64,000 nucleotides of DNA from Desulfuromonas sp. GTDB lineage: Bacteria; Desulfobacterota; Desulfuromonadia; Desulfuromonadales; Geopsychrobacteraceae. Made by a program: the position numbers and the translations under genes. The notes below the pieces were generated by a model, which worked only from the letters and a program-made list of their open reading frames with translations, was not told the origin of the DNA and made no database searches. Location: NCBI GenBank assembly GCA_002869695.1, contig PKUD01000090.1, positions 1-64,000 of the forward strand, read 5' to 3'. Every line of letters starts with the position of its first letter. The stretch's first letter is position 1. Below are positions 1-64,000 of the stretch, piece by piece.

Positions 1-774
1 ATAATTGTTTGTTGAATTGTAACCATAGTGACCAAGAACCCCATCAGGACTGGCGTCACCCCTGAAACGAATGTCAGCTCTTGCTTGTGCCCGGATGGCT
101 CGTACGGCCCGTTTCCATTCGCCCGTTGATTCATTTAAGCGAAAAACGCGTGCATCCGACAGATCACTGGTTCTGGCCCCGGATAAACGGAGACCGTCCC
201 AGCGGAGCCCATTCCAGCGAAGTCCATTCCAGCGGAGCCCATCAGCTCTAAGACCGATGCGACCCTCTGTTCTCGCACCATCCCACCTGATAGCAGATCG
301 TAGACCCTGAGGGGCAGATATTCTATAAGTCGTCAACAGCCCTCTGCGCCCGTCGATCTTTCTGATGTCTGTTTCTCCAGCGGTATAAATATCAATGGCC
401 AAGGTCCCATCGAGAAGAAGGAAGCCTGGTTGTACAGATTCATTATCGATGAGGTCGAGACCAATTGTAGGTTCAAAGCCCGAGACAACACTGAACCCTT
501 CTAGTAGGCTATTGTCTATTGTCAGACCTGTGAATAAATAGTTTTGCTGAGAAAGATCAATCGAAAATATCGCGCCAGGAAATATAGGATCTATTTGAAA
601 TTGTGGAAAGTAAAACTCAAAAGAGGGAAGAGCAACAGGATCTGCAATAGCTTCAAAACCTATTGTTCCCTCAGATCCTTCAATTGTTTCAGATTGACTT
701 GTCGCTGGGCAGAAAACGATAACGGACAACAATACAAATCCAGCCAGGGCGTTCACCAACAATTTTGTCCTCAT
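1..774 (-). CDS. secreted protein with five-residue repeats, 3' end outside window
   Basis: The frame is open from an ATG at 774 to base 1, giving at least 258 residues with no stop, so the C-terminus lies outside the window. AGGAAAGGTGG precedes the start. Residues 1-28 look like a signal peptide (MRTK, then a hydrophobic run ending near CPATSQS). The middle part is beta-rich with no recognised domain. Around residues 175-205 there is a short run with a five-residue period (GLRWN, GLRWN, GLRWD, GLRLS), a pentapeptide-like pattern but with Gly-Leu-Arg-Trp in place of the usual A-D/N-L core. I do not recognise the family. Export is likely; function unknown. Base composition is more AT-rich than the neighbouring operons. 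Confidence 0.6.
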   Translation of the reverse strand, partial: MRTKLLVNALAGFVLLSVIVFCPATSQSETIEGSEGTIGFEAIADPVALPSFEFYFPQFQIDPIFPGAIFSIDLSQQNYLFTGLTIDNSLLEGFSVVSGFEPTIGLDLIDNESVQPGFLLLDGTLAIDIYTAGETDIRKIDGRRGLLTTYRISAPQGLRSAIRWDGARTEGRIGLRADGLRWNGLRWNGLRWDGLRLSGARTSDLSDARVFRLNESTGEWKRAVRAIRAQARADIRFRGDASPDGVLGHYGYNSTNNY

Positions 775-1537
775 CTCAAACCACCTTTCCTATTTTAGTG
801 CATTCCAAATGTTCAAGGTTCCCACTAAGGCATACCTAACTCGACAAAACACCTCAAAAATGATTAAGGGCAATCTCAAGTATCTTAATGCAATAAATAC
901 GCCTGCAAACTATGACAATATTTACAAGGGGTTAGGTTTGCAAAGTTTTTATGTAAAATTTATCGACATTTTCGATTATGTAGAAATGTTTTTTCATGGA
1001 CCTAGGTTGACTCCCGCCAAAACTTAGCTGCTTAGCTTCAAATATCACTACATTCGAGACATGGAAACGAAGAAGCCCCGGCCGGTCATAGCCAGGGCTT
1101 CATTTGGTCAGCCAGGATCTTTGGTCTCGATGTCACGTACAAGTAGGAAACGGCCCGGGTGGTCGACGTGACTAAACAGGTCGGCCGCGAAATGCGGTAA
1201 GATCCGGCCGATCGAGCAGGGGGCGGTCGGCCGAAAATTCCAGTGACGCATCAAATACGCTTTCGATCAACAGGGGATCGAGGTTCCCTTCCCACATCGG
1301 ACCATTTACCGGGGTGAGAGCCCTTTTTTTGAGCTAAGTATCCTCGAAAAACTCAAAAACTCTCAGCCGGAAGCGGAAACCCCTCAGAAATAGGCTAGCA
1401 TTGAAATGACTTTTGGGTTTGTTTAACGATCCAATGCTTAAAGAGGCGATCATGGTCACTATCAAAAATATCGCCCTGATGTTGGTTCTGAGCCTGGTTT
1501 AAATTCTCCTATGATCCAGCACAGTTCAGACGACTGG
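775..1537. other. gene-poor AT-rich gap with coding debris
   Basis: No convincing full gene. 775-1020 is AT-rich and probably carries the promoter of the minus-strand gene starting at 774. A GAAGCCC/GGGCTTC hairpin sits at 1072-1101. 1172-1297 holds a short coding-like fragment (listed separately). At 1452-1502 on the plus strand a 16-codon ORF behind AAGAGGCG starts like a signal peptide (MVTIKNIALMLVLSLV) and then stops, which looks like the 5' remnant of a secreted-protein gene. Together this suggests a decayed region. Confidence 0.4.
1172..1297 (-). pseudogene. short coding-like fragment, possible gene remnant
   Basis: A 41-codon frame with protein-like composition (starts MWEGNLDPLL, ends FRGRPV). 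The same frame stays open upstream for about a dozen more codons (ALTPVNGP) before a TAG, without a Shine-Dalgarno sequence. Codon use is typical of the GC-rich genes of this window, in contrast to the AT-rich surroundings. It may be the C-terminal remnant of a deleted gene. The family is not recognised and it could be chance. Confidence 0.25.
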
Positions 1538-2065
1538 CTACAACCCTTTTCTCTCAAAATATCTAAAGAGAGCAAGTCCGCCAAGAATCGCGATTACAAT
1601 AATGATCCAGTGATTTATCCCAAACACCCCAGGCAGTGAGATTTTTCCGAAGTCCCCCCAGGTCAGGATCGTTTTTTTCATAAACGAAAAAGTTTCAGCA
1701 AATACCGCTGCCCCCGCCAGCATTCCCAATATCCCCCAGAGGGCATCCCAACGACCTTCAGCCAGTGCTCCGGCTGAAGTGCCTGGACAATAGCCAAGGA
1801 GTCCCCAGCCGATACCGAAGATCAATCCTCCAACAATGTTCCCGCCAAGGACGGTTGCTTTAAGACTGAGTTTTGCAAGCTCCAGGTCGACCAACAGATA
1901 GACCCCCACCATTCCAACCAGGACACTGGAGAGCATAAATTTGATGATCGTCATATCCTTAAACAGCAACGCCCCAAGTTGCTTGTCGTAGCGTAGCACT
2001 CGACCTTTTTGCAGCAGGAACCCAAACGCAATCCCTGTAATCAGACCATAGATCAGCATCTTCAT
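1538..2065 (-). CDS. YeeE/YedE-family (DUF6691-like) inner-membrane transporter half
   Basis: A 175-residue membrane protein starting MKMLIYGLITG, with about four hydrophobic segments and the conserved stretch GLIFGIGWGLLGYCPGTS, the Cys-containing signature of the second half of YeeE/YedE transporters. In this family paired half-transporters move thiosulfate or other small sulfur species across the inner membrane; comparative genomics has also linked YedE to selenium use. GGGGAGG lies just before the ATG. The ATG overlaps the stop of the upstream partner (ATGA), indicating translational coupling. A longer frame upstream of this ATG is not the start: it is an out-of-frame reading of the selenoprotein partner. 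Confidence 0.85.
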   Translation of the reverse strand: MKMLIYGLITGIAFGFLLQKGRVLRYDKQLGALLFKDMTIIKFMLSSVLVGMVGVYLLVDLELAKLSLKATVLGGNIVGGLIFGIGWGLLGYCPGTSAGALAEGRWDALWGILGMLAGAAVFAETFSFMKKTILTWGDFGKISLPGVFGINHWIIIVIAILGGLALFRYFERKGL

Positions 2066-2592
2066 GATGGCCTCCCCCCATAAATGACACGTGCCACAAT
2101 AATTCCGCCGACAAAGAAGCAAGCCAGAGAAATGAAACCGCTTACTGCTAGCTGGAGCGAACCGCTCAGCCCGTGACCGCTCGGTCAGCCATCTGCCAGT
2201 CGTGCCCCGTACATCGCTATGGCTCCTCCAAAGAAGGCGAAAACTGCCCTCTTGTTTTTGCTCTCTGGGCCGAAGCGTTGCTGCCACAAATCCGGCAGCC
2301 CTTGCCAGCGAAAGGATTTCGAAGTTGTCGCAGCTATTAACGCACCAATAAATATGCCGACAACAAACATCCACTGCCAGTCGATCTTAGGAGTTGTTTT
2401 GATGAAATACTCCATTTGTGCAACGCGCTCAGGTGAGATGATCTGCTCCAGCAAGCCGACCGATCGAACAAATGTGGTCGATGCTCCAAGGAACTGTCCT
2501 GCAATCCAAACCGATAACACCGACACTAGTCCTGAGAGGGCTCCGGCTAAATAGGGATTCCATCCTTTATCTTCGTGCAGTTGTTTTGACAT
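2062..2592 (-). CDS. YeeE/YedE-family transporter half, selenoprotein (in-frame UGA)
   Basis: Read conventionally the gene stops at a TGA (2187-2185) after GARLADG. Reading that TGA as selenocysteine (residue 136) continues the family motif as PSGHGLSGS, followed by a hydrophobic helix, and ends at 2062 in an ATGA overlap with the partner gene. Family members normally carry Cys at this position (the GARxAxGCxSGHG-like motif), so UGA at a conserved Cys is the classic selenoprotein pattern. A hairpin 15-34 nt after the UGA (2151-2170) fits bacterial SECIS spacing. The start is the ATG at 2592, with AGGAG nine bases upstream; total 176 residues. A pipeline ignoring Sec would call this gene truncated. 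No selA/B/C gene lies in the window. Confidence 0.85.
2151..2170 (-). promoter_or_regulatory. putative bacterial SECIS hairpin of the YeeE gene
   Basis: Directly downstream of the UGA the transcript can form an eight-pair stem (GCTGAGCG with CGCTCCAGC, one bulged C) capped by a GUU loop. The loop begins with G 23 nt after the UGA. Bacterial SECIS elements usually have a G at the start of a small apical loop at about this distance. Seen by eye only; not folded computationally. Confidence 0.55.
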
Positions 2593-2939
2593 TGAACAAG
2601 CTCCTTGCCCCATTTTTTCGCGAAAGATTAAAGTAATTACTTACGCAAAAATTATACTTTAGAAGTTCTGCAATTCAATGCACCCACCCATTTAATTCGT
2701 GGGTCAGACTAACTGCTGCACTGCCTGAATGGATATAAAATATTAAAGATGGCGCTAGCTAGGTGTGCTGGGTTGTCCCTTGCTTTTAAACCATGACTGG
2801 GCTTGAAAGAGACGGTATCGGTGGTACATTTATTCTTTAAAAATGGAACACGATCTATCCAGCACATTAGGTCGGAGAGAGATGCTGTCAACACTGACAA
2901 TACGAGCATATAAGCGGAGAACCGGAGAGGAGGAACTAA
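2593..2939. promoter_or_regulatory. divergent intergenic region with palindrome AAGTAATTACTT
   Basis: This gap separates the minus-strand yeeE pair from the plus-strand mipA-like gene. A perfect 12-bp palindrome, AAGTAATTACTT, sits at 2631-2642, about 40 bp upstream of the yeeE start, where an operator would be expected. A shorter dyad AGAAGTTCT is at 2661-2669. A GGAGAGGAGG ribosome binding site for the plus-strand gene closes the region. No credible gene is seen; a 66-codon minus frame at 2709-2909 lacks coding features. Confidence 0.35.
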
Positions 2940-3770
2940 ATGAGAAAACTTAAACTGATGGCAATTATTGTAACGACGATGACTGCCCTCAGTCTAACAG
3001 CGGCTCACGCTGAGGAGGTGGCACCTCTGTTTCCTCTGCCATTTACCCCGGACTTCACCCGAGGCTCTGGCTGGGGAGTTGCTCTTGGCTTGGGGGTTGA
3101 ATACGAAACCGCCTACGCTGGTTCGGACGAATATGAATTTGAACTCGATCCGGCCGGGGCCATCCAATGGAGAAAGGGAAACCACCTGTTCTCTTGGGAA
3201 GGGCTGGAACTGTCATGGACGACTCGCCAGAAGGATCGATGGTACATCCAGGTCGATTTGGGTTTAGATGGTGAACGTGAGGAAGGTGATTCTGATGACG
3301 GCAGGCTGGACGGCCTTGATGAGAGGGATGATGAGTTTGCGGCCACTGGTGAGGTCAGGTATGCCTTTGATGGCGACTGGCGGAATTATGTCGGTACTCG
3401 GATTTCTGTGGGGGATAGCGATTTCGGTACAAAGGGGTTTATCTTTGCCGGGCACCGGTTCGGTTCCCGCCAGGATGGCGGTGGAACAGAAGCTTTTCTC
3501 TATGCCACATTTAGTGACAGCAGCAACCTGAATAGGGATTTTGGCGTTAGCCCATCAGAAGCAACAACATCCGGACTTGCAGAGACGGATTTATACGGTG
3601 GACACCGCTCTACCGGCCTTCGCCTCATCGATCGACGCTTTGCCAGCGAGCATATTCAAATCGTTTCCGGCCTGGAACTTGAGTATTACAGCAGCGATGT
3701 GCGAGATAGCCCCATTGCCCGCGAAGACTTTGCGGCGGAAGTAGAGCTGGCAGTGCTCTATCACTTCTAA
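2940..3770 (+). CDS. MipA/OmpV-family outer membrane protein
   Basis: A 276-residue protein with a signal peptide (MRKLKLMAIIV...LTAAHA, cleavage near residue 24), then alternating beta-strand segments and a C-terminal aromatic residue (LYHF), as in outer-membrane beta-barrels. The opening after the signal (GWGVALGLGVEYETAYAGS) matches the MipA/OmpV pattern, whose members act as scaffold proteins for murein enzymes or as small outer-membrane barrels. The AGGAGG ribosome binding site is strong. It is divergent from the yeeE selenoprotein pair and ends before a bidirectional terminator. Whether it relates to sulfur or selenium handling cannot be told. Confidence 0.75.
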   Translation: MRKLKLMAIIVTTMTALSLTAAHAEEVAPLFPLPFTPDFTRGSGWGVALGLGVEYETAYAGSDEYEFELDPAGAIQWRKGNHLFSWEGLELSWTTRQKDRWYIQVDLGLDGEREEGDSDDGRLDGLDERDDEFAATGEVRYAFDGDWRNYVGTRISVGDSDFGTKGFIFAGHRFGSRQDGGGTEAFLYATFSDSSNLNRDFGVSPSEATTSGLAETDLYGGHRSTGLRLIDRRFASEHIQIVSGLELEYYSSDVRDSPIAREDFAAEVELAVLYHF

Positions 3771-3908
3771 GCATCTTCACCTGACAATCGGCTAGAGGCG
3801 ACAACTATCCTGACACGGGGGGGAAACCAATCTCATTTATCTAGGGAATTTCGAGACGCTAATACAACATCTATGAAATCTTCCCTTCGTTTGGGTTATA
3901 GTTCCGAA

Positions 3909-3946
3909 AAATAAAGGGCGGAACCGATTGGTCCCGCCCTTTATTT
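3909..3946. terminator. bidirectional intrinsic terminator
   Basis: Arms AAATAAAGGGCGG and CCGCCCTTTATTT form a 13-bp perfect stem with A-tract and T-tract ends on both sides. It serves the converging mipA-like and Sel1-repeat genes. Confidence 0.85.
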
Positions 3947-3964
3947 CGTTCAAAACCAGACCGC

Positions 3965-4453
3965 CTATTCCAGCGGCACGCCCATCTCCTGAAGGTAATC
4001 CCGCGCATCGCGGTTACCGGCGTAAGCAGCCTCCCGGATCATCTTCATGCCGAGATCCTGGTTCTGCTCACCGCCGAGGCCCTGCAGGTACATGTAGCCC
4101 AGGTCGAACTTGGCCTTGTCGAAGCCCTGATCCGCCGCCAGTTTAAGCAGTTCACGCCCTCTGGCCAGGTCTTCCTTGACCCCTTCACCACGGATATACA
4201 TGAATGCCAAGTTATATTGGCCAAGAGAGTGGCCCTGGTCAGCAGACTTCTGATACCACTTGACCGCTTCTTCCAGGTTCTTGGGCGTCTGGATGCCGGT
4301 CGAATAGAGCACGCCCAGCTGCGCTTGAGCCTCAGCATCACCCTGCTCGGCTTTCTGCTGCAAACCTTCAAGCTCGATCCCCTTGAAGCCGGCGGCCGGC
4401 AGGGCCAGAGCGAGAATTCCGCATAAGACCAGAACGGCCAATAGTCGCTTCAT
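3965..4453 (-). CDS. secreted Sel1-like repeat protein
   Basis: A 162-residue protein with a signal peptide (residues 1-22, MKRLLAVLVLCGILALALPA) and three Sel1/TPR-like repeats: GDAEAQAQLGVLYSTGI with AVKWYQKSADQG; HSLGQYNLAFMYIRGEGV with LLKLAADQG; FDKAKFDLGYMYLQGLG with MIREAAYAG. These fold as paired helices and generally mediate protein-protein contacts in the periplasm. GAGGAGATC precedes the ATG. It is a single gene between a terminator and the divergent UbiD-family gene. Partner unknown. Confidence 0.85.
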   Translation of the reverse strand: MKRLLAVLVLCGILALALPAAGFKGIELEGLQQKAEQGDAEAQAQLGVLYSTGIQTPKNLEEAVKWYQKSADQGHSLGQYNLAFMYIRGEGVKEDLARGRELLKLAADQGFDKAKFDLGYMYLQGLGGEQNQDLGMKMIREAAYAGNRDARDYLQEMGVPLE

Positions 4454-4608
4454 TTTGATCTCCTCTTGATGTCAGATCGGGGCACCGCAGAACGGCGTGA
4501 GCCCCGGAACCGACAAGATAGCCCAGCAATCACCTCCGGGCAAGCGGAAAAGCAGCTGTTCGCCTGACCGGTTTTCCGCTAAACTCGAAGCAGACCGAAG
4601 GAGCCTCG

Positions 4609-5961
4609 ATGCCGCTGCGAACCCTGATTAACGAACTGGAAACCGATCACAAGCTGCGGAGAATTGCCGCCCGGGTCAGCCCCGAGCTGGAGCTGGCAGC
4701 GATCACCGAGCGCAGCGGCAAAGCGAGCGATGGCGGTCCGGCGCTGCTCTTCGAGCAGGGAGCCGGCCACCGTTTCTGCGTTGTCACCAACCTGTTCGGC
4801 ACAGAGGAGCGCACCGCGCTGGCCCTCGGCGAATCATCGCTCAGAGCATTCGGCAAGCGGATCCATGCCAGTCTTCTGGCAGTCACAGGTCAAAGCGCCG
4901 ATGAGCGCCTGCGGGCCCTGCTGGCGGCTGACACACTGCAACCCGTCGTGAATCATCGACCACCCTGCCGGGAGATTATCGCCCCGCCCGACCTGTCGGT
5001 CATCCCGGCGCTGACGTTCTGGCCGCAGGAAACCGTTCCCAGCCTCACCCTACCGCTGGTTTTCACCACCGACCCTGACACCGGGCAGCAGAACTGCGGC
5101 ATGTACCGGGTCCAGATTCACGATTCCGATTCCGCCACCATCAATTTCTCTGGACAGTCGGGGGGAGGAAGACACCTGCAGGCATGGCGGGAGAAAAATC
5201 TGCCGATGCCGGTCGCCATCGCCCTCGGCGGTGACCCGGCCCTGATCTGGGCAGCCGGTGCGCCGCTGCCACAAGAGTGCGATGAACTGCACATGGCCGC
5301 CTGGGTGAGCGGCAGAATCCAGACCGTCACCTGTGGCCTGAGTCAGCCGCTGCTGGTTCCCGCTGAAGCCGAAATCGTCATCGAAGGGGTTATCCATCCG
5401 GGGGAAACCCGGGCCGAAGGCCTGTTCGGTAACCACACCGGCGGCTATGTCGCCAATCCTGCTGCCCCCCTGTTCCGGATCACCTCCATCAGCCACCGCG
5501 CAGACCCCATCTGCCCGGCGACCCTGGTCGGCACGCCGCCGAAGGAGGACTGCTACCTGGCCAAGGCCAGCGAACAACTCCTGCTGGCGATGCTGAAGAT
5601 CGCCCATCCGCCGGTCCGGGATCTGCACATGCCGTTGGAGACGATCTTCCACGGCTGCGCCCTGATTGGCGTGGAGGATAGTAAAGAGGGACAAGGGATT
5701 GAGCTGTTGCAGGCGCTCCGCAGTTCCGGGCCGCTGCAGAGAGCCAAGCTGCTGATCCTGCTAGACAGCGATATCGACATTCGCAACCCCTCGCTCAGCT
5801 ACTGGCGGGCTATCAACCAGCTGGACGAATCCCGGGTTTTCATCGAGCAGGGCCGGATCAGCATCGATGCCACTGGCATCGATACCACTCGGCTGGTCGA
5901 ACATGAGCGGGTAACATTGGAGCTGATCTCCCGCCGCTGGTCCGAGTACGGACTGGGGTAG
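4609..5961 (+). CDS. UbiD-family prenylated-FMN decarboxylase (possibly MqnL)
   Basis: A 450-residue protein of the UbiD family, starting MPLRTLINELE, a little shorter than classical UbiD (about 490). Family landmarks are INFSGQSGGGRHLQ in the middle, EAEIVIEGVIHPGETRAEG with the adjacent GNHTGGY, and the C-terminal RVTLELISRRWSEYGLG. UbiD enzymes decarboxylate aromatic acids using prenylated FMN made by UbiX. A UbiX homologue lies at 25.8 kb next to futalosine-pathway genes, and the organism appears to make menaquinone by that route, so a role as MqnL (decarboxylation of the prenylated dihydroxynaphthoate) is plausible. A different aromatic acid substrate cannot be excluded. It converges on the tetraheme cytochrome gene with only seven bases between stops. 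Confidence 0.8.
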   Translation: MPLRTLINELETDHKLRRIAARVSPELELAAITERSGKASDGGPALLFEQGAGHRFCVVTNLFGTEERTALALGESSLRAFGKRIHASLLAVTGQSADERLRALLAADTLQPVVNHRPPCREIIAPPDLSVIPALTFWPQETVPSLTLPLVFTTDPDTGQQNCGMYRVQIHDSDSATINFSGQSGGGRHLQAWREKNLPMPVAIALGGDPALIWAAGAPLPQECDELHMAAWVSGRIQTVTCGLSQPLLVPAEAEIVIEGVIHPGETRAEGLFGNHTGGYVANPAAPLFRITSISHRADPICPATLVGTPPKEDCYLAKASEQLLLAMLKIAHPPVRDLHMPLETIFHGCALIGVEDSKEGQGIELLQALRSSGPLQRAKLLILLDSDIDIRNPSLSYWRAINQLDESRVFIEQGRISIDATGIDTTRLVEHERVTLELISRRWSEYGLG

Positions 5962-5968
5962 CGTTCAG

Positions 5969-6808
5969 CTAGAGACGACAAGTTTCCTGGCAGGTAAGAC
6001 GTTCCGGGGGTTCCCCGTCAATAAAACCGACCTGTAATTGCTGCCAATCTTTATCGTTTAAATTCACCGGGGCCATTCTGGCATTTTTCAACGGCTTTCT
6101 GGGATTTGTCAGCCAATCCTTGAGTCTTTGTACTGTCCAGGCTTTCTCTTCAGGATAGGTTTTCGGATAAAATTCCGTCAGCAGTCCAGACAGATTCGGC
6201 CCCATATAACTGCCTCCCAGTCCTCCCTTGTGCTTCGTCAACATCCGGTGGCATGAGCCACACTCTTTTTCGAAAACGGACTTTTCTCCGGGCTGCGGAG
6301 CTTCAAAGTGGATCAGCACCGGAATCTCTTCTTCAGGCTGGCCAGTTTCGCGGCTGTTGGCATAAATGACGTTGACCAGTTGAACGACTTGCGCCTCGGA
6401 AAAGTGAAAATCCGGCATGAAGAGAGCCGGCTCCCTGACGGCATTTAAGAGTTCTTCCGCAGTAGAATTCTGCGGTGACCAGTCCAGGTTGGCGGCATAT
6501 TTGTTCCCCTTTCCTCCTGAGATATGACAGCGGCGGCAAGCCATCTGTTCCATCAGCTTTTTCCCGCGCTTCACAACCGGACTGTCAGGAAGAGTGAAAG
6601 CGGAAAACCTGGCCGTAAGTATCCGGTCATGGGCGATCTCTTTGCGAATTGTGTCGGCCCGCCCCAAATGGCAATCTGTACAACTACCAGATTCTGAATA
6701 ATGCCCCGGGTGACATTCCAGGCAAGCCTGCTCCTCGGCATGAATCAAGCCGCAGCAGCCCAGAATCAACCAACAGGTAATCGTTATAATCCGAAAACCA
6801 GTTCCCAA
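5969..6808 (-). CDS. periplasmic tetraheme c-type cytochrome of a bc-type complex
   Basis: 279 residues with a signal peptide (ending near GLIHAEE) and four CxxCH heme sites: CLECH and CTDCH close to the N-terminus, CRRCH near residue 92 and CGSCH near residue 183. The second half resembles class I cytochrome c domains, with a Met-rich tail (NARMAPVNL) that could give an axial ligand. It is the last gene of the operon holding the Rieske and cytochrome b proteins and overlaps the preceding gene by 25 bp, so it is probably the c-type subunit that takes electrons from the Rieske centre. The terminal CQETC lacks the heme-binding His and is not counted. Confidence 0.85.
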   Translation of the reverse strand: MGTGFRIITITCWLILGCCGLIHAEEQACLECHPGHYSESGSCTDCHLGRADTIRKEIAHDRILTARFSAFTLPDSPVVKRGKKLMEQMACRRCHISGGKGNKYAANLDWSPQNSTAEELLNAVREPALFMPDFHFSEAQVVQLVNVIYANSRETGQPEEEIPVLIHFEAPQPGEKSVFEKECGSCHRMLTKHKGGLGGSYMGPNLSGLLTEFYPKTYPEEKAWTVQRLKDWLTNPRKPLKNARMAPVNLNDKDWQQLQVGFIDGEPPERLTCQETCRL

Positions 6809-7197
6809 TTTGCACCTCGGAAGAATTTAGCGATAACAGTCAGAATCAGGATCGTCAGAAAGGTCAGAATCGCAATCAGGCTCACCCATTTCTGCTCCCC
6901 TGGGAACCAGTTGGCCCGGTCAGCGGGCGGACTGAGCGGCAACCAGGGCAAAACACAGAAGAATATTCCAATCCCCAGAATCAGGTAGATCAGGGAGCCG
7001 GAATAGCTGACAAGTTCCTGGGTCCAGAGCAGAAACCAGGCCGACTTGGACGGGTTAGGAACCCGGCCAATATCCGCCGGAGTCTGCAAAGGAGCCGGGA
7101 TAAAAATCGCCAGGCCCATTAGCAACAGGACCAGCAGCACCAGCGCGATCTTGACCCGGCGGAAAAAATAGGGAGAACTCGGAACATAGTCTCTCAT
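6784..7197 (-). CDS. cytochrome b C-terminal half (subunit IV-like)
   Basis: 137 residues with three predicted membrane helices (about 17-37, 65-85, 104-124). The segment PADIGRVPNPSKSAWFLLW corresponds to the loop of cytochrome bc/b6f complexes that follows the PEWY-type quinol-site region and precedes the last helices. It matches a split cytochrome b of the b6/subunit IV kind. It overlaps the cytochrome b gene by four bases and the tetraheme gene by 25, showing tight coupling. No heme ligand is expected in this half. Confidence 0.8.
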   Translation of the reverse strand: MRDYVPSSPYFFRRVKIALVLLVLLLMGLAIFIPAPLQTPADIGRVPNPSKSAWFLLWTQELVSYSGSLIYLILGIGIFFCVLPWLPLSPPADRANWFPGEQKWVSLIAILTFLTILILTVIAKFFRGANWELVFGL

Positions 7198-7829
7198 AGG
7201 TACGGCAGCGCCCCCTTGTCCTTGCGAATCCGATAGAAATGGAGGAAAGAGAGCCCCAGAATTGTTATCGGAATCAGAGCGATATGGAGAATATAGAAGC
7301 GGACCAGGGACATCGGTTGGCCGATATCATCCGGAACCATGAAACTCTTCAGCAATCCCCCCCCCGGCACCGAGGCAAGCAGTTTCATCCCGGTCTGGGT
7401 TGCCCAGAGAGCCAGTTGGTCCATCGGCAACAGGTAGCCGGTGTAACCTTCAAAGAGGGCCAGACAGAGAATGGCAAATCCGATCACCCAGTTCAGCTCC
7501 CGCGGTTTACGGTAGGCGCCGGTGAGGATGACCCGCAGGGTGTGTAGGAAGAGCAGGACCAGAAAAGCGTTGGACGCCAGACGATGCAGGTTGCGCAGGT
7601 ACCAGCCGCCCGGAACCGAGGACTCCAGGTAGAGAATCGATTGGAAGGCCCGATCGGCGGAAGGCTGATAGTGGAACAACAGCAACCCACCGGTCAGCAG
7701 CAGGACCAGAAAAGAGGTAAAGGCCAGCCCCCCAAGGCAGAAGGTGTAGCTGATTTTGAGATTACGGCGCAGCACCACGCGGGGAAACAGGTGTCTGATA
7801 AATTCTTTGATCGGACCGTCATTATTCAT
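7194..7829 (-). CDS. cytochrome b (b6-type N-terminal half)
   Basis: The start is taken at MNNDGPIKEF (7829), whose ATG overlaps the Rieske stop as ATGA; an upstream in-frame extension lacks family character. 211 residues with four membrane helices. Heme-ligand His pairs are visible in LHRLASNAFLVLLFLHTLR (helix B) and ILHIALIPITILGLSFLHF (helix D), as in bis-heme cytochrome b6, together with the family segment EGYTGYLLPMDQLALWA. It anchors the quinol-oxidising core in the inner membrane and, with the Rieske protein, should oxidise menaquinol and pass electrons to the multiheme cytochromes encoded beside it. Confidence 0.9.
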   Translation of the reverse strand: MNNDGPIKEFIRHLFPRVVLRRNLKISYTFCLGGLAFTSFLVLLLTGGLLLFHYQPSADRAFQSILYLESSVPGGWYLRNLHRLASNAFLVLLFLHTLRVILTGAYRKPRELNWVIGFAILCLALFEGYTGYLLPMDQLALWATQTGMKLLASVPGGGLLKSFMVPDDIGQPMSLVRFYILHIALIPITILGLSFLHFYRIRKDKGALPYL

Positions 7830-8224
7830 GCCAGCACCGCTACGGTTCCGCCCTGATCTTGCAACACAAGGCGCTGTAAAGGTCCTTTCGCAGGACCTTT
7901 GAGCGGCTCGCCTTGCCGGTTGAAGACACTGCCATGACAGGGGCAGACCAGATCCTTCGATGTCACGTTCACCGTGCAGCCCAGGTGAGAGCAAACCAGA
8001 CTGAGAGCATACATCTCTTCTCCCTCGTGCACGATCGCCACCCGCGACTCGCGAAATACCAACGCTCCCTGATGCGGCAGGTCGGCCTTATTGACCCGCA
8101 ACAGCTCTCGCTTCGCCTTGCCGTTGTTACTCGGAACCAGATATTTCCACAGCAGCAGGCCACCACCGGCAAACAGGGCTAATCTTTTAAGGAGCCTTCG
8201 ACGCTCTCTACAAGTTTTTTCCAT
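7826..8224 (-). CDS. Rieske [2Fe-2S] iron-sulfur protein
   Basis: 132 residues: a basic N-terminus (RERRRLLKRL), one membrane helix (about residues 16-30) and a Rieske fold with the two cluster motifs CSHLGC and CPCHGS, each giving one Cys and one His ligand plus the disulfide cysteines. In bc complexes it takes the first electron from quinol at the outer face and hands it to a c-type cytochrome. It is shorter than canonical bc1 Rieske proteins (about 180 residues), as is common for ancillary bc-like complexes. It overlaps the 9-heme gene by 46 bp at its 5' end and the cytochrome b gene by 3 bp. Confidence 0.92.
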   Translation of the reverse strand: MEKTCRERRRLLKRLALFAGGGLLLWKYLVPSNNGKAKRELLRVNKADLPHQGALVFRESRVAIVHEGEEMYALSLVCSHLGCTVNVTSKDLVCPCHGSVFNRQGEPLKGPAKGPLQRLVLQDQGGTVAVLA

Positions 8225-9426
8225 TTTTCCACATAGGTCCTGATAAATTCCGGGCTCTTTTCATTGATCGCCGCATACCGTTCCCGGCTGAAGAAAGCGC
8301 CGTTACCGACAACCTGCCCTTCCTGGCTCCAGAACGAAGCCAGCGGCAGTCCGTCCCGTTCCAGAAAATAGATTCTGTCCTGCTCGTTTTCCAGCAGAAA
8401 CCGTCGCGCATTGCCGTGGCAACTGTCGCACATACCGCTGCCGCTCCGCACGGTATGCGGGAAGAACGCCTGCCAGCGCGCCGCGGTTAGTTGGTTTTCA
8501 GTTCCGTCGCCCTCTTCCCGCAGGTCGGAGTAGAAGACGATGAACTGAGGTCGGATCGGACTGACCTTGCCTTTGCTGTTGATACCGAGGGGCGGAGCAT
8601 CCTGTCTCTTCAGGTAACTGCTCTTCAGATACTCGTCATCGGCATCACCCTTGAGGCGAAAATATGTCCTTTTTTCACTCTCCCCCAAACGCAGGAAAAA
8701 GGTGCCGTACTCCTGTGGCGCCCAAGCGGAGTGACAGGCGTAGCACTCCAGCTTGTTCATATGGGCTTCAATGCGATGCTCGACCGGACGCGTTTCTGCC
8801 TGGTGACAATCGGTACAGTCTTTGGCCGCCTTACGTCCGGCGATCAGGCTCTGCATCGTGTGGCAGTCACGGCATTCCATCTGCAGTTCGGCGTGCAGGT
8901 CGGGCCGCATCTTCAGATACGGTTCCCCCTGATACAATGCCCCGCGCTGATAGCGATTGGCATCCTCGCGCGGTGCCATCCCCAAATATTCACGGCCGAC
9001 AAAGTAGTCCCGGTGACAACTCAGGCAGTCCTCCTGTCGGGCTCTCTCAATCTGGTGCCCGTCACCTCCATGGCAGTCGAGACAATCACTGACATGACAG
9101 GACTGGCAGTTCTTTTCAAAAAAATGAGGATCGACCTTATTGAAACTCTGGGCGACGAACTGTTTCTCATTGGTGCGGGTTGCCATCGACTGATCGAAGA
9201 TCGCTGCGTAGCCCTGGTGACAACCGACACACCCGGCGGCCCGGTTCATGGCCGAGGACGGTTGCTTCAGTTCATGCCCCTGCGCTTGGTGGCAGGCGGC
9301 ACAAGGCAACTGAGCATGGACCCCTGAAATGGAAATGCCGTCAGCCGTTCGGGATTGATTGTTGACGCCCCAGGCTGCGCTAGTGAGCAGCAGACAGAGG
9401 GCGGCCGAGACAAGTATCCAGCGCAC
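8179..9426 (-). CDS. nonaheme c-type cytochrome
   Basis: 415 residues with an N-terminal signal peptide (ILVSAALCLLLTSAAWG) and nine CxxCH motifs (CAACH, CVGCH, CQSCH, CLDCH, CLSCH, CRDCH, CTDCH, CYACH, CDSCH). The start is a GTG at 9426 behind AAGGAAC, inside the end of the preceding 12-heme gene. It is periplasmic. Its place between the 12-heme lipoprotein and the Rieske gene suggests it wires the membrane complex to further cytochromes. Gene order and heme numbers recall the Geobacter Cbc5 cluster, which also pairs b-type and multiheme subunits; that match is from memory and untested. Confidence 0.9.
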   Translation of the reverse strand: MRWILVSAALCLLLTSAAWGVNNQSRTADGISISGVHAQLPCAACHQAQGHELKQPSSAMNRAAGCVGCHQGYAAIFDQSMATRTNEKQFVAQSFNKVDPHFFEKNCQSCHVSDCLDCHGGDGHQIERARQEDCLSCHRDYFVGREYLGMAPREDANRYQRGALYQGEPYLKMRPDLHAELQMECRDCHTMQSLIAGRKAAKDCTDCHQAETRPVEHRIEAHMNKLECYACHSAWAPQEYGTFFLRLGESEKRTYFRLKGDADDEYLKSSYLKRQDAPPLGINSKGKVSPIRPQFIVFYSDLREEGDGTENQLTAARWQAFFPHTVRSGSGMCDSCHGNARRFLLENEQDRIYFLERDGLPLASFWSQEGQVVGNGAFFSRERYAAINEKSPEFIRTYVEKWKKLVESVEGSLKD

Positions 9427-11224
9427 GATAATCGAGTTCCTTCTGATAAATGGGATCCTTGGGATCCTCGTGACAGGCCAGGCAGAGATTGACGGCCAGA
9501 GCTTTCTTCACCTCACCGCCGTTGAGCGGGCGGGAGTTCTCGCGGGTGATCGCCGAATAGGCTCTGACCCGACCATAATCCATGGTCAGGTAGCCGTCGA
9601 GGGGTTTACCTTCAGACTTTTCACAGATCAGGGTCGCTTCGATACTGCTTCCTTCCAACGAGTGCTGACCGAACCCGAGAAATGCCGGATTACCGTGGCA
9701 TTCGCGACAGCCGATCGCCCTGGTGCCTGTATTGTGAGAATAGAAGGGGGCAAAACGTAACTGCTGGCGGCCCTTGAAGTTGGCAATGTATTCATCCCTC
9801 ACCTTTCGACCATTTCGATCCTTGACGGTGACGAAGGTCTGACAACCGGGGGTCACCGGCGAGATCATCCCCCGCTGGTTGAGAGCCAGCGGGAACGGAT
9901 AAAGCATCCGGTAATCCTCGGTCTCGCTGAAGCGACCGGGCGTTTCCCTCCCTTTGACGAAATCCATCCCCTGTTTCGATTGATCATACTCGGTGTGACA
10001 GCCATAACACTGGACCACGGTGCGGGAGTGGCAGGAATAGCACTCCATCCGCTCGTGACCGACGATACTGTGCTCCGGTGTGCCGGTGATCACTTTCGAT
10101 TCGTGCAGCTTGCCGCTACGCTTCCCCTGCAACCAAATCTTGCCGTTCTCATAGAACACATTGGAATACTTGCGCCCCTTGGCGGTCAGCACCATCTGCT
10201 CTCCCTGCTGCATCTGCCGCTGATAGTTGTTGGACTCGCGCAACGCCTCGTCATTCTCTCTTTCGATTGTTGCCGTCATCGGCCTTTTTGTAGCGCTGCC
10301 GTGGCAGTCCTGACAGCTGACTTCCGTCTGCAGGTACATGTTTTCGTAGGCATAGCCGTCGCCCATCACATCCCGCGAGGTATGGCAATCGATACAGTCC
10401 ATGCCCTTGGAAAAATGGATATCAGGAGCAATGCTGGTGGCATTGCGCGCGCCGCTGATCATCATCGGACCCGGCTCACCACCCTTGGTCGGCACCAGGG
10501 AATTGTTGCCGTCGTTCAGGCCCTGATAGGAGAGGGCAATCCGACCGCTGCGATTGTGACAGCGGAAACAGGCCATATTATCCGGCAGAGCGCGTAACTT
10601 GTGGTCAGCTGAGTGGGGCCACTTCCCATTCATGGTCGCGTCCCCGCCCTGGTAGGTTCCATTGTCGTTGTAGGGGAAGTGGCATGCCGCACACCCTGAT
10701 GCATGGCTGCCGGCCCAGGACTGATTCGATTCCTGGCCGATGTGGCAGAGCGAACAGAATTTACGGTAGAGCTCACCCGACAGGTTGTTCAGCGCCCTGA
10801 CATCCCTGAGCTGGAGAGGTTCTCCCGCGGCATCGTGGACCTCGCCGGCACTGGTCGCATAAAGACGGCCATCCTCGCCCTCCCAGGTCGCCTGGGTATT
10901 CTTGATCATACCGGTATTGGTGTACATCAGGTTGGACTTGACCCGGCCGAGATGGTAAGCGTGACACATCCCGCAGGTCTGCTCCCAGTGCTCCGGGGAC
11001 GCCGGGTTTTTCGGTCCGTACATGGTTTTATGTGATCGATCCTTGTTCTCGGTCCCGGGGTCCCCACCGTGACAGCTGACACAGTCAGCGTGCGTGTCCG
11101 ATGCCCGCTCCAGCCCCTGATGACAGGATTCACAGGTCGACCGGACTGGCGTCTCGGCACACCCTCCAAACAGCAGGGCGCTGCCAAACACACATATGAA
11201 AAATATCAGACCAACCTTCATCAC
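9380..11224 (-). CDS. dodecaheme c-type cytochrome lipoprotein (OmcQ-like)
   Basis: 614 residues beginning with a lipoprotein signal (MMKVGLIFF...ALLFGGC, acylated Cys near residue 22) and carrying twelve CxxCH sites (CESCH, CVSCH, CGMCH, CSLCH, CAACH, CFRCH, CIDCH, CQDCH, CYSCH, CYGCH, CRECH, CLACH). A lipid anchor suits an outer-membrane location. It would act as a large electron store or bridge between the bc-like complex and the cell surface. It precedes the 9-heme gene with a 47-bp overlap. Twelve hemes and the neighbourhood resemble OmcQ of Geobacter, but sequence identity was not tested. Confidence 0.9.
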   Translation of the reverse strand: MMKVGLIFFICVFGSALLFGGCAETPVRSTCESCHQGLERASDTHADCVSCHGGDPGTENKDRSHKTMYGPKNPASPEHWEQTCGMCHAYHLGRVKSNLMYTNTGMIKNTQATWEGEDGRLYATSAGEVHDAAGEPLQLRDVRALNNLSGELYRKFCSLCHIGQESNQSWAGSHASGCAACHFPYNDNGTYQGGDATMNGKWPHSADHKLRALPDNMACFRCHNRSGRIALSYQGLNDGNNSLVPTKGGEPGPMMISGARNATSIAPDIHFSKGMDCIDCHTSRDVMGDGYAYENMYLQTEVSCQDCHGSATKRPMTATIERENDEALRESNNYQRQMQQGEQMVLTAKGRKYSNVFYENGKIWLQGKRSGKLHESKVITGTPEHSIVGHERMECYSCHSRTVVQCYGCHTEYDQSKQGMDFVKGRETPGRFSETEDYRMLYPFPLALNQRGMISPVTPGCQTFVTVKDRNGRKVRDEYIANFKGRQQLRFAPFYSHNTGTRAIGCRECHGNPAFLGFGQHSLEGSSIEATLICEKSEGKPLDGYLTMDYGRVRAYSAITRENSRPLNGGEVKKALAVNLCLACHEDPKDPIYQKELDYRALDTCLGRPLSAAH

Positions 11225-11278
11225 AAGTCCATACGAACAGCAAAAGACCAGAGCGCCGGGAAAGTGTTGATGCCATTA

Positions 11279-11416
11279 TCAGGCTGTTTTTATCTTTTCA
11301 ATCGCCTCAAGCAGAAAATGAGCCGACTTCACGAGATGCTCCTGATTCGACTTTTTCAGGATATCGTGCCCTTTTCTCATCAATTTCACGGCTTGAAGAT
11401 TTTTATTTTTATGCAT
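11279..11416 (-). CDS. small helical protein, hypothetical
   Basis: A 45-codon frame (MHKNKNLQAVKLMRKGHD..., ending AIEKIKTA) between the small zinc-ribbon-like gene and the 12-heme cytochrome gene. GGTGG lies about nine bases before the ATG; a GTG 15 bases upstream is an alternative. The sequence is Lys-rich and fully helical in character, soluble, with no signal peptide. Codon use looks genuine and it fills an otherwise empty gap in the operon. Function unknown; it may be a cytoplasmic regulator or assembly factor of the complex. Confidence 0.5.
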   Translation of the reverse strand: MHKNKNLQAVKLMRKGHDILKKSNQEHLVKSAHFLLEAIEKIKTA

Positions 11417-11442
11417 CACTTTGTCCACCACTAAATTGACGA

Positions 11443-11706
11443 TTACGTCCAGGTTTCATCGCAGCTGAAACAGTGATATGTCACGTCCGCTCTTTTTTCG
11501 GTGGCTAGACTTTCACAGGTCGGACAGAGATAACTCAATAGTCTCGGATTTTCAGCCAGTTCAAACGCCGCGGCCAGCTTGTCTACCCCCGCCACAAGCC
11601 CGATGCTCCTCTCTCCCCGCTCATGGAGCTGCTTAAAAAGAATTTCCCTGGCTTCAGCCAAATAAGCAAACGCCCGGTTCAATTCTTCTGCTGACAAATC
11701 ATTCAT
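11443..11706 (-). CDS. small zinc-ribbon-like protein
   Basis: 87 residues from the ATG at 11706, which has GAGG six to eight bases upstream; a TTG 21 bases further up has no such site. The N-terminal two thirds are helical (LSAEELNRAFAYLAEAREILF), and the C-terminus has two Cys pairs, CPTC and CFSC, spaced as in a zinc ribbon. It is the first gene after the terminator of the porin/rhodanese operon, so it probably opens the 12-heme/Rieske operon. A metal- or redox-sensing role is conceivable; the family is not recognised. Confidence 0.65.
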   Translation of the reverse strand: MNDLSAEELNRAFAYLAEAREILFKQLHERGERSIGLVAGVDKLAAAFELAENPRLLSYLCPTCESLATEKRADVTYHCFSCDETWT

Positions 11707-11737
11707 ATCGACCTCGCCATTGATCAAAAGACGCCTT

Positions 11738-11777
11738 AAAAAAAACGGTTGATGGGCCCCAACTTGCCCACCAACCG
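11738..11777 (-). terminator. intrinsic terminator after the pentaheme cytochrome gene
   Basis: On the minus strand CGGTTG-TGGGC pairs with GCCCA-CAACCG (11746-11777), followed by eight T. A second small hairpin, CATCAGG/CCTGATG, lies between it and the stop codon at 11813. It separates the rhodanese-porin-cytochrome operon from the bc-like operon. Confidence 0.85.
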
Positions 11778-11812
11778 CAGATCATCAGGGGGCACCTGAT
11801 GTATTTAACCTT

Positions 11813-12067
11813 TTAGTCAATTGTGACGACTTTATCAACATCCTGCCAGATAAAGGGGGTCGTTCTCTTGTTGCAGAAAGGCAGATACCAGAGTTTCACA
11901 TTGATGTTGAGCTTTTTTTCCAGAATCTCACGCTCGGTAACACGACCATTGCCGTTGATGGTATCTTCGGTGGGGAAGAAAATGTCAAAGCGCTCTTCCA
12001 CCGTTTTGTGCGGCGGCAAGCCGCCGTCTTCGATAATTCCACTCTTTTCATAAGGCCCACGGCCCAT
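11813..12067 (-). pseudogene. in-frame C-terminal extension of the pentaheme cytochrome beyond an amber codon
   Basis: 84 codons in the same frame as the cytochrome gene, starting with an ATG immediately after the TAG (12070-12068). The sequence is protein-like (MGRGPYEKSGIIED, KLWYLPF, ending DKVVTID) and looks like the rest of a beta-sandwich C-terminal domain. Options: the amber codon is a nonsense mutation, so this part is lost; ribosomes re-initiate at the ATG, since GGGGGGA lies a few bases upstream; or the amber is decoded. TAG is used as an ordinary stop in neighbouring genes (for example those ending at 5961, 8179 and 13242), which argues against general amber decoding. Confidence 0.55.
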
Positions 12068-13159
12068 CTAGTCCCCCCGGGCAAACTGCTGCGGGGTCGG
12101 CATGTAGATCTTTTCTTCGTTGTAGACTTCTTCGCCATCATCAGTGGTGGCGCTGACCGACAGAACCAGTCGGTTGGGAGTCGGTCAGCCATCCGGTATC
12201 GAGTGACCCGATTTATTGGTCATCGACACCTTAACAACGGCTTTAGGCGTGTAGAGACTGCCGTCCCGCCAGTTGGACCCGAACGCCTCGACGTCGAAAG
12301 CTACAGCCGCCTGGGCCATCCCTTCATCCCGGTAGCTGAGGATATTATGCCCAAGGCCGCTCTTTTCCATGTGGCATTCCTGGCAGGTTTCCTGGCCGCC
12401 TTCGGCCTTGTAGGCCCACAGGTAGCTGCCGTAGGCGGTGGCACACTGGGTCGGATTGTCCAGCTCCAGGTTGGGGCCGAGACCGTGGCACTGGCCGCAG
12501 AGGATCGAAGCGCTCATGATCGGACTTTCCTTCATGACCGGAAAATCATCCGCCGGGTGCTCACCGTCCATGGAGCCGTAAACCACGCCGTCCTGGGGGT
12601 AGCCGTCGGTCCATTTGTGGGTGATAGCATTGCGGTTGTGGCAGATCAGGCAGTTGATATTGAGGCTCAGAAGTTTCTCTTCCTCCAGCGCGCGGGTTTC
12701 CGCATCACCGCCGCGGACCGCGTCGTACCAGCTGTTGATACTGGTGACAATCTCTTTAGCGACATCGTCGGTGGCGTCAGCCAGCTGCGGCAGGTGGCAC
12801 TTGGTGCAGCCCTGCAGATGTTCAACGGTCACATCATCGGGAGATTCCACCCCCGAGAAGGCCCAGGACATCATGCCGTTCTTGATCGCTGTCTTGAAGG
12901 TTGCAGCAGTCCGGCCAGTGCCGAACAGAGGTTTGGAGTGAGGGGAGTTGGCCCACTCGTCATGAGTGTCTTCGTGACACTCGATACAGGAACTGGAATC
13001 GTACATGGCGACCAGCTCGGCGATCGTTGTTGCCTTGCCTCGCTTGGCGGAGATCTGGCCATCCTTGCCGACACCTGCGGCACTTGCGCTGGTCGCAGCC
13101 AGCAACACCGCCGCCATGAGGTACAGGGCTTTCGCCCAGGTGAACTTCAATTTATTCAT
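12068..13159 (-). CDS. pentaheme c-type cytochrome, selenoprotein (in-frame UGA)
   Basis: The conventional frame stops at TGA (12187-12185) after GHSIPDG. Reading it as selenocysteine (residue 325) gives PTPNRLVLSVSATT and a further 38 codons before a TAG at 12070. A signal peptide (residues 1-28) and five heme sites are present: CIECH 58, CTKCH 118, CLICH 170, CGQCH 221, CQECH 259. The 3' part lies in a beta-rich domain where related cytochromes, from memory, have Cys in the GHxxPDGCP motif. A SECIS-like hairpin follows the UGA. The gene is last in the operon with the four-domain rhodanese lipoprotein and porin, the position of the five-heme ext-type cytochromes. Selenocysteine near a heme network could contact a substrate or a cluster partner. 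Confidence 0.8.
12156..12174 (-). promoter_or_regulatory. putative bacterial SECIS hairpin of the pentaheme cytochrome gene
   Basis: A perfect six-pair stem ACCGAC/GTCGGT begins 11 nt after the UGA and encloses the loop UGGUUCU, with G at loop positions 2-3, close to the known bacterial SECIS pattern. A competing longer stem (CTGACCGAC with GTCGGTCAG) would include the UGA itself. Confidence 0.6.
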
Positions 13160-13192
13160 ACTCTCAATCCTTAAGTTCTGATTTCATTCAAT

Positions 13193-13232
13193 CGCTGCCG
13201 GCACCCCGCTGACTGGAGGGGTTCCGGCAGCG
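13193..13232 (-). promoter_or_regulatory. long hairpin between the small-protein and cytochrome genes
   Basis: Arms CGCTGCCGG plus ACCCC pair with GGGGT plus CCGGCAGCG across one mismatch, giving a stem of about 15 bp with no T tract. It lies inside the operon, 34-73 bp upstream of the pentaheme start, and more likely acts as an RNA-processing or stability element setting unequal expression than as a terminator. Confidence 0.5.
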
Positions 13233-13241
13233 CTTTATCAA

Positions 13242-13481
13242 CTAGCAGCCTTGCAGCATGTCGTTCCCTGCAGCCGGTGCAGCGTCCTTCTTCTTGGCCT
13301 TCTTTTTCACTTCCAGCTCAACCTTATCTCCGACTGAAAGCTTATCGGCCTTTCCTTCCTTCAGCTCAATCGTGACTTTGTTGCCGTCAATGTCGGTCAC
13401 TTTACCCTTCATCTCGGCGGCAAAAGCGACGCCGGTCGAGACCAGAGCAACAGCAACCGTCAGTACCAATAGTTTTTTCAT
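13242..13481 (-). CDS. small secreted Lys-rich protein with C-terminal Cys
   Basis: 79 residues: a signal peptide (MKKLLVLTVAVALVSTGVAFA), then a compact beta-type domain of about 35 residues (MKGKVTDIDGNKVTIELKEG...LSVGDKVELEV), a basic stretch KKKAKKKDAAPA and the tail NDMLQGC. The single Cys is the last residue. A KOW/OB-like small barrel is a fair guess at the fold. The rhodanese of the same operon also ends in Gly-Cys, so a carrier role for a sulfur or selenium group at an exposed C-terminal Cys is possible but speculative. AAGG-type ribosome binding site; about 50 bp from the porin gene. Confidence 0.8.
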   Translation of the reverse strand: MKKLLVLTVAVALVSTGVAFAAEMKGKVTDIDGNKVTIELKEGKADKLSVGDKVELEVKKKAKKKDAAPAAGNDMLQGC

Positions 13482-13535
13482 TGTCTTTTCCTTTTTTAAG
13501 TAAGTTCAGTTCACACGTCTTCTGTTTCCGCTCGA

Positions 13536-14657
13536 TTAAAAAACGACCTGCATTTGAGCGATGACCTTCGAGAAGTCCTCTGTGTCGACGTCCTCCTTGT
13601 CGTAATCGGTATCGCTGTATTCGACGGTCAGTTTGAGATTCTGCCCGTTGATATAGTAGTTGAAACCTGCTGCCATGAAATCCAACTCCTGAGCAGCAAT
13701 CCCGTTCAACTCCGCAAAGGACCAGTTCTCGGAACGGACAAACAGCTGCAGCGGCAGATCCGCCAGAAGGTAGCCAACTTTGGCATAAGATCCATTCTTC
13801 TCGCCATTGATCCCGGAGGTGTCGACAGCCCCCTGCTGGTAAGCGTCGTCCATGTCGTAATCGACATAGGCAGCCGACGCCGTGAAGGTGCCGAGCTCCT
13901 CAGTTGGATACTCGACGAAGATATCAGCGGTCCAGGCATTGAGATCGACGGTATCAGTCCCGGCGAGGGCGACATCCTGCTCCATCTGGTATGCGGCGCC
14001 CAGAGTGACGATCTTTTTCTGTCCCATGTAGGTCCCCCGGTAACCGTACCCTTTTTCCGGATCGAGCAGGGTCAGGTGCGCACGGACACTGTAGCGAACG
14101 TTTGACTCCAGGTCGGCGGCTCCGGTACGACCGTTCATGACATCGGCCCGCAGCTGGAACTTGTTGTCAAACATGTTGCCCCAGACCGCAACACCCTTGT
14201 CGCGAGTGGAAACGAACGGGGAACGGATGAACAGAGAGCGGTCGAGGGTCAGCGGCTTTTCGCATGCCTCAAGGTTTTCACGGGTAAAGCTGTACTTGAA
14301 CTTACCAACCCAGATATTGAGATCCTTGTTCGGCTTGAAACGCAGGACCGCATCGAGCATCTGGAACCTTGAAGCATCGCTGTCGGTGCTTTCGTTGTAC
14401 TCGGTCTGCACATAGAGCCCGAAGTTGGGGCCATAAGCTCCCATCAGGGCCAGACGGTTGCGACGGAAGTTGAACTCCTGAGTTTTCTCCTCGGTGTCAT
14501 CAACGGTCAGCTGGAATTGACCTTTGTAATCGAGCTTGAGCATGCCCTGCTCTTCAGGTCCGAATTTCCAGGTCGGGCCGGCAAAAGCACTGCCTGCCAG
14601 CAGGGTAAGGGTCAACAGAAGACCCACGAAGATACTTTTTTTATTGCCAATCAGCAT
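13536..14657 (-). CDS. outer-membrane beta-barrel porin (ExtI-like)
   Basis: 373 residues from the ATG at 14657 (AAGGAG nine bases upstream), with a signal peptide ending near GSAFAGPTW. The rest alternates short beta strands and charged turns and ends in VVF, the C-terminal Phe typical of outer-membrane barrels. Phosphate-selective porin O/P-like features are visible (FNFRRNRLALMGAYG; DAVLRFKPNKDLNIWVGKFK). In Geobacter, ExtI is a porin encoded beside the rhodanese-like lipoprotein ExtH and pentaheme cytochromes, and has been linked to selenite and tellurite handling. The same gene set here makes an ExtI-like role likely. Homology is inferred from context and architecture. Confidence 0.8.
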   Translation of the reverse strand: MLIGNKKSIFVGLLLTLTLLAGSAFAGPTWKFGPEEQGMLKLDYKGQFQLTVDDTEEKTQEFNFRRNRLALMGAYGPNFGLYVQTEYNESTDSDASRFQMLDAVLRFKPNKDLNIWVGKFKYSFTRENLEACEKPLTLDRSLFIRSPFVSTRDKGVAVWGNMFDNKFQLRADVMNGRTGAADLESNVRYSVRAHLTLLDPEKGYGYRGTYMGQKKIVTLGAAYQMEQDVALAGTDTVDLNAWTADIFVEYPTEELGTFTASAAYVDYDMDDAYQQGAVDTSGINGEKNGSYAKVGYLLADLPLQLFVRSENWSFAELNGIAAQELDFMAAGFNYYINGQNLKLTVEYSDTDYDKEDVDTEDFSKVIAQMQVVF

Positions 14658-14726
14658 AGATTGAACTCCTTTATTCAGGTCAGGCTCTCCCGTCAAGCAG
14701 ACGGGAGAGCGATCATTCTCAAGACA

Positions 14727-17189
14727 TTAACAGCCGACGATAGCGTCGCCGCCATTAGCGGTCGGCGGTGTGACAGGTGCGCTTCCACCATCCGTCTCTG
14801 CTTTGTAATCAGCGTCAGCGCCTTCCACCTGATTGGCAGCTTCATCGCTCGTGGACAGGTCCAGGAGTTCCACATCCGGATTGAGCGACTCAATGGAGTT
14901 CTCACGCAGTTCATCCTTGTTGTAGTTGATAATGCTCATGTAGGTATCGCTGTCGACAGCCCAGGCGGAGAAGGTGCCCAGGTTTCCACCCTTGTCTGCG
15001 TTGTCGGACATCATGCCCCACTGACTCCAGGACCCGTCATAGATCATCGCCGGCAAATCGAGGATGGCATCCATGATGAAGAAACCGGTCGATGCAACAT
15101 AACCGCTGGTGCAGTAGGTGATTGCAGGAGCGGCCGCATTGAATGCCGTCGTATCGATACCATTGGCAAGCATTTCAGCCTGAATCGTTGCAGCATCTTT
15201 AAAGGTGCCGTCAGCTTCGAAGGCGCCTTTGAAGCCATAGAAGGAACCGTTGTTCAGGCGCCCTTCAAACACGACATTCGTACCAGGCTCGTTCAGGCCA
15301 GGAGTGGAGCCGGCGGCAACCTTATCGCCACGAAAGTCGATCGCAATGCCACGATCGTCCCGTGCAGCATCCATCACCTCGGACAGGGTGGCACGCATAT
15401 CAACCTGGGCACCAGCCAGATCCATAACCGTCAGAGCGTTCGCGCCCGCTTCAGGTTGCGAATCGCTGGTCAGCATGCCGTAGGCGGCATTGTAGCCATC
15501 AAGAACCTTGATCCGCTCTTTGGGGAAACCCCAGTAACGCAGATTGACGTATACCCGACTCGGGTAATAGTTTGCCGCAGAGGTGGTAATCACAACTGTG
15601 GTGTTTGCATCGATGCCATGATTTGCCAGCAGGGCATCCATCTTCTCGCCGGTCAGAATCATGTTCTTGGTCTGCACAACGCCATCCAGACGAGTCATCC
15701 CGTTTTCGGTAGCGACATCCAACCAACGGGCACCGGGGATGTGAGCTTCCAGGTAGCTGCCCTTAGAAGAGGCATCCAGAATAACGACCCGCTCACCTTC
15801 GGTGGCGTTGACCAGACCTGCGTCCATCCAGCCTTGCAGAGTATCTGCATCGATCAGGACACCGTCGGTTTGGGTGGCGGACGGAGCAACAACCAGACTG
15901 CTTGCATCAGCACTTGCAGCAAGGTCAGCGACTTCCATCTGACTGCTCACAACATCGGAATCATCCGCTGCATTGTCACCAGTGAAAGGCTCAGCCTGAG
16001 CCGCAGCGTCAACCACGAGAGTCTCTACAGCCAGAGGCTTCTCAACCAGGTGGTTGATGTTGTAGCGATAACCTTCGTCAGCAGCCAGATACTGGTCGGA
16101 GGACCAGACGGAACCGGCGGGGATTTCGCCCAGAGCAGCACCATTGTCGGAATACTGACCGAACTGACTCCAGGACCCATCATAGAGGCGAACCGGGGCA
16201 CCGAGGATCGCATCCGCAGCAAAGAACAGAGGGGTCGCGGAGTAACCGGAGAGACAATAAACCGTGGTGGTCTTGTCTTTGCTCCAGCCTTTGGCAGCGA
16301 ACAGGGCCTCGATCTCTTCCTTGGTCTTGAACTTGTTCCCTTCGCCAAACAGGTCGACCCATGCCAGATACTGACCACCCTGAGGATGGCCGTCGTACAC
16401 TGTCAGGTCGACTTTGCAAGTGACATAACCGGGGCTGGAAGATTCACCCGAGTACCATTTCGGGCCACGGGCATCGAGGATAACGTCGGTTTCAGGATCG
16501 AATGAGCTGACGAAGTCGAGCATCTCGCCAATGGAGAGACGCAGGTCGGCATTGAGTTCGCCTTCAAGATCCTTGACACTGAAGTCGTTGCCGACAGGAA
16601 CCGGCACTTCGCGGGTCATCAGCTCGGGATAAGTTGCGGCAAAAGCGGCATTACCGCCGTTCAGCAACCTGAGGTTCTCCTGGGGGAAGCCCCAGTAGCG
16701 GAACATCCAGTAAGCGCGGGTCGGGAAATACATCGGACCGCTGGTGGTAAAGACGATGACCGTCTCTTCATCGATGCCCAGGCGCTGCAGGACGGCGTCC
16801 ATCTGCTCGCCGGTCGCAACCAGCGGAAACGCAGTCGCAACACCTTCAACACGCCGTGAGGCGAGGTTGGGGTTGTTGACCCGGCAGGCACCAGCGATAC
16901 GCTCGGCATCAGTCTCTGGGTTCATCGTGTAAGAACCGTAATCGAATACGACGACTTTCTGATCGAAGGTTCCGCCCCCGTTCACCAATCCCTGGTCCAT
17001 CCAGCTTTTGAGCGTGGCAGGCTCAATCAGGACATTGGTGGCGGCACCGGTGACCGGAGCGCTGACGGCACTGACCGGCTCATCATAATTGTCTGAACCA
17101 CCGCAACCCCAAAGCATCAGCATCAGGGTCGCTACACAGAGCAACTGCAGAAAAATCTTTAACCTGTTTGTCCTTCTTTCCTGTTTCAT
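14727..17189 (-). CDS. four-domain rhodanese lipoprotein (ExtH-like)
   Basis: 820 residues from the ATG at 17189 (GGGAGGTAAC just upstream). Lipobox LWGC, acylated Cys 29. Two tandem two-domain sulfurtransferase units follow, about residues 50-365 and 440-750. Each has an inactive first domain and a second domain with an active-site loop: Cys312 in CLSGYSAT and Cys693 in CTSGYVAS, followed by the LYDGSW or IYDGSW motif of SseA-type enzymes. An internal duplication joined by an acidic low-complexity linker explains the size. The C-terminus is acidic and ends GGDAIVGC. It is anchored to a membrane facing the periplasm or cell surface, where it could move sulfane sulfur or a selenium intermediate. 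First gene of the porin/pentaheme operon. Confidence 0.88.
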   Translation of the reverse strand: MKQERRTNRLKIFLQLLCVATLMLMLWGCGGSDNYDEPVSAVSAPVTGAATNVLIEPATLKSWMDQGLVNGGGTFDQKVVVFDYGSYTMNPETDAERIAGACRVNNPNLASRRVEGVATAFPLVATGEQMDAVLQRLGIDEETVIVFTTSGPMYFPTRAYWMFRYWGFPQENLRLLNGGNAAFAATYPELMTREVPVPVGNDFSVKDLEGELNADLRLSIGEMLDFVSSFDPETDVILDARGPKWYSGESSSPGYVTCKVDLTVYDGHPQGGQYLAWVDLFGEGNKFKTKEEIEALFAAKGWSKDKTTTVYCLSGYSATPLFFAADAILGAPVRLYDGSWSQFGQYSDNGAALGEIPAGSVWSSDQYLAADEGYRYNINHLVEKPLAVETLVVDAAAQAEPFTGDNAADDSDVVSSQMEVADLAASADASSLVVAPSATQTDGVLIDADTLQGWMDAGLVNATEGERVVILDASSKGSYLEAHIPGARWLDVATENGMTRLDGVVQTKNMILTGEKMDALLANHGIDANTTVVITTSAANYYPSRVYVNLRYWGFPKERIKVLDGYNAAYGMLTSDSQPEAGANALTVMDLAGAQVDMRATLSEVMDAARDDRGIAIDFRGDKVAAGSTPGLNEPGTNVVFEGRLNNGSFYGFKGAFEADGTFKDAATIQAEMLANGIDTTAFNAAAPAITYCTSGYVASTGFFIMDAILDLPAMIYDGSWSQWGMMSDNADKGGNLGTFSAWAVDSDTYMSIINYNKDELRENSIESLNPDVELLDLSTSDEAANQVEGADADYKAETDGGSAPVTPPTANGGDAIVGC

Positions 17190-17428
17190 GTTACCTCCCT
17201 TGAGTAAATTTGGTGAATTCGGGCAGGAACTTATAACTATTTCGTTCTGACCGCTCCACCCCCCTGTGGTTGTGTTGTTCAACTGAATATAGTGCCTACA
17301 AATTTGGACTACCCCTAAATCAAAGCCTGACTCGCCAGAGCAAATCATGGCCACATGTCCCGCCGCTCTCGGTAGAAGCAACCTTTTCTCACGCATAGCT
17401 GGGTGTGGTCCTCCAAACTCCTGACCTG

Positions 17429-18013
17429 TTAAACCCTGATTGTGGCCCAGGCGTTGTTGATCAACTCATCACTGACATCCAGCAGGGAGTCCTTGATGAC
17501 CCCGGAAAGCCGCAGCTCAACGGCCCGGATGATCACCCCGGTGAATGAGACCGCCGACAGAAAGTAGTCACCGGCCTTCAGCTCCCCCTTGGCAATCCCG
17601 TCGGCAACGATCTGTTGTATCCAGCGAAACGGTTCGGAATAACAGATCGGCACCGAATCTGAGATAAATTCATCATGACGGATGGTCAGCATGTACCGCA
17701 TGGTTTCCGGTTCGTTTTCGGCAATTGCAAAAGACAGCTCAGCCACGGCACGCAACTTCCCATAGGTATTTGAGTCCTGGGGGACCCGCGCAAAAAACAG
17801 GTCCTGAAAATGATCCAGGGTTTCTTCATAAAGTTGGCGGGCCAGGTCCTCTTTGTTCGAAAAATAGCTGTAGATCGCCCCCGTACTCACTCCTGAAGCC
17901 TTGACGATGGCCGGTATTGAGACGGCGTAATATCCCTTTTCGACAAATAGCTTCCGAGCGGCCCGAAGAACCATGCCCCTTTTCCCTTGTGGATCGATAA
18001 TTCGCTGTGTCAC
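17429..18013 (-). CDS. TetR-family transcriptional regulator
   Basis: 194 residues from a GTG at 18013 (MTQRIIDPQGK..., matching the start of the paralogue MKQRKIDPQDK at 18945). An ATG 51 bases upstream would place a candidate operator (18025-18042) inside the gene, so the GTG is preferred. The N-terminal helix-turn-helix is SIPAIVKASGVSTGAIYSYFSNKEDL in the usual TetR position. The ligand domain shares IRHDEF and PICYSEPF with the paralogue. It lies 240 bp upstream of the rhodanese operon in the same orientation and probably represses it or the DsrE-like gene in response to an unknown ligand. Confidence 0.88.
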   Translation of the reverse strand: MTQRIIDPQGKRGMVLRAARKLFVEKGYYAVSIPAIVKASGVSTGAIYSYFSNKEDLARQLYEETLDHFQDLFFARVPQDSNTYGKLRAVAELSFAIAENEPETMRYMLTIRHDEFISDSVPICYSEPFRWIQQIVADGIAKGELKAGDYFLSAVSFTGVIIRAVELRLSGVIKDSLLDVSDELINNAWATIRV

Positions 18014-18024
18014 ATTTTCACCAT

Positions 18025-18042
18025 AGATAGAATGTTCTTTCT
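18025..18042. promoter_or_regulatory. putative TetR operator at the regulator's own start
   Basis: AGATAGAATGTTCTTTCT matches the perfect palindrome at 19598-19615 at 16 of 18 positions. It sits 12 bp upstream of the proposed GTG start, fitting autoregulation. Confidence 0.55.
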
Positions 18043-18211
18043 GTAAATCAAAAGCAATGAACATGCCATGGGCACTCGGAAAAGAGAATATAATGCTGTT
18101 ATTCTCTCCTGGAACTAACCATCATTTCTCTAATTTACAAGGAGTTACGAATTTACCACATCCGTAAATAAATATCTCTTTAAGAAAAAAGCTTCGCGTT
18201 AATCTTTTACT

Positions 18212-18229
18212 AGAACGACCTTTCTTTCT
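18212..18229. promoter_or_regulatory. second, weaker TetR operator-like site
   Basis: AGAACGACCTTTCTTTCT matches the palindrome at 19598-19615 at 15 of 18 positions. It is about 200 bp upstream of the first TetR gene, between it and the terminator of the second. 18043-18300 is otherwise AT-rich and empty. Confidence 0.4.
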
Positions 18230-18302
18230 ATGTTCTGGGTAATTTCACCCCCTTGTTGGTCATTTCACCCTATCCCTTTGCTTGAAGGCTCAACATGGCA
18301 AC

Positions 18303-18330
18303 AAAAAAGGCCGGGCATTTCTGCCCGGCC
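18303..18330 (-). terminator. intrinsic terminator of the second TetR gene
   Basis: On the minus strand a nine-pair stem GGCCGGGCA/TGCCCGGCC is followed by six T, 25 bases after the stop codon at 18355. It makes the two TetR genes separate transcription units. Confidence 0.88.
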
Positions 18331-18354
18331 TGATAAGTTCAAGAACAACTACGA

Positions 18355-18945
18355 TCAACTATCGGCCTTTATCGCATTCCAGGCCGCCGTAATCACCTCT
18401 TCCGATTTTTCCTGCAATGTCTTCTGCAGAACCCCTGTCAACCTGATTTCTATGTTCCTGGTAAGAACCCCGGTGAATGCTGCTGCGGAAATCAACCGAT
18501 CCCCCTTTCGCAGATCACCATTGGCGATCCCCTCAGCAACAGTCTCCTGGACCCAGACAAAGGGTTCAGAATAACAGATCGGCTTATGATCGGTCATAAA
18601 TTCGTCGTGACGAATGAAAAGCATGTACTGCATTAAGACCGGGTTATTCTCTGCAATATCAAGAACCAAATGGGCAAAAGCTCTCAATTTCTGATATGTT
18701 GTCGAAGTCCCCGCCAGCCGGGATACCAACATGTCGTTGAATTCTGACAGGGTCCGATCATGAATGTAGCGGGCCAGGGTTTCCTTGTTCGAAAAATGGT
18801 GATAAATGGCACCGGTACTCACCCCGGAAACCTTGACAATGTCCGGTATCGACACATTGTGGAAGCCTTTTTCTACAAACAACCCCCGCGCCACCTCAAT
18901 GACCCTCTCCATTTTATCCTGGGGATCTATCTTGCGCTGTTTCAT
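18355..18945 (-). CDS. TetR-family transcriptional regulator (paralogue)
   Basis: 196 residues. The helix-turn-helix SIPDIVKVSGVSTGAIYHHFSNKETL is nearly identical to that of the neighbouring TetR, and the ligand-binding part shares IRHDEF and PICYSEPFxW, so the pair comes from a duplication and may read the same operator. Divergence in the remaining C-terminal half suggests different ligands or loss of one function. It is a single-gene unit with its own terminator, downstream of the DsrE-like gene and in the same direction. Confidence 0.9.
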   Translation of the reverse strand: MKQRKIDPQDKMERVIEVARGLFVEKGFHNVSIPDIVKVSGVSTGAIYHHFSNKETLARYIHDRTLSEFNDMLVSRLAGTSTTYQKLRAFAHLVLDIAENNPVLMQYMLFIRHDEFMTDHKPICYSEPFVWVQETVAEGIANGDLRKGDRLISAAAFTGVLTRNIEIRLTGVLQKTLQEKSEEVITAAWNAIKADS

Positions 18946-19050
18946 ATCTTTCCTGCATCAAATGGATAACCCCTCGCCTGATTCGACATCCTATCACATC
19001 ACTTTCTGCGCTGCCAGACCGTACAATAGCGGCACAAAGCTGTTGACGTC

Positions 19051-19557
19051 TTATTGAATGAGAATATAGCTGTAGCCACTCGACTGATATCCGATTGCGG
19101 AAATAAAAGTATTGCCAACCACTTTAATCTCCGGAAGGATCGAATCGTTGGACGTCCCCATGAGTGTCGTGGCAACGTTACAGGCTTCAAATTTCACCCT
19201 TTTCTCCGCGAGACCTGAAATCAGTCCCTTTACTGCATCCGATGCCTTCTTGGTCACCAACATAACAGCCGATCCACGAAAGACAACTACAATTTCAGGC
19301 ACAATCGCCTGCGCCCGCAAACTATCGTGGGTCTGCCCGATCACGTCAAGGTAGAGAGCCAGTTTACCCATAGACGCTTCAAATGTTTCCGGAGTAACTC
19401 CGATATTGACATCAAAGAAGGCACGGCCCGGCTTATTAAACCCGGCAAGCGCGTCATGGTCATTCGGCACTGCTGAGGCCGAACCACTTGTCGCCAACAG
19501 ACAAAGAACCAGTTGGAGGGTAACAAAGACGGAAACACAACAGCTGATCTTATGCAT
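19051..19557 (-). CDS. periplasmic DsrE-family protein
   Basis: 168 residues from the ATG at 19557 (GGAG nine bases upstream); a TTG 12 bases earlier overlaps that site and is rejected. Signal peptide, residues 1-29 (ending GSASAVP). The mature part has the DsrE/F-like alpha-beta fold: FDVNIG near the start, PEIVVVFRGSAVMLVTK in the middle, RVKFEACNVATTL with the conserved Cys, and GYSYILIQ at the end. DsrE-type proteins carry sulfur on a Cys during persulfide relay. Its 18-bp palindromic promoter site is shared with the TetR gene next door, which ties it to the rhodanese/porin regulon. Confidence 0.78.
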   Translation of the reverse strand: MHKISCCVSVFVTLQLVLCLLATSGSASAVPNDHDALAGFNKPGRAFFDVNIGVTPETFEASMGKLALYLDVIGQTHDSLRAQAIVPEIVVVFRGSAVMLVTKKASDAVKGLISGLAEKRVKFEACNVATTLMGTSNDSILPEIKVVGNTFISAIGYQSSGYSYILIQ

Positions 19558-19597
19558 CGATTTCTCCAAGTCACAGGAAAGATAGTTGCTACAAAAA

Positions 19598-19615
19598 AGA
19601 AAGAACGTTCTTTCT
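19598..19615. promoter_or_regulatory. perfect 18-bp palindrome, candidate TetR operator
   Basis: AGAAAGAACGTTCTTTCT is a perfect inverted repeat about 40 bp upstream of the DsrE-like start. Length and symmetry suit a TetR dimer. Near-copies lie at 18025-18042 and 18212-18229 beside the two TetR genes. Confidence 0.7.
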
Positions 19616-19709
19616 GAGACTAAGACAACCTGTCACTGCTGTCAAGAGCATGAGAATTCACCGTCTACCTGCCCGATAATCATGTGCTCAACCAACAAAC
19701 GCGTCCAAG

Positions 19710-20525
19710 CTAAAGAGCGAACTCGGCCCACACCGGGCAGTGGTCGGAGGGTTTTTCCATCGCACGTATCTCATAGTCGATGCCGGCCGCAACACAACAG
19801 TTCGCCAGAGGCTCCGTCGCCAGCACCAGGTCGATCCGCAAGCCCCGCTTCGGCTCCTGGACGAAGCCCCGCGAACGATAATCGAACCAGCTGAAGCGAT
19901 CATCCACCTCAGGAAATCGCTCCCGGTAGGTATCGCGCAAGCCCCAATCGGTGACCCGCTTCAACATCTCCCGTTCCTCGGGGAGAAAGCAGCACTTGCC
20001 CGTCTTCAGCCAGCGCTTGGCATTGTCAGCACCGATACCGATATCTGTATCGAGCGGCGCCACGTTCATGTCTCCGATGACGGCCAACAGGTCCTGAGGA
20101 TCCGCCGTCCGCTGCAGCCAGTCTTGCAGGTTGGCATAGAACTGCTGCTTGTTGGGAAACTTGGTCGGATGGTCGCGATTTTCGCCCTGCGGGAAATACC
20201 CGTTAAGCACCCGCAGGCTACGCCCGTCACCCAGGGGATAGCGACCAATCAGCAGTCGCCGTTGGGCATCTTCGTCCTCCCCGGGAAACCCCTTCTCGAT
20301 CTCAAGCGGGGTCGTTTTCGACAACAGCGCCACACCGTAGTGCGCCTTTCCGCCGTGATAGGCAACCTGATAGCCAAGGGCCTCAATCGCGTCCAGCGGA
20401 AACTCGCTGTCATGCACCTTGGTTTCCTGCAGACCGATAATATCTGGCTGATGAGCATCGATCAGTGCTTCCAGCTGATGCAGCCGGGCGCGCAGGCCGT
20501 TGACGTTAAAGGAGATGATTTTCAT
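19710..20525 (-). CDS. xthA: exodeoxyribonuclease III
   Basis: 271 residues, close to the usual 268 for XthA. Catalytic motifs of the EEP superfamily are all present: [20 protein letters not shown] with the metal-binding Glu, [23 protein letters not shown] and SDHCPV with the catalytic Asp-His. It removes 3' blocking groups and cleaves at abasic sites in base-excision repair. A single gene between the DsrE-like gene and recQ; its N-terminal Met follows directly from the family start. Confidence 0.95.
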
Positions 20526-20690
20526 AGCTAAAACTCCAAATTTAAATAACCCGCAGCAACGCGAGAATGAAACCCCCGTTCGCTTCTCTCCCTTGAGGCG
20601 CAGGGACCGCAGAAAAAGATCTTGTCCTTTGCATTTATGTTCTCCGGACTCTCCGGGCCTCTGTTGTGATATCGCTATTATCTGTTGAGC

Positions 20691-22499
20691 TTAACGACAA
20701 AGATACGCCTGGATCTCCTCAATGAACTCCGCCCCGTACTTCTCCAGCTTGTGTTCGCCGACGCCATTGATCTCCAGCATGGTCTTCGCATCGGTCGGTA
20801 GAATCGCCGCCATCTCGGCCAGGCTGGCATCACCGAAGACCACAAAGGGAGGGACGCCGGCCCGATCGGCGATCCGCTTGCGCCGGCCGCGCAGCAGACC
20901 GAACAGCTCCTCATCATAGTCGAGGCCGACGATCTGCTTGCGGGTTCTCTTGCCCGCCGCGACCGGCTTGAGCCGCGGTCTTGACAGGGTCAATTCGGCT
21001 TCGCCACGCAGCAGCGGTCGGGCGCTTTCCGTGAGCCGTAGCACAGAGAAGTTGGCAATATCCTGCTCCAGGTAACCGAGATGGACCAGCTGGCGCAGCA
21101 GGTGGCTCCACTGATCCTGGCTCTGGCCCCTGCCGATCCCGTAGGTTGACAGCTGATCGTGCTGCAGATCGAGCAGCCGCTGGGTTTTTGCGCCGCGCAG
21201 CACGTCGATCACATGGCCGATACCGAAGCGCTGGCCGACCCGGTAGACACAGGAGAGGGCCTTGCGCGCCTCCTCGGTAGCATCATAGGTGTCCGGCGGA
21301 TTCAGGCAGATGTCGCAGTTGCCACAGTCGCCCTCAAGCCGTTCGCCAAAATAGCCGAGCAGCACCCGGCGACGGCAGGAGGTCGATTCAGCAAAACCGA
21401 CCATCGAATTCAGCTTGTGGATTTCAATCCGGTTCTGTTCCGGGTTGCCCCCCTTTTCGATCAGTCCGCGCGAAATGGCGATGTCTCCATAGCCGAACAA
21501 CAACAGGGCCTCGGCGGGCAGGCCGTCGCGGCCCGCCCGGCCGGTCTCCTGGTAGTAGCTTTCGATATTTTTCGGCAGATCATAATGGACCACAAAACGC
21601 ACGTTCGACTTGTCGATGCCCATACCGAAGGCGACCGTCGCCACCACCACCTGCAGGTCGTCACGCAGGAAGGCGTCCTGAACTCGTTTACGCTCCTCCG
21701 CGCCCATTCCGGCATGGTAGGCTGCCGCCTTCACCCCATCCTGAGCGAGCTTCTGCGCCACCTCCTCGACCCGCTTGCGGCTCAAACAGTAGACGATGCC
21801 CGCCTCGTCCCGGCGGTTATCGAGGAAAGCCTGCAGTTGCAAAAACGGTTTCTGCTTGTCCATCACCGTGTAGCGGATATTCGGCCGATCAAATCCGGCG
21901 ACCACACAGCGGGCCTGCTGCAGATCAAGTCGCTGAAGGATATCCTGCCGTGTCTGCTTTTCCGCCGTGGCGGTGAGGGCGATAATCTGCACCTGCGGGA
22001 ACTGATCACGCAACTGTCCGAGTTGGACGTATTCCGGGCGGAAATCATGTCCCCACTGCGAGATACAGTGGGCCTCGTCGATGGCAAACAGGGCCAGCGG
22101 CAGCTGTTTCAAGCGGTCAAGAAACGACTCACTGAGCAGGCGTTCGGGGGCAACGTAAAGCAGGTCCAGTTCATCACCATGCAGGCGGGCCAACACCTGC
22201 CGCGATTCTTCAGCAGTCAGAGAGGAATTGAAACAGGCGGCCCGCACCCCGTTGGCACACAGGGCATCGACCTGGTCCTTCATCAGCGAGATCAAGGGAG
22301 AGACCACGATCGCCACGCCCGGACGATGCAGGGCCGGAATCTGGAAGCAGAGCGACTTGCCACCCCCGGTGGGCATCAGCACGAAAGCGTCCTCGCCGTT
22401 GATGAGGCCGTTGATCACCTCTTTCTGATGGGGGCGGAAGGTGCTGTAGCCGAAGGTGGATTGGAGGGTTTGGTGAATGTCTGTGGTCATATGTTTCAT
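20691..22499 (-). CDS. recQ: ATP-dependent DNA helicase RecQ
   Basis: 602 residues. Helicase motifs: FRPHQKEVI (Q-motif region), MPTGGGKSLCFQIPA (Walker A), DEAHCISQWGHDFRPEY (DEAH and the aromatic-rich loop), ATVAFGMGIDKSNVRFV and QETGRAGRDG (motif VI). A zinc site with four Cys (CRRR, CGNCDIC), a winged-helix domain and a C-terminal HRDC domain (about 520-600) follow. This is the full domain set of E. coli-type RecQ. It unwinds DNA 3' to 5' in repair and recombination. A second in-frame ATG lies three codons in. Confidence 0.95.
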   Translation of the reverse strand: MKHMTTDIHQTLQSTFGYSTFRPHQKEVINGLINGEDAFVLMPTGGGKSLCFQIPALHRPGVAIVVSPLISLMKDQVDALCANGVRAACFNSSLTAEESRQVLARLHGDELDLLYVAPERLLSESFLDRLKQLPLALFAIDEAHCISQWGHDFRPEYVQLGQLRDQFPQVQIIALTATAEKQTRQDILQRLDLQQARCVVAGFDRPNIRYTVMDKQKPFLQLQAFLDNRRDEAGIVYCLSRKRVEEVAQKLAQDGVKAAAYHAGMGAEERKRVQDAFLRDDLQVVVATVAFGMGIDKSNVRFVVHYDLPKNIESYYQETGRAGRDGLPAEALLLFGYGDIAISRGLIEKGGNPEQNRIEIHKLNSMVGFAESTSCRRRVLLGYFGERLEGDCGNCDICLNPPDTYDATEEARKALSCVYRVGQRFGIGHVIDVLRGAKTQRLLDLQHDQLSTYGIGRGQSQDQWSHLLRQLVHLGYLEQDIANFSVLRLTESARPLLRGEAELTLSRPRLKPVAAGKRTRKQIVGLDYDEELFGLLRGRRKRIADRAGVPPFVVFGDASLAEMAAILPTDAKTMLEINGVGEHKLEKYGAEFIEEIQAYLCR

Positions 22500-22527
22500 T
22501 CGTGTGGAAAAATCGAAATCTTAACAT

Positions 22528-23051
22528 CAAGATCGTCGGTTCGCGAACCGACAATCGCCATCATTTTCTTTGATCGCAAAGAAAACGAAGCAAAAGAAAC
22601 TCTTTTTATTACTGTCGCGTGATGCTGGTTCCCTGTAGGAAAACCTCTGGTCAGATCAAACAAACCAGAATGCGTCTCCGTGGCAGAACAAACCGAAAAG
22701 GCCCCGGCTCGCTCCGCTCACACGGGCTAAACGGTGCCGCCGTTTTTTCTTAGGGATTAGAGGCAAGTGGATCAATCGGAAGTGAACCTCTAGCCATCTA
22801 ATCCGTGTAGTATTTTTCCATTGCGCTCATGGAAGAAGCGTTTAACCCATTCGAGCAACTTGTTGCTCGTTGGGGCCGTTCAGCTTGCTTTTCCATCAGC
22901 GGATGACTGGTTTTTGCTTCATCGAACAACTATCGGCCCTGACGAAGTGACGAACGCTTGAGACAGAAATAGAAAAAGCGCTTTTCTGCTCACTCTTTTG
23001 TCGCTCAACAAAAGAGTAAGGCGTCTGGCGGGACGCGACCCGCCGATTTTA
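22528..23051 (-). repeat. MITE-like structured element, copy 1 (524 bp)
   Basis: Imperfect terminal inverted repeats (CAAGATCGTCGG at 22528-22539; CCGCCGATTTTA at 23040-23051). The inside matches, in opposite orientation, the element at 28579-29101 in several blocks: TTTTCTTTGATCGCAAAG..., the TCGCTCCGCTCACACGGG block, TTTAACCCATTCGAGCAACT, and the hairpin CTCTTTTGT...ACAAAAGAG followed by GGCGTCTGGCGGGACGC. It is rich in small palindromes and has no transposase frame. It occupies almost all of the gap between recQ and the MFS gene. Confidence 0.75.
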
Positions 23052-23102
23052 GCCTGCGCAGAGCAATTCAATCCCCGCACAGTTTAGCATAATCCTGCCG
23101 CC

Positions 23103-24278
23103 TCAAGTTGTCTCGCCGGTCGCCAGCGACACCCGCGCCAGCCACAACCCCAGCAACACCAGAAAACCGGCACAAAGAAACAAGCCGCTCAGCCCGAGCC
23201 ACTCCCCCACCAGCCCGAGAATCAGCGATCCGCTGAAGATTCCACTGTCTATCCCGCCGGTAAAAATCCCGGTGATCTTGCCGCGCACCGCGTAGGGTTC
23301 ATTACGGATCGCCATGGCATTCAAGGTCGGAAAAATTAGCCCGTGGCCGGTACCGAACAGCAAGCCGGCAGTCATCAGCAGGAGATTGCCGGTCACCAGG
23401 GGCAGCAACAGCAAGCCAGCGACTGCCAGCCCCAAACCCCAGGGCAGAATCTGCCTTTCCCCGACCCGGTCCGCCAGTTTTCCGGCAAAGAACCGGACAG
23501 CCACCGCCGCGCCCGAATAGGTCATATAGTAGAGCGAGATATGTCTCAGGCTCCGCTCTTGAGCGAGTGGCGCTACAAAGTTCCCGGTGGCGGCCAGTCC
23601 GAAACCGAAGACCATCGACAGCCCGCCGACGATCATGAACTTACGCTGTTTGAGCAGGGCAAAAAAGGAGGGGGCTCCTTTCACCAGGTGCTGATCAGGA
23701 TGGTCCGTCACCTTGAGTGGCAGGTGCAAAAGGAAAGCACTGGCTGCCAGGGCTGCTGCCGTCAGGAAAAAAGCGCTGAACCCGAACTTTTCCATGATCG
23801 GCTCGGCCAGCGCCGGGCCGATCGCCATACCGATCAGACCGGAGACCCCGAACATGCCGATTCCCTCGTTGAGGCGCCCTTCCGGAATGATATCGGCGAC
23901 AAAGGTGAAGACGGCGGTGAAGCAGATCGCCAGGCCGACACCATGAACGATCCTCATCAACAGCAACGGGTAGTAAAAGCGCTCCAACGATCCGCTCAGC
24001 AGCAGATGGAGCAGCGGCATCAGGGTCATGACGACGCTGCCGATGGTGAAGCAGCGCTTGCGTCCCAGCCGGTCGATCATCTCCGATATCCAGGGCCGGC
24101 AACCAGCGGACGCCATGGCGAAAATCCCCATGATGATGCCGATTTCCCGCTCGCCTCCGCCACGCTCAGTGATAAACAGGGGAAAAAGAAAAAACGTGGT
24201 AAAACTGGAGACCATGCACAGGTTGGCCAAAAACAGCGCGATAAATGCGGGCGTATAGAGGGACGGACGGTGGCTCAT
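23103..24278 (-). CDS. MFS transporter
   Basis: 391 residues with about twelve hydrophobic helices. The first cytoplasmic loop has the MFS motif in the form SEMIDRLGRKRCF, and the second half repeats it as GKLADRVGER. Drug or metabolite efflux is common among such short MFS proteins; the substrate cannot be told. It overlaps the upstream YqaA-like gene by four bases (ATGA-type), so they form a two-gene operon. There is no terminator hairpin close to the stop other than the palindromes of the neighbouring repeat. Confidence 0.85.
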   Translation of the reverse strand: MSHRPSLYTPAFIALFLANLCMVSSFTTFFLFPLFITERGGGEREIGIIMGIFAMASAGCRPWISEMIDRLGRKRCFTIGSVVMTLMPLLHLLLSGSLERFYYPLLLMRIVHGVGLAICFTAVFTFVADIIPEGRLNEGIGMFGVSGLIGMAIGPALAEPIMEKFGFSAFFLTAAALAASAFLLHLPLKVTDHPDQHLVKGAPSFFALLKQRKFMIVGGLSMVFGFGLAATGNFVAPLAQERSLRHISLYYMTYSGAAVAVRFFAGKLADRVGERQILPWGLGLAVAGLLLLPLVTGNLLLMTAGLLFGTGHGLIFPTLNAMAIRNEPYAVRGKITGIFTGGIDSGIFSGSLILGLVGEWLGLSGLFLCAGFLVLLGLWLARVSLATGETT

Positions 24279-24730
24279 GAAGCGAGTGCGGCTCCCTGCA
24301 AAGTCAATAGAGCGACAACCAGATAACGCAACCCTTTGCCGCCGGCCACCAGCAGGCAGAAACGGCCGAAGTGAATCTTCAGCAGGCCTCCGACCAGGCA
24401 GAGAGGATCACCTATGAGTGGCAGCCAGGAAAAAAACAGGGACCAGCTGCCGTATTGGCGGAAAAGCTGTTCGGCTCGTTCACGCCGGGCAGTGGTGATC
24501 CGCAACACCTTGTCGGCCAGCCAGTTGCTGCCGAGCCGACCGATCAGATAGGTGCTCGCCCCGCCCAGGCTGTTGCCCGCCGTCGCGACCAGGACCGCCG
24601 CGGTGACGTCCGTCCCCTGCAGCAGCAAAGCGACCAGCAGCCACTCCGAGCCGAGCGGAATCAGCGTCGAGGCACACAGGCTGAGCAGAAAAAGCGAGAG
24701 AAGGCCGTGATCGGTGAGCAGTTCGGGCAT
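24275..24730 (-). CDS. YqaA/DedA-family small membrane protein
   Basis: 151 residues with four hydrophobic segments. The pattern STLIPLGSEWLLVALLLQG near the N-terminus, GNSLGGASTYLIGR in the middle and SWLPLIGDPLCLVGGLLK after it matches the YqaA branch of the SNARE-associated/DedA (VTT domain) superfamily. DedA proteins are linked to lipid flipping and membrane homeostasis. It is coupled to the MFS gene through a four-base overlap and divergent from the menaquinone genes. Specific function unknown. Confidence 0.8.
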   Translation of the reverse strand: MPELLTDHGLLSLFLLSLCASTLIPLGSEWLLVALLLQGTDVTAAVLVATAGNSLGGASTYLIGRLGSNWLADKVLRITTARRERAEQLFRQYGSWSLFFSWLPLIGDPLCLVGGLLKIHFGRFCLLVAGGKGLRYLVVALLTLQGAALAS

Positions 24731-24831
24731 GGTCCGGCATCATAGCAGAGCTGCCGGCGGGACAGAAGAAAATAAGCGGGAATTCCCCGCCAAAACCCTT
24801 GTCCCACGGAGTGCCAGGGTGTAAATTATTG

Positions 24832-24846
24832 AGTTCAGTCTGAACT
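24832..24846. promoter_or_regulatory. dyad upstream of the menaquinone genes
   Basis: AGTTCAGTCTGAACT is a 7+1+7 perfect inverted repeat 34 bp upstream of the mqnP start, in the promoter position of the operon. The regulator is unknown. Confidence 0.35.
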
Positions 24847-24880
24847 TTTACGTTTTCATCGAGGAGCAGATTAGAAGATC

Positions 24881-25756
24881 ATGGTCGCGACCGACTTTTT
24901 CGACAAGACCAGATCGTTGCTGGAGATGATCAAATTCTCTCACACGGTCTTTGCTTTCCCTTTCGCCCTGATGGGTGTAGTGCTGGCATCGCTGGCTAAC
25001 CAGGCGCTGCCGGGCTTCGGTGATGTTTTCTGGATCTGCATTGCCATGGTCGGTGCCCGTAGCGGGGCCATGGGGCTCAACCGGCTGATCGATGCGCGGA
25101 TCGACGCCGAGAACCCGCGCACCGCAGAACGGCATATTCCAGCCGGCAAGATCGGCCTGCGGGAAGCGTGGCTCTTTGTCCTGGTTTCGCTGGCGGTGTT
25201 CCTGCTGGCGGCCTGGATGCTCAACCCGCTCTGCTTCCAGCTGGCTCCGCTAGCCATTGGCCTGTTCGTGCTCTACGCCTACTGCAAACGCTTCACCGCC
25301 ATTGCCCATGTGGTGCTGGGGCTCTGTCTCGCCGCCGCACCGATCGGCGCCTGGATCGCCCTGCGCGGCGACCTCGGCCTGTCGGTGATTTTTCTCGGCC
25401 TCGCAGTACTGTTCTGGGTGGCCGGCTTCGATATCTTCTACGCCCTGCAGGATGTCGACTATGATCAGGCCAAGGGGTTGCACTCGATCCCGTCGAAACT
25501 CGGCGTGGAGCGCTCGTTGCAGCTGGTCCGCATCTTCCACTGCCTGATGTTGTTTTTTCTGCTGCTGGTGCTGCCAGGCAGCGGTCTCGGCTGGATCTAT
25601 TTTGCTGGCGTCATCGTTGTTGCCGCGATGCTTTACTATGAGCACCGGCTGGTCAAACCGGACGACCTGTCGAAACTGGATGCCGCCTTTTTCAACATGA
25701 ACGGCTACATCAGCGTAACGATCTTTGTCTTCACCCTGATAGATGCGGTAACCTGA
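24881..25756 (+). CDS. mqnP: UbiA-family prenyltransferase (MqnP-type)
   Basis: 291 residues, about eight to nine membrane helices. The two Asp-rich prenyl-diphosphate motifs are present: NRLIDARID (NxxxDxxxD) near residue 67 and DVDYDQAKG near residue 190. It attaches a polyprenyl chain to an aromatic acid in quinone synthesis. Next to ubiX, mqnE and mqnC, the acceptor is most likely 1,4-dihydroxy-6-naphthoate of the futalosine menaquinone route. AGGAGCAG precedes the start by about 12 bases. First gene of a four-gene plus-strand run. Confidence 0.88.
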   Translation: MVATDFFDKTRSLLEMIKFSHTVFAFPFALMGVVLASLANQALPGFGDVFWICIAMVGARSGAMGLNRLIDARIDAENPRTAERHIPAGKIGLREAWLFVLVSLAVFLLAAWMLNPLCFQLAPLAIGLFVLYAYCKRFTAIAHVVLGLCLAAAPIGAWIALRGDLGLSVIFLGLAVLFWVAGFDIFYALQDVDYDQAKGLHSIPSKLGVERSLQLVRIFHCLMLFFLLLVLPGSGLGWIYFAGVIVVAAMLYYEHRLVKPDDLSKLDAAFFNMNGYISVTIFVFTLIDAVT

Positions 25757-25760
25757 AGCT

Positions 25761-26363
25761 ATGAAGAATTTCGTTGTCGGCATAACCGGCGCGTCCGGTT
25801 CGATCTACGGCCTGCAGCTGATCGAGGAACTGCTGAAGAGCGGCCACCGGATTAGCGTCCTGCTGAGCAATGCCGGCCGCCAGGTACTGGCCTATGAAAC
25901 CGGGCTGAAACTGGCGGAAACCCCGCGGGAGTGCCTGGACCAGCTGCGCCGGCACTTCTCCGCCGGAGAGGAGCTTCAACACTTCGCGATCAACGATTTT
26001 TTCGCACCGGTGGCCAGCGGATCCAGCGCGCCGGATGGGGTCATCATCTGCCCCTGCTCCATGGGCACCGCAGGCCGGATCGCCGCGGGACTGTCCGACA
26101 ACCTGCTGGAACGTGTTGCGGACGTCGCCCTCAAGGAACAGAAGACGCTGCTGCTGGTCCCCCGCGAAACCCCGTTCAACCAGATCCACCTGGAAAACCT
26201 GCTGCGCCTCTCCCGGGCTGGAGCCCAGATTCTGCCGGCGATGCCGGCCTTCTACCAGCACCCGCAGACGATCGATGACCTGGTCAACTTCGTGGTCGGC
26301 AAAGCCCTCGACAGCCTGGGGGTTGGCCACCAACTGTTCCAACGTTGGGGCGAAGACTGCTGA
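25761..26363 (+). CDS. ubiX: flavin prenyltransferase UbiX (MqnM-type)
   Basis: 200 residues, typical length. Signature GITGASGSIYG at residues 8-18 binds FMN phosphate, with SGSSAPDGVIICPCSMGT in the middle and LLVPRETPFNQIHLENLL near the C-terminal third. It makes prenylated FMN for UbiD-type decarboxylases. It starts four bases after mqnP ends. The matching UbiD homologue is not here but 20 kb away (4609-5961). Longer frames over this gene are shadows. Confidence 0.93.
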   Translation: MKNFVVGITGASGSIYGLQLIEELLKSGHRISVLLSNAGRQVLAYETGLKLAETPRECLDQLRRHFSAGEELQHFAINDFFAPVASGSSAPDGVIICPCSMGTAGRIAAGLSDNLLERVADVALKEQKTLLLVPRETPFNQIHLENLLRLSRAGAQILPAMPAFYQHPQTIDDLVNFVVGKALDSLGVGHQLFQRWGEDC

Positions 26364-26415
26364 ACACCCTAACCTGAGACTGCAACTTTTCATTGCGCTA
26401 ACAGAAGGTAGCTTG

Positions 26416-27495
26416 ATGTCAGACCTGTTGAAAAAACTTCGGAGTAAAATCGAAAGCGAAACCCGGATCAGCGAGGACGAGGCGCAGGCCCTGTTCGAAT
26501 CGAACGACCTGCTCGGCATTGGTGAACTGGCGGCCCTGGCCAATCGCAACAAGAACGACGATAAAGTCTTCTTCAACGTCAACCGTCACATCAACTACAC
26601 CAACGTCTGCGTCAACCGCTGCGCCTTCTGCGCCTTCTCCAAGGAGGATGGCGAAAAGGGCGGCTACACCCTGGCGCTCAAGGACATCCGCACCCGGGCA
26701 ATGGAGGCCGCCGATGCCGGGGCTACGGAAATCCATATGGTCGGGGGACTGCATCCCGACCTGCCCTTCGAGTTCTACCTGGAGATGCTCGAAGCGATCA
26801 AGCAAGTTCGTCCGCAGCTGCACATCAAGGCCTTCACGGCGGTCGAGATCGATTATTTTTCCGAGGTTGCCGAGCTGAGTATCGAACGGGTGGTGGAGCT
26901 TTTGAAGCAGGCCGGCCTCGACTCAATGCCCGGCGGGGGCGCGGAGATTCTCAGGCAGAAGGTTCGCGACAGGCTCTGTTCGGAGAAGATTTCCGGCGAC
27001 CGCTGGCTGGAAGTCACCGAGCTGGTGCACGGCGCCGGACTCAGAAGCAACGCCACCATGCTCTTCGGCCATATCGAGCAGTACAGCGACCGGGTTGATC
27101 ACCTGCGTCGCCTGCGCGAACTGCAGGACCGCACCGGAGGATTCCAGACCTTCATTCCGCTGGCCTTCCAGCCGGAGAACACCCGCATCCAGGGAGCCAC
27201 CGGCGTCGGCGGCGTCGATGCCCTGAAAACCCTGGCCATCAGCCGTCTCTATCTCGACAACTTCCAGCATGTCAAAGCCTACTGGGTGATGCTCGGGCTG
27301 AAGATCGCCCAGGTTGCCCTGGCCTTCGGCGTCAACGATCTCGACGGCACCGTGGTGGAGGAGCAGATCGGCCACGACGCCGGGGCCGACTCGCCGCAGG
27401 CACTGAGCAAGCAGCAGATCATCGAGATGATCCGCAAGGCGGGGCGCATCCCCGTGGAACGGGACACGCTGTATAACGAAATACGCACCTATTGA
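26416..27495 (+). CDS. mqnE: aminofutalosine synthase
   Basis: 359 residues from the ATG at 26416. A radical SAM enzyme with the cluster motif CVNRCAFCAF (Cx3Cx2C). MqnE-type landmarks are NVNRHINYTNVC before the motif, HMVGGLHPDLPFEFY, and FTAVEIDYFSE, as opposed to HSLSPAEV in MqnC. It joins S-adenosylmethionine to 3-enolpyruvoylbenzoate giving 6-amino-6-deoxyfutalosine, the second step of the futalosine pathway. It is followed six bases later by mqnC. mqnA, mqnB and mqnD are not in the window. Confidence 0.93.
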   Translation: MSDLLKKLRSKIESETRISEDEAQALFESNDLLGIGELAALANRNKNDDKVFFNVNRHINYTNVCVNRCAFCAFSKEDGEKGGYTLALKDIRTRAMEAADAGATEIHMVGGLHPDLPFEFYLEMLEAIKQVRPQLHIKAFTAVEIDYFSEVAELSIERVVELLKQAGLDSMPGGGAEILRQKVRDRLCSEKISGDRWLEVTELVHGAGLRSNATMLFGHIEQYSDRVDHLRRLRELQDRTGGFQTFIPLAFQPENTRIQGATGVGGVDALKTLAISRLYLDNFQHVKAYWVMLGLKIAQVALAFGVNDLDGTVVEEQIGHDAGADSPQALSKQQIIEMIRKAGRIPVERDTLYNEIRTY

Positions 27496-27501
27496 GCGTT
27501 T

Positions 27502-28566
27502 ATGTTTGAAAAAATAGCGAAGAAAATTGAGCACGGGAAACCGCTGACCCGCAAGGACGCACTGTTTTTGCTCACCGAAGCGGAGTTGCTTGCAGTCGCC
27601 CGACTGGCGGACAACATCCGCCGGGACAAACATCCCGGCAACCGGGTCACCTTTGTCGTCGACCGCAACGTCAACTACACCAACGTCTGCGAATCACAGT
27701 GCAAGTTCTGCGCTTTCTATCGCACTGCCGAAGACGGTGACGCATACCTGCTCGATTATCAGACGATTTTCAGCAAGGTCCAGGAACTGGTCGAACACGA
27801 CGGGACCCAGCTGCTGATGCAAGGCGGACTGCATCCGACGCTGAAGGTCGAATGGTTCGAGGAGCTGTTCCGTCAGCTCAAACAACGCTTCCCCCGGGTC
27901 CAGATCCACTCCCTCTCCCCTGCCGAAGTGATCCATGTGGCCAAGCTGTCCGGGCTGTCGATGAAGAAATGCCTGCAGCGTCTGCAGGCGGCGGGGCTCG
28001 ATTCGGTGCCCGGCGGCGGCGCCGAAGTGCTGGTCGACGACGTGCGCCAGGAGATCTCGCCAAACAAGATCGGCTGGAAGGATTGGGCCGCAGTGATGGA
28101 GCAGGCACACAAGCTGGGGATGCGCACCACGGCCACCATGATGTTCGGTTCCAAGGAATCTCCCGGGGATATCGTCGAGCACCTGTTTCGCGTACGCAAC
28201 ATCCAGAAGAAGACCGGTGGTTTTACCGCCTTTATCCCCTGGACCTTCCAGCCGGACAACACCGAACTGGGTGGCGAAACCGCCAGCGGCGTGGAGTACC
28301 TGAAAGTTCTGGCCCTGTCGCGCATCGTCCTCGACAACGTAGAGAATATCCAGGCCAGCTGGGTGACCCAGGGGTCGCGGATGGCCCAGGTCGCACTGTT
28401 TTTCGGCGCCAACGATCTGGGCGGCACCATGCTCGAAGAGAATGTCGTCGCTGCGGCAGGCTGTTCGTTCCGCATGTCAAAAAACGAGGTGATTGAGCTG
28501 GCGCGCGGGGCGGGATTTGTGCCGGCGCGGCGGACCACAGAATATGAGATTTTGGAAGAGTACTGA
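27502..28566 (+). CDS. mqnC: dehypoxanthine futalosine cyclase
   Basis: 354 residues, radical SAM, CESQCKFCAFYR cluster motif. Diagnostic segments are VVDRNVNYTNVC, LLMQGGLHP, IHSLSPAEVIHVAKLS and the PGGGAEVLVDDVR stretch. It is clearly paralogous to the preceding mqnE but with the cyclase-specific SPAEV region. It converts dehypoxanthine futalosine to the cyclic spiro intermediate, step four of menaquinone synthesis. The last gene of the mqnP-ubiX-mqnE-mqnC run; the MITE-like repeat starts 13 bases downstream. Confidence 0.93.
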   Translation: MFEKIAKKIEHGKPLTRKDALFLLTEAELLAVARLADNIRRDKHPGNRVTFVVDRNVNYTNVCESQCKFCAFYRTAEDGDAYLLDYQTIFSKVQELVEHDGTQLLMQGGLHPTLKVEWFEELFRQLKQRFPRVQIHSLSPAEVIHVAKLSGLSMKKCLQRLQAAGLDSVPGGGAEVLVDDVRQEISPNKIGWKDWAAVMEQAHKLGMRTTATMMFGSKESPGDIVEHLFRVRNIQKKTGGFTAFIPWTFQPDNTELGGETASGVEYLKVLALSRIVLDNVENIQASWVTQGSRMAQVALFFGANDLGGTMLEENVVAAAGCSFRMSKNEVIELARGAGFVPARRTTEYEILEEY

Positions 28567-28578
28567 GCATTTAAACTC

Positions 28579-29101
28579 TAAGACCGTCGGGTTGCGTCCC
28601 GCCAGACGCCTTACTCTTTTGTTAAGCGACAAAAGAGTAAGCAGAAAAAAGCTTCATTATTTCTGTTACATAGGCTCTCAACTTCGTTGGGGACATTCAA
28701 GCCGAAAACCTCAACAACCTTTGGCCTATAGATGGAAAAGAAAGCTTGACTGCCCCAACGAGCAACGAGTTGCTCGAATGGGTTAAACGGTTCTTCCGTA
28801 GGCACAATGGAAACACACCATACAGACCAAACGGTCTTAAGTACCACCCCTGATTGATCCATGTGTTGTCGGATACTATGGAGGAACGTCGATACCGTTT
28901 AACCCGTGTGAGCAAAGCGAGCCGGGACTTTTCGATTTTCGCTGCTACAGGGTCAGAATCTGTTTCAGGTGTATCTGACTACAAGCGGTCGTGCAAAGAT
29001 CAGACATCACGCGACAGAAATAAAAAGAGTTTCTTTTGCTTCGTTTTCTTTGCGATCAAAGAAAATGACGCCGGTTGTCGGTCCGGGAACCGACGGTCTT
29101 A
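28579..29101 (+). repeat. MITE-like structured element, copy 2 (523 bp)
   Basis: Perfect 12-bp terminal inverted repeats: TAAGACCGTCGG at 28579-28590 and CCGACGGTCTTA at 29090-29101. The interior is a diverged, reverse-oriented version of the element at 22528-23051 and differs in length by one base. The AAAGAGTAAG/CTTACTCTTTT palindrome, the AACGAGCAACGAG hairpin and TTTGCGATCAAAG are retained. No ORF of a transposase. If the terminal TA is duplicated target sequence, this resembles IS630/mariner-type MITEs. Confidence 0.78.
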
Positions 29102-29128
29102 TTCTTAAATAGGCACAATGGAGACCCC

Positions 29129-30178
29129 ATGCTTCCCTTGAGAAAAAACATCGCCGAGATGGCAGGCTACGTCCCCGGCTTCCAACCGCAGGAAGAAGGC
29201 TGGATCAAGCTCAACACCAACGAAAACCCCTTCCCGCCGTCTCCCAAGGTCGTCGAGGCGATCACCCGTGAGTTAGGGGCCGACGGGGACAACCTGCGCA
29301 AATACCCGGATGCCGCCAGCCGTGACGCCCGCAAGGTCGCGGCTGAGCTGTACGGCTTCGACCCCGCCTGGGTGATCATGGCCAACGGCTCCGACGAACT
29401 GCTCAACAACCTGATCCGTGCCTTTGTCGATCAGGGTGAAGAGGTCGGCTACATCCACCCTTCCTACTCCTACTATGCGACCCTGGCCGAAATCCAGGGG
29501 GCGCGGATCCGCACCTTCGGCCTGACCGACGATTTCCGTATCGCCGATTTCCCCGCGCGCTATGAGGGGAAGCTGTTCTTTCTCACCAGCCCCAACGCGC
29601 CGCTGGGCTGTGCCTTCGACAACGCCTATATCGAGGAGCTGGCACAGCGCTGTGCCGGAATGCTGGTGGTCGACGAGGCCTATGTCGACTTCACCGACGA
29701 GAACGCCATGCAGCTGGTGAAAAATCACCGGAACATCATCGTCACCCGGACCTTCTCCAAAAGCTATTCATTGGCCGGGATGCGCCTGGGAGTGGCCGTG
29801 GCGCCTCCGGAGGTGATTGTCGCACTGGACAAGATCCGCGACCACTATCACCTAGACCGGCTGGCCCTGGTGGCCGCATCTGCGGCCTTGAGCGATCAGG
29901 ACTACCTGCAATCGACCGTCACGCGGGTCCGCGCCACCCGCGACTGGTTCAGCAGCGAACTGCGCAGCATCGGCTACCAGATCATTCCGTCGCACGCCAA
30001 TTATATTTTTGCCGCTCCCCGGGATCGCAACGGCAAACGGGTCTATGACGGCCTGTTCGAGCGCAAGATCCTGGTCCGCTATTTTTCCGACCCGCTGCTC
30101 GCTCACGGCCTGCGCATCTCCATCGGCACCCGCGAAGAGATGCAGGCCACCCTGGCGGCAATGACCGAGATTGGTTGA
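29129..30178 (+). CDS. hisC: histidinol-phosphate aminotransferase
   Basis: 349 residues from the ATG at 29129 (GGAG six bases before). A fold-type I PLP enzyme: [13 protein letters not shown] substrate loop, [28 protein letters not shown], and [16 protein letters not shown] with the PLP lysine in SKS. The C-terminal [10 protein letters not shown] is the HisC-specific tail. It transaminates imidazole acetol phosphate with glutamate in histidine synthesis. Other his genes are not adjacent. It is followed nine bases later by mutY, likely co-transcribed. Confidence 0.93.
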
Positions 30179-30187
30179 GGCGGAAGC

Positions 30188-31279
30188 TTGAAGCCTGACG
30201 TAAACCCCTCAAGCCACGCATCTGCCCCCTTCGATCCACAGCAGCTTTCCAGGGCTTTGCTCGACTGGTACGGACAAGCGGGTCGCGATCTGCCCTGGCG
30301 GCAGACCCGTGATCCTTACCGCATCTGGCTGTCGGAGATCATGCTGCAGCAGACCACCGTCGCTGCAGTGATCGGTTACTACCAGCGTTTTCTGGAGAAT
30401 TTTCCCACGGTGGAACATCTCGCCGCTGCGCCACAGGAAGCGGTGATCGATCTGTGGGCCGGGCTCGGCTATTATGCTCGAGCACGGAACCTGCATGCCG
30501 CCGCGCAGAGGGTTGTGGAAGATTTTGCAGGCTCTTTCCCTGCAGAGATAGATGAGCTGATGAGCTTACCCGGGGTCGGACGTTCCACAGCCGGGGCCAT
30601 TTCATCACTGGCCTTCGAGAGGCGGGCACCGATCCTCGACGGCAATGTTCGCCGGATCCTCTGCCGTCTGTTTGCCTGGCAGGACGCTCCGCGTTCCAGC
30701 CGTGCGGAAAAGCAGCTCTGGCTCTGGGCTGACCTGCTGACCCCCGGGCAGCAGGTTCACGACTATACCCAGGCAATTATGGACCTGGGGGCAACCGTCT
30801 GCACGCCCCGATCTCCTGACTGTGAATCCTGCCCTCTCAGCAGTTTTTGTCAGGCACGCCGCCAGGGCATTGAACAGGAGTTGCCACTGAAGCCGAAGCG
30901 CAAGAAAGTCCCGGTCCGCACCGAGGCCGCCTTGCTGATCTGTCGGGATGGCAGCTATTTCGTGCGGCGGCGGCAGGCCAGCGGCCTGCTCGGAGGGCTG
31001 TGGGAATTTCCCACGATCAGCGTCCCTGAAGGGAAACCGCCGGAACAACAGGCGGCCCAACTGCTGAGGGACCAGGGAGTCTCCGGCCGGCTGAAATCCC
31101 TCGGGAAGATCGAGCATCTCTACAGTCACTTTAGGCTGGAATTACATCTGTTTCATGCTAACCTTGCCGAGCCGCAGCTGGTCAATGAAGAGAGCGGAGA
31201 CTGGTGCCCGGCAGATGAACTGGAAAATCTGGCTCTACACGGAGCCCATAAGAAGGGGCTGACGCTCCTTGGAGGATAG
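30188..31279 (+). CDS. mutY: A/G-specific adenine glycosylase
   Basis: 363 residues, TTG start at 30188 with GAGGCGG just upstream. Helix-hairpin-helix glycosylase domain (LPGVGRSTAGAISSLAF with the catalytic Asp in the following ILDGNVRR), the [4Fe-4S] motif CTPRSPDCESCPLSSFC (Cx6Cx2Cx5C) and a C-terminal NUDIX-like 8-oxoG recognition domain (about 240-360). It removes adenine mispaired with 8-oxoguanine. The stop codon is followed at once by the rnd start codon, so the two genes are translationally coupled. Confidence 0.95.
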   Translation: MKPDVNPSSHASAPFDPQQLSRALLDWYGQAGRDLPWRQTRDPYRIWLSEIMLQQTTVAAVIGYYQRFLENFPTVEHLAAAPQEAVIDLWAGLGYYARARNLHAAAQRVVEDFAGSFPAEIDELMSLPGVGRSTAGAISSLAFERRAPILDGNVRRILCRLFAWQDAPRSSRAEKQLWLWADLLTPGQQVHDYTQAIMDLGATVCTPRSPDCESCPLSSFCQARRQGIEQELPLKPKRKKVPVRTEAALLICRDGSYFVRRRQASGLLGGLWEFPTISVPEGKPPEQQAAQLLRDQGVSGRLKSLGKIEHLYSHFRLELHLFHANLAEPQLVNEESGDWCPADELENLALHGAHKKGLTLLGG

Positions 31280-32407
31280 ATGTCTTTAGCACCGATTCTG
31301 ACCGACAGCCAGGCTGTCGCCGCCTTTTCCGCAGAGCTGCAGCAATTCCCGGTGATCGCCGTTGACCTGGAAGCCGACTCGATGCACTGCTACCAGGAGA
31401 AGGTCTGCCTGCTGCAGTTTTCGACCCCGGAGCGAACCCTGCTCATCGACCCGCTGGCTGAAGAAATCGACCTTTCACCGCTCAAGCCGGTGCTGGCAAA
31501 TCCGCAGATCCGCAAGATTTTCCATGCCGCAGACTATGATATCCGCTGCCTGGCCCGCGATTTCGGAATCGAGATCAACGGTCTGTTCGACACCATGATC
31601 ACCTGCCAGTTCCTCGGCGAAGAGAAGGTCGGCCTGGCCGACGTGCTACACAAATATTTCGGTGTTGAACTAGACAAGCAGTACCAGCGCGCAGACTGGT
31701 CGGAACGGCCGTTGAGTGAAGGGATGATCCGTTATGCGGCGGCGGACACCGCCCATCTGCACAAACTGGTGGCACTGCTGGAAGACCAGCTGCTGAAGAA
31801 GGGACGCCTCGACTGGGTGCTGGAGGAATTTTCCCTGCTGGAAAAAGCCCGTTTTGCTCCGAACGACGGACCTCTGTTTCTGCGCTGCAAGGGCGCTGGC
31901 CGGCTCAACCCGAGGCAGCTGGCGGTCCTGGAAGAGTTGCTGCAATGGCGTGACAGTGAGGCACGACGGCGTGACCGCCCCCTTTACAAGGTGATCGGCA
32001 ACAAGCCGCTGCTGGCCATCGCGACGATCCGCCCGCAGGGGCGGCAGGGATTGCTGGGGATCGAGGGGGTCTCACCACGACTGGTCGATCGGTTCGGCAG
32101 TGCGCTGCTCAAAGCTATCCGCAGGGGCGAACAGCTGCCAGAGGACCAACTGCCAATCTTCCCCCGGGGCGAACGGCGGAGCAAGGACCCGGAAGCGGAA
32201 AAGCGCATGCTGCTGCTCAAGGAGTGGCGCAAAGAGGCCGCCGCAGATCTGGGCCTCGATCCGGGAGTGTTGATCAACAATGCAGCGCTGGAGGAGCTCT
32301 CCCGCTGTCGGCCGAAAACGCCCGAGGAGCTCTCCGCCAGCGGCATCCTGAAAAACTGGCAGTTTGAGGTGCTCGGTGGAGGAATCCTGGCGGCCCTGCA
32401 GCGCTGA
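31280..32407 (+). CDS. rnd: ribonuclease D
   Basis: 375 residues. The DEDD exonuclease motifs are in place: VDLEADS (Exo I), HAADYDIRCL (Exo II) and YAAADTAHL (Exo III). One clear HRDC domain follows at about 205-285 (FLRCKGAGRLNPRQLAVLEELLQWRD) and probably a second weaker one at the C-terminus. It trims 3' ends of tRNA and other stable RNAs. GGAGGATAG immediately precedes the ATG, overlapping the mutY end. Confidence 0.93.
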   Translation: MSLAPILTDSQAVAAFSAELQQFPVIAVDLEADSMHCYQEKVCLLQFSTPERTLLIDPLAEEIDLSPLKPVLANPQIRKIFHAADYDIRCLARDFGIEINGLFDTMITCQFLGEEKVGLADVLHKYFGVELDKQYQRADWSERPLSEGMIRYAAADTAHLHKLVALLEDQLLKKGRLDWVLEEFSLLEKARFAPNDGPLFLRCKGAGRLNPRQLAVLEELLQWRDSEARRRDRPLYKVIGNKPLLAIATIRPQGRQGLLGIEGVSPRLVDRFGSALLKAIRRGEQLPEDQLPIFPRGERRSKDPEAEKRMLLLKEWRKEAAADLGLDPGVLINNAALEELSRCRPKTPEELSASGILKNWQFEVLGGGILAALQR

Positions 32408-32480
32408 GAAGGCAAAGATCACCTGAAAAAGCGGAAATCTCGAGGGAGATGCTTTTACAGCGTGTCGTTCTCTCCCGCTT

Positions 32481-32512
32481 AAGCGCCACAGTCGAGAGGG
32501 CTGTTGGCGCTT
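32481..32512. terminator. hairpin between converging rnd and fumC
   Basis: AAGCGCCA (32481-32488) pairs with TGGCGCTT (32505-32512), extended by an inner CAG/CTG. Only a weak T tract follows on either side, so termination efficiency is uncertain. Confidence 0.45.
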
Positions 32513-32539
32513 CCATCTCCGGGTAAAGACACAAGAACG

Positions 32540-33934
32540 CTAGTCTTCGGTGGGTTCGGTCATCCGCTCCGCATCGAGCAGCCGATTGACTTCGCTTTCC
32601 GGCAAGATATCCTCCGCCAGCAGCAGTTCACGGATGGTCTTCCCTTCTGCATAGGCGCGCTTGGCCAGCTCCGCCGACTTGTCGTAGCCGATCACCGGCA
32701 CCAGCGCGGTCACCAGCGCCAGGCTGCGATCGAGCAGATCATCACAGCGGTCCCGGTCGGCCTCCAGCTCCTTGAGATAGCGCTCGCTGAACAGGTCAAC
32801 CACGTTGCCGAGCAGGTCGATACCCTGCAGCAGGTTCTCCGCCATCACCGGCATCATCACATTCAGCTCAAAATTGCCCGATAATCCGCACAGGGTTACG
32901 GTGGCATCGTTGCCGGAAACCTGGGCGCAGACCTGCATCATCGATTCGGCCAGAACCGGGTTGACCTTGCCAGGCATGATCGAGCTGCCCGGCTGCAGGG
33001 CCGGCAGTTTCAATTCGCCGATGCCGCAGCGCGGCCCGCTGGCCAGAAAACGGATATCGTTAGCGACCTTGAACAGACTCACGGCACAGCCTTTCAATGC
33101 GCCGCTGAGAGCCACCAACCCGTCCTTGGCGCTCTGCGCCTCGAAGTGATCCTCCGCCTCACGAAACTCTATGCCGGTCTCTTCGGCGATGCCGGCAATC
33201 GCCAGTTCGGCAAACTGCGGATGGGTATTGATCCCGGTCCCCACGGCAGTGCCGCCAAGGGCGAGCTCACTGAGTCCGTCGGCGGCGAACAGCAGACGTT
33301 CCCGGGTCAGCTCCAGCTGCCGGGCATAACCGTTGAACACCTGCCCCAACCGCACCGGGGTCGCATCCTGCAGGTGGGTTCGCCCGATCTTGAGAACATC
33401 GGCGAATTCTTCGGCCTTCAGCCGCAGATGCACTTCCATCCCTTTTAATGCCGGCAACAGATGGTTATGCAGCTGCTCGACGCAGGCGATATGGATGGCG
33501 GTAGGGAAGACATCGTTGCTCGACTGGCCGAGATTGACCTGGTCATTGGGGTGTACCGCCTTGCCGCCGATCTGTTCACCGAGCAGCTGCGCCGCGCGGT
33601 TGGCAATCACCTCGTTCATGTTCATGTTGCTGCTGGTCCCCGAGCCGGTCTGGAAAACATCGACCGGAAAATGACTGTCCAGTTCACCGGCAACGACCTC
33701 CTGGGCCGCGGCAATAATCGCCCCGGCGATCGCCACCGGCAGCAGGCCGAGTTCCCGGTTGGCCCGTGCCGCATACTGCTTGACCAGACCCAGAGCACGC
33801 AGCATCGGTCGCGACAAGGGGCGCCCGGAGATGGGGAAATTGGCCAGGGCACGGGCGGTCTGGGCACCATACAGAGCGTCGTCCGGGACCTGCATCGGGC
33901 CGAGGGAATCCTGTTCAGTTCGATATATGTTCAT
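32540..33934 (-). CDS. fumC: class II fumarate hydratase
   Basis: 464 residues from the ATG at 33934 (GGAG eight bases upstream). Superfamily signature GSSIMPGKVNPVLAESM near residue 318. QTGSGTSSNMNMNEVIANRA and HPNDQVNLGQSSND contribute to the active site, and the start YRTEQDSLGPMQVP is typical of FumC. The nearest relative, aspartase, usually has different C-terminal and TGSGTS-flanking residues. It interconverts fumarate and malate in the TCA cycle, central for acetate-oxidising anaerobes. A single gene; the promoter region is shared with the divergent EamA gene. Confidence 0.9.
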   Translation of the reverse strand: MNIYRTEQDSLGPMQVPDDALYGAQTARALANFPISGRPLSRPMLRALGLVKQYAARANRELGLLPVAIAGAIIAAAQEVVAGELDSHFPVDVFQTGSGTSSNMNMNEVIANRAAQLLGEQIGGKAVHPNDQVNLGQSSNDVFPTAIHIACVEQLHNHLLPALKGMEVHLRLKAEEFADVLKIGRTHLQDATPVRLGQVFNGYARQLELTRERLLFAADGLSELALGGTAVGTGINTHPQFAELAIAGIAEETGIEFREAEDHFEAQSAKDGLVALSGALKGCAVSLFKVANDIRFLASGPRCGIGELKLPALQPGSSIMPGKVNPVLAESMMQVCAQVSGNDATVTLCGLSGNFELNVMMPVMAENLLQGIDLLGNVVDLFSERYLKELEADRDRCDDLLDRSLALVTALVPVIGYDKSAELAKRAYAEGKTIRELLLAEDILPESEVNRLLDAERMTEPTED

Positions 33935-33988
33935 CGCTTCTCCTCCGGGGGAATTATCGCTCAAAGATAGATCAATAATATCAGACAC

Positions 33989-34002
33989 TTGACAACTGTC
34001 AA
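33989..34002. promoter_or_regulatory. dyad TTGACAACTGTCAA in the divergent promoter region
   Basis: Inverted repeat TTGACA/TGTCAA with a two-base centre between fumC and the EamA gene. It can serve as a -35 element in both directions or as an operator. Confidence 0.35.
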
Positions 34003-34046
34003 TGGAAAGCCTTTGAGCCTTTCATTCGCGCTGGGCATGGGCTAGA

Positions 34047-34928
34047 ATGCCCGGCATGGAAACCATCGCCCTGCTGCTTATCATTTTTTCGGCGTTCATG
34101 CATGCCTTGTGGAACCTGCTGGTCAAGCAGAGTCGCGACAAGACCATCTTTATCTGGTGGATGTTCGCCAGTTCCTTCTCGATGATGAGCCTGATGGGGC
34201 TGGCCACCGGTCAGGTTCTGCCCCCTCTGTCGCTGCGCTACCTGCTGCTGGCCAGCTCGGCGGCCTGCTGCTTTGTTCTCTACCATTGGCTCACCGGTCG
34301 GGCCTACCGGGACGGGGACCTGTCGATGACCTATCCGCTGGCCCAGACCGCGATGCTCTACGTGCCGCTCTGGGGGGTATTATTCCTCAATGAAAGCCTG
34401 ACATTGATCGGTCTCTCCGGTATCATGCTGATCATCGCGGGCGCGTACTCCATCCAGCTGAAAAGGCTCAGCAGTGACGAAATTTTCCGGCCGTTCAGAA
34501 ATCTGAATAATCGCTCGGTCCAGTCGGCGCTGTGCGCCGGTTTTATCTACTCGGTGGGGGCGCTGATCGACAAGGTGGGCGTCAACACCTATTCGGCCTT
34601 CCACTTTACTTACGTGCTGGTCTTCTGCATGCTCTGTATCATGAGCCTCAACCTGCTGCGACCCTGCTATCGCGGCCGGGTGCTGGCCGAATGGCGCAAC
34701 AGTCGCAAGCTGGTTCTCTGGTCCGGTCCGGTGATCCTGGCCTCCTACCTGTCCTTCCGCTACGGGCTGCAGATGGCGCCGGTGAGTTACGCGGTTCCGG
34801 TCCGCCAGGTGAGCCTGGTGATCGGGGTACTGATCGGGATTTTCTGGCTCGGCGAAAGCTTCGGGCGGATCAGGCTCGCCTCGGCGGGCTTGATCCTGGG
34901 CGGCGTACTGCTTGTTTGGCATGGCTGA
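34047..34928 (+). CDS. EamA/DMT-family permease
   Basis: 293 residues, ten hydrophobic helices in two EamA halves. Visible landmarks are ALWNLLVKQS in helix 1 and FLNESLTLIGLSGIMLIIAGAY at the end of the first half, mirrored by FWLGESFGRIRLASAGLILGG at the end of the second. Members export amino acids or other metabolites, or act as undecaprenyl-arabinose-type transporters. The substrate is unknown. Start ATG at 34047, with a second Met three codons in; no strong ribosome binding site is seen for either. Confidence 0.82.
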   Translation: MPGMETIALLLIIFSAFMHALWNLLVKQSRDKTIFIWWMFASSFSMMSLMGLATGQVLPPLSLRYLLLASSAACCFVLYHWLTGRAYRDGDLSMTYPLAQTAMLYVPLWGVLFLNESLTLIGLSGIMLIIAGAYSIQLKRLSSDEIFRPFRNLNNRSVQSALCAGFIYSVGALIDKVGVNTYSAFHFTYVLVFCMLCIMSLNLLRPCYRGRVLAEWRNSRKLVLWSGPVILASYLSFRYGLQMAPVSYAVPVRQVSLVIGVLIGIFWLGESFGRIRLASAGLILGGVLLVWHG

Positions 34929-35019
34929 CCGAGCTAAGCGATCCCTGGATCTCTGACGAGAAAATCTAACCAGCGCTAACGCGCTGCTCTGCAACTCATA
35001 TTCTCTTTTGGGGCTGAAC

Positions 35020-35592
35020 ATGAAGAATCTGGCTAATTTTCTCTTTGAAGTCGGCATGCTCAAGCGCACGCCGCGGACCGGTTTTCAATTCCTCGGGTCC
35101 GGTGCAGAATCGGTCGCCGAGCACAGTTTCCGCACGGCAATCATCGGTTATACCCTGGCCCAGATGGACGGCTCGGCAGACGTCGGCCGCGTGCTGCAAC
35201 TCTGCCTGTTCCACGATATCCCCGAAGCGCGGATGGGCGATCTGAACTATGTCAACAAGAAGTATCTTCAGGCGGACGAACAAAGGGCGGTCGACGACCT
35301 GGCCAGGCAGCTCCCTTTCGGAGAGGACTACCGCGAGACACTGAATGAGTTTGCCGCCGAGCAGAGCCGCGAAGCGCAACTCTCCCACGATGCCGACCAG
35401 CTGGAGATGATTCTGGCACTGAAAGAGTACAAAGACCTGGGCAACCGCTATGCCGACCAATGGTATCCTTTTGCCTTTGAACGACTGCAAACGGATGTCG
35501 CCAAGCAGCTGGCGACCACCATCTGGGAGACCGATTCGACCCGCTGGTGGTTTGACGGCGATGCCGAGTGGTGGATCAAGGGGAAAAGATAA
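35020..35592 (+). CDS. HD-domain hydrolase, YfbR-like
   Basis: 190 residues from the ATG at 35020, with GGGG seven bases before; a TTG 12 bases upstream is less likely. HD-superfamily metal ligands: AEHSFRTA, CLFHDIPEAR (the HD dyad) and SHDADQLEM. E. coli YfbR is a 5'-deoxynucleotidase with this arrangement, and the HD domain here covers nearly the whole protein. A nucleotide-pool role is likely; exact substrate unproven. It lies just upstream of serS in the same direction with a 145-base gap. Confidence 0.82.
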   Translation: MKNLANFLFEVGMLKRTPRTGFQFLGSGAESVAEHSFRTAIIGYTLAQMDGSADVGRVLQLCLFHDIPEARMGDLNYVNKKYLQADEQRAVDDLARQLPFGEDYRETLNEFAAEQSREAQLSHDADQLEMILALKEYKDLGNRYADQWYPFAFERLQTDVAKQLATTIWETDSTRWWFDGDAEWWIKGKR

Positions 35593-35620
35593 CCGGCCAG
35601 CTCTGCCGACAGTCGCCTGA

Positions 35621-37012
<1,392 letters not shown>

Positions 37013-37020
37013 ATAATTAC

Positions 37021-37106
37021 GGAGGAGTGGCCGAGTGGCTTAAGGCGGCGGTCTTGAAAACCGTTGAACGAAAGTTCCGTGGGTTCGAATCCTACCTCCT
37101 CCGCCA
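37021..37106 (+). tRNA. tRNA-Ser (UGA anticodon)
   Basis: Acceptor GGAGGAG pairs with CTCCTCC, encoded CCA end at 37104-37106, long variable arm (TTGAACGAAAGTTCCG) and T-loop GGTTCGAAT. The anticodon loop CTTGAAA reads TGA. It sits immediately after serS. Confidence 0.95.
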
Positions 37107-37149
37107 TTAGAAAACAGAACAAACCGGGACTGACAAAAACAAAATATAC

Positions 37150-37241
<92 letters not shown>

Positions 37242-37269
37242 TTGTTTTTTTTCATTTAAAGGTTTGCGT

Positions 37270-37749
37270 ATGGCCAAAGTTCTTCTGTTTCTGATGATCG
37301 GTCTGCTGGCGACGGAGCATTATCCCTGCTGCGTCGGGCAGATGAGTCTCGCAACAGTTGCGCATGCCAAAACACCACCATCCCGCGACCCCCTCAGAGT
37401 CGTGATTCCAGGCGAGGTCAAAGGTCAGTGGAAATCTGTCGAGATTTCCATTCTTGATCAGGAAATCAGCTCCGAAACAACCTACACCATCAACATCGGC
37501 GAAACATTCCAGGTTCCGGGCTCAACCCTGAAGCTGAGAGTCGACACCTTTCTGCCCGCTTTCATCATGAAAGGGAGCCAGATGACCTCGGCGTCCAACG
37601 AGCCCAAAAATCCAGCCGCATATGTGGTTATCGAAGAGAATGGAGAAGATGTTTTCTCAGGTTGGCTGTTCAGCCTCTTTCCAGATGCCTGCGCAGTTAA
37701 AAATCCACGCTACAGCTTTAATCTGGCCGGATATAACAAGATCCCTTAA
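37270..37749 (+). CDS. secreted DUF2155-family protein
   Basis: 159 residues from the ATG at 37270 (AAAGG seven bases before; the upstream TTG is rejected). Signal peptide of about 30 residues (LLFLMIGLLAT...VAHAKT). The mature part matches DUF2155: LKLRVDTFLPAF, the segment MTSASNEPKNPAAYVVIEENG and the ending VFSGWLFSLFPD. The family is common in Desulfuromonadales and alphaproteobacteria and has no known biochemical role; export to the periplasm is expected. It lies between tRNA genes. Confidence 0.85.
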   Translation: MAKVLLFLMIGLLATEHYPCCVGQMSLATVAHAKTPPSRDPLRVVIPGEVKGQWKSVEISILDQEISSETTYTINIGETFQVPGSTLKLRVDTFLPAFIMKGSQMTSASNEPKNPAAYVVIEENGEDVFSGWLFSLFPDACAVKNPRYSFNLAGYNKIP

Positions 37750-37764
37750 AACAGCAAAAAAAGG

Positions 37765-37794
37765 TTGACAAACACCCTACAAATGGGCGATAAA
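37765..37794 (+). promoter_or_regulatory. sigma-70-type promoter of tRNA-Arg
   Basis: TTGACA (37765-37770), an 18-bp spacer and GATAAA (37789-37794), ten bases upstream of the tRNA gene. Confidence 0.6.
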
Positions 37795-37804
37795 GCTCGT
37801 CTTT

Positions 37805-37881
<77 letters not shown>

Positions 37882-37889
37882 TAAAAAAC

Positions 37890-37925
37890 AAACGGTTACG
37901 GGCTTTTGCTTGTAACCGTTTTTTT
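37890..37925 (+). terminator. intrinsic terminator after tRNA-Arg
   Basis: AAACGGTTAC pairs with GTAACCGTTT, then a run of T. It ends the tRNA-Arg transcript. Confidence 0.88.
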
Positions 37926-38422
37926 GTTTGCGGGCAACTGGTAACAAGTTTTCTCTTTAGTCGAACGGAGAAGCAGCATCTTGTTCTGGTTGGGAGTGGA
38001 GGCTGACGGCACAACACGAATCCCCCCCGTACCCCCACACCTGCTAGAACGAGCGCCCTTTTTTTCATATTGGGTCCCATCCGACAGACATAATTTAGCC
38101 AATTTTCAAACTCGTTTTTCTGGTGACAGGTGGCAGGTTATATCTCCGAGGTTCCTGTCTCTGGCACAGCCCTGGTGATCGCTCCCAGCAAAAAACTATT
38201 CGGATGAGGGGTTTACTATGGGTGGTAAAAAGAAATGCCTTTTAGGCAAACCCTGTTGGGTTTTGCCTTTTAAAACTCCTGTATTCTGAGAATGGGTGAC
38301 TCATCGAAGGAAAAGCAGAAGATCGTTGTCCTCAGGTTGCATAAAAAACTGACCTCTTTCTCAAGAGAGTCAGAACGACAACTCCACCCAACATGCGGTG
38401 ATTGTTTACCTACGGTCAATCA
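37926..38422 (+). other. gene-poor accessory stretch with orphan terminator
   Basis: No normal gene. GAGGGG followed by an ATG at 38218 opens a 23-codon frame (MGGKKKCLLGKPCWV..., stop at 38289). Overlapping it is a strong terminator: GGCAAACCC (38245-38253) with GGGTTTTGCC (38258-38267) and TTTT. A terminator with no CDS upstream hints at a small RNA or leader peptide. Two more hairpins, CTGAC...GTCAG near 38350 and GTGATTG...CAATCAC near 38398-38422, follow. Confidence 0.4.
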
Positions 38423-38623
38423 CTAAGTCATGGATAAGTAGACCAGAAAAGCCAGGGCAGGCCAAAACCCAAATGTCGACAGAAACCCAAAGCCAATTAT
38501 TTGTAGGGCTCCCAGAGACATTCTCCAAAGCCTATTACCCAGGGATGTTAGCTTGCTACCAACATCGTCTTCTGTTTTGCTCCCTGCAAGCAGGGAGCGT
38601 TCTATGCTGACTGCTTGTCTCAT
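38423..38623 (-). CDS. small membrane protein, hypothetical
   Basis: 66 residues from the ATG at 38623, preceded by AGAGAGG at ideal distance. The N-terminal half is soluble and charged (ERSLLAGSKTEDDVG); the C-terminal half is one or two hydrophobic segments (LGALQIIGFGFLSTFGFWPALAFLVYL). TATATATA-rich sequence about 70-80 bp upstream could be its promoter. The family is not recognised. A lone short gene in an AT-rich accessory stretch could be a stress peptide or remnant. Confidence 0.5.
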   Translation of the reverse strand: MRQAVSIERSLLAGSKTEDDVGSKLTSLGNRLWRMSLGALQIIGFGFLSTFGFWPALAFLVYLSMT

Positions 38624-38869
38624 TATGACCTCTCTTTCTCGGGAACAATAGGGGTAAGAAGATTCCCGCTGAACACCGCCATAGGGGGAGCTGTCATATA
38701 TATATTTTATCACCATCAGAACAAAACATAGAAAGGCCAGCCCGAATTAAATCTCACTCCTTCATTTTAAAACATCAAAATCAACTCTTCCGCACCGCTG
38801 TAATTTCGGTTGGTTAGAGATAAAGTCATTTCAGTACGGACTTTTGAGATGGGCTGAGTAGAGATAACC

Positions 38870-39070
38870 CTATGATTTCAGAACGATATTAAAATGAGCG
38901 AGTTGCTCAGAGAGGACTATTTGATGAAATAGCTTATAAGCTGACAATTCGGAGGTGTGACTGTCGAGAAGGTCCTGACATTTGTGACAAACCTTGATCT
39001 GTGGGGCGTGCAACTGAGCATCACGGCCATCAGTCCCAAAACACTTCTTAACAAACGGATCTGAATACAA
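38870..39070 (-). CDS. hypothetical small protein with CxxC motif
   Basis: 66 residues from a TTG at 39070 with GGGAGG six bases upstream; a GTG six bases earlier touches that site. It contains VCHKCQDLLDSH, a possible half zinc site, and a further Cys at FVKKCFG. Helical C-terminus (ELSAYKLFHQIVLSEQLAHF). AT-rich, no recognised family. Could be a genuine accessory gene or decayed coding sequence; 39071-39371 contains the next gene's promoter and nothing else coding. Confidence 0.35.
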   Translation of the reverse strand: MYSDPFVKKCFGTDGRDAQLHAPQIKVCHKCQDLLDSHTSELSAYKLFHQIVLSEQLAHFNIVLKS

Positions 39071-39211
39071 ATACACCTCCCAAAAAATGAAATATCAATT
39101 TATATTAGCTCCTTAATAAAAGATTTAAAACTACAGCCTCTCTAAGGATCAAAGATTACTTACGACTCTCTTCGAGAGCGATTAACTTACTGTTTTACAG
39201 TTGTTTTCTTG

Positions 39212-39239
39212 TTGACAGCCCTCTAGGGAGTGCTATAAG
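39212..39239 (+). promoter_or_regulatory. sigma-70-type promoter of the peptidoglycan-binding protein
   Basis: TTGACA (39212-39217), 16-bp spacer, TATAAG (39234-39239). The gene starts at 39372, leaving a leader of about 125 bases. The CCCT/AGGG dyad within the spacer could bind a regulator. Confidence 0.55.
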
Positions 39240-39371
39240 TAAACTATAAGGCAAGAGAAAAAATGCCTGAAAAATACAGTTAAGTGATGACTCTGCCTGA
39301 GATGGGGGATTGTCGCTCCCTGAGCGAATGTGGGTGGCCTTGTGGAACCTTTTCCGCAAAGGAGAATCATC

Positions 39372-39854
39372 ATGAGATACTTAACTCTGATACTTACACT
39401 GGTGTTTTTAGGTGGCCTGCTGGTGACCAGTCAGGCCTTGGCAGTCGGCCAGTACCAACCAGGAGAGACTCTACAGGTTGCGGCCCTGACCGGCGAAGAA
39501 CTCCGCCAATGGCATCTCGCTCAAATGCACCCCCAAGATAACCAGGTACAGGTCCAATATCTCACCACTGAGCAGGTCAGAACGTTGCAAGCTCTGCTGA
39601 CTCAGCGTGGATACTATGTCAGCGGCTACGAGTCTGACGGCATCGGTCGTGAAACCATGGCCGCGATCGAGAACTTCCAGAGGAATCAGAACTTGGCCGT
39701 CACCGGAGAACCCAACGAAGAAACCCTGAGAGCTCTCATGGTTGGCACCATTCTAGATGAGTACTTTGGCATTGCCCCAGTCTTTGGCATTGCCCCAGTT
39801 TTTGGTAATGACGATGAAGTTATTGGCCCTGTATATTGTGGTGACGATGAATAA
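39372..39854 (+). CDS. secreted peptidoglycan-binding-like protein
   Basis: 160 residues from the ATG at 39372 (AAGGAG just upstream); the frame extends further 5' but without signal. Signal peptide, residues 1-24 (ending SQALA). Residues 75-125 match the peptidoglycan-binding domain 1 pattern: VRTLQALLTQRGYYVSGYES with DGIGRETMAAIENFQ and LAVTGEPNEETLRALM. The acidic tail carries a recent 18-bp tandem duplication that doubles FGIAPV. A cell-wall-associated or regulatory lipopeptide-like role is possible. A monocistronic unit with its own promoter and terminator. Confidence 0.82.
   Translation: MRYLTLILTLVFLGGLLVTSQALAVGQYQPGETLQVAALTGEELRQWHLAQMHPQDNQVQVQYLTTEQVRTLQALLTQRGYYVSGYESDGIGRETMAAIENFQRNQNLAVTGEPNEETLRALMVGTILDEYFGIAPVFGIAPVFGNDDEVIGPVYCGDDE
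39763..39798 (+). repeat. 18-bp tandem duplication inside the coding sequence
   Basis: TTTGGCATTGCCCCAG occurs twice with an 18-bp period, doubling the hexapeptide FGIAPV in frame. Only one or two bases differ, so it is recent. Confidence 0.85.
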
Positions 39855-39912
39855 ATACTGGTATCAAGGGCCAGAAGGAAATAACCCAAAAGAACAAAGG
39901 CACCCATCATTA

Positions 39913-39936
39913 GCCGGGATTTTATCCCGGCTTTAA
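39913..39936 (+). terminator. intrinsic terminator
   Basis: GCCGGGAT/ATCCCGGC stem with a TTT loop and short T tract, downstream of the peptidoglycan-binding protein gene and before the converging fbpC. Confidence 0.8.
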
Positions 39937-40000
39937 TATGTACTATATTTTGAGTCGACTTCCAAAAGTGTCAATAGCTGTAAACAATAAACTTTTTACT

Positions 40001-41059
40001 TCAATTGTTATCGAACAAGACCAGATGTCTTACGTCAGGCTGTATACCAATCCGCTCCCCCGGCTGATGTTCGCAGTGGCTTGGCACCAGGGCCTGAACT
40101 CGCTCCCCGTTATCCAGCCTGAGGTTATAGAGGACGTTCGCCCCGCGGAAATTACGGCGCACGACCTCTGCCGTGATCGGGCTGTCTTCGGTATGGACGA
40201 TATCTTCGGGGCGGATCAGCAGTTTGACGTTGCTGCCGGCGGGATAAATGGTATTGAAATGTCCATGCAGGTAGCCGAGACAGGTCTCTACCCGCTGCCG
40301 GTCCTTGACTACCCCGGAGATCAGCGCTCCCTCGCCAATGAACTCGGCGATGCGCTGGTCAAGGGGCTGATGATAAAGATTGTACCCACTGTCCCACTGC
40401 TGAATTTCACCATTCTGCATGACCCCTATCCGGTCGGCCACGGCAAAGGCCTCATGCTGATTATGGGTCACGAACAGTGCCGTTGTGCCGTTCTCCTTGA
40501 GGATATCCCGAACCTCCATTGACAGTCGTTCCCGCAGGGCCACATCGAGGTTGGAAAATGGCTCGTCCATCAAAAGCAATTGCGGCCGGGGCGCAAGGGC
40601 GCGGGCCAGAGCCACGCGCTGCTGCTGACCGCCGGAAATCTCATGTGGATATTTGTCATGTTCGGCGTGAAGCCCTACCAGTTCTAGAGCCTGATGGGTT
40701 CTCTGCTTGCATTCCTTGTGGCTAAGACCCCGCAAACCAAACCCGACATTTTCTATGATTGAGAGGTGAGGAAAAAGGGCATAGTCCTGGAACACCATGC
40801 CGATCTTCCGCTTGGCCGGTGGCAATGACATGTGTGGGCTGCTGACCGTTGTGCCGTTGAGCCGTACACACCCTTTCAGCAAGGGTTCGAACCCCGCAAT
40901 AATCCTCAGCACCGTGGTCTTGCCGCAGCCGCTGGCGCCGAGCAGGCAACCGATTTCACCCTGCCTGAGGCTGAGAGACAGCTCGCGGACCACCAGTTGC
41001 CGGTCATAGGCCTGTGAGACCTCTTTCAGTTCAAGAACTGTATCTGCATGTTCGGTCAT
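40001..41059 (-). CDS. fbpC: ferric iron ABC transporter ATP-binding protein
   Basis: 352 residues. ABC motifs: LLGASGCGKTT (Walker A), EISGGQQQRVALARALA (signature), LLLMDEPFSNLD (Walker B), FVTHNQHEAF (switch His). The C-terminal 110 residues form a TOBE-type regulatory domain (LLIRPEDI). The family is the FbpC/PotA/MalK group; the iron assignment follows from the periplasmic binding protein and permease in the same operon. It powers import of Fe3+ through FbpB. Last gene of the operon, nine bases after fbpB. Confidence 0.9.
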   Translation of the reverse strand: MTEHADTVLELKEVSQAYDRQLVVRELSLSLRQGEIGCLLGASGCGKTTVLRIIAGFEPLLKGCVRLNGTTVSSPHMSLPPAKRKIGMVFQDYALFPHLSIIENVGFGLRGLSHKECKQRTHQALELVGLHAEHDKYPHEISGGQQQRVALARALAPRPQLLLMDEPFSNLDVALRERLSMEVRDILKENGTTALFVTHNQHEAFAVADRIGVMQNGEIQQWDSGYNLYHQPLDQRIAEFIGEGALISGVVKDRQRVETCLGYLHGHFNTIYPAGSNVKLLIRPEDIVHTEDSPITAEVVRRNFRGANVLYNLRLDNGERVQALVPSHCEHQPGERIGIQPDVRHLVLFDNN

Positions 41060-41068
41060 TTGTTGCTC

Positions 41069-42688
41069 CTATTTTTCTGCACCCCGCATCAGCAGGATGA
41101 TCGGGATCAGTCCGGTCAGCAGGAGGGTCAGGGCCGGCAGCGCGGCCCGCTCCCATTCCCCCTCTGAGGTCAGTTCGAAAATCTTGACCGCCAGTGTGTC
41201 CCAACCGAAGGGGCGAGTCATCAGGGTAATCGGCATCTCCTTCATGACATCGACGAAAGTCAGGGTCAGCGCGGTGAAGATCCCACCCCGTAACATCGGC
41301 AGGTGAACCCGGAATAACAACTTCGGGCCGCGCAGGCCCATCAGTCGTGAGGCTTCGTCGATGTTGCCTGTCACCCGGTGCATGGCGCTGTCGATCGGCT
41401 TGAATCCAGCCGCCATGAAACGGATCATGTAGGCCAGCAGCATGATGACGATAGTTCCCTGTAACAAAGGCGGCATTTCTATACCGAACTGCGCACGGCT
41501 CAAATCGATCAGCATGTTGTCCAGCCCGGCTAGCGGGATAAAGATACCGACTGCCAGGACCGTCCCGGGCAGAGCATAGCCAAGGGTCGCGATCCGTACC
41601 AGAAATCCGGTCAGGCGGTCCCGGTGGCGGCGCCCGGCGTAAGCCAGCAGCAGGGCAACAGTGCTGATCAGTAGCGCTGCTGCAACACCAAGCCCGAGCG
41701 AATGACCCAATAATTGCAGGTAACGCTGATCGAATTCCTCACGAAAGATGTCCAAAGTCCAGGCGAACAATTGCAGTGTCGGCAGCAGGAAAGCGATCAG
41801 CAGCACCGCCAGGGCATAGCAGCAAGCCAGATAACGTGGCCAGCCGTGCAGGACGATCCGCTCGGCCCGGACGGTCAGCCTGCTCTGGGTATATCGCATC
41901 CGCGATTTGACTCGTTGCTCGGCGATGATGAAGACGAAGACCAACAGCACCAGCACGGAGGAGAGTTGTGCGGCAGCCGGAAGAGAGAAGAAACCGAACC
42001 AGGCCTTATAGATGGCGGTGGTGAACGTGTCGTAGTTGAAAATGGAGACCGCACCAAAATCGGCCATGGTCTCCATCAGCACCAGGGTCATGCCTCCGGC
42101 GATCCAGGGACGGGCCATCGGGAACACGACCCGGAAAAACCCTCTGAGTGGGCTGCAACCGAGGATTTCCGCGGCCTCAAGGCCGCGTTTACCCTGGGTC
42201 CGAAAGGCATTTCTGGCCAGCAGGTAGACATAGGGATAGAGCGCCAACGACATGACCAGAATCACACCCCAGGCGGAGCGGATGTCCGGCAGGCGAAATC
42301 CGCTCCCCAGCCATCCGCGCAGAAAGGTCTGGACCGGTCCGGAAAAATCGAACAGCCCGAGGAAGACAAAGGCGAGAACATAGGTCGGCATCGCCAGAGG
42401 GAGCAACAGTGCCCAGGAGAACAGCTTGCGCCCGGGAAAATCACAGGCTCCGGTCAGCCAGGCCAGGCTGACCCCCAGCAGCAAGGTCCCGGTGCCGACA
42501 CCCAGCAGAAGCTTCAGACTGTTCAGCAGCAACAGGCTGAGCATGGTCTGCTGCAGATGCTGCCAGATATCCCAGGCCGGATCAAGCCAGGCCAGCAGCA
42601 GGACCGACAAAGGAACGATGACCAGAATAGCGACGAGACCGGTGACCAGTTGCCATCCAGAAGGTTTTAACAGTTGCGGGGCGGCCAT
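41069..42688 (-). CDS. fbpB: ferric iron ABC transporter permease
   Basis: 539 residues, about twelve helices in two binding-protein-dependent permease halves, a fused arrangement usual for FbpB/ThiP. EAA loops are visible as EAAEILGCSPLRGFFRVVFPMARPWI in the first half and DEASRLMGLRGPKLLFRVHLPMLRGGI in the second, where FbpC docks. Inner membrane. It forms the channel of the iron importer. 59 bases after fbpA. Confidence 0.9.
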   Translation of the reverse strand: MAAPQLLKPSGWQLVTGLVAILVIVPLSVLLLAWLDPAWDIWQHLQQTMLSLLLLNSLKLLLGVGTGTLLLGVSLAWLTGACDFPGRKLFSWALLLPLAMPTYVLAFVFLGLFDFSGPVQTFLRGWLGSGFRLPDIRSAWGVILVMSLALYPYVYLLARNAFRTQGKRGLEAAEILGCSPLRGFFRVVFPMARPWIAGGMTLVLMETMADFGAVSIFNYDTFTTAIYKAWFGFFSLPAAAQLSSVLVLLVFVFIIAEQRVKSRMRYTQSRLTVRAERIVLHGWPRYLACCYALAVLLIAFLLPTLQLFAWTLDIFREEFDQRYLQLLGHSLGLGVAAALLISTVALLLAYAGRRHRDRLTGFLVRIATLGYALPGTVLAVGIFIPLAGLDNMLIDLSRAQFGIEMPPLLQGTIVIMLLAYMIRFMAAGFKPIDSAMHRVTGNIDEASRLMGLRGPKLLFRVHLPMLRGGIFTALTLTFVDVMKEMPITLMTRPFGWDTLAVKIFELTSEGEWERAALPALTLLLTGLIPIILLMRGAEK

Positions 42689-42747
42689 TAGGAAGCCGCC
42701 CCGCTCTGGAAGATCGATCCTTTGTTCATGTTGACGCCTTTACAGGA

Positions 42748-43755
42748 TTAGCGGTAACCGGCGCGGTCCATCAGGCGAATTGCAGCGGTCTGCAATTCAC
42801 CAGCCCTGGAGAGGTTGAACTGGCTTTGCTGAAAGTGGCCCCAGGCGTCCACTTCAGGATTGTTGGCGACGCGCGGGTTGACGGGATACTCGAGATTGGC
42901 GTCGGCATACAGGTTCTGTGCTTTCTCGGAGGAGAGCCACTCAAGGAATTTGATAGCTTCAGCACGGTTCTTGCCGTGTGTTGTGACGCCAGCACCTGAC
43001 ACATTGACATGAACGCCGCCGCTCTGCTGATTCGGCCAGTAAAGGGCCAGCTTGAGATCCGGGTTCTTGCGCAGCAGGCGACCGAAATAGTAGGTATTGA
43101 CAATACCGACATCACCCTGCCCGGCAACGATGGCTTCCATGACCTTGGTATCGTTGGAAAAAGGCGGAGCGGCCAGGTTCGCGACCCAGGATCGCACCAG
43201 TTGCTCGGTCAGTTTTTCGCCATGTTCTGCAATCAGCATTGCGACCAGTGACTGGTTATAGACCTTCTTCGAGGTTCTCAGCAGAAGACGGTTGTTCCAG
43301 TGAGCGTCGCCGAGGGACTCATACGTGGAGAGTTCCTGCGGATTGACCCGCTCGGTGCTGTAGACGATCGTTCTTGCTCTTAACGAAAGTCCAAACCACC
43401 GGCTCTGTGGGTCGCGAAGATGTTCGGGAACATTATTCCCAAGAGTTGCCGATGTGACCGGCAGCAGCAGCCCCTCATTGGCCGCATGCCAGAGGTTGCC
43501 GGCATCGACCGTGATCAGCAGATCGGCACGGGTATTTTTACCTTCTGCTTTCAATCGCTGCAGCAGGGGACCGGCCTTGTCGGTGACAAAGGTTATTTCG
43601 GTTCCGGTTTCCTTCTTATAGGCTTCGAACAGGGGCTTGATCAGATGCTCTTTGCGGGCTGAGTAGACGACCAGTTCAGCAGCAAGCGCCTGGCCAAGGG
43701 GAACCGTGAGAAAAATTAAAATTACCAGCAGAACAGTTTTGCGCAGATTGTACAT
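42748..43755 (-). CDS. fbpA: periplasmic ferric iron-binding protein
   Basis: 335 residues from the ATG at 43755 (GGAGAAG nine bases upstream). Signal peptide ends near LGQALAAE. The mature start ELVVYSARKEHLIKPLFEAYKKETG is typical of FbpA/AfuA-type transferrin-like proteins, as is the segment GQGDVGIVNTYYFGRLLRK with the conserved Tyr-Tyr iron ligands. It captures free or citrate-bound Fe3+ in the periplasm. A Fur-like box just upstream fits iron repression of the fbpABC operon. Confidence 0.92.
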   Translation of the reverse strand: MYNLRKTVLLVILIFLTVPLGQALAAELVVYSARKEHLIKPLFEAYKKETGTEITFVTDKAGPLLQRLKAEGKNTRADLLITVDAGNLWHAANEGLLLPVTSATLGNNVPEHLRDPQSRWFGLSLRARTIVYSTERVNPQELSTYESLGDAHWNNRLLLRTSKKVYNQSLVAMLIAEHGEKLTEQLVRSWVANLAAPPFSNDTKVMEAIVAGQGDVGIVNTYYFGRLLRKNPDLKLALYWPNQQSGGVHVNVSGAGVTTHGKNRAEAIKFLEWLSSEKAQNLYADANLEYPVNPRVANNPEVDAWGHFQQSQFNLSRAGELQTAAIRLMDRAGYR

Positions 43756-43783
43756 TGTCTTTTCTTCTCCCATTTTGATGATT

Positions 43784-43800
43784 ATGAAAACCGTTTTCAT
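43784..43800. promoter_or_regulatory. Fur-box-like operator of fbpABC
   Basis: ATGAAAACNGTTTTCAT, eight-base arms around one base, embedded in ATTAT-rich flanks and ending about 30 bp before the fbpA start. It resembles the Fur consensus hexamers in inverted array. Confidence 0.7.
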
Positions 43801-43919
43801 TATACGCAAAAGGGAGCCGTGACTGTCAAGTAAATACTACTACAGGAGTCAAGAATTATATTAACTATATATTACCAATTCAGTAATGAATAGAGGGGAC
43901 TTAGAAGATATTTTAATAT

Positions 43920-43953
43920 CAGTGCGCCAGACGCTAAGGCGTCTGGCGCACTG
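43920..43953 (-). terminator. 15-bp perfect palindrome after the DUF5666 operon
   Basis: CAGTGCGCCAGACGC pairs with GCGTCTGGCGCACTG around TAAG, just beyond the stop at 43959. An AT-rich tract but no pure T run follows on the minus strand. Probably the operon terminator. Confidence 0.7.
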
Positions 43954-43958
43954 CCTGG

Positions 43959-45437
43959 TCAATCGGCCAGTTCGAGTTCGATCTGATCCCACTCGTTGTC
44001 TCTGTAACGGGCCTTGACGATGTCCCCAACCTTCAGGCTGGCAAAGAAGCTCGCGCGAGTGACCTCTGCGTCCTCGATCTCGAAGTCGCTGTCACCAGGT
44101 GCGTCGCTCATGGTCGAAGTATCAACTACAATCACGCCGTTGGCTCCATCCAGGTCAAGGATTTCCACCAATGGAGCGGCGATCCGTACCACCGGTGCCT
44201 GGAAGATCTGGCGGTCAGGGTCGCCCGCATCATCTTCGGCACGGGTTGCCAACAGGTTCGCTCCAGCGAGCTGGCGGGCTCGTACCTTGAACTCTCCGGG
44301 ACCTTCTCCGCCTGTGGTCTCGTCACGGGTCAGGGCACTATCAATGATGATGGTCAGGTTCGGGCCATCCGGATTGTCGATAGTCAGTTCATTGCCGACT
44401 CTGTTGCCCGGCCCCTCGTAACGAAAACTACTCTTGAATTTGACTTTTTCAGCCAGCAGGACGCCACCGGAAATCGGTCCTTCGGCTTCAACTTTCACGC
44501 CGTTGATCAGCTCAGTTTCATCACCACCCAGGAACTGTGCGGCTGCATAATTGACCAGCTGTCCCCTGACCTTGAAAGTTTTAGCGCTGGTGTCCAGGTC
44601 GACAATCAGTCCTTCAACTTCGAATTCAGGGTGGTCGTCGAAACCGCTTTTCACCTCGACACCTGTTGCGACGAAAGTTTCTGCCGCATTCAGGTTGCCT
44701 TTAACTTCTACCAGTGATCCTTCCACGAGGAGACCGTCACGCGGGGTCACGTTGCTGTAGTCGACCAGTTGACTGCCGATCATAAAGGTAGGCGCGGAGA
44801 GGCTGACCGCCTTGCCGGTCAGTTCAAACGCATCGGCGGGCAGACCGGTAGCACTGTTGGCTTTCCACTCGATATAGCTGGCCTGAACCTTTCCATTGCC
44901 GTCGGGCAGTCCGTGAACTTCAATCACCATGCCGTTGGCCAGGGTACCGAGATTGCTATTGAGAACCGTGTCGTCAACAACCGTCATGCCGGGTGCGGCA
45001 ATAACCATCTGTCCGAGGACGGTGAAAGTATAAACCTCACCTGCCTGGTTGAGGTTGGCGACGGGACCGTCCAAGGTACTGTCAACGAAAACTCTTGTTG
45101 CCGTGCCGTTGCCATTGTCATCAATGGAACCCTCGATTTCGACTTCCATCCCCCGGCTGAGATGATCCTCGTTGTTGGTGTTGGTCAGTTCGAACTCTGT
45201 ACCGTCTTCAATTTCAAGGGTAGCCCCCCCGGTATGGAACCGCACACCGTTGACAATGATACTACCGAAACCGGTGATTTGTCCGGCAGAAACACTGGCA
45301 GAAGGGGATGATGGTGTGGACCCGTCCGAAGAACCGCCTCCCCCGCATCCGGTCAGACCGATTATCATGACGCTGATAAGGGTCATAAGAGACAAGGGAA
45401 CCAATCGACTCAAATTGCTAAATAATGCTGCTTTCAT
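43959..45437 (-). CDS. DUF5666-type repeat lipoprotein
   Basis: 492 residues from the ATG at 45437 (AAGGAG upstream). Lipobox GLTGC with a following GGGGSSDGS flexible linker. The rest is built of repeated small beta domains of about 60-70 residues, each with a pattern such as GQITGFGSIIVNGVRF, MEVEIEGSIDDNG, VEGSLVEVKGNLN, as in DUF5666. Such proteins are surface or periplasmic lipoproteins of unknown role. The C-terminus VKARYRDNEWDQIELELAD is nearly the same as in the next gene, showing common descent. Confidence 0.8.
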   Translation of the reverse strand: MKAALFSNLSRLVPLSLMTLISVMIIGLTGCGGGGSSDGSTPSSPSASVSAGQITGFGSIIVNGVRFHTGGATLEIEDGTEFELTNTNNEDHLSRGMEVEIEGSIDDNGNGTATRVFVDSTLDGPVANLNQAGEVYTFTVLGQMVIAAPGMTVVDDTVLNSNLGTLANGMVIEVHGLPDGNGKVQASYIEWKANSATGLPADAFELTGKAVSLSAPTFMIGSQLVDYSNVTPRDGLLVEGSLVEVKGNLNAAETFVATGVEVKSGFDDHPEFEVEGLIVDLDTSAKTFKVRGQLVNYAAAQFLGGDETELINGVKVEAEGPISGGVLLAEKVKFKSSFRYEGPGNRVGNELTIDNPDGPNLTIIIDSALTRDETTGGEGPGEFKVRARQLAGANLLATRAEDDAGDPDRQIFQAPVVRIAAPLVEILDLDGANGVIVVDTSTMSDAPGDSDFEIEDAEVTRASFFASLKVGDIVKARYRDNEWDQIELELAD

Positions 45438-45513
45438 GATGGAACTCCTTTCTATGTCAATGTGCGCTCTTCGCACGCTTGGTCATGACGAACATGACAT
45501 CCTGTGGTTATTT

Positions 45514-46947
45514 TCAGTCTTCCAGATCTAACTGATCCCACTCGTTGTCTCTGTGACGAGCCTTGACCAGTGTGCTGCTGTTGGCCTGCAGTTCGGCAAA
45601 AAACTCGGTCAGGGTGATTTGGACATCCTCTCTCGACAGATCCGGACCAACGGCATCGATATTGACTCCGAGAATGTTGATAATTGTTCCATTAGTGTTT
45701 TCCACCGGCCCCTGTAGAATCATTCTGTCATCAGGTGTCTCTTCGCGGAACCGGGTCGCGAGTACACTTCCAACTGCACCGGCGAGTATCCGGCCTTCCA
45801 CCCTGACATAATCTCCGCTGAGAAGATCGGCGAAGGGAGTGTCCTCTTCGGTCACTGCCGGGTCGACACGGACCTCGACGGTTGTCGTTCCACTCAGGTC
45901 GTCCGGGTAAGTCATGGTAAAACTGCTGCCGGATACGCCAGACACAGGACCCTCCAACTTCAGGTTCTCTTTGAGCTCAATCTTTTCGGCCGAGATAATA
46001 CCGCCGACCAAAGACCCTTCGGCTTCGATCTTGACCCCGTTCAGCAGGTCTTCCGCGGCCCCACCAGAAAACTTGGTTGCCGCGCTGTATTGAACAGTCT
46101 GGCCGTTGACCAGAAACGTCTCACCGGCTGTAATCGGACCACTCACGGCCGAAACGAAACCCTCGACCTCAGCATAATCGGCGGCGTCGATACTCAATCC
46201 GGCGGCTTCCAGGTTGACCGAAGTGGCATTCAGTGTTTTGCTGCCAGAGTTGTAGCTGGTCCCTTCAGCCTTTACGGTATCGCCATCCTGCAATGCTGGC
46301 ATGCTGCTTCCGGTTACCGTCAGGTTCCCAATGGTGAAGGTGCTGGAATTAACCACCTTGACGGTTCCGACGACCTCGAACATCCCGGCCGGTTTCACTT
46401 CGACATAGGTCGCTTCGATCTGCCCGTCAGCCCGACGGAAGCCGCTGATCTCAACGAAACCATTGCTCGAATCGATGTTGGCAAAGGTCAGTGTGTCATC
46501 GAATTTCGTCAGGCCATCTTCAACAACCACCTGCTGGGCAAGAATGGTCAGAACCTTGATCGAGGCTGATTCTGAGGTGGAGGAATCAATGGTTCCTTCC
46601 ACGAGATCATGAAAAACAATTTCACTCGCCTGGCCGGTCAGACCACCTTCATCCAGGTTGCCCTTGACCTCAAGGACCATGCCGACCCGGGTCGACTGTT
46701 CGACTTCGCTGAGGACCTCTATCTCTCCATCGCGCTCGAACGTTGCCCCCGCAACGCTGTATTCGACACCGTTGACGAAAATACTGCCCTTGGCAGTGAC
46801 GCTCCCCGCTGCGATGACACCGGTACCGCCGATCCCGCCGTCGGCGAGGGAGGTACCGCCCCCTCCAACGTCACATGCTGACAGAGATCCGAGCAGGAAA
46901 GCCGCCATTGCTGCCCAGATTCCCAACCTTGAATATCTCCGTATCAT
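45514..46947 (-). CDS. DUF5666-type repeat lipoprotein (paralogue)
   Basis: 477 residues. Lipobox LSAC followed by DVGGGG. Serial beta domains again: GSVTAKGSIFVNGVEY, VLEVKGNLDEGGL, TVKAEGTSYNSGSK, VKIEAEGSLVGGI, ending VKARHRDNEWDQLDLED. A tandem paralogue of the gene at 43959, 76 bases upstream of it. Its start overlaps the end of the DUF6502 gene by four bases, so it is translationally coupled to it. Function unknown; the pair may coat or decorate the outer membrane. Confidence 0.82.
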   Translation of the reverse strand: MIRRYSRLGIWAAMAAFLLGSLSACDVGGGGTSLADGGIGGTGVIAAGSVTAKGSIFVNGVEYSVAGATFERDGEIEVLSEVEQSTRVGMVLEVKGNLDEGGLTGQASEIVFHDLVEGTIDSSTSESASIKVLTILAQQVVVEDGLTKFDDTLTFANIDSSNGFVEISGFRRADGQIEATYVEVKPAGMFEVVGTVKVVNSSTFTIGNLTVTGSSMPALQDGDTVKAEGTSYNSGSKTLNATSVNLEAAGLSIDAADYAEVEGFVSAVSGPITAGETFLVNGQTVQYSAATKFSGGAAEDLLNGVKIEAEGSLVGGIISAEKIELKENLKLEGPVSGVSGSSFTMTYPDDLSGTTTVEVRVDPAVTEEDTPFADLLSGDYVRVEGRILAGAVGSVLATRFREETPDDRMILQGPVENTNGTIINILGVNIDAVGPDLSREDVQITLTEFFAELQANSSTLVKARHRDNEWDQLDLED

Positions 46948-47783
46948 GATGAATTCCTTTCCTTATTGAGTTTCTGGGCTTCGCCAAGATCATTGTCAAA
47001 ATAATAGATTCCCACACCGGCTCTCCAACGTCCTTCCCCATCCATCTCTGGATTCAGATCCCGGTCGCAGCCGGACAGGAATCGATCGAACTCTTCAAGG
47101 AGCTGCTGGTTTTTCTCGGCTGCCATTTTTTTGAACTTTACTACCGCTTCAAACGGCAGATTGTCATAGGCGACCTTGCGCTGGTAGAGCGGACCCTGCG
47201 GATCCGCTGTCAGGTTACGGTCAATCGTTCGAATCAGATCACCGACGTCCGTCCCGAGGATCTCCAGTTTCTCGTGAACATCGGCCTGAGGCACGTAGGC
47301 GCGGGTCAACAGTTTCACCCTGCCGTGCTCGGTAAGTTCAACGGCGCCGACCCGCACCAGTTCATCAAGAATGGCACGGGTCGGGACATCACCGCTGAAG
47401 TGTTTGACCAGATCAGTGAAAGTCACCTGGCCATGCTCGATGGGCAGCTCAAGTGGTCGCCCTGATTTATCATGAAACCGGTCCCGGCGAACCCAGGCGG
47501 AGATGACCCGAGCCGCACGATTGTAGCGTGAGCCCGTATCGCGTCCCTGATCAAAATCGAGGTTGCGGAGGCGATGTACTTCCTTGCGGGAAAGACCGGT
47601 GATTATTGATGCACGGCTGTCACTCGGCTTACGCCCTTCAATAGCGAATTCCTTGATCGCCAGATCGACATAAAGCCAGCGCGCCAATTCGGCAAAAGTT
47701 CCGAAAGGGATACCGTTTCGCAGCAGCATACGAATTAACGGGCGAAGCAGTTTGGTGATAGCACGAGAGATTGCGTCCTGCAT
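46944..47783 (-). CDS. DUF6502-family protein
   Basis: 279 residues from the ATG at 47783 (AAGGAG eight bases upstream; the TTG start 30 bases earlier lies inside a dyad and is rejected). The N-terminus is helical (ISRAITKLLRPLIRMLLRNG) with GTFAELARWLYVDLA and GLSRKEVHRLR, the DUF6502 pattern, which looks like a winged-helix or sigma-like DNA-contacting region. No signal peptide. From memory, DUF6502 genes often neighbour DUF5666 lipoprotein genes, so a regulatory role for the operon is plausible but not proven. First gene of the operon. Confidence 0.78.
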   Translation of the reverse strand: MQDAISRAITKLLRPLIRMLLRNGIPFGTFAELARWLYVDLAIKEFAIEGRKPSDSRASIITGLSRKEVHRLRNLDFDQGRDTGSRYNRAARVISAWVRRDRFHDKSGRPLELPIEHGQVTFTDLVKHFSGDVPTRAILDELVRVGAVELTEHGRVKLLTRAYVPQADVHEKLEILGTDVGDLIRTIDRNLTADPQGPLYQRKVAYDNLPFEAVVKFKKMAAEKNQQLLEEFDRFLSGCDRDLNPEMDGEGRWRAGVGIYYFDNDLGEAQKLNKERNSS

Positions 47784-47793
47784 GTCTTGCTCC

Positions 47794-47815
47794 TTTTGGG
47801 AATATAATCCCAAAA
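47794..47815. promoter_or_regulatory. dyad over the probable -10 of the DUF6502 operon
   Basis: TTTTGGGA and TCCCAAAA, perfect eight-base arms, flank the six bases TTATAT (read on the minus strand), which look like a -10 element. The dyad ends ten bases before the operon's start codon. Candidate repressor site or attenuating hairpin. Confidence 0.5.
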
Positions 47816-48493
47816 ACAGGAAAGGGAGTCAAGCGAAAAATGACTAATGTGGTCATTAATATGGAAATATGCGATTATTCAGCCGCTTGGGAGATTCTTA
47901 TTATAGAAAATGAGGAATGAATCGATGTTAAAATCCAACGTTAACCAGAGAACGACTAAACATTTTACGATGGACTACAACCTCGAGAAACAATTCTGCG
48001 GGGTTTGTCATCTAAAAGTCGCTTCCGATAGATGACTGCTTTGGGTGCCATCCTGACGTTAAAAACCAATGAGGCTACTATCAATTTTCGCTAAGCTATA
48101 GAGTGTGACCATGGGGCAGGTCGGCATGATGAACTGATGACAGAAATTTTCGAGCCGATCAACTTAATTTCACATAGTATATAAGCTGACAGCGGTCACT
48201 TTTTCTGGAATGGCTGCTGTTGTTTTAATAGGTCTAAGAGGGAATCTGTGCGCATACGAAGAATCCGCTACTGATTTCGCTCAGCGGGTCGGGACACGCC
48301 TGAGTTATAAAAAAAGACCCTAGGAGGACGACATGAGCAGCAAGCGTTTTGGTACTTTGGGGCACTGTGAGGCATAGGCCTGGGGGACTTACTAAGGGGG
48401 TTATATTGTTCAAGACGAGAAAAAGCGGTGTGCCCTGGAATTACAGGACTATTGTCCTCAGATTCCCCCCGGAGTTTGTTAAATTGACGCCTG
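47816..48493. other. gap with short coding remnants, one with a heme motif
   Basis: No full gene. A plus-strand 36-codon frame at 47925-48035, with GAGG nine bases before its ATG, contains one CGVCH heme-binding motif but lacks a signal peptide. At 48333-48377 a strong TAGGAGG precedes a 14-codon frame (MSSKRFGTLGHCEA). Both look like 5' pieces of lost genes, or small peptides. The rest is AT-rich and shows nothing else. Confidence 0.35.
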
Positions 48494-50749
48494 CTATGTC
48501 CCAGCATCATTGTTGACGGGGACACCCTGACGGTATACGACCCGAGAAACAATCTTCCCATCCTTGTCCCATGTGATCTGTTGACCATGGGGTATGCCGC
48601 GCTCGACATCCAGGAAACGTTTGAGTCGGCCATTTTCGTAGAATTCAACCTCGATACCGTCAGGTAATTGCCTGCCATGATCATCAGGGCGCACTTGGAC
48701 TATTCTCCGCGGAGCTGAAGACGCATAGCTGTCGAGAACAATTTCAGCCGGTTCCTCGTCAAGTTTTTCTTTCAATTGCGGACGAAGCTCTTCTAACGTC
48801 TTTTGAGCATGAGTGTTTTGAGGGTTGAGGGTCAATGCCTTCTGCAGGCTTGGATAGGCAATTCTGTGGCGGTCCCTCATGGCCATAACGGTACCGAAAA
48901 GATCATGGATATGATCATCGTCAGGCAGATAGCTGCTGGCCAGAAGAAAATTCGCGGCAGCCTTTTCCCGTTCATGATAGGGGGCTCCCAGGAGAATTTT
49001 CCCCAGGTTTAAACGAAGATCAATGGCACCGGTTAAACGACGATCTGTTGCATCGGGGACCTTCTCCAGGGCTGAATAGATCTGCGTCAATGCGCGTTGA
49101 GGTTGCCCCTTCTTCAAAGACGCTGTTACCAGAATGGATGTGGAATTAATCACAACCGGCCCATCGTCGCCGGCTACTTCTATCGCCTGACGGGCAAGGC
49201 GCTCGGCATCACTCGTCTTCCCGGCCCATGAAAAGACCCGCGCCAAGTTTGCCAAGGCATAACCATGTCGTGCAGCATCAATCCTGCTTCTGATTTTCCT
49301 GTCGACAGCTGCAATCATGGCATTATCCACTCTTGCACCAGGCGGAACCATCTCCTTTTCGATCATTTTGTTGATCAACGCCACAGCCAGGATTTTGTGC
49401 CCTTCGATCGTCGGGTGGACATGGTCAAGGAAATACTCCCTGCCAGGAATAGCATGACCTTTTCCCTGAAGCATGAGGCGTTTCAGCAGGTCGACATAAT
49501 CGACCACCTCCACCTGCTGCTTTTCGGCAACCTGCAGGACGACATGACGCATTGGAGTCAAGGCGCGCAATGGGACAATATCCTCATCCCTGGCCTGGCG
49601 AAAGGCCGTTGCGGCGTCATTGAACCGTTTCAGCTCGAACAATAGCTTCCCCCGTAAAAATTCCAGGGAGGCATGATGGGGGTCCAACCTGGCAGCCGAT
49701 TCCACCAGCTGCAGCGCGGCATTCAGATTATTCTGCTGGAACTCCTTGATGGCCCTGGTCAACAGCTCTTTCACCTGCTGCTGCTCCCTTTGATCAAGGC
49801 CTGAACCGTGCTCACTTTTAAAAGGAGAACAATCTTTAAGATTCGAAGCAGGCGTAACAAAGAGAACCTGCGCATGAACCGACCGGGCCATCGCCACCAT
49901 ACGTTGCAGACTCAGGCGGTAATGCTCCAGAATATTGGTCTTTAATGACTCATCACGCGTGTAACTCTCCAGACCAATGGAGTTATCCAATATGGCATTC
50001 ACCTCACCGGCAAGATTGCTCGGCTTGGCTTCGCTCGAGCGTGGGGAGATATCCAGTTTCTGGAGAGAGGCTTGCATCGCGGACCAGGTTCGTGTCCTTG
50101 CCAGCAAAGCGGCGACTTGCCTGACTGCAGAGGGAATTTCCTTGATTTTTTTATAGGTGCGTTCTTCGAGGAACTCATTGTGCCCGGTATAAATAATAAA
50201 CAGGTCTGGCTGATAATTAACGAGTTCCTCCATCAGGTGAGCCACCCGGTAGCTGGCATAGCTTATGCCCCCGGCGTTGATGACCTCCCACTTTTTGCCC
50301 GGATCAACGGCTGGCAGAAGTTCGCGGAGATATCCTGGAAATGAGGTGGAATCATCATAAGGACGCCCGTATGTGGTTGATCCCCCCAGACAGAAAATTC
50401 GATACGCCTCCGGTGATTTTGTCCGCGCAAATTGCTGTTTGTTGAAAAAATTTGTTCTGTTGGGCGCCGTGGTCATTAACTGACGGTCTTCACCCCCTGC
50501 GGAAGCCACGAACAGGGGCACATTGGAGGCAAAGCCGACAAAGGGGTCTTCATTCTGGATGGCGGGTTTCAGACCAAACAGGGCCAAGCAGCCCTCAAGC
50601 AAAAGGAAAAAGACGACGGGCGCAGCGACGAATAACAATACAGCCTGCCACAGAGGCGTTCTCCGGGATTCTTTCGGCGGGGAATTTGAATCTGGAAGGG
50701 GTTCGGGATTATGCTTTTTTCCACCCTTCGAACGGTTGAGTTTGGACAT
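48494..50749 (-). CDS. SGNH-hydrolase/TPR protein with YwqK-like tail
   Basis: 751 residues. One N-terminal membrane helix (about 35-55). SGNH esterase blocks: FCLGGSTTYG (Ser), YTGHNEF (Asn/Gly) and FLDHVHPTIEGH (Asp-His) near residue 435, with an intervening TPR-like helical stretch (about 325-385). A second TPR region follows (about 490-650), and the C-terminal 60 residues carry MORN/YwqK-like repeats (GIEVEFYENGRLKRF, GQQITWDKDGKIV). It is inner-membrane anchored with the enzyme part outside. It may modify a surface polysaccharide or cell-wall group; substrate unknown. AGAGGAAC precedes the start. Confidence 0.8.
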   Translation of the reverse strand: MSKLNRSKGGKKHNPEPLPDSNSPPKESRRTPLWQAVLLFVAAPVVFFLLLEGCLALFGLKPAIQNEDPFVGFASNVPLFVASAGGEDRQLMTTAPNRTNFFNKQQFARTKSPEAYRIFCLGGSTTYGRPYDDSTSFPGYLRELLPAVDPGKKWEVINAGGISYASYRVAHLMEELVNYQPDLFIIYTGHNEFLEERTYKKIKEIPSAVRQVAALLARTRTWSAMQASLQKLDISPRSSEAKPSNLAGEVNAILDNSIGLESYTRDESLKTNILEHYRLSLQRMVAMARSVHAQVLFVTPASNLKDCSPFKSEHGSGLDQREQQQVKELLTRAIKEFQQNNLNAALQLVESAARLDPHHASLEFLRGKLLFELKRFNDAATAFRQARDEDIVPLRALTPMRHVVLQVAEKQQVEVVDYVDLLKRLMLQGKGHAIPGREYFLDHVHPTIEGHKILAVALINKMIEKEMVPPGARVDNAMIAAVDRKIRSRIDAARHGYALANLARVFSWAGKTSDAERLARQAIEVAGDDGPVVINSTSILVTASLKKGQPQRALTQIYSALEKVPDATDRRLTGAIDLRLNLGKILLGAPYHEREKAAANFLLASSYLPDDDHIHDLFGTVMAMRDRHRIAYPSLQKALTLNPQNTHAQKTLEELRPQLKEKLDEEPAEIVLDSYASSAPRRIVQVRPDDHGRQLPDGIEVEFYENGRLKRFLDVERGIPHGQQITWDKDGKIVSRVVYRQGVPVNNDAGT

Positions 50750-51053
50750 GTTCCTCTTTCACACGTTAGTGGCTCCACCCATTATCAAACAGGTGCCGGG
50801 AAATCAGTCGGAACGGTTAATGATTATCGAAGTTCATAAAAGTACCTGCTAAACAAACCGCCTTTCAAACCAGCTACTTACGTTTAATTCACAAACAAGC
50901 AGAGCAAGGGAAGTTGGGGACACAGAACCCTTTTTATGGTTGTTTACAGGCCCCACTCCTTGACCGTAACTGGAATGCATTCCCCGAAGCGCTAGCATTA
51001 AAGAGTTCGCCTAAGGTGCATGGCCTTCCCCCACAGGTTTGCCCAACCCGAGG
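50750..51053. other. gap without recognised features
   Basis: 304 bases between the SGNH/TPR gene start and the end of the Rap1a-like gene. Presumably holds the promoter of the former; no palindrome, RNA gene or credible ORF was seen. Confidence 0.4.
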
Positions 51054-51437
51054 TTAAGGTTCTGGGCTTTTCTGTTCGCAAGGAAAGGCTTCCAACTGTG
51101 CAGCGAGAACGAGCACCGTGCTCTCCTTATCCAAATCTTTTTGATGTTTATCTAAATATTCAAGAACGACTCTTGCCTGTTGCCCGAGGGTGACTCCATT
51201 GGGTACGCAGTACCCTGTATAGGTGTCCGGAATAAATTCTTTGAAAAGAATGTTCATGTCATTTATTCCCCTGATTTGACCAAAACAGAAACCTACCCTT
51301 ACAAAATCAGACGCTTCCTTGCTGATCGCTTGCTGGCAGTTGTAGAGCAATTCATGTCCATCAAACTTAAACTCATCAGCCCAAAGAGACTGATGTGAGA
51401 AGAGAACAATCAGGAGTGTCAAAATCGGATATTTCAT
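51054..51437 (-). CDS. secreted Rap1a/Tai-like protein
   Basis: 127 residues from the ATG at 51437 (AGGGAAC just before); the frame extends 33 codons further but without signal-peptide character. Signal peptide, residues 1-19 (ending SLWADE). Motifs fit the Rap1a/Tai fold: GHELLYNCQQA, a middle FCFGQIRGINDM, then YCVPNGVTLGQQARVVLEYL and the closing Cys in LEAFPC, giving four conserved Cys for two disulfides. Rap1a proteins are immunity proteins to T6SS amidases, but many stand-alone periplasmic members have no known partner. No effector gene is near. Confidence 0.75.
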   Translation of the reverse strand: MKYPILTLLIVLFSHQSLWADEFKFDGHELLYNCQQAISKEASDFVRVGFCFGQIRGINDMNILFKEFIPDTYTGYCVPNGVTLGQQARVVLEYLDKHQKDLDKESTVLVLAAQLEAFPCEQKSPEP

Positions 51438-51672
51438 TGTTCCCTGTCGCAACAAAGCATAAGGAATAACCGGAAATCTTTGGACTTTTACGCTAGGAAT
51501 GTAACATATTGGCTGCCAACTGTCTCTAGCAACCACAGGGGCTCAACCGGGGAACCCTTTCATAGTGATTCGCCTCTAGTTTTCTGGCCCCCGCTACGTT
51601 ATAAAGAAATACTCGAATGCCAGGTTGCAATTTCCTCCAGAACGTTCAACCTTTTGCCCTCTGCTGATAAAA

Positions 51673-52155
51673 ATGGACCCAGAGCAGGACAAACAATTTA
51701 TGCGGGCTGCGCTCGCAGAGGCTGCCATCGCCAAATCCAAGGGTGAGGTGCCGATCGGTGCGGTGATTGTCCATGAAGGGCGAATCATCGGTCGTGGCCA
51801 TAACCTGCGCGAGACGAGCAACGATCCGACCACCCACGCCGAGATGGTCGCGATTCGCCGGGCGGCTGAACAGATCGGCCACTGGCGCCTGCTCGAGACG
51901 ACCCTCTACGTGACCCTTGAACCCTGCGTCATGTGCATGGGCGCGATCATCCTCGCCCGGATTCCACGGCTGGTCTATGCCAGCCGTGATCCGCGCGCCG
52001 GAGCGGTCGGTTCAATCTATGACTTTTCCCGTGATGAGAGGTTCAACCACAGGGTCGAAGTCACCGAAGGGGTGTTGGGCGAGGAGTGCGGTAAGCTGTT
52101 AAGCGGATTTTTTCAGGAACTTAGGGCTGGAAAAAAATCGCAAAAGACATTATAA
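51673..52155 (+). CDS. tadA: tRNA adenosine(34) deaminase
   Basis: 160 residues from the ATG at 51673 (MDPEQDKQFMRAALAEA). Zinc-dependent cytidine/adenosine deaminase motifs THAEMVAI (catalytic Glu) and EPCVMCMGAI (two zinc Cys). It deaminates A34 to inosine in tRNA-Arg(ACG), and such a tRNA-Arg gene lies at 37805. A tRNA-Ser follows 28 bases after the stop, probably co-transcribed. Confidence 0.93.
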   Translation: MDPEQDKQFMRAALAEAAIAKSKGEVPIGAVIVHEGRIIGRGHNLRETSNDPTTHAEMVAIRRAAEQIGHWRLLETTLYVTLEPCVMCMGAIILARIPRLVYASRDPRAGAVGSIYDFSRDERFNHRVEVTEGVLGEECGKLLSGFFQELRAGKKSQKTL

Positions 52156-52183
52156 AGAGTCTCCGCGCGAGATTGATCCCCAC

Positions 52184-52271
52184 GGAGGGGTGTCCGAGCG
52201 GCCGAAGGTGACAGACTCGAAATCTGTTGTGGCGCAAGCCACCCGGGGTTCGAATCCCCGCCCCTCCGCCA
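52184..52271 (+). tRNA. tRNA-Ser (CGA anticodon)
   Basis: Acceptor GGAGGGG/CCCCTCC, anticodon stem CAGA/TCTG with loop CTCGAAA (anticodon CGA), long variable arm (TGTGGCGCAAGCCAC), T-loop GTTCGAATC, CCA encoded at 52269-52271. Confidence 0.95.
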
Positions 52272-52280
52272 TTATAGCAG

Positions 52281-52316
52281 CAGGGCGTTCCGAATAACCG
52301 GAACGCCCTGTTTGCT
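52281..52316. terminator. intrinsic terminator after tRNA-Ser
   Basis: Perfect 12-bp stem CAGGGCGTTCCG/CGGAACGCCCTG, then GTTTGCTTTT. It sits between the tRNA and the converging pcnB gene. Confidence 0.88.
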
Positions 52317-52318
52317 TT

Positions 52319-53626
52319 TCACTCAACCTTCTGCTGATCCTTGGGATAGCCACCCCGCCCCTTTGGACGTCGCGGCCCCCGCCTGCGCTTTCTCGGCCGT
52401 TTTTTCTTTTCTGTGTCAGACGGCGGCTGAGTGGGACACTTGATTGCCTCAGACCAGGTATCGATCAGCGCTGCATGCTCCGGTTTGACCTGTGCCCAGA
52501 GACGGAACAGTTCCAATGAACGCGGGGTAAAGGGATGTTCCAGAAAGCGGCGTTCACCGCGCAGGCCCCGGCCGCGCGCCATGCGGAAGCAGCCGACCAG
52601 CATCTCCCGGGCCTGGTGTCTGATGCCCTGGGCGATGCTGAAGTAGCGACAGTGGGGAATAATAATCTCGTTGGCGATATGCAGGGCAGTGGTGATATGG
52701 GTCTCCTTCTCGGCCGGGCACTCGCGGAAGAAGCGATTGAGAAACAGCGCGGCAATGGCGAACGCTTCATCGATAGCAACCCCTGAAGCAGTCCGATCAT
52801 CCACCAGCTGTAGCAGCTGCAAACTTGCTTCGTCACCCCGGTATCCGCCGAGCAGGTGCGGAAGCAGGCCCAGCTCCTTGCTCATCCGCAACACCTTGCC
52901 GGAGACCTTGTGCCGATAGAGCTCCATCAACTCTTCACGAATCCGCGCCGGTGAGGCGTCGGCAATCAGCGGTGCTGAACTCTTTATGACCTGTAGAATG
53001 TCATCTTCGAGGTAAAAATCGAGGCGTGCGCAGAACTCCAGGGCGCGCAGCATGCGCACCGGATCTTCGGCAAAGCGGACCTGTGGGTCACCGATCACCC
53101 TGATCCGCCGCTGGGCCAGATCCTCCAGACCGCCAACATGATCGATGACCGAAAAACTGCCAATATCGTAGAACAGGGCGTTGATGGTGAAATCGCGACG
53201 GTAGGCATCCTCGCGGGGCGTGCCGAAAACATTCTGGACGAAATGGAAATGCTCGTCGGGATCGTCCGGCAGTTCCTCCGCATCGGGGTGACGGCGGAAG
53301 GTGGCGACCTCGACCAGCTTATTGCCCTGAAAACGGATGTGCGCGAGGCGAAACCGGCGCCCGACCAGAAAGCAGTTTCGAAACAGGCGCTTAATCTGCG
53401 CCGGCGAAGCGTCGGTGCCGACATCGAAGTCTTTCGGCTGCCGGCCGAGCAACAGATCACGCACGCTCCCCCCCACCAGGTAGGCGAGAAAGCCCTTACG
53501 GTGCAGGCGATAGAGGACCTTGAGCACATCCTCATCGATCTGCTTGCGGGAAATACAATGCTGATCGCGGGTCATGATCCGCGGCGCATCCATCTCCTCT
53601 ATTCGGTCGTTTGTTTCTCTGTTCAT
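52319..53626 (-). CDS. pcnB: poly(A) polymerase / CCA-adding family nucleotidyltransferase
   Basis: 435 residues. Nucleotidyltransferase head: YLVGGSVRDLLLGRQPKDFDVGTDASP with the catalytic DxD. RRDFTINALFYD follows, then PVRMLRALEFCARLDF. The C-terminus is strongly basic (KKRPRKRRRGPRRPKGRGG), typical of bacterial PcnB and absent from CCA-adding enzymes. It adds poly(A) tails to RNA 3' ends, promoting decay. Divergent from miaA, converging on tRNA-Ser. Confidence 0.9.
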   Translation of the reverse strand: MNRETNDRIEEMDAPRIMTRDQHCISRKQIDEDVLKVLYRLHRKGFLAYLVGGSVRDLLLGRQPKDFDVGTDASPAQIKRLFRNCFLVGRRFRLAHIRFQGNKLVEVATFRRHPDAEELPDDPDEHFHFVQNVFGTPREDAYRRDFTINALFYDIGSFSVIDHVGGLEDLAQRRIRVIGDPQVRFAEDPVRMLRALEFCARLDFYLEDDILQVIKSSAPLIADASPARIREELMELYRHKVSGKVLRMSKELGLLPHLLGGYRGDEASLQLLQLVDDRTASGVAIDEAFAIAALFLNRFFRECPAEKETHITTALHIANEIIIPHCRYFSIAQGIRHQAREMLVGCFRMARGRGLRGERRFLEHPFTPRSLELFRLWAQVKPEHAALIDTWSEAIKCPTQPPSDTEKKKRPRKRRRGPRRPKGRGGYPKDQQKVE

Positions 53627-53813
53627 AGGCTAGATTTACCCTCTTCGGCTGCCGCACTATAACAGATCGAAGTCCGTGAAACAAAGGCGGAATACTTGCA
53701 CAAACCATTCATAAACACTAAGCTGTTGGATAGGTTCTACTTGACTTAGAAATTTGCAGCCCTGTCACCGCCAACCGCACCCGGTGGCCCCCTGAAACGC
53801 GACCCTTAATTTT

Positions 53814-54737
53814 ATGCAACCGATCGACCTGATAGTCATCCTGGGAGCAACGGCTGGCGGCAAAACCGGTCTTGCAGTGGCGACCGCCCGCCACTGCAAC
53901 GGGGAAATCGTTTCCGCCGATTCCCGCCAGGTCTACCGCGGCATGGACCTCGGCACCGGAAAGGATCTGGCCGAATACGGTGACATCCCCTATCACCTGA
54001 TCGACATTGCCGAGCCTGGCAGCGAATACAATGTCTACCAGTTTCAGCAGAACTGTTTCATTGCACTGGAGGATATCCGCTCCCGCGGCAGGACTCCGGT
54101 GATCTGTGGCGGAACCGGTCTCTACCTTGATGCCGTACTGCAGGGCTACCGGTTGATCGAGGTGCCGGAAAATCCCCAACTCAGAAGCGACCTTTCCGGC
54201 TGTTCAGAGCAACAGCTCAGAGAAAAACTGCTCCACCTGAAACCCGAACAGCATAATCAGACCGACCTGGTGGAGCGGGAACGACTGCTTCGGGCGATTG
54301 AGATCGCGGTCGGTGAGCGGCAGGCGGACGACAAGCCGCCCCTTCCGCCCCTCAGACCGATTATCTTCGGTCTGCGCTGGCCTCGGCCTGTCCTGAGGCA
54401 GAGGATCGCGTTACGCCTTCAACAGCGCTTTGACGCAGGCATGGTCGAGGAAGTGGCCAATCTTCATGCGGCAGGCACGTCCTGGCAGAGTTTGGAGTTC
54501 TACGGTCTGGAATACCGCCTCATCGCCCAGCACCTGCAGGGAAAGATCAATTTCAACGACATGAAACAGAAACTGCAGAGCGCCATCGGTCAATTCGCCA
54601 AACGCCAGGACACCTGGTTCCGCCGGATGGAACGGCGCGGCACAGAAATCATCTGGCTGGATGGCGACCAGAACCCTCTCGAACAGCTGTTGACCCACCT
54701 GCAGCAGGCAGGTTTTTCTCCTGCAGTCCCTTCATGA
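53814..54737 (+). CDS. miaA: tRNA dimethylallyltransferase
   Basis: 307 residues, normal length. Walker A GATAGGKTGLAVATA, SADSRQVYRGMDLGTGK for substrate binding, CGGTGLYLDAVLQG, and DLVERERLLRAIEIA. It transfers dimethylallyl to A37 of tRNAs reading U-starting codons, which include serine tRNAs and, by that rule, possibly tRNA-Sec. No strong ribosome binding site is seen before the ATG. It overlaps the next gene by four bases. Confidence 0.93.
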   Translation: MQPIDLIVILGATAGGKTGLAVATARHCNGEIVSADSRQVYRGMDLGTGKDLAEYGDIPYHLIDIAEPGSEYNVYQFQQNCFIALEDIRSRGRTPVICGGTGLYLDAVLQGYRLIEVPENPQLRSDLSGCSEQQLREKLLHLKPEQHNQTDLVERERLLRAIEIAVGERQADDKPPLPPLRPIIFGLRWPRPVLRQRIALRLQQRFDAGMVEEVANLHAAGTSWQSLEFYGLEYRLIAQHLQGKINFNDMKQKLQSAIGQFAKRQDTWFRRMERRGTEIIWLDGDQNPLEQLLTHLQQAGFSPAVPS

Positions 54738-56011
54738 TCAGCGTCCCGGACGACCTCAAGCGTTACCGCCGCAAGCGGCTGGTCTCCGGGCCCTGGCGCC
54801 TCGAGGGCAAGCTGGGCCAACCAGCAGCCGCGGCCCTCGTGATCCCTGCCCTGGCGGAATCAGCAACCCTGCCGAAGACCCTGCAGAGCCTCGCCGCCAA
54901 TGACAGCGAGTTGCTTGAGCGCACACTGATCATCGTCGTCATCAACCAGCGCTCCGATTCTGCTGATGAGCTTCGGCAGGATAACCGGAGGTGCCTGGGC
55001 CTGCTCCGGAAGTTCCCGGCCGGCCGTCTGAGGCTGGCCTGGGTCAATGCATGTACTGACGGCATGGAGTTGCCACCCGGCCAGGGGGTTGGACTGGCGC
55101 GAAAGATCGGCTTTGATCTCTGCCTTGAGCACCTTGACTGGCGGCAGGACCCGTTTCTGATCTCGCTGGATGCCGACACCCTGGTTGATCCGGGTTATCT
55201 CGCTGCGCTGCATCAGCATTTCAAGACACGCCGCCAGGGCGGCGCCGTCATCCCCTTTCGACACCGCAAAGCTTCTTCCCCGGCCCAGGAAGAGGCGATC
55301 CGTCTCTACGAACTCTACTTGCGCAGCTACACCTACGGACTCAAACTGGCCGGTTCACCCTACGCCTATACCAGTATCGGCAGCGCTTTTGCCTGCAGCG
55401 CGGCAGCATATATTCAGGCCGGCGGAATGAACCGCCGGTTGGCTGGCGAGGATTTCTATTTTCTCCAGCAGTTGAACAAGATCAGCGGGATCGATGAGGT
55501 GGCCGGTGCGCTGGTCCGGCCCTCACCACGAGCCTCTTTACGGGTCCCTTTCGGCACCGGGCGGACAGTCAGCAGGCTCAGCAATGGCGAGGCTGCCAAC
55601 TTTACTTTCTGTTCCCATTCTGCATTTACGCGGCTCCAGCAGTTTCTCCAGTCCGTCGAGGACAGCTGGAGTGCGCCTGCGGATCAGTTACTTGCTCAGG
55701 CTGGCACGCTGGATAACAGGTTGCGGAACTATCTGGAGCAGCTTAATTTTGCCCTCGCCTGGAGTCAGTTACAGAGAAATCATTCTTCCAGGGTCCAGTT
55801 CATTCGAGGGTTTCACGGCTGGTTTGACGGGCTGCGTACCCGACAGCTGTTGACGAGCCTGACCGGTGACGATACGTCTTCCCCGCTACAGAAGGTCAAC
55901 GGACTTTTCAAATGGGGCGGCCTCCCCACCCAGCACCAGGAACAGGACCAGCTTGCCCTGCTTGAACAGCTGCAGGGGATTCCACCAGCTCTGACCGCAC
56001 AGACACAATAA
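54734..56011 (+). CDS. GT2-type glycosyltransferase-like protein
   Basis: 425 residues. A Rossmann-like start with AALVIPALAESATLPKTLQSLA, then a DxD-type metal/sugar-nucleotide motif in ISLDADTLVDPGYL (near residue 145), and later RLAGEDFYFLQQLNKI, the ED-containing acceptor loop of GT-A family 2 enzymes. No membrane helix. A cell-surface glycan or compatible-solute role is possible. It is coupled to miaA through an ATGA overlap, an arrangement without obvious functional logic. Acceptor and donor are unknown. Confidence 0.8.
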   Translation: MISVPDDLKRYRRKRLVSGPWRLEGKLGQPAAAALVIPALAESATLPKTLQSLAANDSELLERTLIIVVINQRSDSADELRQDNRRCLGLLRKFPAGRLRLAWVNACTDGMELPPGQGVGLARKIGFDLCLEHLDWRQDPFLISLDADTLVDPGYLAALHQHFKTRRQGGAVIPFRHRKASSPAQEEAIRLYELYLRSYTYGLKLAGSPYAYTSIGSAFACSAAAYIQAGGMNRRLAGEDFYFLQQLNKISGIDEVAGALVRPSPRASLRVPFGTGRTVSRLSNGEAANFTFCSHSAFTRLQQFLQSVEDSWSAPADQLLAQAGTLDNRLRNYLEQLNFALAWSQLQRNHSSRVQFIRGFHGWFDGLRTRQLLTSLTGDDTSSPLQKVNGLFKWGGLPTQHQEQDQLALLEQLQGIPPALTAQTQ

Positions 56012-56041
56012 AAAAGGCCTTCCGAAACGGAAGGCCTTTTT
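56011..56041. terminator. bidirectional intrinsic terminator
   Basis: AAAAAGGCCTTCCG and CGGAAGGCCTTTTT pair almost fully around AAA, with A and T tracts on both sides. It serves the glycosyltransferase gene and the converging nuo operon. Confidence 0.92.
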
Positions 56042-56060
56042 ACATCAATGTGTCTCTGCC

Positions 56061-57521
56061 TTAGAACACCGACAGTTTCGCCAGTTCCATAACCGGGCCG
56101 GGGATGACGCCAAGAATCAGGACACCGGCAATCGCGATCAGAATCGAAACGACAGTGGCCATCTCCAGCTTGACCCAGGAGTAATCCTCCACCGGATCGC
56201 GGAAGTACATGTAAACCATGACCCGCAAGTAGTAGTAGAGAGAGACGGCGGAGTTGAGTACACCGATCACGGCCAGCCAGATGTAACCGGCCTTGATCGC
56301 GCCGGCGAAGATGAAGAACTTGCCGGTAAATCCTGCTGTCGGCGGCAGACCCATCAGCGAGAAGAGGAAAATGCACAGGGCAACACCCAGGAACGGACGC
56401 TTAAAGCCGAAACCGGCAACCCCGTCGAGGGTCAGGTTGTCCTCACCTTTTTTGCCGAGCAGCACCAGCACGGCAAAAGCGCCGATGTTCATGAAGGTGT
56501 AAACCAGCATGTAGAAGAGGATGCCGGAGAAACCGATCTCATTCCAGGCCACCATGCCGACCAGAGCATAACCGGCATGTGAAATCGAGGAGTAGGCGAG
56601 CATCCGCTTGATATCGCGCTGCGAGATCGCCACGAAGTTACCGATGGTCATAGTCAGCACAGCGAGAAGCCAGAACAATGCCGACATGTCGGTCTGCAGG
56701 GAATCCAGACTGATGTAGGTGACCCGCATGAACGCTGCGAAGGCTGCTGCCTTGGGTCCTGCACTCATAAACGCGGTAATCGGGGTCGGTGCTCCCTGGT
56801 AGACGTCGGGAGTCCACATATGGAAGGGCGCGGCACCGATCTTAAAGAGGAAACCGACCGAAAGCAGGGTCGCGCCGGCAATCACCATCGGGTTCGTAGC
56901 GGCATCAGGCAGCGCGGCGATGGCCTGGGCGATGCCGGCAACCTTGGTGGTGCCACTGACGCCATAAAGCAGTGCCACGCCGTAAAGCATGAAACCGGTG
57001 GAGAAGGCGCCGAGGAAGAAATACTTGAGCCCCGCCTCGTTGGATCGAATTTGACCGCGGAAGAATCCGGCCAGCACGTAGAGCGACACAGACAGCACTT
57101 CGAGACCAAGGAAGATGGTCATCAGATCGGTTCCCGATGCCATCCACATCGCACCGGCTGTCGTGAAGAGGATCAGCGGGTAGTATTCTCCTACCGGGTA
57201 TCCCTCTCGGTGCAGGTAGCTGTCGGACATCAGGATTGTCAGACCAGCCGCAATCAGACAGGTGATGTTAAAGAAGGTGGCAAAGTTGTCGAGCACTACA
57301 CTGCCCGCAAAACCCGCCTGGGGTTGATTCCATGCCCCGATTGAGACCAGACCGGTAATAATCAGGCCAATAATGCTCAACCAAGCGACAGGGGCAGTTC
57401 TGCCACGCTCTAGAAAGACCGAAACCAGCAGCAGAACCATGCCGAAGCAACTCAGAACCAGGGAAGGCATGATTGCCTGAAGGTTCACGTTTGCCATGGC
57501 GATTTGCACCAGATTTTCCAT
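56061..57521 (-). CDS. nuoN: NADH-quinone oxidoreductase subunit N
   Basis: 486 residues, about fourteen membrane helices. A Mrp antiporter-type subunit: key Glu and Lys residues sit in SVSLYVLAGFFRGQIRSNEAGLKYFFLGAFSTG and YSSISHAGYALVG. The start MENLVQIAMANVNLQ follows GAGGAG. It forms one of the proton-pumping half-channels of complex I. Last gene of the operon, ending before the terminator at 56041. Confidence 0.95.
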   Translation of the reverse strand: MENLVQIAMANVNLQAIMPSLVLSCFGMVLLLVSVFLERGRTAPVAWLSIIGLIITGLVSIGAWNQPQAGFAGSVVLDNFATFFNITCLIAAGLTILMSDSYLHREGYPVGEYYPLILFTTAGAMWMASGTDLMTIFLGLEVLSVSLYVLAGFFRGQIRSNEAGLKYFFLGAFSTGFMLYGVALLYGVSGTTKVAGIAQAIAALPDAATNPMVIAGATLLSVGFLFKIGAAPFHMWTPDVYQGAPTPITAFMSAGPKAAAFAAFMRVTYISLDSLQTDMSALFWLLAVLTMTIGNFVAISQRDIKRMLAYSSISHAGYALVGMVAWNEIGFSGILFYMLVYTFMNIGAFAVLVLLGKKGEDNLTLDGVAGFGFKRPFLGVALCIFLFSLMGLPPTAGFTGKFFIFAGAIKAGYIWLAVIGVLNSAVSLYYYLRVMVYMYFRDPVEDYSWVKLEMATVVSILIAIAGVLILGVIPGPVMELAKLSVF

Positions 57522-57560
57522 CGAACAGCTCCTCGGGAAACCGTGTTTATATCAATTTAA

Positions 57561-59123
57561 TTACTTAATATCCAAGTACTTGGCCATCACCGGCTGCTCA
57601 ACCTGCTCAACCACGGCAACCTGTCTGGACTCCATCTGATTCAACAACTGCTCCATTGCCGGATTCATCTTTTCGAAGAAGGTGTTGGGATAAACACCGA
57701 TCCAGAAGACGAACAGGATCAACGGCAGCATAATGACAATTTCACGGGCCGAAAGATCCGACAGATTTTCATTGGCCGGGTTGGTAATCTTGCCGAACAT
57801 AACTCTCTGGTACATCCAGAGCATGTAAACCGCAGCAAAGATGACACCGCTGGTCGCGACCACGGCATACCAGCGCAAGCCACTCTCAAACGCACCCATC
57901 AGAGCCAGGAATTCGCCGACGAAGCCGTTAGTGCCCGGCAGGCCGATGGAGGAGAAAGTGATGATCAGGAACACCGTAGCAAAGATCGGCATCTTGTGCG
58001 CGAGACCGCCGAACTCACTGATCAGACGGGTATGCCGCCGTTCATAAATAAATCCGACGATAAGGAACAGCGCGCCGGTCGAAACCCCGTGGTTGATCAT
58101 CTGCAGCATACCGCCGGCCATTCCTTGCATGTTCATGGCGAAGATACCGAGCATGACGAAGCCGAGGTGAGCAACCGATGAGTAGGCGACCAGTTTCTTG
58201 ACATCTTCCTGCATCATCGCAACCAGTGAACCGTAGATGATGCCGATCACCGACAGGGTCGCCAGCATCGGGATAAAGGTCTGCAGTGCTTCAGGGAACA
58301 GCGGCATGGCAAAGCGGACATAGCCGTAGGTCCCCATCTTCAGCAGGACCGCGGCCAGGATGACTGAACCTGCCGTCGGAGCCTCGGTGTGTGCATCCGG
58401 CAACCAGGTGTGCAGCGGGAACATCGGCACCTTGATCGCAAAGCTGAAGCCGAACGCCAGGAACAACCAGTACTGTGCGCCGGACGGGATGGCCAGACGA
58501 TAGAACTCCTGGATGCCGAAGCCGTTCATCGGTGCGCCGGACTGGATGGCATAGTAGTAGACGAAGATGATCGCCACCAGCATCAGCAGGGAACCGACCG
58601 CAGTATAGATGAAGAACTTGACCGCCGCGTAGATGCGATTCTTACCGCCCCAGATACCGATCAGGAAGTACATGGGGATCAGCATCAATTCCCAGAAGAT
58701 GTAGAAGAGGAACAGATCGAGGGAGATGAAGGCGCCGAGCATGCCGGTTTCAAGCAGCAGCAGCAGGGCCATGAACCCTTTGATGTTCTTATCCACAGCG
58801 TTCCAGGTCGAGAGTACGGCAATCGGCATGATGAAGGTCGTCAGCATCACCAGCCAGAGGCTGATGCCATCGACGCCGATATTGTAGTTCATCTGGAAGT
58901 AGTTGCCGATATTGATCCACTCGTAAAATTCACGATAGTGCATCCCGCCGGAGACGGTAAAAACATCGTCGAAAGCAAGCGGCAGACTGAGCACGAAAGT
59001 GATCAGGGTCACCACCAGAGCAGTGCTTTTCAGCAGAGCTCCGTTCTCCCGCGGAATGAAGAGGACAACCAGCATCCCCAGAAGCGGGAAGAATGTCATA
59101 AAACTGAGAAGGTAATCGGCCAT
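57561..59123 (-). CDS. nuoM: NADH-quinone oxidoreductase subunit M
   Basis: 520 residues, about fourteen helices. Signature parts are FYIFWELMLIPMYFLIGIWGG with the key Glu, KFFIYTAVGSLLML, LHTWLPDAHTEAPTAGSVILAAVLLKMGTYG and VAYSSVAHLGFVMLG. Its C-terminal tail (about residues 485-520) is longer than in some homologues and charged. A proton-pumping subunit of complex I. It lies 47 bases downstream of nuoL and 39 upstream of nuoN. Confidence 0.95.
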   Translation of the reverse strand: MADYLLSFMTFFPLLGMLVVLFIPRENGALLKSTALVVTLITFVLSLPLAFDDVFTVSGGMHYREFYEWINIGNYFQMNYNIGVDGISLWLVMLTTFIMPIAVLSTWNAVDKNIKGFMALLLLLETGMLGAFISLDLFLFYIFWELMLIPMYFLIGIWGGKNRIYAAVKFFIYTAVGSLLMLVAIIFVYYYAIQSGAPMNGFGIQEFYRLAIPSGAQYWLFLAFGFSFAIKVPMFPLHTWLPDAHTEAPTAGSVILAAVLLKMGTYGYVRFAMPLFPEALQTFIPMLATLSVIGIIYGSLVAMMQEDVKKLVAYSSVAHLGFVMLGIFAMNMQGMAGGMLQMINHGVSTGALFLIVGFIYERRHTRLISEFGGLAHKMPIFATVFLIITFSSIGLPGTNGFVGEFLALMGAFESGLRWYAVVATSGVIFAAVYMLWMYQRVMFGKITNPANENLSDLSAREIVIMLPLILFVFWIGVYPNTFFEKMNPAMEQLLNQMESRQVAVVEQVEQPVMAKYLDIK

Positions 59124-59170
59124 GTGGAATCGCTACTTGTAGCTATATCTTTAATTCGCTGCCGAATTGA

Positions 59171-61135
59171 TTAACCGAAAACGTAGTAGCCGACAATGAC
59201 GACCACACCGACCACCATGGCCGCTGCATAGTTGTGCAGGAAACCGGACTGGGTGAAACGCAGACCGGCAGACAGTCCCTTCACCACCCAGGCAGTTCCG
59301 TTGACCACGCCGTCAACCACACAGACATCAAACCCTCTCCAGAGGAAGGTGCCGATTTTCTTTGTGGGGTTAACGAACAGGAAGTCATACAGCTCATCGA
59401 TGTACCACTTGTTGAACACCGCCCGATGCAGACCTGAGAACGCCGCGGTGAATTTGCCCGGGAGTTCCGGTTTTTTCAGGTACATGTAGATTGCGATACC
59501 GATACCGGCAAAGGCGACCAGTACCGAAATGGCCATCAGTGCATACTCAGTGGCATGAGCGCCATGGGCTTCAATGCGGTAAAGCTCCTGGGCATGGCCG
59601 AAGACCGGCTCGAAGAAATGGTGGATATGATTCGCACCACCAAGAATTGCCGGAACGCCGACATAGCCACCAACGACGGCCAGGAACGCCAGGATTATCA
59701 GGGGGATCGTGATCGTCAGCGGAGATTCGGGGATATGATCCTTGGCTTTCGGATCAGTCTTCTGCGGCCCCCAGAACGTCATAGAAACGCAGCGGAACAT
59801 ATAGAATGCCGTCATACCAGCAGCGATCACACCAACCAGCCACAGGCCCCAATGACCGCGCGTTGAACCAAAGGCCCACCAGAGGATTTCGTCTTTGGAA
59901 AAGAATGCGGAGAACAGAGGCACACCCGCAATAGCGATGGTTGAAAGCAGGAAGGTCCAGTAGGTAATCGGCATTTTTTTAGCTAGGCCGCCCATGTTGC
60001 GCATATCCTGCGGATCGTCATGCAGGTGGGCGTGATGATAGCCATGGTGCATGCCATGGATGACCGAACCGGAACCGAGGAACAGACACGCCTTGAAGAA
60101 TGCGTGGGTCATCAGGTGGAAGATACCGGCGGTAAAGGCACCGACACCCATCGCCAGGAACATGTAACCGAGCTGGGAAACGGTGGAATAGGCAAGTACC
60201 CGCTTGATGTCGTTCTGGGCAAAACCGATGCTCGCGGCGAAGATTGCCGTCGCGGCTCCGACGATGGCAACAACCATCATCGTGGTCGGTGACATGGCGA
60301 ACAGGATATTCATCCGGCCGATCATGTAGACACCGGCGGTGACCATGGTGGCCGCGTGGATCAGTGCGGAGACCGGAGTCGGACCTTCCATCGCGTCGGG
60401 CAGCCAGGTATAGAGCGGAATCTGAGCCGACTTACCGGTGGCGCCGAGGAAGAAACAGAGAGTCACAACCGTGACCAGCAGGCCTCCGCTCTGCAGCAGG
60501 TGAGCATTCTCGGAGATTTCAACGAAGTTCAGGGTCCAGACGCCTTTGCTGCCGAGTGCCCAGAACAGGGTCAGCAGACCGCACAGGAAACCGAAGTCAC
60601 CGATCCGGTTAACGACAAACGCCTTTTTCGCCGCGTCACCGGCACTCTTCTTCTCGAAGTAGTAGCCGATCAGCAGATAGGAGCAGAGGCCCACGCCTTC
60701 CCAGCCGATAAACATGACCAGGGCGTTGTTACCGAGCACCAGCATCAGCATCGAGAAGCAGAACAGGTTCAGGTAGCTGAAGAAGCGGTAGAACCCGACT
60801 TCACCGTGCATATAGCCGATGGAGTAGAGGTGGATCAGCGAGCCGACCCCGGTAACGACCATGATCATCACGGCGGACAGAGGATCGAGCAGAAACCCCC
60901 AGTCAACCTGAAGATTGCCGATCGTCATCCAGGATGCGACAGTCTCCTGAAAGACCTTTTGTTCTGAGCCGAGCAGGCCGAAGAAGTTCTGGCAGGCGAC
61001 CAGGAAGGAGGCGAAGATCGCCAAGGTCCCGATGCTGCCGATGACCTTCTCGTTCTTGATCTTCTTGCCGAGCAGGCCGTTGATAATCGACCCCACGAGC
61101 GGGAAGAACGGGATGAGCCACAGATTGTTGTACAT
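59171..61135 (-). CDS. nuoL: NADH-quinone oxidoreductase subunit L
   Basis: 654 residues from the ATG at 61135 (GGAG six bases before). About sixteen helices plus the long lateral amphipathic helix near the C-terminus characteristic of NuoL. Motifs: LFIGWEGVGLCSYLLIGYYF with the key Glu, LPDAMEGPTPVSALIHAATMVTAG, LAYSTVSQLGYMFLA and HAFFKACLFLGSGSVIHGMH. The outermost proton pump of complex I. Followed by nuoM. Confidence 0.95.
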   Translation of the reverse strand: MYNNLWLIPFFPLVGSIINGLLGKKIKNEKVIGSIGTLAIFASFLVACQNFFGLLGSEQKVFQETVASWMTIGNLQVDWGFLLDPLSAVMIMVVTGVGSLIHLYSIGYMHGEVGFYRFFSYLNLFCFSMLMLVLGNNALVMFIGWEGVGLCSYLLIGYYFEKKSAGDAAKKAFVVNRIGDFGFLCGLLTLFWALGSKGVWTLNFVEISENAHLLQSGGLLVTVVTLCFFLGATGKSAQIPLYTWLPDAMEGPTPVSALIHAATMVTAGVYMIGRMNILFAMSPTTMMVVAIVGAATAIFAASIGFAQNDIKRVLAYSTVSQLGYMFLAMGVGAFTAGIFHLMTHAFFKACLFLGSGSVIHGMHHGYHHAHLHDDPQDMRNMGGLAKKMPITYWTFLLSTIAIAGVPLFSAFFSKDEILWWAFGSTRGHWGLWLVGVIAAGMTAFYMFRCVSMTFWGPQKTDPKAKDHIPESPLTITIPLIILAFLAVVGGYVGVPAILGGANHIHHFFEPVFGHAQELYRIEAHGAHATEYALMAISVLVAFAGIGIAIYMYLKKPELPGKFTAAFSGLHRAVFNKWYIDELYDFLFVNPTKKIGTFLWRGFDVCVVDGVVNGTAWVVKGLSAGLRFTQSGFLHNYAAAMVVGVVVIVGYYVFG

Positions 61136-61178
61136 CAAACTCTCCTATTTGCTGAATAACCCGATAGGGATATGCGAA

Positions 61179-61484
61179 TCACCACTTAAGCAGGTTGAAA
61201 TCGTCGACGTCGATCGATTCCTTGTTGCGATAAAATGCGATGATCAGTGCCAGACCCACCGCAGCCTCAGCCGCAGCAACCGTCATAACAAAGAAGACAA
61301 AGATCTGTCCATCCATGTTGCCGAGATGGCGAGACAGGGCTATGAAGGTCAGGTTGACCGAATTGAGCATCAATTCAATGCACATGAAAATGACGATGGT
61401 GTTTTTCCGGGTCAGAACACCAAAGGTCCCGATGGCAAACAGAATCGCTGCCAGAATCATGTAATGGTATACGCTAATCATCAT
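61179..61484 (-). CDS. nuoK: NADH-quinone oxidoreductase subunit K
   Basis: 101 residues, three helices. Typical core: LTRKNTIVIFMCIELMLNSVNLTFIAL, with the conserved Glu residues in the membrane, and EAAVGLALIIAFYR with the second. Small hydrophobic subunit of complex I linking NuoH/A/J to the antiporter-type subunits. Positioned between nuoJ and nuoL. Confidence 0.95.
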   Translation of the reverse strand: MMISVYHYMILAAILFAIGTFGVLTRKNTIVIFMCIELMLNSVNLTFIALSRHLGNMDGQIFVFFVMTVAAAEAAVGLALIIAFYRNKESIDVDDFNLLKW

Positions 61485-61509
61485 CTATCTCCCGATCCGA
61501 TAATCTCGG

Positions 61510-62013
61510 TTAAACTTTGCGCTTCGACAGGATTACTGCGCCGACAATAGCAACCAGCAGCAGGATCGAGGCGATTTCAAAAGGCAGCAGAAATTCAGTA
61601 AACATCGCCGTGCCGATCAACTCAGTATGACCATAGTCCTTGACCACTTCCGAGGTCACGGTCCCGACCTTTTTTGTCACTGTGCCACCGGCAATGAACT
61701 TGGCGGCAATGAGGAAGATGAGAAAGCCGAGGCCGGTGGCCCAGATCAAGCCGTGACGATAGACACTCTTACCGACTGAGCCGATGTTCAGCAGCATGAT
61801 TACAAAGACAATCAACACCATGATTGCGCCGGCATAGACCATGATCTGGATCGCAGCCATAAACGGCGCTTCCAGCATCACGTAATAAACCGCCAAGCAG
61901 AGAAAGGTGGTGACCAGGCAAAGAGCACTGTTAACCGTATTTCGGCATTTCGTGACAAAAAATGCTGAAAGTACCGCAACCAGTGCGACCAGATAAAAAA
62001 GCAAAGCTTCCAT
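61510..62013 (-). CDS. nuoJ: NADH-quinone oxidoreductase subunit J
   Basis: 167 residues, five helices. Family marks are NTVNSALCLVTTFLCLAVYYVMLEAPFMAAIQIMVYAGAIMVLIVFVIMLLN, with the conserved Glu and Tyr, and the last helix ending in ILSKRKV. A membrane subunit of complex I that undergoes the conformational change coupling quinone reduction to pumping. Between nuoI and nuoK. Confidence 0.95.
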   Translation of the reverse strand: MEALLFYLVALVAVLSAFFVTKCRNTVNSALCLVTTFLCLAVYYVMLEAPFMAAIQIMVYAGAIMVLIVFVIMLLNIGSVGKSVYRHGLIWATGLGFLIFLIAAKFIAGGTVTKKVGTVTSEVVKDYGHTELIGTAMFTEFLLPFEIASILLLVAIVGAVILSKRKV

Positions 62014-62033
62014 GGATTCGCCGCTCCCTTTCC

Positions 62034-62432
62034 CTAATTCTTAAGAAGACGTTCTTTGTCGAAGTTGAAATCTTCCCGCTTGAAATTCGCCAGTTCGTAG
62101 GCACCGGTCATCTCGATGGCCTCAACCGGGCAGGCTTCCACGCAGTAGCCGCAGAAGATACAGCGGAGCAGATCAATTTCGTAAACCTTCGGATATTTTT
62201 CGCCCTTTTCGTTTTCAGCCGATTCGACGGTGATACATTTCGCCGGACAGACTGTGGGGCAAAGATAACAGGCCACACACTTCTCACGGTGCTGATCCGG
62301 AACCAGCCGGTGCAGACCACGGAACCGCGGTGACATTTCGAGCTTCTGCTTGGGATAATCAACAGTTGTCCTGTTCCCCGGAAGCAGGTGCTTCAGCGTT
62401 ATACTCAAGCCTTTGGCAAATTCTTTAAACAT
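62034..62432 (-). CDS. nuoI: NADH-quinone oxidoreductase subunit I
   Basis: 132 residues with two [4Fe-4S] ferredoxin motifs, CVACYLCPTVCPAKC and CIFCGYCVEACPVEA. These give clusters N6a and N6b, which hand electrons toward N2 near the quinone site. It is somewhat shorter than E. coli NuoI (180), as in many deltaproteobacterial complexes. The N-terminus (MFKEFAKGLSITLKHL) provides membrane contact. Confidence 0.95.
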   Translation of the reverse strand: MFKEFAKGLSITLKHLLPGNRTTVDYPKQKLEMSPRFRGLHRLVPDQHREKCVACYLCPTVCPAKCITVESAENEKGEKYPKVYEIDLLRCIFCGYCVEACPVEAIEMTGAYELANFKREDFNFDKERLLKN

Positions 62433-62456
62433 AACTATCCTCTACGCAACTTTGGC

Positions 62457-63512
62457 TTACTGCCAGAGAAGAACCATGAATCCGGTGAGCACAATGTTGG
62501 CCAACGACAGGGGCAACAGCACTTTCCAACCGATGAACATCAGCTGGTCATAACGAACCCGGGGGAAGGTTGCCCGGATCCAGATGAAGAAGAACATGAA
62601 CGCGAAGACCTTCAGCAGGAAGTTGACCGGACCCCAGAAGATACCGCTCCAGCCGCCGAGGAACAGAGTCGTGGCGATCGCTGAAACAGTGATCATGTTG
62701 GCATACTCGGCCATGAAGAACAGCGCGTACTTCATCGAGGAGTATTCGGTACAGAAACCGGAGACCAACTCGGTTTCAGCTTCCGGAAGGTCGAACGGAG
62801 TCCGGTTGATCTCGGCCATCGATCCGACGACGAACAGGGCGAAAGCCAGCGGCTGGGAAAAGATGTACCAGTTGGGGATAAAGCTGAGAGCTTCGATTCC
62901 CCACAGTGGCTCCATCTGAGCCGCGACGATGCCACGCATGCTGAGAGTTTCAGAGAGCATGAACACGGCGATGATCGACAAGCCTGCCGCCAGCTCGTAT
63001 GAAACCATCTGCGCCGTAGACCGAATCCCGCCCAGCAGAGAATACTTGCTGTTGGACGCGACACCGGCCAGAACGATACCGTAGACACCCAGTCCGGCCA
63101 TCGCCAGGATGTAAAGAACACCGATGTTAAGATCGGTAATCTGCAAGGGTACGATGTAGTCACCAATGACCAGGTCACCGCCGAAGGGGATGACCGCCAC
63201 TGCAATCAGGGAAGGTCCAAGCAGCATCATCGGTGCCAGGATGAAAGCAAACTTACTCGCTTCAGCAGGGATGATGTCTTCCTTGAAGAACAGCTTCAGA
63301 CCATCTGCGATAGGCTGCAGAAGTCCCTTCGGGCCCGTCATGGTGGGACCCATGCGGGTCTGCATACGGCCGATAACCTTGCGCTCAACCCAGGTCGCGT
63401 AAGCAACGATCAGCATTGTGACCGTAAAAGCCACCAGTATCTTCGCCAACATGGCGACGGAGTACAGAATTGGGTTGTTTGAGAGTGTCACTACCTCTGG
63501 CGTCATGACCAT
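62457..63512 (-). CDS. nuoH: NADH-quinone oxidoreductase subunit H
   Basis: 351 residues, eight helices. Quinone-chamber signature: TWVERKVIGRMQTRMGPTMTGPKGLLQPIADGLKLFFKEDIIP, and EINRTPFDLPEAETELVSGFCTEYSSMKYALFFMAEY. Two possible starts are two codons apart (ATG GTC ATG) behind AAGGAAGAGG. It forms the quinone-binding interface with NuoB/D. Next to nuoG, the order usual for the complex. Confidence 0.95.
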   Translation of the reverse strand: MVMTPEVVTLSNNPILYSVAMLAKILVAFTVTMLIVAYATWVERKVIGRMQTRMGPTMTGPKGLLQPIADGLKLFFKEDIIPAEASKFAFILAPMMLLGPSLIAVAVIPFGGDLVIGDYIVPLQITDLNIGVLYILAMAGLGVYGIVLAGVASNSKYSLLGGIRSTAQMVSYELAAGLSIIAVFMLSETLSMRGIVAAQMEPLWGIEALSFIPNWYIFSQPLAFALFVVGSMAEINRTPFDLPEAETELVSGFCTEYSSMKYALFFMAEYANMITVSAIATTLFLGGWSGIFWGPVNFLLKVFAFMFFFIWIRATFPRVRYDQLMFIGWKVLLPLSLANIVLTGFMVLLWQ

Positions 63513-63600
63513 CCTCTTCCTTGATGTCTATGGCATTGCTGCCGATTTCAGCCGGGATGATGATCCGCATCCCTGCATTTCAGAATAAACCGTTAACTGC

Positions 63601-64000
63601 TTAACCGACCTGGACAGGGATTGCAGCCTGTCCACGGTAAAGTTTATTAAGCTTGAGCGCTCCAAAGTGATAGGGAGCGAACAGAACACCTTGCGGCAGG
63701 CGACGGTCAACCTTGGCTTTGGCCTGAATTTCCCCAGCATCAGTCCGCAACTTAACCAGGTCCCCTTCCTGAATATTGAGCGCCTTGGCGTCCTCGCGGC
63801 CAAACTCGATATAGGCTTCGGCGACGACGGCCTGCGGTCCCTTGGCATGGGTAGAAACGGTGCCGCTGTGGTAAAGAGAACTGCCGACCAGCAGTTGATA
63901 CTCGGCATCAACCGGCTGGGTACCAGCCACCGGAACCAGGTTGCGGGTAATCGGTGTCAGGATGTCGCCGCCCCAGACGTAACCCTGCGGGCCGATCATC
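63601..64000 (-). CDS. nuoG: NADH-quinone oxidoreductase subunit G, C-terminal part
   Basis: The last roughly 133 codons of a longer gene that runs off the window end; no start is visible, and the ATG at 63999 is internal. The protein part contains the molybdopterin-oxidoreductase type C-terminal domain: LLVGSSLYHSGTVSTHAKGPQAVVAEAYIEFG, NIQEGDLVKLRTDAGEI, and RRLPQGVLFAPYHFGALKLNKL. That matches the C-terminal domain of NuoG, supported by its position 88 bases upstream of nuoH. Other molybdopterin-family subunits are less likely in this context. Confidence 0.85.
   Translation of the reverse strand, partial: MIGPQGYVWGGDILTPITRNLVPVAGTQPVDAEYQLLVGSSLYHSGTVSTHAKGPQAVVAEAYIEFGREDAKALNIQEGDLVKLRTDAGEIQAKAKVDRRLPQGVLFAPYHFGALKLNKLYRGQAAIPVQVG

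Follow-up and report, generated by a model that had tools for sequence, protein, structure and literature searches.

The palindrome AGAANGAAYRTTCNTTCT is very probably the operator of a subfamily of TetR-type regulators that includes both TetR proteins encoded in the window, that is, in the whole 64,000-nucleotide stretch of Desulfuromonas sp. DNA that was analyzed. From comparison of sequences, these two proteins, TetR1 and TetR2, most likely repress two transcription units, dsrE-tetR2 and tetR1-extHIJKL, and are autoregulated; we infer binding, repression, and cotranscription of the ext genes from the arrangement of sites and genes described below.

Operator sites and gene order

The genes dsrE, tetR2, tetR1, extH, extI, extJ, and extKL follow one another in this order, all on the minus strand (Table 1). 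An earlier note on this DNA had recognized a DsrE-like gene and two TetR genes, and these identities were confirmed by matches to PF02635 and PF00440, with the TetR_N helix-turn-helix of the two regulators scoring 64.6 and 58.7 bits against a cut-off of 24. The ATG of dsrE is located behind a GGAG sequence, with a TTG at position 19569 as a longer alternative start; the encoded protein is probably exported and has an invariant cysteine in an F/L-E-x-C stretch. A strong intrinsic terminator splits dsrE-tetR2 from the tetR1 unit. The GTG start proposed earlier for tetR1 is supported by the ortholog in the congeneric genome G047, where a Shine-Dalgarno-like GGAG precedes an equivalent GTG, and as the longest open reading frame (ORF) of this ortholog starts one codon earlier, the operator falls outside the gene.

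Table 1. Genes, operators, and terminator of the proposed regulon (positions in the window)
Feature	Position	Strand	Sequence	Description
Operator 1	19598..19615		AGAAAGAACGTTCTTTCT	Perfect palindrome, ~40 bp upstream of dsrE
dsrE-like gene	19051..19557	-		PF02635, 34 bits (cut-off 22.7); ATG start
tetR2	18355..18945	-		Second gene behind dsrE; PF00440, E 4.7e-16
Intrinsic terminator	18308..18331	-		10-pair stem and T run; closes dsrE-tetR2, precedes tetR1 operators
Operator 2	18212..18229		AGAACGACCTTTCTTTCT	198 bp upstream of tetR1; no mismatch in either half-site
Operator 3	18025..18042		AGATAGAATGTTCTTTCT	End 11 bp upstream of tetR1 GTG
tetR1	17429..18013	-		GTG start; PF00440, E 6.8e-18
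extH	14727..17189	-		Rhodanese-like lipoprotein; NF040901, 517.7 bits (cut-off 200)
extI	13536..14696	-		Outer-membrane porin; NF040900, 558.8 bits (cut-off 150)
extJ	13242..13481	-		NF040942, 79.1 bits (cut-off 52.5)
extKL	12068..13159	-		Multiheme cytochrome; NF040886, 442 bits (cut-off 250)

The three palindromes claimed by the earlier note, beginning at 18025, 18212, and 19598, were found at these positions with two, three, and no mismatches, respectively. The site at 18212 is better than its 15 of 18 matches imply, since its AGAANGA-N4-TCNTTCT half-sites are intact and the deviation is confined to the center. Their placement relative to the genes stood for the site at 19598, upstream of dsrE, and was amended for the other two, both of which lie upstream of tetR1, with that at 18212 also lying downstream of tetR2. 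Operator 1 precedes dsrE-tetR2 and operators 2 and 3 precede tetR1; thus, each repressor gene belongs to an operator-bearing unit.

Shuffling gave an expectation of 0.05 palindromes in the window against the three present, and no shuffle reached three. A pattern search of the whole genome (3.29 Mb in 219 contigs) allowing up to three mismatches identified four palindromes, three of them in the window, and the reversed control pattern had no match in the same genome. The random genome-wide occurrence that the earlier note had named as evidence against its claim was therefore not seen, there being one extra match only. This match (C3:2282) was dismissed as an operator because it falls within an unrelated ORF, at its 3' end.

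In G047, operator 1 also has a counterpart upstream of dsrE, operator 2 is identical at all 18 positions, and operator 3 matches at 17 of 18 in the same position. The spacing between operators 2 and 3 is 187 bp in both genomes, and the two sites are conserved islands within DNA that has otherwise diverged. Paired sites are 187, 187, and 188 bp apart in three genomes (in L052, one of the two is weaker) and 99 to 127 or 245 bp apart elsewhere; the recurrence of the former spacing led us to consider DNA looping between paired sites. A sigma-70 scan found two promoters, with 2.1 expected from shuffles, so there was no excess, and a TTGACA with a weak -10 adjoining operator 1 is only suggestive as a promoter.

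Distribution of the operator across the order

Using a threshold of E ≤1e-20, homologs of the window TetRs were identified in 44 of the 136 genomes of the order that made up the comparison set, and the general form of the operator was derived from the neighborhoods of such homologs. With at most one mismatch, this operator occurs 58 times across the order, compared with 6 times for the reversed pattern. Sites were present in 29 of the 44 TetR-positive genomes but in 12 of the 92 TetR-negative ones (Fisher p 8.5e-10, a descriptive value, as the genomes are related and independence is overstated), and at the same stringency 18 were found in 64 kb near TetR genes versus 4 in 540 kb. Upstream regions (-450 to +60 of the gene), taken from loci not selected for the motif, contained an operator with up to two mismatches at 14 of 27 DsrE, 15 of 36 ExtH, and 12 of 51 TetR genes and at none of 36 ExtI genes. 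The reversed control gave zero for all four genes, and background windows from the same loci yielded 10 sites in 4,245 (0 in 674 for the AT-rich background). This phylogenetic footprinting lends strong support to the earlier proposal that a shared operator ties the TetR pair to dsrE. The further proposal of a regulon next to the rhodanese/porin operon was supported as to the regulon and understated its extent; as the operator stands directly upstream of extH in relatives, the operon most likely belongs to the targets instead of being a mere neighbor.

In family f7 (L183-L186, L190, and L191), the TetR gene is beside extH and the site is at a distant dsrE, while in G039 a site precedes extH on a contig other than that carrying the TetR gene (L143). 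Because site-bearing dsrE genes are distant from TetR in some genomes, the regulon would act in trans. In four genomes, a site is followed by a gene for a PhsA-like reductase, either immediately or at a distance of up to ~1 kb (L052, L065, L129, and L134), a link to be taken as a lead only, as two of the four loci were motif-selected. Approximately one-third of the TetR-positive genomes carry no strict operator. Near-identical sites are found beside different genes in families f17, f19, and f20, in one of these cases (L124) beside a TetR gene whose product lacks the cysteine described below and a gene of ~1,055 amino acids (aa), a probable RND pump judging by size and neighbor alone; hence, the motif by itself is not diagnostic of the subfamily. 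At L124 (positions 4731 and 5355) and L125 (5017 and 5660), the near-identical palindromes form a pair, AGAATGAATGTTCATTCT, next to a TetR gene of another kind and probable RND efflux genes. Separately, a one-mismatch site was seen at L128 (position 4930, genome G027), ~180 bp upstream of the cysteine synthase gene cysK.

The TetR pair and its conserved cysteine

The two window TetRs form a paralogous pair, as had been noted, though they are not sisters: they share 56% identity, and G047 contains a separate ortholog (78%) for each of them. A tree of TetR sequences resolved into two clades, one of 9 DsrE-linked members, extending beyond the order, and one of 48 mostly ext-linked members (support for the split, 100/100). 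Both window TetRs fall into the latter, meaning that in this genus an ext-type TetR is found beside dsrE, and for both a palindromic operator is present near their own gene. It is doubtful, though worth weighing, that the two have diverged such that only one recognizes the operators, the other having different binding sites or modulating its partner through heterodimers. Their 56% identity and separate orthologs would fit such a division, as would the tails of their recognition helices, which read IYHHF and IYSYF; however, the helix-turn-helix cores are otherwise near-identical, and both genes lie in operator-bearing units.

A cysteine in a P-[I/L/V/M]-C context of the ligand domain is present in 56 of 57 TetRs spanning both clades, unlike most residues of this domain, which vary. 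The strict pattern gave 55 sequences, to which L194 (PPVCSARPF) was added; L145 is the exception, and the L123 homolog was excluded because a stop codon interrupts its matched stretch. In TetR1 and TetR2 the cysteine of PICYSEPF is the only one in the protein (Cys124 in TetR2). An AlphaFold model (pLDDT of 84 overall and 63 to 66 around the cysteine) comprises nine helices in the all-helical TetR fold, and nearly all of the top PDB matches listed for it are TetR-family regulators. The cysteine lies at 123-125 in the model, between helices 102-110 and 127-141 (helices 6 and 7), and in TetR proteins generally the helix 6-7 region forms part of the wall of the ligand pocket or gates it.

We tentatively propose a thiol-reactive sulfur or selenium species as the inducer, given the conserved cysteine and the nature of the targets (rhodanese, DsrE, and in places a PhsA-like reductase); a polysulfide, persulfide, or selenite-thiol product would react with the cysteine near residue 124. 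In a broader and equally tentative form of this idea, the subfamily might sense reactive sulfur or selenium through a single cysteine and control the ext conduit, DsrE, and some PhsA-like reductases, as a counterpart of CstR and SqrR. Cysteine switches operate in the persulfide-sensing repressors CstR (CsoR family), SqrR/BigR (ArsR family), and MarR, and the window TetRs have a candidate one; the sulfurtransferase context of CstR is likewise shared. CstR and SqrR use a cysteine pair (PMC9774590), two reactive residues on a CsoR or ArsR fold, whereas the window TetRs have a TetR fold with one cysteine each. According to excerpts of a 2024 MarR review (PMC11211675), Escherichia coli MarR works via one cysteine per subunit. 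Neither these excerpts nor the 2022 review of reactive-sulfur sensing (PMC9774590) names a TetR-family sensor, and if persulfide sensing by the cysteine is real, TetR would be added to the small number of protein families with this known ability.

An organic hydrophobic ligand is a somewhat less likely inducer, for example acyl-CoA as in FadR, with the cysteine having a structural role and the sulfur/selenium control arising via physiology. The site of Bacillus FadR, in which a pair of GAATGA-like half-sites spans 18 bp, may have a similar dyad layout. Among the best NCBIfam relatives of the window TetRs are Bacillus FadR and ScbR-type autoregulator receptors, both far below cut-off (for the FadR equivalog NF053878, 52.7 and 41 bits against 200), and the modeled fold is similar to those of many TetRs that bind ligands, FadR among them (3whb; TM 0.78). 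Nevertheless, FadR targets fatty-acid degradation, whereas the targets here are sulfur/selenium genes; no fatty-acid genes were present in the annotated recurrent neighborhoods, which instead contain rhodanese, DsrE, and, in a few genomes, PhsA-like genes, and the near-universal retention of the cysteine in a variable domain also speaks against such a ligand.

Proposed control of the ext cluster

NCBIfam searches identify the rhodanese/porin operon as extHIJKL, the cluster that serves Desulfuromonadia in selenite/tellurite reduction and as an electron conduit, with ExtH, ExtI, ExtJ, and ExtKL all scoring above curated cut-offs, in order and on the same strand. Translation of extKL continues past an in-frame UGA, a selenocysteine codon, at codon 325 (12185-12187), and a TGA is equally placed in relatives. 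In the proposed circuit, TetR dimers on the 19598 site would block dsrE-tetR2, and dimers on the 18212 and 18025 sites would block tetR1-extHIJKL; each repressor would hold down its own production, and the two together would gate the DsrE-like sulfur carrier (probably periplasmic) and the selenite/tellurite outer-membrane conduit. The inducer would free the TetRs, after which autoregulation would restore repression.

In this genome, no operator within four mismatches is present in the gap between tetR1 and extH, and control of ext would therefore need read-through from tetR1 across ~240 bp or another promoter. The empty gap fits a narrower regulon of dsrE-tetR2 and tetR1, with extHIJKL expressed from its own promoter within 17189-17429 and otherwise controlled, e.g., by Fur, as does a weak terminator-like hairpin at 17347-17328; Fur control of ExtH/ExtKL has been described in Geobacter sulfurreducens (cited in PMC5877670). 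We consider this narrower regulon rather improbable, as tetR1 and extH are co-oriented, the intervening hairpin has only 3 G-C pairs, and relatives have the operator directly before extH, with the layout in G047 the same as in the window. That the palindromes arose by chance or are remnants of ancestral sites, with no protein binding them, is extremely improbable, for although two of the three are imperfect, the window, order-wide, upstream, and background statistics and the conservation in G047 all stand against it.

Two published observations count against the operator regulon: ExtI was constitutively expressed in G. sulfurreducens under the conditions tested (PMC5877670), and the regulator usual at ext clusters is of the LysR type, which, according to the Fig. 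9 legend of PMC6148476 (2018), is replaced in some extHIJKL clusters by TetR-family regulators. The latter clusters combine ext with TetR as the window does; that legend describes no operator, dsrE member, or sensing residue, whereas the window has three operators and a dsrE unit in addition to its pair of TetRs. Searches of the open-access literature found no report of the AGAANGAAYRTTCNTTCT operator, the regulon, or the TetR cysteine, and nothing linking TetR to DsrE and selenite in Geobacter or to polysulfide in Desulfuromonas, which is weak evidence of absence. Thus, TetR beside ext clusters was already known, while the operator, regulon, and cysteine are apparently new, no report of them having been found. 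Control of extHIJKL, a conduit that serves the reduction of selenite, tellurite, and metals, is little understood, and the operator, two repressors, and candidate sensing residue are testable; the tie to DsrE and PhsA-like genes suggests sulfur chemistry, and not selenium alone, as the natural context of the conduit.

Several features of the ext genes themselves were also recorded. ExtH is 820 aa long, approximately twice the 430 aa of the family model, and contains two ExtH-like stretches; comparable long forms were found at L039, L059, L123, and L214. An additional in-frame TAG (12068-12070), which the G047 ortholog lacks, follows the UGA of extKL and reflects either genuine truncation of the gene or an error in the assembly. 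Operator-like sites near the start of extKL were identified at L061 (13812), L064 (13524), and L066 (6741), and in two families the selenoprotein gene may thus be controlled separately. Tandem extH-extI copies are present in one genus, at L049 (10183-10296 and 15153-15275), L047, and L051, each copy with its own operator pair 113 to 127 bp apart, and the operator region seems to have been duplicated together with the genes.
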